Origin: Candidatus Poribacteria bacterium
Lineage (GTDB): Bacteria; Poribacteria; DTPJ01; WJIO01
Reading direction: 5' to 3'
Assembly: GCA_014730235.1 (NCBI GenBank)
Contig: WJIO01000426.1
Span: 1-12,687 of the forward strand
Length of the DNA stretch: 12,687 bases
The notes under the pieces are model-generated. The model did not search any database, was not told where the DNA came from, and saw only the letters and a list, made by a program, of their open reading frames with translations. Shown in pieces: positions 1 to 12,687 of this stretch. Positions within the stretch are counted from its first letter, which is position 1, and each line of letters starts with the position of its first letter. The translations under genes were made by a program, and so were the position numbers.

Positions 1-737
1 CAGGAGGGGGCACACGAATCACTATAAGGGGAGAAAATTTCAAAGAAGGGGCGACTGTAACTATAGGTGGAACAGCTTTAAAAAATCTTGTTATTAGTGA
101 AGATGGCATGAGTGTAACAGGTGTTACACCGGGCGGAAAACCCGGACCTCAGCAGGTTATCGCAAGAAATCCCAAGGCAGAAGATCCATCAGCTCCGGCA
201 ACTTTTACTTATGAAGGTATTCAGGTTATCAGCACAACACCTACCGATGGTGAAGTTATACCCTGGTATCCAAGACTTAGTACTGTAACAGTTACCCTGA
301 GCCAGGATATTCAGGCAGGAACTGAATCAATTACTGTGGGTGATTCTATGGGCGACGTAACTTATGACGCTTCTACCAAAACAATCACTTTCATGGCTGC
401 TGAACCTTTTGCTACAGGACAAAATCATACAGCTATAGTATCCGGTGTAAAGGATACGGCTGGTAATACCTTACCTGAGTATACTTTTAACTTTACAATC
501 GAAGAAGCTGTTAAGGTTGACTGGTATACGGTTAAGGAAGGTGATACCTTACCTATAATAGCAGCAAAACCTGAAGTTTATGAAGATGAATCCAAATGGA
601 AGGATATTTATTCTGCCAATCAGGACGAATTTGTGAGTGCTGACGGTAAGCATGGAAACGATATAATTCTGGATTACAGGAATCTTAAACCTGGGATGAC
701 TCTCTATATTCCCAGAGAGACGCCAGCAGAAAATTAA
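1..737 (+). CDS. C-terminal part of a surface/envelope protein with IPT/TIG, SbsA-like Ig and LysM domains (5' end outside window)
   Basis: The reading frame is open from base 3 with no start before the edge, so this is the 3' part of a longer gene. About 244 residues are visible. Residues 1-70 read as an IPT/TIG domain: the opening GGGTRITIRGENF followed by a VTIGG strand is the family signature. Residues about 73-170 resemble an SbsA-type bacterial Ig domain (P-x-D-G-x-x-x-P start, KDTAGN turn, final FNFT strand). Residues about 172-240 form a LysM-like domain (WYTVKEGDTL, then IYSANQ and LKPGMTLYIP), the kind that binds peptidoglycan. Such stacks occur in secreted or cell-wall-anchored proteins. 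The ATG at base 108 lies inside the TIG domain and has no ribosome-binding site, so I do not take it as the start. The gene is codirectional with nothing downstream and ends at its own terminator. Domain calls are by eye, and the link to flagella is only positional. Confidence 0.85.
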   Translation, partial: GGGTRITIRGENFKEGATVTIGGTALKNLVISEDGMSVTGVTPGGKPGPQQVIARNPKAEDPSAPATFTYEGIQVISTTPTDGEVIPWYPRLSTVTVTLSQDIQAGTESITVGDSMGDVTYDASTKTITFMAAEPFATGQNHTAIVSGVKDTAGNTLPEYTFNFTIEEAVKVDWYTVKEGDTLPIIAAKPEVYEDESKWKDIYSANQDEFVSADGKHGNDIILDYRNLKPGMTLYIPRETPAEN

Positions 738-758
738 ATCAACGGAAAAAACATTTTT

Positions 759-790
759 AAGGCAACGTTGTTAAAGACGTTGCCTTTTTT
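759..790 (+). terminator. Intrinsic terminator of the TIG/LysM gene
   Basis: A perfect 10-bp stem (AAGGCAACGT at 759-768 with ACGTTGCCTT at 777-786) closes an 8-base loop and runs into a T tract (785-790). It sits 21 bases after the stop codon of the + strand gene. The T tract overlaps the TAA stop (789-791) of the converging sigma-54 activator gene. On the - strand the stem is followed by TTAAAAA rather than a U-run, so it should work mainly for the + strand. Confidence 0.9.
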
Positions 791-2129
791 ATTTCTCTTT
801 GTATTGATGGAGTTTACTTCGGATGGTTTTACTCGTTATCCCTAGTATTTCCGATGTTTTTTGCTTATTACCACCAGAATATTCCAGAGTTCTCAGAATT
901 AATTCCTTTTCAGCGTCATAAATTGATGTTCCAAGTTTCAGAGAAATGTATCGGGATGGTTTTTTTCTTTTGGTAAGAAGCAGGTCATCTGGCTTTATGC
1001 TTTCACTTTCGGCAAGAGATAATGCCCTTTCGATAGTATTTTCAAGCTCTCTTACATTTCCAGGCCATGTGTGTTCTTTTAAAAACCCTACAGCATCCTG
1101 AGAGATGTCTTTATGCTTTATACCGACTTTTGAGCAAAATTTATTTATGAAGTATTGGGCCAGGATTGGAATATCATCTTCTCTTTCTCTCAAAGGCGGT
1201 AGAAAGATCGGTACCACACAAAGTCTGTAAAAAAGGTCTTCCCGAAAATTTCCTTTTTCCACCTCTTTAATCAAGTCCTTATTGGTAGTAGCGACAACCC
1301 GTACATCAACCCCAATAGATTGAGTCCCACCTACTCTTACTATCTCCCTCTCCTGAAGAGCCCGGAGGAGCTTGGCCTGGAAAGGTATATCCATTTCACT
1401 TACCTCATCCAAGAGTAATGTTCCCCCATGAGCCAGTTCAAATTTGCCTATTCTCCTGGCAACAGCACCGGTGAATGAGCCTCTTTCATGTCCAAATAAT
1501 TCGCTTTCAATAAGTCCTTCAGGTAATGCAGCACAATTGACAGCAACATAAGCCCCATCAGAACGATGACTCAATCTATGGATAGCCCTGGCTATCAGTT
1601 CTTTTCCCGTTCCGCTTTCTCCCTGGATCAAAACCGTTGAATCGGTCTGAGCGATTCTTCTGACTTTTTTCATAATCTCAAGCATTTCCGGATCTTCTGT
1701 AATTATACCATGTTTTGGATTATGATGACTAATAAATTTTTCTGCAATATTTATCTTGTTTTTGTTCTGACTTGAAATAGCTTTCCTTATAATTTCCCCG
1801 ATGTCAGAATTGGAAAAGGGTTTCATTATAAAGTCATAAGCACCATGCTTCATAGCTTCAACGGCAGTCTGAATAGTGCCATATCCCGTTATAATTATAA
1901 CAGGAACTTCCGGCGCAATATCTTTTGTCTTCAGAAGAAGCTGCATACCATCCAGCTTCGGCATGTTTATATCAGTTATAATTACAGAAGGTATTTCTTT
2001 TTTTATAAATTCCAGGGCTTCATGGCCGTTATATGCTTTATAAGTCTTATATCCGTTACGTTTTATAAGTTCATCTAGAGACTCGCACACCAAGGGTTCA
2101 TCATCTACAATCAATACCTGATCTTGCAT
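789..2129 (-). CDS. Sigma-54-dependent response regulator, FlrC/FleR type (NtrC family)
   Basis: 446 aa, the usual NtrC-family length. Receiver, residues 1-120: acidic pair D9/D10, phosphoacceptor D53, T81, K103. AAA+ domain, about 145-375: Walker A GESGTGKE (170-177), sigma-54 contact loop GSFTGA (217-222; serine instead of the commoner alanine), Walker B GTLLLDE (236-242), sensor I around 279-286, R296, and sensor II WPGNVRELEN (355-364). A Fis-type HTH lies at about 412-441. The lead-in GTSIYDAEKELILRTL resembles FlrC/FleR, the activators of sigma-54 class III flagellar genes, and the neighbouring FlrB-like gene and filament operon support that role. The ATG at 2129 follows an AGGGGGG ribosome-binding site at about 4 bases. 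All catalytic residues look intact. How D53 gets its phosphate is unclear because the adjacent kinase lacks its histidine. Confidence 0.9.
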   Translation of the reverse strand: MQDQVLIVDDEPLVCESLDELIKRNGYKTYKAYNGHEALEFIKKEIPSVIITDINMPKLDGMQLLLKTKDIAPEVPVIIITGYGTIQTAVEAMKHGAYDFIMKPFSNSDIGEIIRKAISSQNKNKINIAEKFISHHNPKHGIITEDPEMLEIMKKVRRIAQTDSTVLIQGESGTGKELIARAIHRLSHRSDGAYVAVNCAALPEGLIESELFGHERGSFTGAVARRIGKFELAHGGTLLLDEVSEMDIPFQAKLLRALQEREIVRVGGTQSIGVDVRVVATTNKDLIKEVEKGNFREDLFYRLCVVPIFLPPLREREDDIPILAQYFINKFCSKVGIKHKDISQDAVGFLKEHTWPGNVRELENTIERALSLAESESIKPDDLLLTKRKKPSRYISLKLGTSIYDAEKELILRTLEYSGGNKQKTSEILGITSKTIRSKLHQYKEK

Positions 2130-2333
2130 AATCCCCCCTTAATGGATTTGGCTCCTCCGATTTGAGTGTGGGGATATAAAGTATTGTCCAATTAAGAAAA
2201 AATATCATCTGTTTGTCATTCCTGCTTTCGCAGAAATGACAAGTTGAGAAAATTTTCAAATTATTACCACACTAAACCCGGAAGAAAAATGGATTTTAAT
2301 CAATTTGGTTCTTTATTTTTACATTTAAAATTA
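2130..2333. other. 204-bp gap between the kinase-like gene and the sigma-54 activator
   Basis: The two genes are codirectional, but this gap is much larger than the others in the window. It holds the REP-like palindrome at 2213-2242. A weak, imperfect inverted repeat flanks it: AGTGTGG at 2165-2171 against CCACACT at 2267-2273. I found no coding sequence, and on the - strand no convincing GG-N10-GC sigma-54 promoter or exact sigma-28 motif. The activator could have its own promoter here, but none can be assigned with confidence. Confidence 0.5.
2213..2242. repeat. REP-like palindromic element
   Basis: A near-perfect hairpin: TTGTCATT (2213-2220), one unpaired C, CTGC, loop TTTC, GCAG, one unpaired A, AATGACAA (2235-2242). 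The core GTCATTCCTGC...GCAG.AATGAC closely resembles the dispersed GTCATTCCYGC...GCRGGAATGAC palindromes common in intergenic regions of many bacterial genomes. There is no U-run on either side, so it is not a normal terminator. It may act as a dispersed repeat, a transcript-end stabiliser, or both. Copy number in this genome cannot be seen from a single window. Confidence 0.7.
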
Positions 2334-3086
2334 CTAAAAATAAGCTGGTAACATAAAATTAACCGAAGTTCCACAGTCTGCAACGCTTTTGATCTGAATT
2401 TCTCCATTATGCGCTTTTATGATTTTATATACTATACATAAACCCAGTCCGGCGTCATTTTCTTTTGTTGTAAAAAACGGCACAAAAAGTCTACTCATAT
2501 TTTCTGCACATACTCCACAACCAGAGTCTTTGATCTCTATATTTATGTATCTTTTATCGTTGGTATATGAAGCATTAATCCTTAATTCCCCTCCATTGGG
2601 CATGGCTTGGATAGCGTTTAGGATAAGATTAAAAAACACCTGTTTAATTTGTTCCATATCTGCAAAACAATACATATCATTCAATTCAAACGATCTGATA
2701 AGAGAGATATTTTGCTGTTTAATAGCCGGTAGTGAATAACTAAGGGATTCTTCTATAGCTTCAGATAAGTTTATCCTCTGAAAATCTGGCTTTACCGGTT
2801 GTGCGAAAGACAGCAAATTTGACAGGATAACGTCAAGAGAATTAACTCCGACTAGTATATTTCTGGCAATCCTCTGTTTATCTCCATCCAGATCCTGATA
2901 TAGAAGTTCCGCAAATAGTTTTACAGCACTAAGGGGACTTCGCATTTTTTGCGTAAGTTCCACTATAACATCACCCATTATGTTAAGAAGGGATGTCATA
3001 TCTCTTGAATTCGATTCTGTATCCGAACAATTTATTATATCAGAAAGATGACTTACCTTTATGTCTTTACCTTCTATTTCCATCAT
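2334..3086 (-). CDS. FlrB/FleS-like histidine kinase homologue lacking the phosphoacceptor histidine
   Basis: 250 aa, cytoplasmic, with no membrane segment and no clear PAS domain. Residues about 35-95 are the two-helix dimerisation domain: the H-box reads LTQKMRSPLSAVKLFAELL (44-62), where FlrB/FleS-type kinases have A/S-H-E-I-R-x-P-L. The histidine position is Q46 (codon CAA, bases 2949-2951) and the next acidic residue is K47. The HATPase half looks complete: N-box N153/N157 (NLILNAIQAM), G1 DSGCG (187-191), F-box FVPFFTTK (201-208), G2 AGLGL (212-216). It should bind ATP but cannot autophosphorylate in the normal way. It lies upstream of, and codirectional with, the FlrC-like activator, as flrB and flrC do. 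Start ATG at 3086; a second ATG follows directly at 3083. An exact sigma-28 -10 box upstream hints that FliA controls it. It may be a regulatory pseudokinase or may phosphorylate another protein. Confidence 0.85.
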   Translation of the reverse strand: MMEIEGKDIKVSHLSDIINCSDTESNSRDMTSLLNIMGDVIVELTQKMRSPLSAVKLFAELLYQDLDGDKQRIARNILVGVNSLDVILSNLLSFAQPVKPDFQRINLSEAIEESLSYSLPAIKQQNISLIRSFELNDMYCFADMEQIKQVFFNLILNAIQAMPNGGELRINASYTNDKRYINIEIKDSGCGVCAENMSRLFVPFFTTKENDAGLGLCIVYKIIKAHNGEIQIKSVADCGTSVNFMLPAYF

Positions 3087-3132
3087 TGTATTCCATCTTT
3101 AAAGAATGGCTAAATTGACTTCTTTTCTTTTT

Positions 3133-3160
3133 TTATCGGCAGGTTAATTTTTTTTCTAAA
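3133..3160 (-). promoter_or_regulatory. Candidate sigma-28 promoter toward the kinase-like gene
   Basis: The - strand reads GCCGATAA at 3140-3133, identical to the sigma-28 (FliA) -10 consensus. At the expected distance the upstream sequence is only TTTAGAAA-like (about 3160-3153), a poor match to TAAAGTTT. The -10 lies 47 bases before the ATG at 3086. The possible -35 shares bases 3157-3160 with the -35 of the + strand flagellin promoter, so the two would be back to back and partly overlapping. Confidence 0.5.
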
Positions 3161-3183
3161 GTTTTTTTTACGTGCTTCGATAT
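3157..3183 (+). promoter_or_regulatory. Sigma-28 (FliA) promoter of the flagellin operon
   Basis: TAAAGTTT (3157-3164), an exact -35 match, is followed by an 11-base spacer and TTCGATAT (3176-3183), which keeps the CGATA core of the GCCGATAA -10. The 8-11-8 spacing is canonical. Transcription would start near 3190, giving a leader of about 100 bases before the flagellin GTG. The cognate sigma factor FliA is encoded at 10910-11668. Confidence 0.85.
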
Positions 3184-3190
3184 ATATACT

Positions 3191-3200
3191 GAACGCGTTC
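3191..3200. promoter_or_regulatory. Palindrome GAACGCGTTC at the predicted flagellin transcription start
   Basis: A perfect 10-bp palindrome in an otherwise AT-rich region, starting 8 bases after the sigma-28 -10 box and so at or just after the likely +1. It could be an operator or a start-site element. A second short inverted repeat (AATATC-A-GATATT, 3249-3261) lies between it and the ribosome-binding site. No regulator can be assigned, and a chance palindrome is possible. Confidence 0.35.
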
Positions 3201-3287
3201 GGAAGTTAATGTAAAAAAAACATAGATTTATATATTATAGCAAACAAAAATATCAGATATTAGATTTTTGAAGGAGGCGAAGCTAAA

Positions 3288-4886
3288 GTGGCGCAAGCTG
3301 ATTTTACGAGAATTTCTACAAACATAGCAGCGCTTAATACACTTAACTCTTTGAGGAATATAAACTCAAAATTGGGTGTATCTCAGTTACGACTGGCAAC
3401 AGGTAAACGCATTAACCAGGCTTCCGACGATCCGGCAGGTTTAACTATCGCTCTTAAGATGAATGCCCGTAATGAGGGCCTGAAAGCAGCTATAGGAAAC
3501 CTCGGTGATGCCAAGAACATGCTGGCTGTTGCTGAGAGTGGTGTACAAAAGATCAGTGACATTTTGACGGAGATGAAGGCCAAGGCGACATCGGCAGCAT
3601 CTGAAACATTAGGTACTGAAGAACGAGATGCTATAAAGAACCAGTTAGAATCTCTGGCAACTCAGATTAATGACATCGTAGATGAAACAGAGTGGAACGG
3701 TTCAATGCTGTTGGATGGTACAGTAAGTAAGTCCCTGCAAACCGGGGCTGGTACAAATGACAAAACATCATGGGTGCTGAGTCAGAACCATAGCGCAACC
3801 GCGGAAGGTGGTCTTGGTTTGGGTACAAGTTCGGATGATATAACTTTATCCATTACCGATGGCTCAACGGTAGGTAGTTCTTTTGATGCTACCTATGGAG
3901 AATTAAACGGTGTCAGTGCTACTGACTCCACCTGGTTGACAGGACTATCCAGTGGAACTTATGAATTCAGAGTTGAGGATAAAGCTACAGACGCTACTAC
4001 AGGTAAAGCTGCAACAACAACAGGCGACTGGGGTGATAACGTAGATCTGGCTGGTGAAGCTCCTGACGATGAATTATCTTCAGGTGTTTACCGGATGCAT
4101 ATTGATACATCTACTGGTGCAGGTAAAGGAACGTATACGATTTATGATGCAGTTACCGGTGCTCAGGTGGCAAAAAGAACGACAGAAGTAGACTTCAGTG
4201 GCGGTGCTGCAAGTGTTGTAAACGATGCAGACGATGCCCTTGGTTTTACTATTGATGACTCTACAGATACAGCAATTTCTGCCGGTGATGACCTCTACTT
4301 TGAATACATAGAGTCTAATCATGCAAAGGTAGTTCTCTATGAAATAGGCACAGATACTGACGGTAGCGAAACAGCAACATCTATGGCTGTTGACGCTGAC
4401 GGATCTGATGCTGCTGATATAACCGATGCTACTGCAAATTACTTCTACGCAGAAGCCGAAACAACATATGATACTGGTCGTGGTATCGACGTGGATATGG
4501 GTGCATGGGCTGATATACAGACTTATGATGCTGATACAGACGAATCAACCACGAGATTTGACCTTATGGAAGCGGGTTCTGTAACCATAGCCCTGAACTC
4601 AGCATCCCAGGCAAATGATTTCATGACAATCGTTGATGAAGCAATTACTAAAGTTACGGACAGTCTTAACAGTGTTGGTTCACTGGTGGCAAGGCTGGAT
4701 GCTAAAGAGCAAGCAGTAGGTGTTCAACAGGTCAATACAGAAGCAGCTTATAACCGTATTATGAACGCTGACATGGCTTATGAACAGGTGGAAGCATCCA
4801 AGTATCAGATACTCCAGCAGACTGCTATTGCTATGTTATCTCAAGCTAACCTGGCACCGCAGAATATATTGTCACTGTTCCGTTAA
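3288..4886 (+). CDS. fliC: Flagellin with enlarged central domain
   Basis: 532 aa, the filament subunit exported by the flagellar type III system. The N-terminal D0/D1 region (1 to about 147) has the hallmark segments ISTNIAALNTLNSL, LATGKRINQASDDPAGL and EWNGSMLLDGT (W136). The C-terminal D1/D0 region begins near residue 430 and ends ILQQTAIAMLSQANLAPQNILSLFR-like, a typical flagellin terminus. The middle, about 150-430, is an Asp/Thr/Ala/Gly-rich, probably beta-rich insert forming the surface domains, and it has no family signature I can name. There is no cysteine. I take the GTG at 3288 as the start because an AAGGAGG ribosome-binding site lies 10 bases upstream and the protein begins MAQADFTRI. 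It is the first gene of the operon with fliS, fliD and flaG, driven by a sigma-28 promoter. Whether other flagellin copies exist elsewhere is unknown. The symbol is by function. Confidence 0.95.
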   Translation: MAQADFTRISTNIAALNTLNSLRNINSKLGVSQLRLATGKRINQASDDPAGLTIALKMNARNEGLKAAIGNLGDAKNMLAVAESGVQKISDILTEMKAKATSAASETLGTEERDAIKNQLESLATQINDIVDETEWNGSMLLDGTVSKSLQTGAGTNDKTSWVLSQNHSATAEGGLGLGTSSDDITLSITDGSTVGSSFDATYGELNGVSATDSTWLTGLSSGTYEFRVEDKATDATTGKAATTTGDWGDNVDLAGEAPDDELSSGVYRMHIDTSTGAGKGTYTIYDAVTGAQVAKRTTEVDFSGGAASVVNDADDALGFTIDDSTDTAISAGDDLYFEYIESNHAKVVLYEIGTDTDGSETATSMAVDADGSDAADITDATANYFYAEAETTYDTGRGIDVDMGAWADIQTYDADTDESTTRFDLMEAGSVTIALNSASQANDFMTIVDEAITKVTDSLNSVGSLVARLDAKEQAVGVQQVNTEAAYNRIMNADMAYEQVEASKYQILQQTAIAMLSQANLAPQNILSLFR

Positions 4887-4938
4887 ATGGTTTAACTGAA
4901 ACAACATAATAAAACATTTTTCATCTCTCAAATTCAAT

Positions 4939-4984
4939 GGTCTATTGACTTGGTAGACATGACTGTTTACTAAGCCAATAGACC
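4939..4984 (+). promoter_or_regulatory. Long stem-loop between flagellin and fliS
   Basis: GGTCTATTG (4939-4947) pairs perfectly with CAATAGACC (4976-4984). After a single A/C mismatch the stem continues with CTTGGTA (4949-4955) against TACTAAG (4968-4974), including one G-U pair, and closes a 12-base loop. It starts 53 bases after the flagellin stop and ends 26 bases before the fliS ATG. No U-run follows on either strand. It fits a transcript-stabilising or processing hairpin, or a partial terminator, that keeps flagellin mRNA more abundant than the downstream genes. That role is inferred. Confidence 0.7.
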
Positions 4985-5009
4985 TGTATCTGCTTATAGG
5001 GAATAGATT

Positions 5010-5333
5010 ATGTTAGCTCAAACAGCAACTCAAAGTTATCAACAAAATAGTGTTACAACAGCAGATCCCCTTAAGCTGATCCTTATGGTCTATGATAGAG
5101 CCATACATGGGTGTCAACAGAAAGATTTAAAGATGGTCGGAAGGGCCATTTCGGAATTAATCAGGGGATTAAATATGGACGCAGGGGAGATTTCATGGAA
5201 TTTATTATCCATATATGAATACTGCGGCGATCTTATCAGAGGTGGTAAGTATGATGAAGCTATGAATATCTTAAAAGAACTTCGGGATACATGGTCAAAC
5301 CTGAAAATGGTTGAAAAAACTAACGGAAGGTGA
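5010..5333 (+). CDS. fliS: Flagellin export chaperone FliS (short form)
   Basis: 107 aa, shorter than the usual 120-135. FliS binds the disordered C-terminus of flagellin in the cytoplasm, prevents early polymerisation and delivers it to the export gate. The N-terminal signature SYQQNSVTTADPLKLILMVYD (residues 9-29) is diagnostic, and the C-terminal LRDTW helix (about 91-95) is also typical. Compared with ordinary FliS, roughly ten residues are missing just after the first helix (AIHGCQQKDLK, where others have a longer alpha1-alpha2 region). The start ATG at 5010 has an AGGGA-type ribosome-binding site. It lies in the flagellin operon, 9 bases before fliD, with the fliD ribosome-binding site overlapping the fliS stop codon, which suggests coupled translation. 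Confidence 0.9.
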   Translation: MLAQTATQSYQQNSVTTADPLKLILMVYDRAIHGCQQKDLKMVGRAISELIRGLNMDAGEISWNLLSIYEYCGDLIRGGKYDEAMNILKELRDTWSNLKMVEKTNGR

Positions 5334-5342
5334 GAATACATT

Positions 5343-6728
5343 ATGGCTTTAATAGGTTCATCAGGCACAACAACAGCCCAAAACGGTCTTTCAGCAACAT
5401 ATCTCAACACAATAATAAAAGAGACTATAAACGCCGGTCGCAAACCTATAAATACCCTCAGTTCCCAGAAAAATCAATTGGGTGTTAAAAAAGCCATATA
5501 TAATGACCTTAAAAATAAGCTGTTGACATTTAAAGGTGTTATGGAAGACTTAACCAGCGACCACAGCGATACGGTCTTTGATAACATGAAAACCATATCC
5601 AGCGACACCGGCGTATTAACCGCCTCAGCCACATCGGAGGCCATTAACGGGAGTTATACCATATCAGTTAATAATCTGGCTGAATCTCACATGGTACATT
5701 CTGACCAGCAAGCCAGCAGTTCAGAGGCTTTGGGGTTTAGTGGAACCTTCACGATTAACGATGTTAGTATTGATATTACAACTGAAGATTCCCTGGCTGA
5801 TATAGTGGAAGCCATAAATATGGCAGAATATGAGGACGGAGAAGAGGTTACTGCCACTATTGTGGACAATTACCTCATTCTGGAATCCTCCTCAACAGGT
5901 GTGAGTAACAGCATAATTGCCAGTGATGACACAGGTGATGTGCTTTCAAGCCTGGGAGTTCTGGACGGTGGTAATTTTAAAAATACGCTCCAGGAAGCTG
6001 AGGACGCATCCTTTACAGTTAATGGTATTAGTATAACCCGCAGTTCAAATACAGAAATAGATGATGTAATCCAGGGTGTTACCCTGGATTTAAAAGGTGA
6101 AGGTACGGATATAGAATTAGATGTTTCAACAAATTACACCGATATACAGGTAAAGATAGCGGCATTTAAAAATAATCTTAACGATGTGATCGGATATCTT
6201 GGGGCAAAGTTAAAAACTACGATAAATGAAAAAAATAATACATACACCCGGGGTGCTCTGGCTGGTGAGACAGTTTTCTCCAGATTAAGGATGGATTTAA
6301 TTGGAGCCTTAAGAACCCATGTAACAGCTTCTGTTGAAGGTGATCCCCAATATCTTGAGGATATTGGGCTAACTGTTGGCAGCGGCTTAAGCATTAATCT
6401 TGATGAAAGCACTTTGTTATCAACCCTGGAGAGTAACTTTGATGGGGTTGTTAATCTGTTTGACCAGGTTATGGATAACTTTTTAAATATACTGGAACCC
6501 TTTACAACTCAAAGTTCATCCTCAAATACCCTGGATGTCTACATAAATTCCGTTGACACAAAGATCGATTCAATAGATACAAAGATTGAAGGAATAGAAA
6601 AATCGCTGCAATATAAACAAGATCTGCTGATAAAACAGTATAGTTCATTATATCTACAAAATATTAATTTTACTCAGCAGCAGTATAGTTTACTTGGAAT
6701 ATACAGCAACTTAAACATCAGTGGTTGA
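5343..6728 (+). CDS. fliD: Flagellar filament cap protein FliD (HAP2)
   Basis: 461 aa, in the normal FliD range. It forms the cap at the filament tip that guides insertion of flagellin. The N-terminal FliD domain (about 10-110) has the usual amphipathic start NTIIKETINAGRKPINTLSSQ and the K-x-x-Y-N-D-L-K-N-K-L segment. Flagellin-IN-like stretches follow at about 135-180 (FTINDVSIDITTEDSLADIVEAIN) and near 222-240. The C-terminal domain (about 240-461) ends in coiled-coil heptads (VDTKIDSIDTKIEGIEKSL) and a Gln-rich terminal helix typical of FliD. The ATG at 5343 follows GGAAGGTGAG, which overlaps the end of fliS. The gene order flagellin-fliS-fliD-flaG differs from the gamma-proteobacterial flagellin-flaG-fliD-fliS. 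Confidence 0.93.
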   Translation: MALIGSSGTTTAQNGLSATYLNTIIKETINAGRKPINTLSSQKNQLGVKKAIYNDLKNKLLTFKGVMEDLTSDHSDTVFDNMKTISSDTGVLTASATSEAINGSYTISVNNLAESHMVHSDQQASSSEALGFSGTFTINDVSIDITTEDSLADIVEAINMAEYEDGEEVTATIVDNYLILESSSTGVSNSIIASDDTGDVLSSLGVLDGGNFKNTLQEAEDASFTVNGISITRSSNTEIDDVIQGVTLDLKGEGTDIELDVSTNYTDIQVKIAAFKNNLNDVIGYLGAKLKTTINEKNNTYTRGALAGETVFSRLRMDLIGALRTHVTASVEGDPQYLEDIGLTVGSGLSINLDESTLLSTLESNFDGVVNLFDQVMDNFLNILEPFTTQSSSSNTLDVYINSVDTKIDSIDTKIEGIEKSLQYKQDLLIKQYSSLYLQNINFTQQQYSLLGIYSNLNISG

Positions 6729-6752
6729 TATACTGATATAAAAATAGATGAT

Positions 6753-6769
6753 GGAGGTGAACCCTGTTG
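6753..6769 (+). promoter_or_regulatory. Ribosome-binding site and TTG start of flaG
   Basis: A strong GGAGGTGA (6753-6760) lies 6 bases before TTG at 6767-6769. The nearby ATGs at 6748 and 6751 are in a different frame and overlap the ribosome-binding site, so TTG is the best start for FlaG. Confidence 0.75.
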
Positions 6770-7150
6770 GAGGTTCAATCTTTAGCTCCATTGAAATTAA
6801 GCTCAGGTAAATTTTCTCCTCAGACGGAAAAAATGCCTGATACTAAAACTTCATTCAATGACGATGCACAGTCGCCAAAATCACCACAATTACAGGAAGA
6901 AGCGCAATCTTCACAGGCAAGGGATTCATTGGAAAATGAGATAAAAAGCTTTGCGGAGGAGTCGGAAAAAATTGATCTTTCTAACAGTCGTATTTCGTTC
7001 TCAGAAGACCAGGATACTGGCGCGACTGTGATAAAGATAATTGATAATAAAACCGATGAAGTAATCAAGCAGATACCACCTGAAGAAATACTGAAATTAA
7101 GAAAGAGGATTGGAGAAATGCTTGGGCTTCTTCTGGATAAGAAGGTTTAA
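6767..7150 (+). CDS. flaG: FlaG family flagellar protein
   Basis: 127 aa. The N-terminal half (1 to about 55) is polar, Ser/Gln-rich and probably disordered. The C-terminal half, about 70-127, is the FlaG domain: ISFSEDQDTGATVIKIIDNKT, then DEVIKQIPPEEILKLRKRIGEMLGLLLDKKV. The V-I-K-Q-I-P-P-E-E-x-L signature is diagnostic. FlaG proteins affect filament length and often sit beside fliD, as here (38-base gap). Translation starts at TTG. The next gene begins 30 bases after the stop and in the same frame, so a readthrough fusion would be possible in principle, but nothing suggests it happens. Confidence 0.9.
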   Translation: MEVQSLAPLKLSSGKFSPQTEKMPDTKTSFNDDAQSPKSPQLQEEAQSSQARDSLENEIKSFAEESEKIDLSNSRISFSEDQDTGATVIKIIDNKTDEVIKQIPPEEILKLRKRIGEMLGLLLDKKV

Positions 7151-7180
7151 ACTGTAAAGCAAGTAGAGTTCATAAGTGTT

Positions 7181-7909
7181 ATGCCCACAGAATATCTGTA
7201 TCCAAATTCAGAGGATAACCTGATTGAAAGAGCAAAATCTGTCGCTCATAGTCTGAATAATATGATGTCCATAGTTTTGACAAATTCTCAGTTGGCCATG
7301 GAGCATATAAACAATTCGGACAATAAATCGTATAAAGAGATATTAGATTGCCTTAAGGATATTGCCACAGCTACGGCTGATAGCGGTATTCTGGTTCACC
7401 ACTTCCAGAAATATCTGGATTCCCTGGTTGACGAAGAATATTCCCAACGGGATATAGAAATTTCCCCGGTTTTACCTCATCATCAATCTATCCTACCTCA
7501 TGAAAACAAAGATAAATCGTATAAATCGGTACAGAACATAAAACAGGTATCAATATTGATAATTGACGATGAAGATAAAATCCGCCATGCTCTTTCATAC
7601 GCTTTAACCCTGGCAGGACATCATGTTATAACGGCTTCAGATGGTGAAGAAGGCATATCTATTTTCAAGGATGGTTCTTACGATCTGGTATTTGTTGATC
7701 TCAAAATGCCGGATATGGACGGATGGGAAGTAATAAAGCAATTAAAATATATAGATCCCGATGTAATACTGGTCATTATGACTGGATGGCGGGTTAGTCT
7801 GGACGATAAAAGGCTACAGGAAAACGAAGTAGAAGCGGTAATCACAAAACCATTTGATCTTTCTGAAATAAATCGATTGCTTTACAAAATGCTAAATGAA
7901 GGTATATAA
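7181..7909 (+). CDS. DHp-like histidine phosphotransfer domain fused to a receiver, without kinase ATPase domain
   Basis: 242 aa, probably cytoplasmic. Residues about 12-85 form two helices matching the HisKA dimerisation/phosphotransfer pattern: helix 1 has AKSVAHSLNNMMSIV with H23 (codon CAT, 7247-7249) where kinases carry the phosphorylated histidine in the G-G-V-A-H-D-x-N-N-L form; helix 2 runs about 50-82. No N, G1, F or G2 ATP-binding boxes follow. A polar linker (about 85-120) leads to a complete receiver (121-240): D129/D130, phosphoacceptor D173, T201, K223. It has no DNA-binding domain. It is the last gene of the flagellin operon and converges with the next operon across a 9-base gap. 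The ATG at 7181 has no clear ribosome-binding site, and upstream in-frame codons up to the flaG stop give no better start. It could be a phosphorelay intermediate or a sink. The function is inferred. Confidence 0.85.
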   Translation: MPTEYLYPNSEDNLIERAKSVAHSLNNMMSIVLTNSQLAMEHINNSDNKSYKEILDCLKDIATATADSGILVHHFQKYLDSLVDEEYSQRDIEISPVLPHHQSILPHENKDKSYKSVQNIKQVSILIIDDEDKIRHALSYALTLAGHHVITASDGEEGISIFKDGSYDLVFVDLKMPDMDGWEVIKQLKYIDPDVILVIMTGWRVSLDDKRLQENEVEAVITKPFDLSEINRLLYKMLNEGI

Positions 7910-7918
7910 ACAGATTTA

Positions 7919-8473
7919 TTATATATTCTTAAGCACTTCGGTAACATTACGGGCAACAGATCTCTTAATCTCTTCACCTTTAGCCATTAGGTTTTCTTTA
8001 TGTGGACTGGGGTAACCACTGGTAGCAATGATCTTATTTGCGGTGTTGATGTATTCAATCATGGACTTTACACCTTCCAGAAGTCTTCTCTTGTATATTG
8101 ATGAAGCTCTCCATTTAGCCCTGGTCATAACCATGCCTATTTCATCTTTTTTGAAAGGTTTCAGTATATATTCATCCACCCCGCTTTTCATGGCCTCTTC
8201 AACACTGAATATCTCACTGTAACCAGTCATTACAACCACAGGCATACTGGGATTTATGCCCTTAATACTTTCCAGCAGTTGAAGTCCATTCATACCAGGC
8301 ATTTTCAGATCGGTCAAAACAGCATCAAAGGAACCATTATTGTTAAAAATTTCCAGGGCTTCTTCAGCATTTTCAGCCGTGATGATTTCTTTGGCCTGGT
8401 CTTCTAGCATTTCTGTGACCATCTCCCGCATCATTTCTTCATCATCTACAATTAATATCTTTTCAAAGTTCAT
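7919..8473 (-). CDS. Response regulator with receiver and C-terminal helical extension
   Basis: 184 aa. Receiver at 1-120: D10/D11, phosphoacceptor D55, T85-type switch in VVVMTGYS, and conserved lysine in ILKPF. Residues about 120-184 are helical and charged (RAKWRASSIYKRRLLEGVKSMIEYI...), with no HTH, GGDEF or other output signature I recognise, so output is probably by protein binding. It is the last gene of the flhG-fliA operon, starting 5 bases after the stop of the receiver-kinase gene, whose end supplies its ribosome-binding site. That kinase is the likely partner. It ends 9 bases from the converging DHp-receiver gene, with no proper terminator between them. Confidence 0.87.
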   Translation of the reverse strand: MNFEKILIVDDEEMMREMVTEMLEDQAKEIITAENAEEALEIFNNNGSFDAVLTDLKMPGMNGLQLLESIKGINPSMPVVVMTGYSEIFSVEEAMKSGVDEYILKPFKKDEIGMVMTRAKWRASSIYKRRLLEGVKSMIEYINTANKIIATSGYPSPHKENLMAKGEEIKRSVARNVTEVLKNI

Positions 8474-8478
8474 GATGC

Positions 8479-9612
8479 TTAGCCTTCATTTGCTATGGGT
8501 AAATATACATGAAATGTTGAACCTTTATTTTTTCGGCTTTCAACGGAAATAGCACCTTTATGCTTATTTATTATTCCGCTAACGGCTGAAAGTCCTAATC
8601 CTGCCCCCACAGTCTGTTTTGTGGTGAAAAAAGGCTCAAAAATGCGGTTAATTGTCTCCCGGTCTATACCAACGCCTTTATCTGTTATTGATGTAACCAA
8701 AAAATCGACATTTGTTTCTTCCGGTTCGCCAAAATATTTCTTTGTATCAAGTTTGTCTTTACTTATACTAATTGTTACAGGATCGCCATTGATGTTGGCT
8801 TCCTGGGCATTTATGAATATATTTGTAAAAGCCTGAAGCAGTTGCTCCGGGTCTCCCTTTATTGAAGGGACTTTTTCAGGGATCTGAATATCCACATTTA
8901 TCTTCTCAGACTTTTTATTTCCATATAAATAGACCATTTTGTTTAGCAATTCATCTATGTGGATTATACACATATCGCTTTTGCTGGCCCGGGAATACAT
9001 AAGAAGATTCTTTGTAAGGTCAGCGATGCGTTGGGATGCCTCAAGTATTCTATCGCTGTAGCGTATAGCTTTTTCATTACCCTCTACAGAGTTCTGAAGC
9101 ATATCAGCATATCCTATTACATTACCTATCAGGTTGTTTATGTTATGGGCAACTCCGCCAGCCAGAGTAGAAATACTTGCCATCTTCTGTGAGCGTAAAA
9201 GTTCTTTTTGATATTCCAGATTTTCTTCATTTGCCTCTTTGAGTTTTATTTGTGTACGAATCCTGGCCAATACCTCAGCAGGTTGAAAGGGTTTTGTTAT
9301 GTAATCTACAGCACCACATTCCAAACCTTTTACCTTATCAACGGTTTCGGATTTTGCAGTTATGAATATAACAGGTATATCTGCTGTAACCTGATTTTCC
9401 TTTAGTGAACGACACACCTCAAAACCGTCCATTTCAGGCATCATAATATCCAGAAGAATCAGGTCAGGTAATTCAGATACGGCCTTGTTATATCCATCAT
9501 TGCCATTATTTGATTGTATAGATTGATATCCAGCCTTCTGAATCAATTTTGACAACAGCAGTAAATTCATCCGTATATCATCTACAATAAGTATTTTGGG
9601 TGGATTGTTCAT
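8479..9612 (-). CDS. Receiver-histidine kinase (REC-HisKA-HATPase)
   Basis: 377 aa, soluble, no membrane segment. Receiver at 1-120: D11/D12, phosphoacceptor D55, T85, K107. A coiled linker covers 121-145. The HisKA domain has its H-box at 149-165 (TLAGGVAHNINNLIGNV) with H156. The HATPase has N-box FTNIFINAQEA (N268), G1 DKGVG (311-315), F-box EPFFTTK and G2 GAGLGL (336-341). All catalytic residues appear present, so this is the one apparently complete kinase in the window. The receiver placed before the kinase suggests the kinase is itself controlled by an upstream phosphodonor. It begins 8 bases after the SwrB-like gene and is followed 5 bases later by the response regulator. Membership of the fliA operon suggests a role in flagellar control or motility. 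The input signal is unknown. Confidence 0.9.
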   Translation of the reverse strand: MNNPPKILIVDDIRMNLLLLSKLIQKAGYQSIQSNNGNDGYNKAVSELPDLILLDIMMPEMDGFEVCRSLKENQVTADIPVIFITAKSETVDKVKGLECGAVDYITKPFQPAEVLARIRTQIKLKEANEENLEYQKELLRSQKMASISTLAGGVAHNINNLIGNVIGYADMLQNSVEGNEKAIRYSDRILEASQRIADLTKNLLMYSRASKSDMCIIHIDELLNKMVYLYGNKKSEKINVDIQIPEKVPSIKGDPEQLLQAFTNIFINAQEANINGDPVTISISKDKLDTKKYFGEPEETNVDFLVTSITDKGVGIDRETINRIFEPFFTTKQTVGAGLGLSAVSGIINKHKGAISVESRKNKGSTFHVYLPIANEG

Positions 9613-9620
9613 AACAATAT

Positions 9621-10538
9621 TTAACCTTTGGCTTTAGATTTATATATGTCCAGTATTAGATTAACTTCTCCAATAGGAATGTTGCTTCTTTTTGAAATTT
9701 CAAACCTATCTATCCCCAGCTTTGCCAACTTCAGGATCTTCTTATATTTACCCTGATAGGGGTTATCCTTTTCAAAATTATTAACTATATCCATTTTTTT
9801 ATTTTTTCCGCCTGATTTTCCTTTGCCTTTTTTAGGTATATCTATAATATCGGCAAAAGATTTTTTTTTCTTTAGATAATCCGGGGAATTTTCTATCATA
9901 CTATACAGTCTTTTTAATTTAAATCTCATATATATTAAGCCAGATACAAGAAGAATACATAAAAAAGTCTGTATTATATCATAATAAATCTGCATTAACT
10001 CGTTATCCATTGACATAAAAATCGGCAAAACCCTGGCGGACAGGTGCGATTTTTCATCTTTATTAATACTGGCTTTAGTAATATTTTCAACTTCTGGCTT
10101 TATTGCGTCTTTTGGTGTATCCAAAACCTTTGTATTCTGAGCAAAAACCACAGGAATTTTTTCCTTCATAATATCAACAGCTATTTGATTTGGGATTTCA
10201 AGAGGGATAACGTTAAAATAGTTTTTGTCTTTTAAATGTATATTAACAATAACCATATTTTCCAGAACATCCCGAAGGGTTACAATTCCTACCATATCGC
10301 TGTCGATATTCATGACTTTATTTATATTCCCCAGATTTGACTTTGGAAAATACAGGGAAAGTAACCGAGATTCGTGGGTATATTGAAACTGGTATTCGAC
10401 GGGTTTATCAAATTGGAAAACAATCCTGGTTCTGGTATCGTCAATATTTATCCAGGTGTTTGTCAATTCTGTACCATAAACAACAGGAATTATCACTAAA
10501 GACATAAAAATTGCTGTTATTATGGAGTAAATTTTCAT
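9621..10538 (-). CDS. SwrB-like bitopic membrane protein with extracytoplasmic beta domain
   Basis: 305 aa from the ATG at 10538. That ATG has GGAGGTGG six bases upstream; the upstream in-frame GTG at 10547 lies inside this ribosome-binding site, so I reject it. Order: signal peptide (1-22), an extracytoplasmic beta-rich region (about 25-125) whose alternating strands (TRIVFQFDKPVEYQF, LLSLYFPKS, IAVDI) resemble AMIN-type domains, a linker, a membrane segment (about 184-204, IIQTFLCILLVSGLIYMRF), a Lys-rich cytoplasmic stretch (221-250) and a C-terminal HTH-like motif (264-300: YKKILKLAKLGIDRFEISKR...PIGEVNLILDIYKS). That motif resembles the tail of SwrB/DUF2802/DUF6115 proteins. In Bacillus, swrB directly follows sigD and activates flagellar export. 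Here the gene lies two genes downstream of fliA. Role inferred: promoting basal body or export maturation. Confidence 0.75.
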   Translation of the reverse strand: MKIYSIITAIFMSLVIIPVVYGTELTNTWINIDDTRTRIVFQFDKPVEYQFQYTHESRLLSLYFPKSNLGNINKVMNIDSDMVGIVTLRDVLENMVIVNIHLKDKNYFNVIPLEIPNQIAVDIMKEKIPVVFAQNTKVLDTPKDAIKPEVENITKASINKDEKSHLSARVLPIFMSMDNELMQIYYDIIQTFLCILLVSGLIYMRFKLKRLYSMIENSPDYLKKKKSFADIIDIPKKGKGKSGGKNKKMDIVNNFEKDNPYQGKYKKILKLAKLGIDRFEISKRSNIPIGEVNLILDIYKSKAKG

Positions 10539-10571
10539 AATAACCACCTCCAGTATATAGCTGCATTAGTT

Positions 10572-10910
10572 TTAATCCGCCACAATATCTATGTGCTTGA
10601 TATTTTCTTCCGTCTCATCCTTTTCATGATCTTCTTTTTTTTGACGACGTTTTTTACGTTTACCATTACTCCTTTCTCTTGTACATTTCCTGTTTATTTC
10701 TGCTGATTCAGGCCCATGGGATGTCTGTACCTGGCTTTCTTTCTGTGCCTCTTTTTGCCGCATAGCCAGGGCGAACTGCTGTCGTTGAGTATCATCCCGC
10801 TGCTGCTGAGAGCCTTTAATTTTTGCTACATCTACCATTTTGGCAATTGTATTGTCTGCATCTATAGAACGTCCCACTTTTAACACCTCTGTCTGCTTTT
10901 GAATTATCAC
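10572..10910 (-). CDS. Small highly charged protein of unknown function, translationally coupled to fliA
   Basis: 112 aa. It starts with GTG at 10910 in the overlap TAGTG, where the last base-pair position of the fliA stop is the first of this start, so translation is probably coupled. I recognise no family. Residues 1-30 are mixed; 35-60 are Gln/Arg-rich and helical (GSQQQRDDTQRQQFALAMRQKEAQ); about 75-95 carry a strongly basic run (KRKKRRQKK), and the tail is acidic (EDHEKDETEEN). It has a single cysteine and no membrane segment or signal peptide. It is probably largely disordered or coiled, and cytoplasmic. Conserved placement between fliA and the SwrB-like gene would suggest a role with sigma-28 or the export apparatus, but that is untested. 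It does not show the FlgM anti-sigma pattern. Confidence 0.7.
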   Translation of the reverse strand: MIIQKQTEVLKVGRSIDADNTIAKMVDVAKIKGSQQQRDDTQRQQFALAMRQKEAQKESQVQTSHGPESAEINRKCTRERSNGKRKKRRQKKEDHEKDETEENIKHIDIVAD

Positions 10911-11668
10911 TAAGCGATACTTTCATTATATTTCGTTTCCTTTTCCGAAAATTTTAATTTAGAGTGCAAACGAATTATAGCGCTTGAATGAATCTGGCAT
11001 ACCCTTGACTCGGAAATATCCAGAGCTTTTCCTATCTCCTTCATGGTCATCTCTTCGTAGTAATATAGGGTTATCACAAGCCTTTCTTTTTTAGGTAAAG
11101 TGTCAATTGCATTGCTTAATAAAGCCTCTTTTTCGGCCTGGACAGTTTCCTCTTCCGGGCCCTTAGGATAACTGTTTTCACTGGATGGTATTTCCCCATC
11201 ATAAAAAGCATCTTCCAGGAGGAAAAGGGTCATTCTGTTTACTTCCATAAGCATATCATAATATTTTTCCAGCGATACTTCCAGAGCTTCTGCCAGCAGG
11301 CTTTCATCATGTGAGTCTTTACCTTCATTTTCAAGTTCCCGCATGGCTTTTTGTATACTTTTAGCTTTTTCACGGGTGGAATACGGAACCCAATTCATGG
11401 AACGTATTTCATCCATAATCGAACCATGAATCCGGTATTTGGCATAATTTTTAAAACCCGATCCCTTTGAAGCATCATAAGCCTCCAGAGCATTTACAAC
11501 TCCGATAATTCCGGCGTTAATTAGATCATCAACCTCCTGGGAAGGATTCGCATAGGAAGATAGTCTATAGGCAGAGAATTTCACATATGGCATACAGGCC
11601 ATTATAAGCTTCTCCCGAGCTTCTGGTTCTTTGGTATTTTCATATTCCTTCCATAGTTTCTCTATCAT
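10910..11668 (-). CDS. fliA: Flagellar sigma factor FliA (sigma-28)
   Basis: 252 aa, the normal FliA length. It directs RNA polymerase to late flagellar promoters. Region 2 (about 20-95) has VDDLINAGIIGVVNALEAYD, then FKNYAKYRIHGSIMDEIRSMNWVP; the G-S-I-x-D-E-I-R and W-V-P residues are typical of FliA. Region 3 covers about 105-155. Region 4 (about 185-240) has LPKKERLVITLYYYEEMTMKEIGKALDISESRVCQIHS, an HTH for the -35 element. The basic/polar residues after W-V-P read Y-S-T-R-E-K rather than the commoner R-S-V-R-R-K. Start ATG at 11668, overlapping the upstream membrane gene by 29 bases. Its promoters are visible in this window at 3157-3183 and possibly 3133-3160. A FlgM anti-sigma is not present here. 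Confidence 0.95.
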   Translation of the reverse strand: MIEKLWKEYENTKEPEAREKLIMACMPYVKFSAYRLSSYANPSQEVDDLINAGIIGVVNALEAYDASKGSGFKNYAKYRIHGSIMDEIRSMNWVPYSTREKAKSIQKAMRELENEGKDSHDESLLAEALEVSLEKYYDMLMEVNRMTLFLLEDAFYDGEIPSSENSYPKGPEEETVQAEKEALLSNAIDTLPKKERLVITLYYYEEMTMKEIGKALDISESRVCQIHSSAIIRLHSKLKFSEKETKYNESIA

Positions 11669-11894
11669 CTTTTTCTAACCCCTTTGCCGATTCCAGGGGT
11701 TTGGTATATTTCTGGATTACTGATATGAGCATATATCCCAACAAAGCTGTAATAGCAAAAGATACGGCCGTACGTTTTAATATGGTCACAGGCCTTGCGT
11801 TGGTAGCCAAACCAATAATCATACATAATATCGCCCCCCAAATTCCTGTTTTTTTAATAACCTTTCTTTTTATATTATCGGGAGAATTTTGCAT
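11640..11894 (-). CDS. Small two-TM membrane protein between flhG and fliA
   Basis: 84 aa from the ATG at 11894. A TTG at 11915 would add seven residues, and both starts lie inside the end of flhG, which suggests coupling. The protein has a basic N-terminus (NIKRKVIKK), a first hydrophobic segment (GIWGAILCMIIGLA), a short basic loop (RPVTILKR), a second segment (AVSFAITALLGYMLISVI) and a charged tail (KGLEKDDRETME). This predicts an inner-membrane hairpin with both ends in the cytoplasm. It overlaps fliA by 29 bases. I do not recognise the family. Small membrane proteins are often found at this position in flhG-fliA operons, so I call it real, with unknown function. Confidence 0.75.
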   Translation of the reverse strand: MQNSPDNIKRKVIKKTGIWGAILCMIIGLATNARPVTILKRTAVSFAITALLGYMLISVIQKYTKPLESAKGLEKDDRETMEGI

Positions 11895-12651
11895 TTGCCA
11901 GAATCCTGTCAGCAATGTTATTCATACATCGAGCCGCATTTGACTCAGGATATTTAAATATAAGCGGCTGCTGTGAGTATACGGAATCTGATACTAATGA
12001 ATCTTTCAGAATATATCCCATAAAATTTACCTTTACACTGAGAAATTGTCTGGTAGCCATAATAATCCGTTCCGCAACCTCCTCTGCCTGATTAGCGCTG
12101 TTTGTCATATTTACAATAAGGCCTATGTCAGTTGCTGATTGCGGATTTTTGGCTATTCCATTTAGCATTGAAAAAACCTTTATCATGGCATATGCGTCGG
12201 TAATGGCTGTAGGTTCAGGTGTTGTGATAACCATTATCTCATGAGCTATTAAACCGAATTCCAATACGTTCTGAGACATACCAGCGGCTGTATCAATAAG
12301 TAAAAGGTCAAAATCCTTTGTGGACTGGATCAAATCCCTGATTAACTTTGCCCTGTAGTCGTTGGAAAGATTAGCCAGTGATAATTTTCCTGAACTGGCC
12401 GGTATTACCACCAATCCGGCGGGGCCTTTGATAAAAATTTCCTCCAGACTTTTTTCACCGTTAATTACATGCTCAATATTATATTTCGGTTTAAGCTTTA
12501 AAATTACATCAAGGTTCGCTAATCCCAGATCAGCGTCAACAACCCCAACGCGATTGTCCTGAGCAGCAATGGCAATACCCAGATTTGCTGTTATACTTGT
12601 TTTTCCAACACCCCCCTTTCCACTGGTAAAGGCGATAGTGCGAACAGGCAT
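11875..12651 (-). CDS. flhG: FlhG/FleN-type MinD-like ATPase (flagellar number and placement)
   Basis: 258 aa from the ATG at 12651. Deviant Walker A at 10-17 (SGKGGVGKT with the signature lysine in KGG), switch I D39-A-D-L-G-L-A-N-L-D, and Walker B-like LLLIDTAAG (about 114-122). The tail ends CMNNIADRILANAKFSR, as in FlhG. FlhG controls flagellar number through the GTPase FlhF and the master regulator. Typical FlhG has an N-terminal D-Q-A-x-x-L-R helix that stimulates FlhF, and it is not present here. However, the frame stays open upstream to the window edge (12 more codons, no in-frame start), so the true start may lie outside and add it. There is no good ribosome-binding site just before 12651. 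The gene overlaps the next one by 20-41 bases. It is the first visible gene of the fliA operon. Confidence 0.88.
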   Translation of the reverse strand: MPVRTIAFTSGKGGVGKTSITANLGIAIAAQDNRVGVVDADLGLANLDVILKLKPKYNIEHVINGEKSLEEIFIKGPAGLVVIPASSGKLSLANLSNDYRAKLIRDLIQSTKDFDLLLIDTAAGMSQNVLEFGLIAHEIMVITTPEPTAITDAYAMIKVFSMLNGIAKNPQSATDIGLIVNMTNSANQAEEVAERIIMATRQFLSVKVNFMGYILKDSLVSDSVYSQQPLIFKYPESNAARCMNNIADRILANAKFSR

Positions 12652-12687
12652 GCTGGATCTTTCATTATAAAATTCTCCCTCTATATA

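Follow-up and report, generated by a model that had tools for sequence, protein, structure and literature searches.

Spo0B and ChpT retain an ATPase-like C-terminal domain and carry no receiver. Both are dimeric proteins that come from degenerate kinases (PMC5898713). PhyT, which has the motif HRxxN and a degenerate ATPase domain, is a demonstrated phosphotransferase: phosphate passes from a receiver protein to the PhyT histidine and from there to another receiver, while phosphatase activity was not seen (PMC5898713). In HisKA domains, the acid after the histidine serves the kinase chemistry and not the phosphatase reaction, and CrdS, HK853 and other kinases depend on it for their autophosphorylation, while the Thr or Asn at the +4 position serves the phosphatase reaction and not the kinase one (PMC3510030).

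HisKA proteins without a HATPase domain are already in the literature as a general possibility; they make up 3.66% of the HisKA proteins in SMART and were proposed to be potential split bifunctional kinases (PMC3591291). In the split kinases CheA3/CheA4 of R. sphaeroides (PMC3591291) and Hik36/Hik43 (PMC7656254) the phospho-accepting His and the ATPase are located on separate proteins, and EnvZ divided into two pieces keeps its activity (PMC3591291). The intermediate receivers of the CckA class have lost the aromatic-switch coupling (PMC9981736).

The stretch of DNA analyzed here, called the window, consists of 12,687 nucleotides of a Candidatus Poribacteria bacterium (contig WJIO01000426.1), whose draft genome comprises 5.5 Mb in 451 contigs. 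It is a flagellar locus, in which the plus strand carries flagellin, fliS, fliD and flaG, followed by the gene of a DHp-receiver protein (Table 1). The open-reading frame of this gene is real and complete, with an ATG start. Convergent with it, the minus strand carries a receiver gene, a receiver-kinase gene and more flagellar genes, some of which we take, by their translations, to be FlhG-like and FliA-like.

The preliminary description regarded the gene as co-transcribed with the filament genes. This is plausible, as it begins 30 bp after flaG on the same strand, although it is preceded by no strong ribosome-binding site. The search for a sigma-54 or sigma-28 promoter gave no outstanding candidate.

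Several other features of the surroundings were observed. The protein encoded at 108–737, where the flagellar locus borders on other sequence, contains bacterial Ig-like (Big_5) and LysM domains, and that encoded at 9621–10547, in the fliA cluster, has a C-terminus similar to DUF6115/DUF2802. The C-terminal extension of the neighboring receiver comprises ~70 residues and matches no Pfam family. In the receiver-kinase, the His is followed by Asn instead of Glu/Asp (AHNINN). A further, weaker match to the flagellin C-terminus is found elsewhere in the genome (G000:C101:8477-8725).

Table 1. Genes and protein regions of the window discussed in the text.
Feature	Position in the window	Strand	Remarks
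FlrC-like sigma-54 activator, receiver intact (D53, K103)	789–2129	-	Possible final target
FlrB-like kinase, ATPase mostly kept, no PAS	2334–3086	-	QKMRS in place of HE/DxxN, H replaced by Q46; DAGLGL in place of GTGLGL
flagellin, fliS, fliD, flaG	3288–7150	+	Immediately 5' of the DHp-receiver gene
DHp-receiver protein without ATPase, 242 aa	7181–7909	+	Complete ORF, Pfam, AlphaFold
DHp-like helical hairpin, residues 11–83	7211–7429	+	Own profile, AlphaFold, DHp alignment
H23 codon; N26/N27 codons	7247–7249; 7256–7261	+	
Disordered linker, residues 85–119	7433–7537	+	AlphaFold pLDDT <50; occupies the place of the ATPase in hybrid kinases
Receiver, hybrid-kinase (intermediate) class	7544–7906	+	D173 (codon 7697–7699), T201, K223, V220
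Receiver with C-terminal extension	7919–8473	-	Convergent with the DHp-receiver gene, ~10 bp between them; candidate partner
Receiver-DHp-ATPase kinase, motif HNxxN	8479–9612	-	Candidate phosphate source

The N-terminal part of the DHp-receiver protein is a DHp-like hairpin. Pfam HisKA does not match the protein itself, and it matches the helix pair of the homolog from a second genome, G001, with E=0.0011, below the gathering score. The homology is therefore shown by our own HisKA-hairpin profile, made from eight kinase DHp hairpins, on which residues 18–85 score 37.7 bits, while the maximum among 10,000 shuffles of two query hairpins was 13.9. The AlphaFold model of the monomer contains two antiparallel helices, residues 11–42 and 49–83, with H23 in the first of them, and the hairpin modeled separately has a mean pLDDT of 82. 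In an alignment of ten DHp sequences the only invariant residues are H23, N26 and N27. Profile, model and alignment together bear out the HisKA-like helix pair with a well-placed H23 that had been described earlier. In comparison with the HisKA motif H-E/D-x-x-T/N, the sequence H-S-L-N-N possesses the His and the Asn at the +4 position, while the acid is replaced by Ser.

A PDB sequence search with the hairpin as query returned nothing. With the hairpin alone, Foldseek places FixL-type LOV-histidine kinases at ranks 1–6 and 8, at weak E-values of 0.05–0.3, and the list of a second structure aligner contains no kinase DHp domains. The hairpin resembles many helix pairs, and the weak match is as expected with any short helix pair, so this comparison of folds is taken as supportive only.

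No ATPase domain is found between or after the hairpin and the receiver by Pfam, by alignment or by AlphaFold, in agreement with the preliminary description; a linker of ~35 residues is present instead. The sole Pfam domain found in the protein is Response_reg (residues 125–231, E=3e-22), and AlphaFold delimits the receiver to residues 123–240. The receiver is complete, as had been noted, with the catalytic residues D129/D130, D173, T201 and K223 all present, and when the whole model is compared by fold, receivers fill the match list. The CpdR and CckA models of NCBIfam are among the three best profile matches. The aromatic switch position is occupied by V220, which fits the intermediate class described for CckA, where the residue at this position varies and is often not aromatic (PMC9981736); Val is found there also in several hybrid receivers, while Tyr or Phe occupies this position in 28 of the 29 non-hybrid receivers of the genome, a count that leaves out a protein cut by a contig end.

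Both remaining domains can be traced to hybrid kinases. When the protein is compared with DHp-ATPase-receiver kinases, its two ends align and exactly the ATPase is missing. Its DHp aligns over both helices with kinases of this architecture from its own genome (G000:C305), from the same phylum (G057) and from elsewhere (G099). A tree was made of 63 receivers, most of which come from its own genome. In it, the receivers of the DHp-receiver protein and of its homolog form one clade (100/96), which nests in a supported clade of 15 rows (97/91); the other rows of the latter are C-terminal receivers of hybrid kinases, with the exception of one protein truncated at the end of its contig. Both domains thus give good support to the descent from a hybrid kinase, and by its sequence the protein is a hybrid histidine kinase minus its ATPase domain. 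Its DHp belongs to the H-D/E-F-N-N class of the hybrid kinases, different from the DHp of FlrB; the protein is not derived from FlrB and its parent is of a different kinase class. An assembly artifact was rejected, the core being common to two independent genomes, and so was a frameshifted kinase, the short linker containing no remnant of an ATPase.

The DHp-receiver core is rare. It is present in two of the 84 genomes of the phylum, its own and G001, which belongs to the same order. The G001 homolog, of 287 aa (L010 1324-2187, G001:C4), has a double zinc ribbon in front, followed by the same hairpin and the same receiver class in an ATPase-less core. The two proteins share 38% identity over the common part and 34% in the hairpin. 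The homolog has the motif H-H-I-N-N, in which the His and both Asn are present and the acid is replaced by His, and all catalytic residues of the receiver are retained in both members. With two members known, the expected conservation of H23 holds in one comparison. The homolog is located outside the flagellar loci, directly after a gene that presumably, by its translation, encodes a membrane spermidine-synthase-like protein, and the flagellin-fliS-fliD-flaG locus of G001 is present without a DHp-receiver gene.

A scan of the contigs of its own genome gave no second DHp-receiver protein, the matches being receivers and hybrid kinases, and no relative turned up among plasmids and viruses. In 790 genomes of two other phyla no relative was found at E 1e-28, in a search that scored the seven best candidates per genome in a set without a positive control. 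Searches around other genomes returned full kinases or nothing.

The FlrB-like kinase of the window lacks the His and has an ATPase domain, as had been reported. The N box and the G1 box of this domain are retained, while in the G2 box, which reads GTGLGL or GSGLGL in the relatives, the first Gly is replaced by Asp, and the PAS domain found in the relatives is absent. The histidine motif is HEIRN or HDLRN in the relatives, HQMKS in the nearest relative, that of G001, and QKMRS in the window, a series that points to an early loss of the acid and the phosphatase Asn, with the His disappearing last. Having lost the His, the acid and the Asn as well as the PAS domain and the first Gly of its G2 box, the FlrB of the window is by sequence a pseudokinase, perhaps one that still binds ATP.

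The DHp-receiver protein cannot form its own phosphohistidine and, having lost the ATPase domain, probably passes phosphate between other proteins. One proposed source of this phosphate was FlrB, the ATPase of which would bind the DHp-receiver protein and phosphorylate H23 in trans, so that the flow of phosphate to FlrC is restored. The proposal has precedents in CheA3/CheA4 and in the divided EnvZ, and FlrB retains most of its ATPase motifs in spite of the missing His. However, the acid after the His is gone in both DHp-receiver proteins (Ser here, His in G001), the G2 box of FlrB is damaged, none of the three catalytic residues is left in its own DHp, and the DHp containing H23 is of another class. 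The expected co-occurrence with a His-less FlrB also fails in the one comparison available, where G001 has a DHp-receiver protein, yet its FlrB possesses the His and the gene is missing from its flagellar locus. A split kinase is therefore very improbable. The best-supported reading is the other role suggested for the protein, in which it acts as a relay or sink in the manner of Spo0B and ChpT, with the receiver-kinase as a candidate donor by position only. That the protein is a phosphate-passing module derived from a hybrid kinase is, in our estimate, just about probable. The hairpin would dimerize the protein, H23 would act as a phosphotransfer histidine of the Spo0B/ChpT/PhyT type and D173 as an intermediate receiver of the CckA type. 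Phosphate would be supplied by another kinase or receiver, the neighboring receiver-kinase and receiver being the first candidates from their position, and would reach a flagellar regulator, FlrC for example, by way of D173 and H23, or flow backwards from it as in a drain. The lack of the acid in both members, their retention of the His and Asn, and the analogy with PhyT favor such a shuttle. The protein shares with Spo0B, ChpT and PhyT a kinase-derived DHp without a working ATPase; it lacks their degenerate ATPase-like C-terminal domain, having the linker of ~35 residues instead.

In most respects this shuttle would resemble a phosphatase or a simple sink. A phosphatase, in which the hairpin dephosphorylates a partner receiver (that of FlrC or the convergent neighbor, for example) by means of N27 and the attached receiver regulates the activity, is unlikely, even though both members retain the Asn at His+4 and have lost the kinase-only acid, which is the combination expected from the need of HisKA phosphatases for Thr/Asn and their indifference to the acid (PMC3510030), and 711 ATPase-less HisKA proteins likewise retain the phosphatase motif (PMC3591291). 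PhyT, with the same kind of motif, HRxxN, showed no phosphatase activity (PMC5898713), and N26 and N27 are standard in the parent hybrid kinases too, so they may be inherited. The complete receiver, and the zinc ribbon that gives the homolog an N-terminus like that of a binding protein, are consistent with a scaffold, in which D173 is phosphorylated by another kinase, the hairpin serves only to join the two subunits of the dimer and H23 is vestigial. Retention of H23 and both Asn at 34% identity of the hairpin renders this improbable, and the absence of the aromatic switch residue from the receiver argues against an allosteric output. Nor does the rarity of the core (two of 84 genomes) beside a clearly eroding FlrB make a functionless, decaying remnant anything but very unlikely, since the frame is open, its codon-position composition resembles that of the neighboring genes, the receiver residues are all retained and a distant homolog has the same core. 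Overall, we favor the phosphate shuttle, followed by the phosphatase, the dimer or scaffold and, in fourth place, the split kinase with FlrB.

The shuttle would provide a clear case of how the loss of a single domain makes an ATPase-less phosphate carrier out of a hybrid kinase, one in which the parent type can be recognized from both flanking domains. The stepwise decay of the motif in the adjoining FlrB (HE/DxxN to HQxxS to QKxxS) bears on the rewiring of flagellar two-component systems when a kinase fails. In a bolder and decidedly speculative scenario, FlrB would be a dead pseudokinase and FlrC would obtain its phosphate via a receiver-DHp shuttle co-expressed with the filament genes; in the extreme version, the ATPase of FlrB would phosphorylate the shuttle in trans. 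If this were true, filament expression would feed back on its own regulator through the shuttle.

The likely parents of the DHp-receiver protein are hybrid kinases of the CckA type, such as G000:C305 with its 532-aa open frame, which have the same DHp class, receiver class and domain order; they possess an ATPase domain and Glu/Asp after the His, both of which are missing here. The CheA3/CheA4 and Hik36/Hik43 pairs use CheA-like or Hpt-type phosphotransfer domains, while the DHp-receiver protein contains a HisKA-type hairpin and its partner is putative. Like the HATPase-less HisKA proteins of SMART (PMC3591291), it has a HisKA domain without an ATPase, but it has also lost the acid of the HE/DxxN/T motif and has a receiver attached. 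PhyT of Sphingomonas melonis (formerly PhyP) likewise has Asn at the +4 position and no acid next to the His, and is derived from a kinase that has lost its ATPase function; it differs in being membrane-bound, in retaining a degenerate ATPase, in its putative periplasmic sensor domain and in its role in the general stress response (PMC5898713). Spo0B and ChpT similarly have DHp hairpins of the kinase type, which transfer phosphate without generating it, whereas the DHp-receiver protein has nothing left of the ATPase domain and has a receiver fused to it. What is new in this locus is the fusion to an intermediate receiver in a protein that has lost its ATPase completely, together with the traceable parentage and the decayed FlrB nearby.
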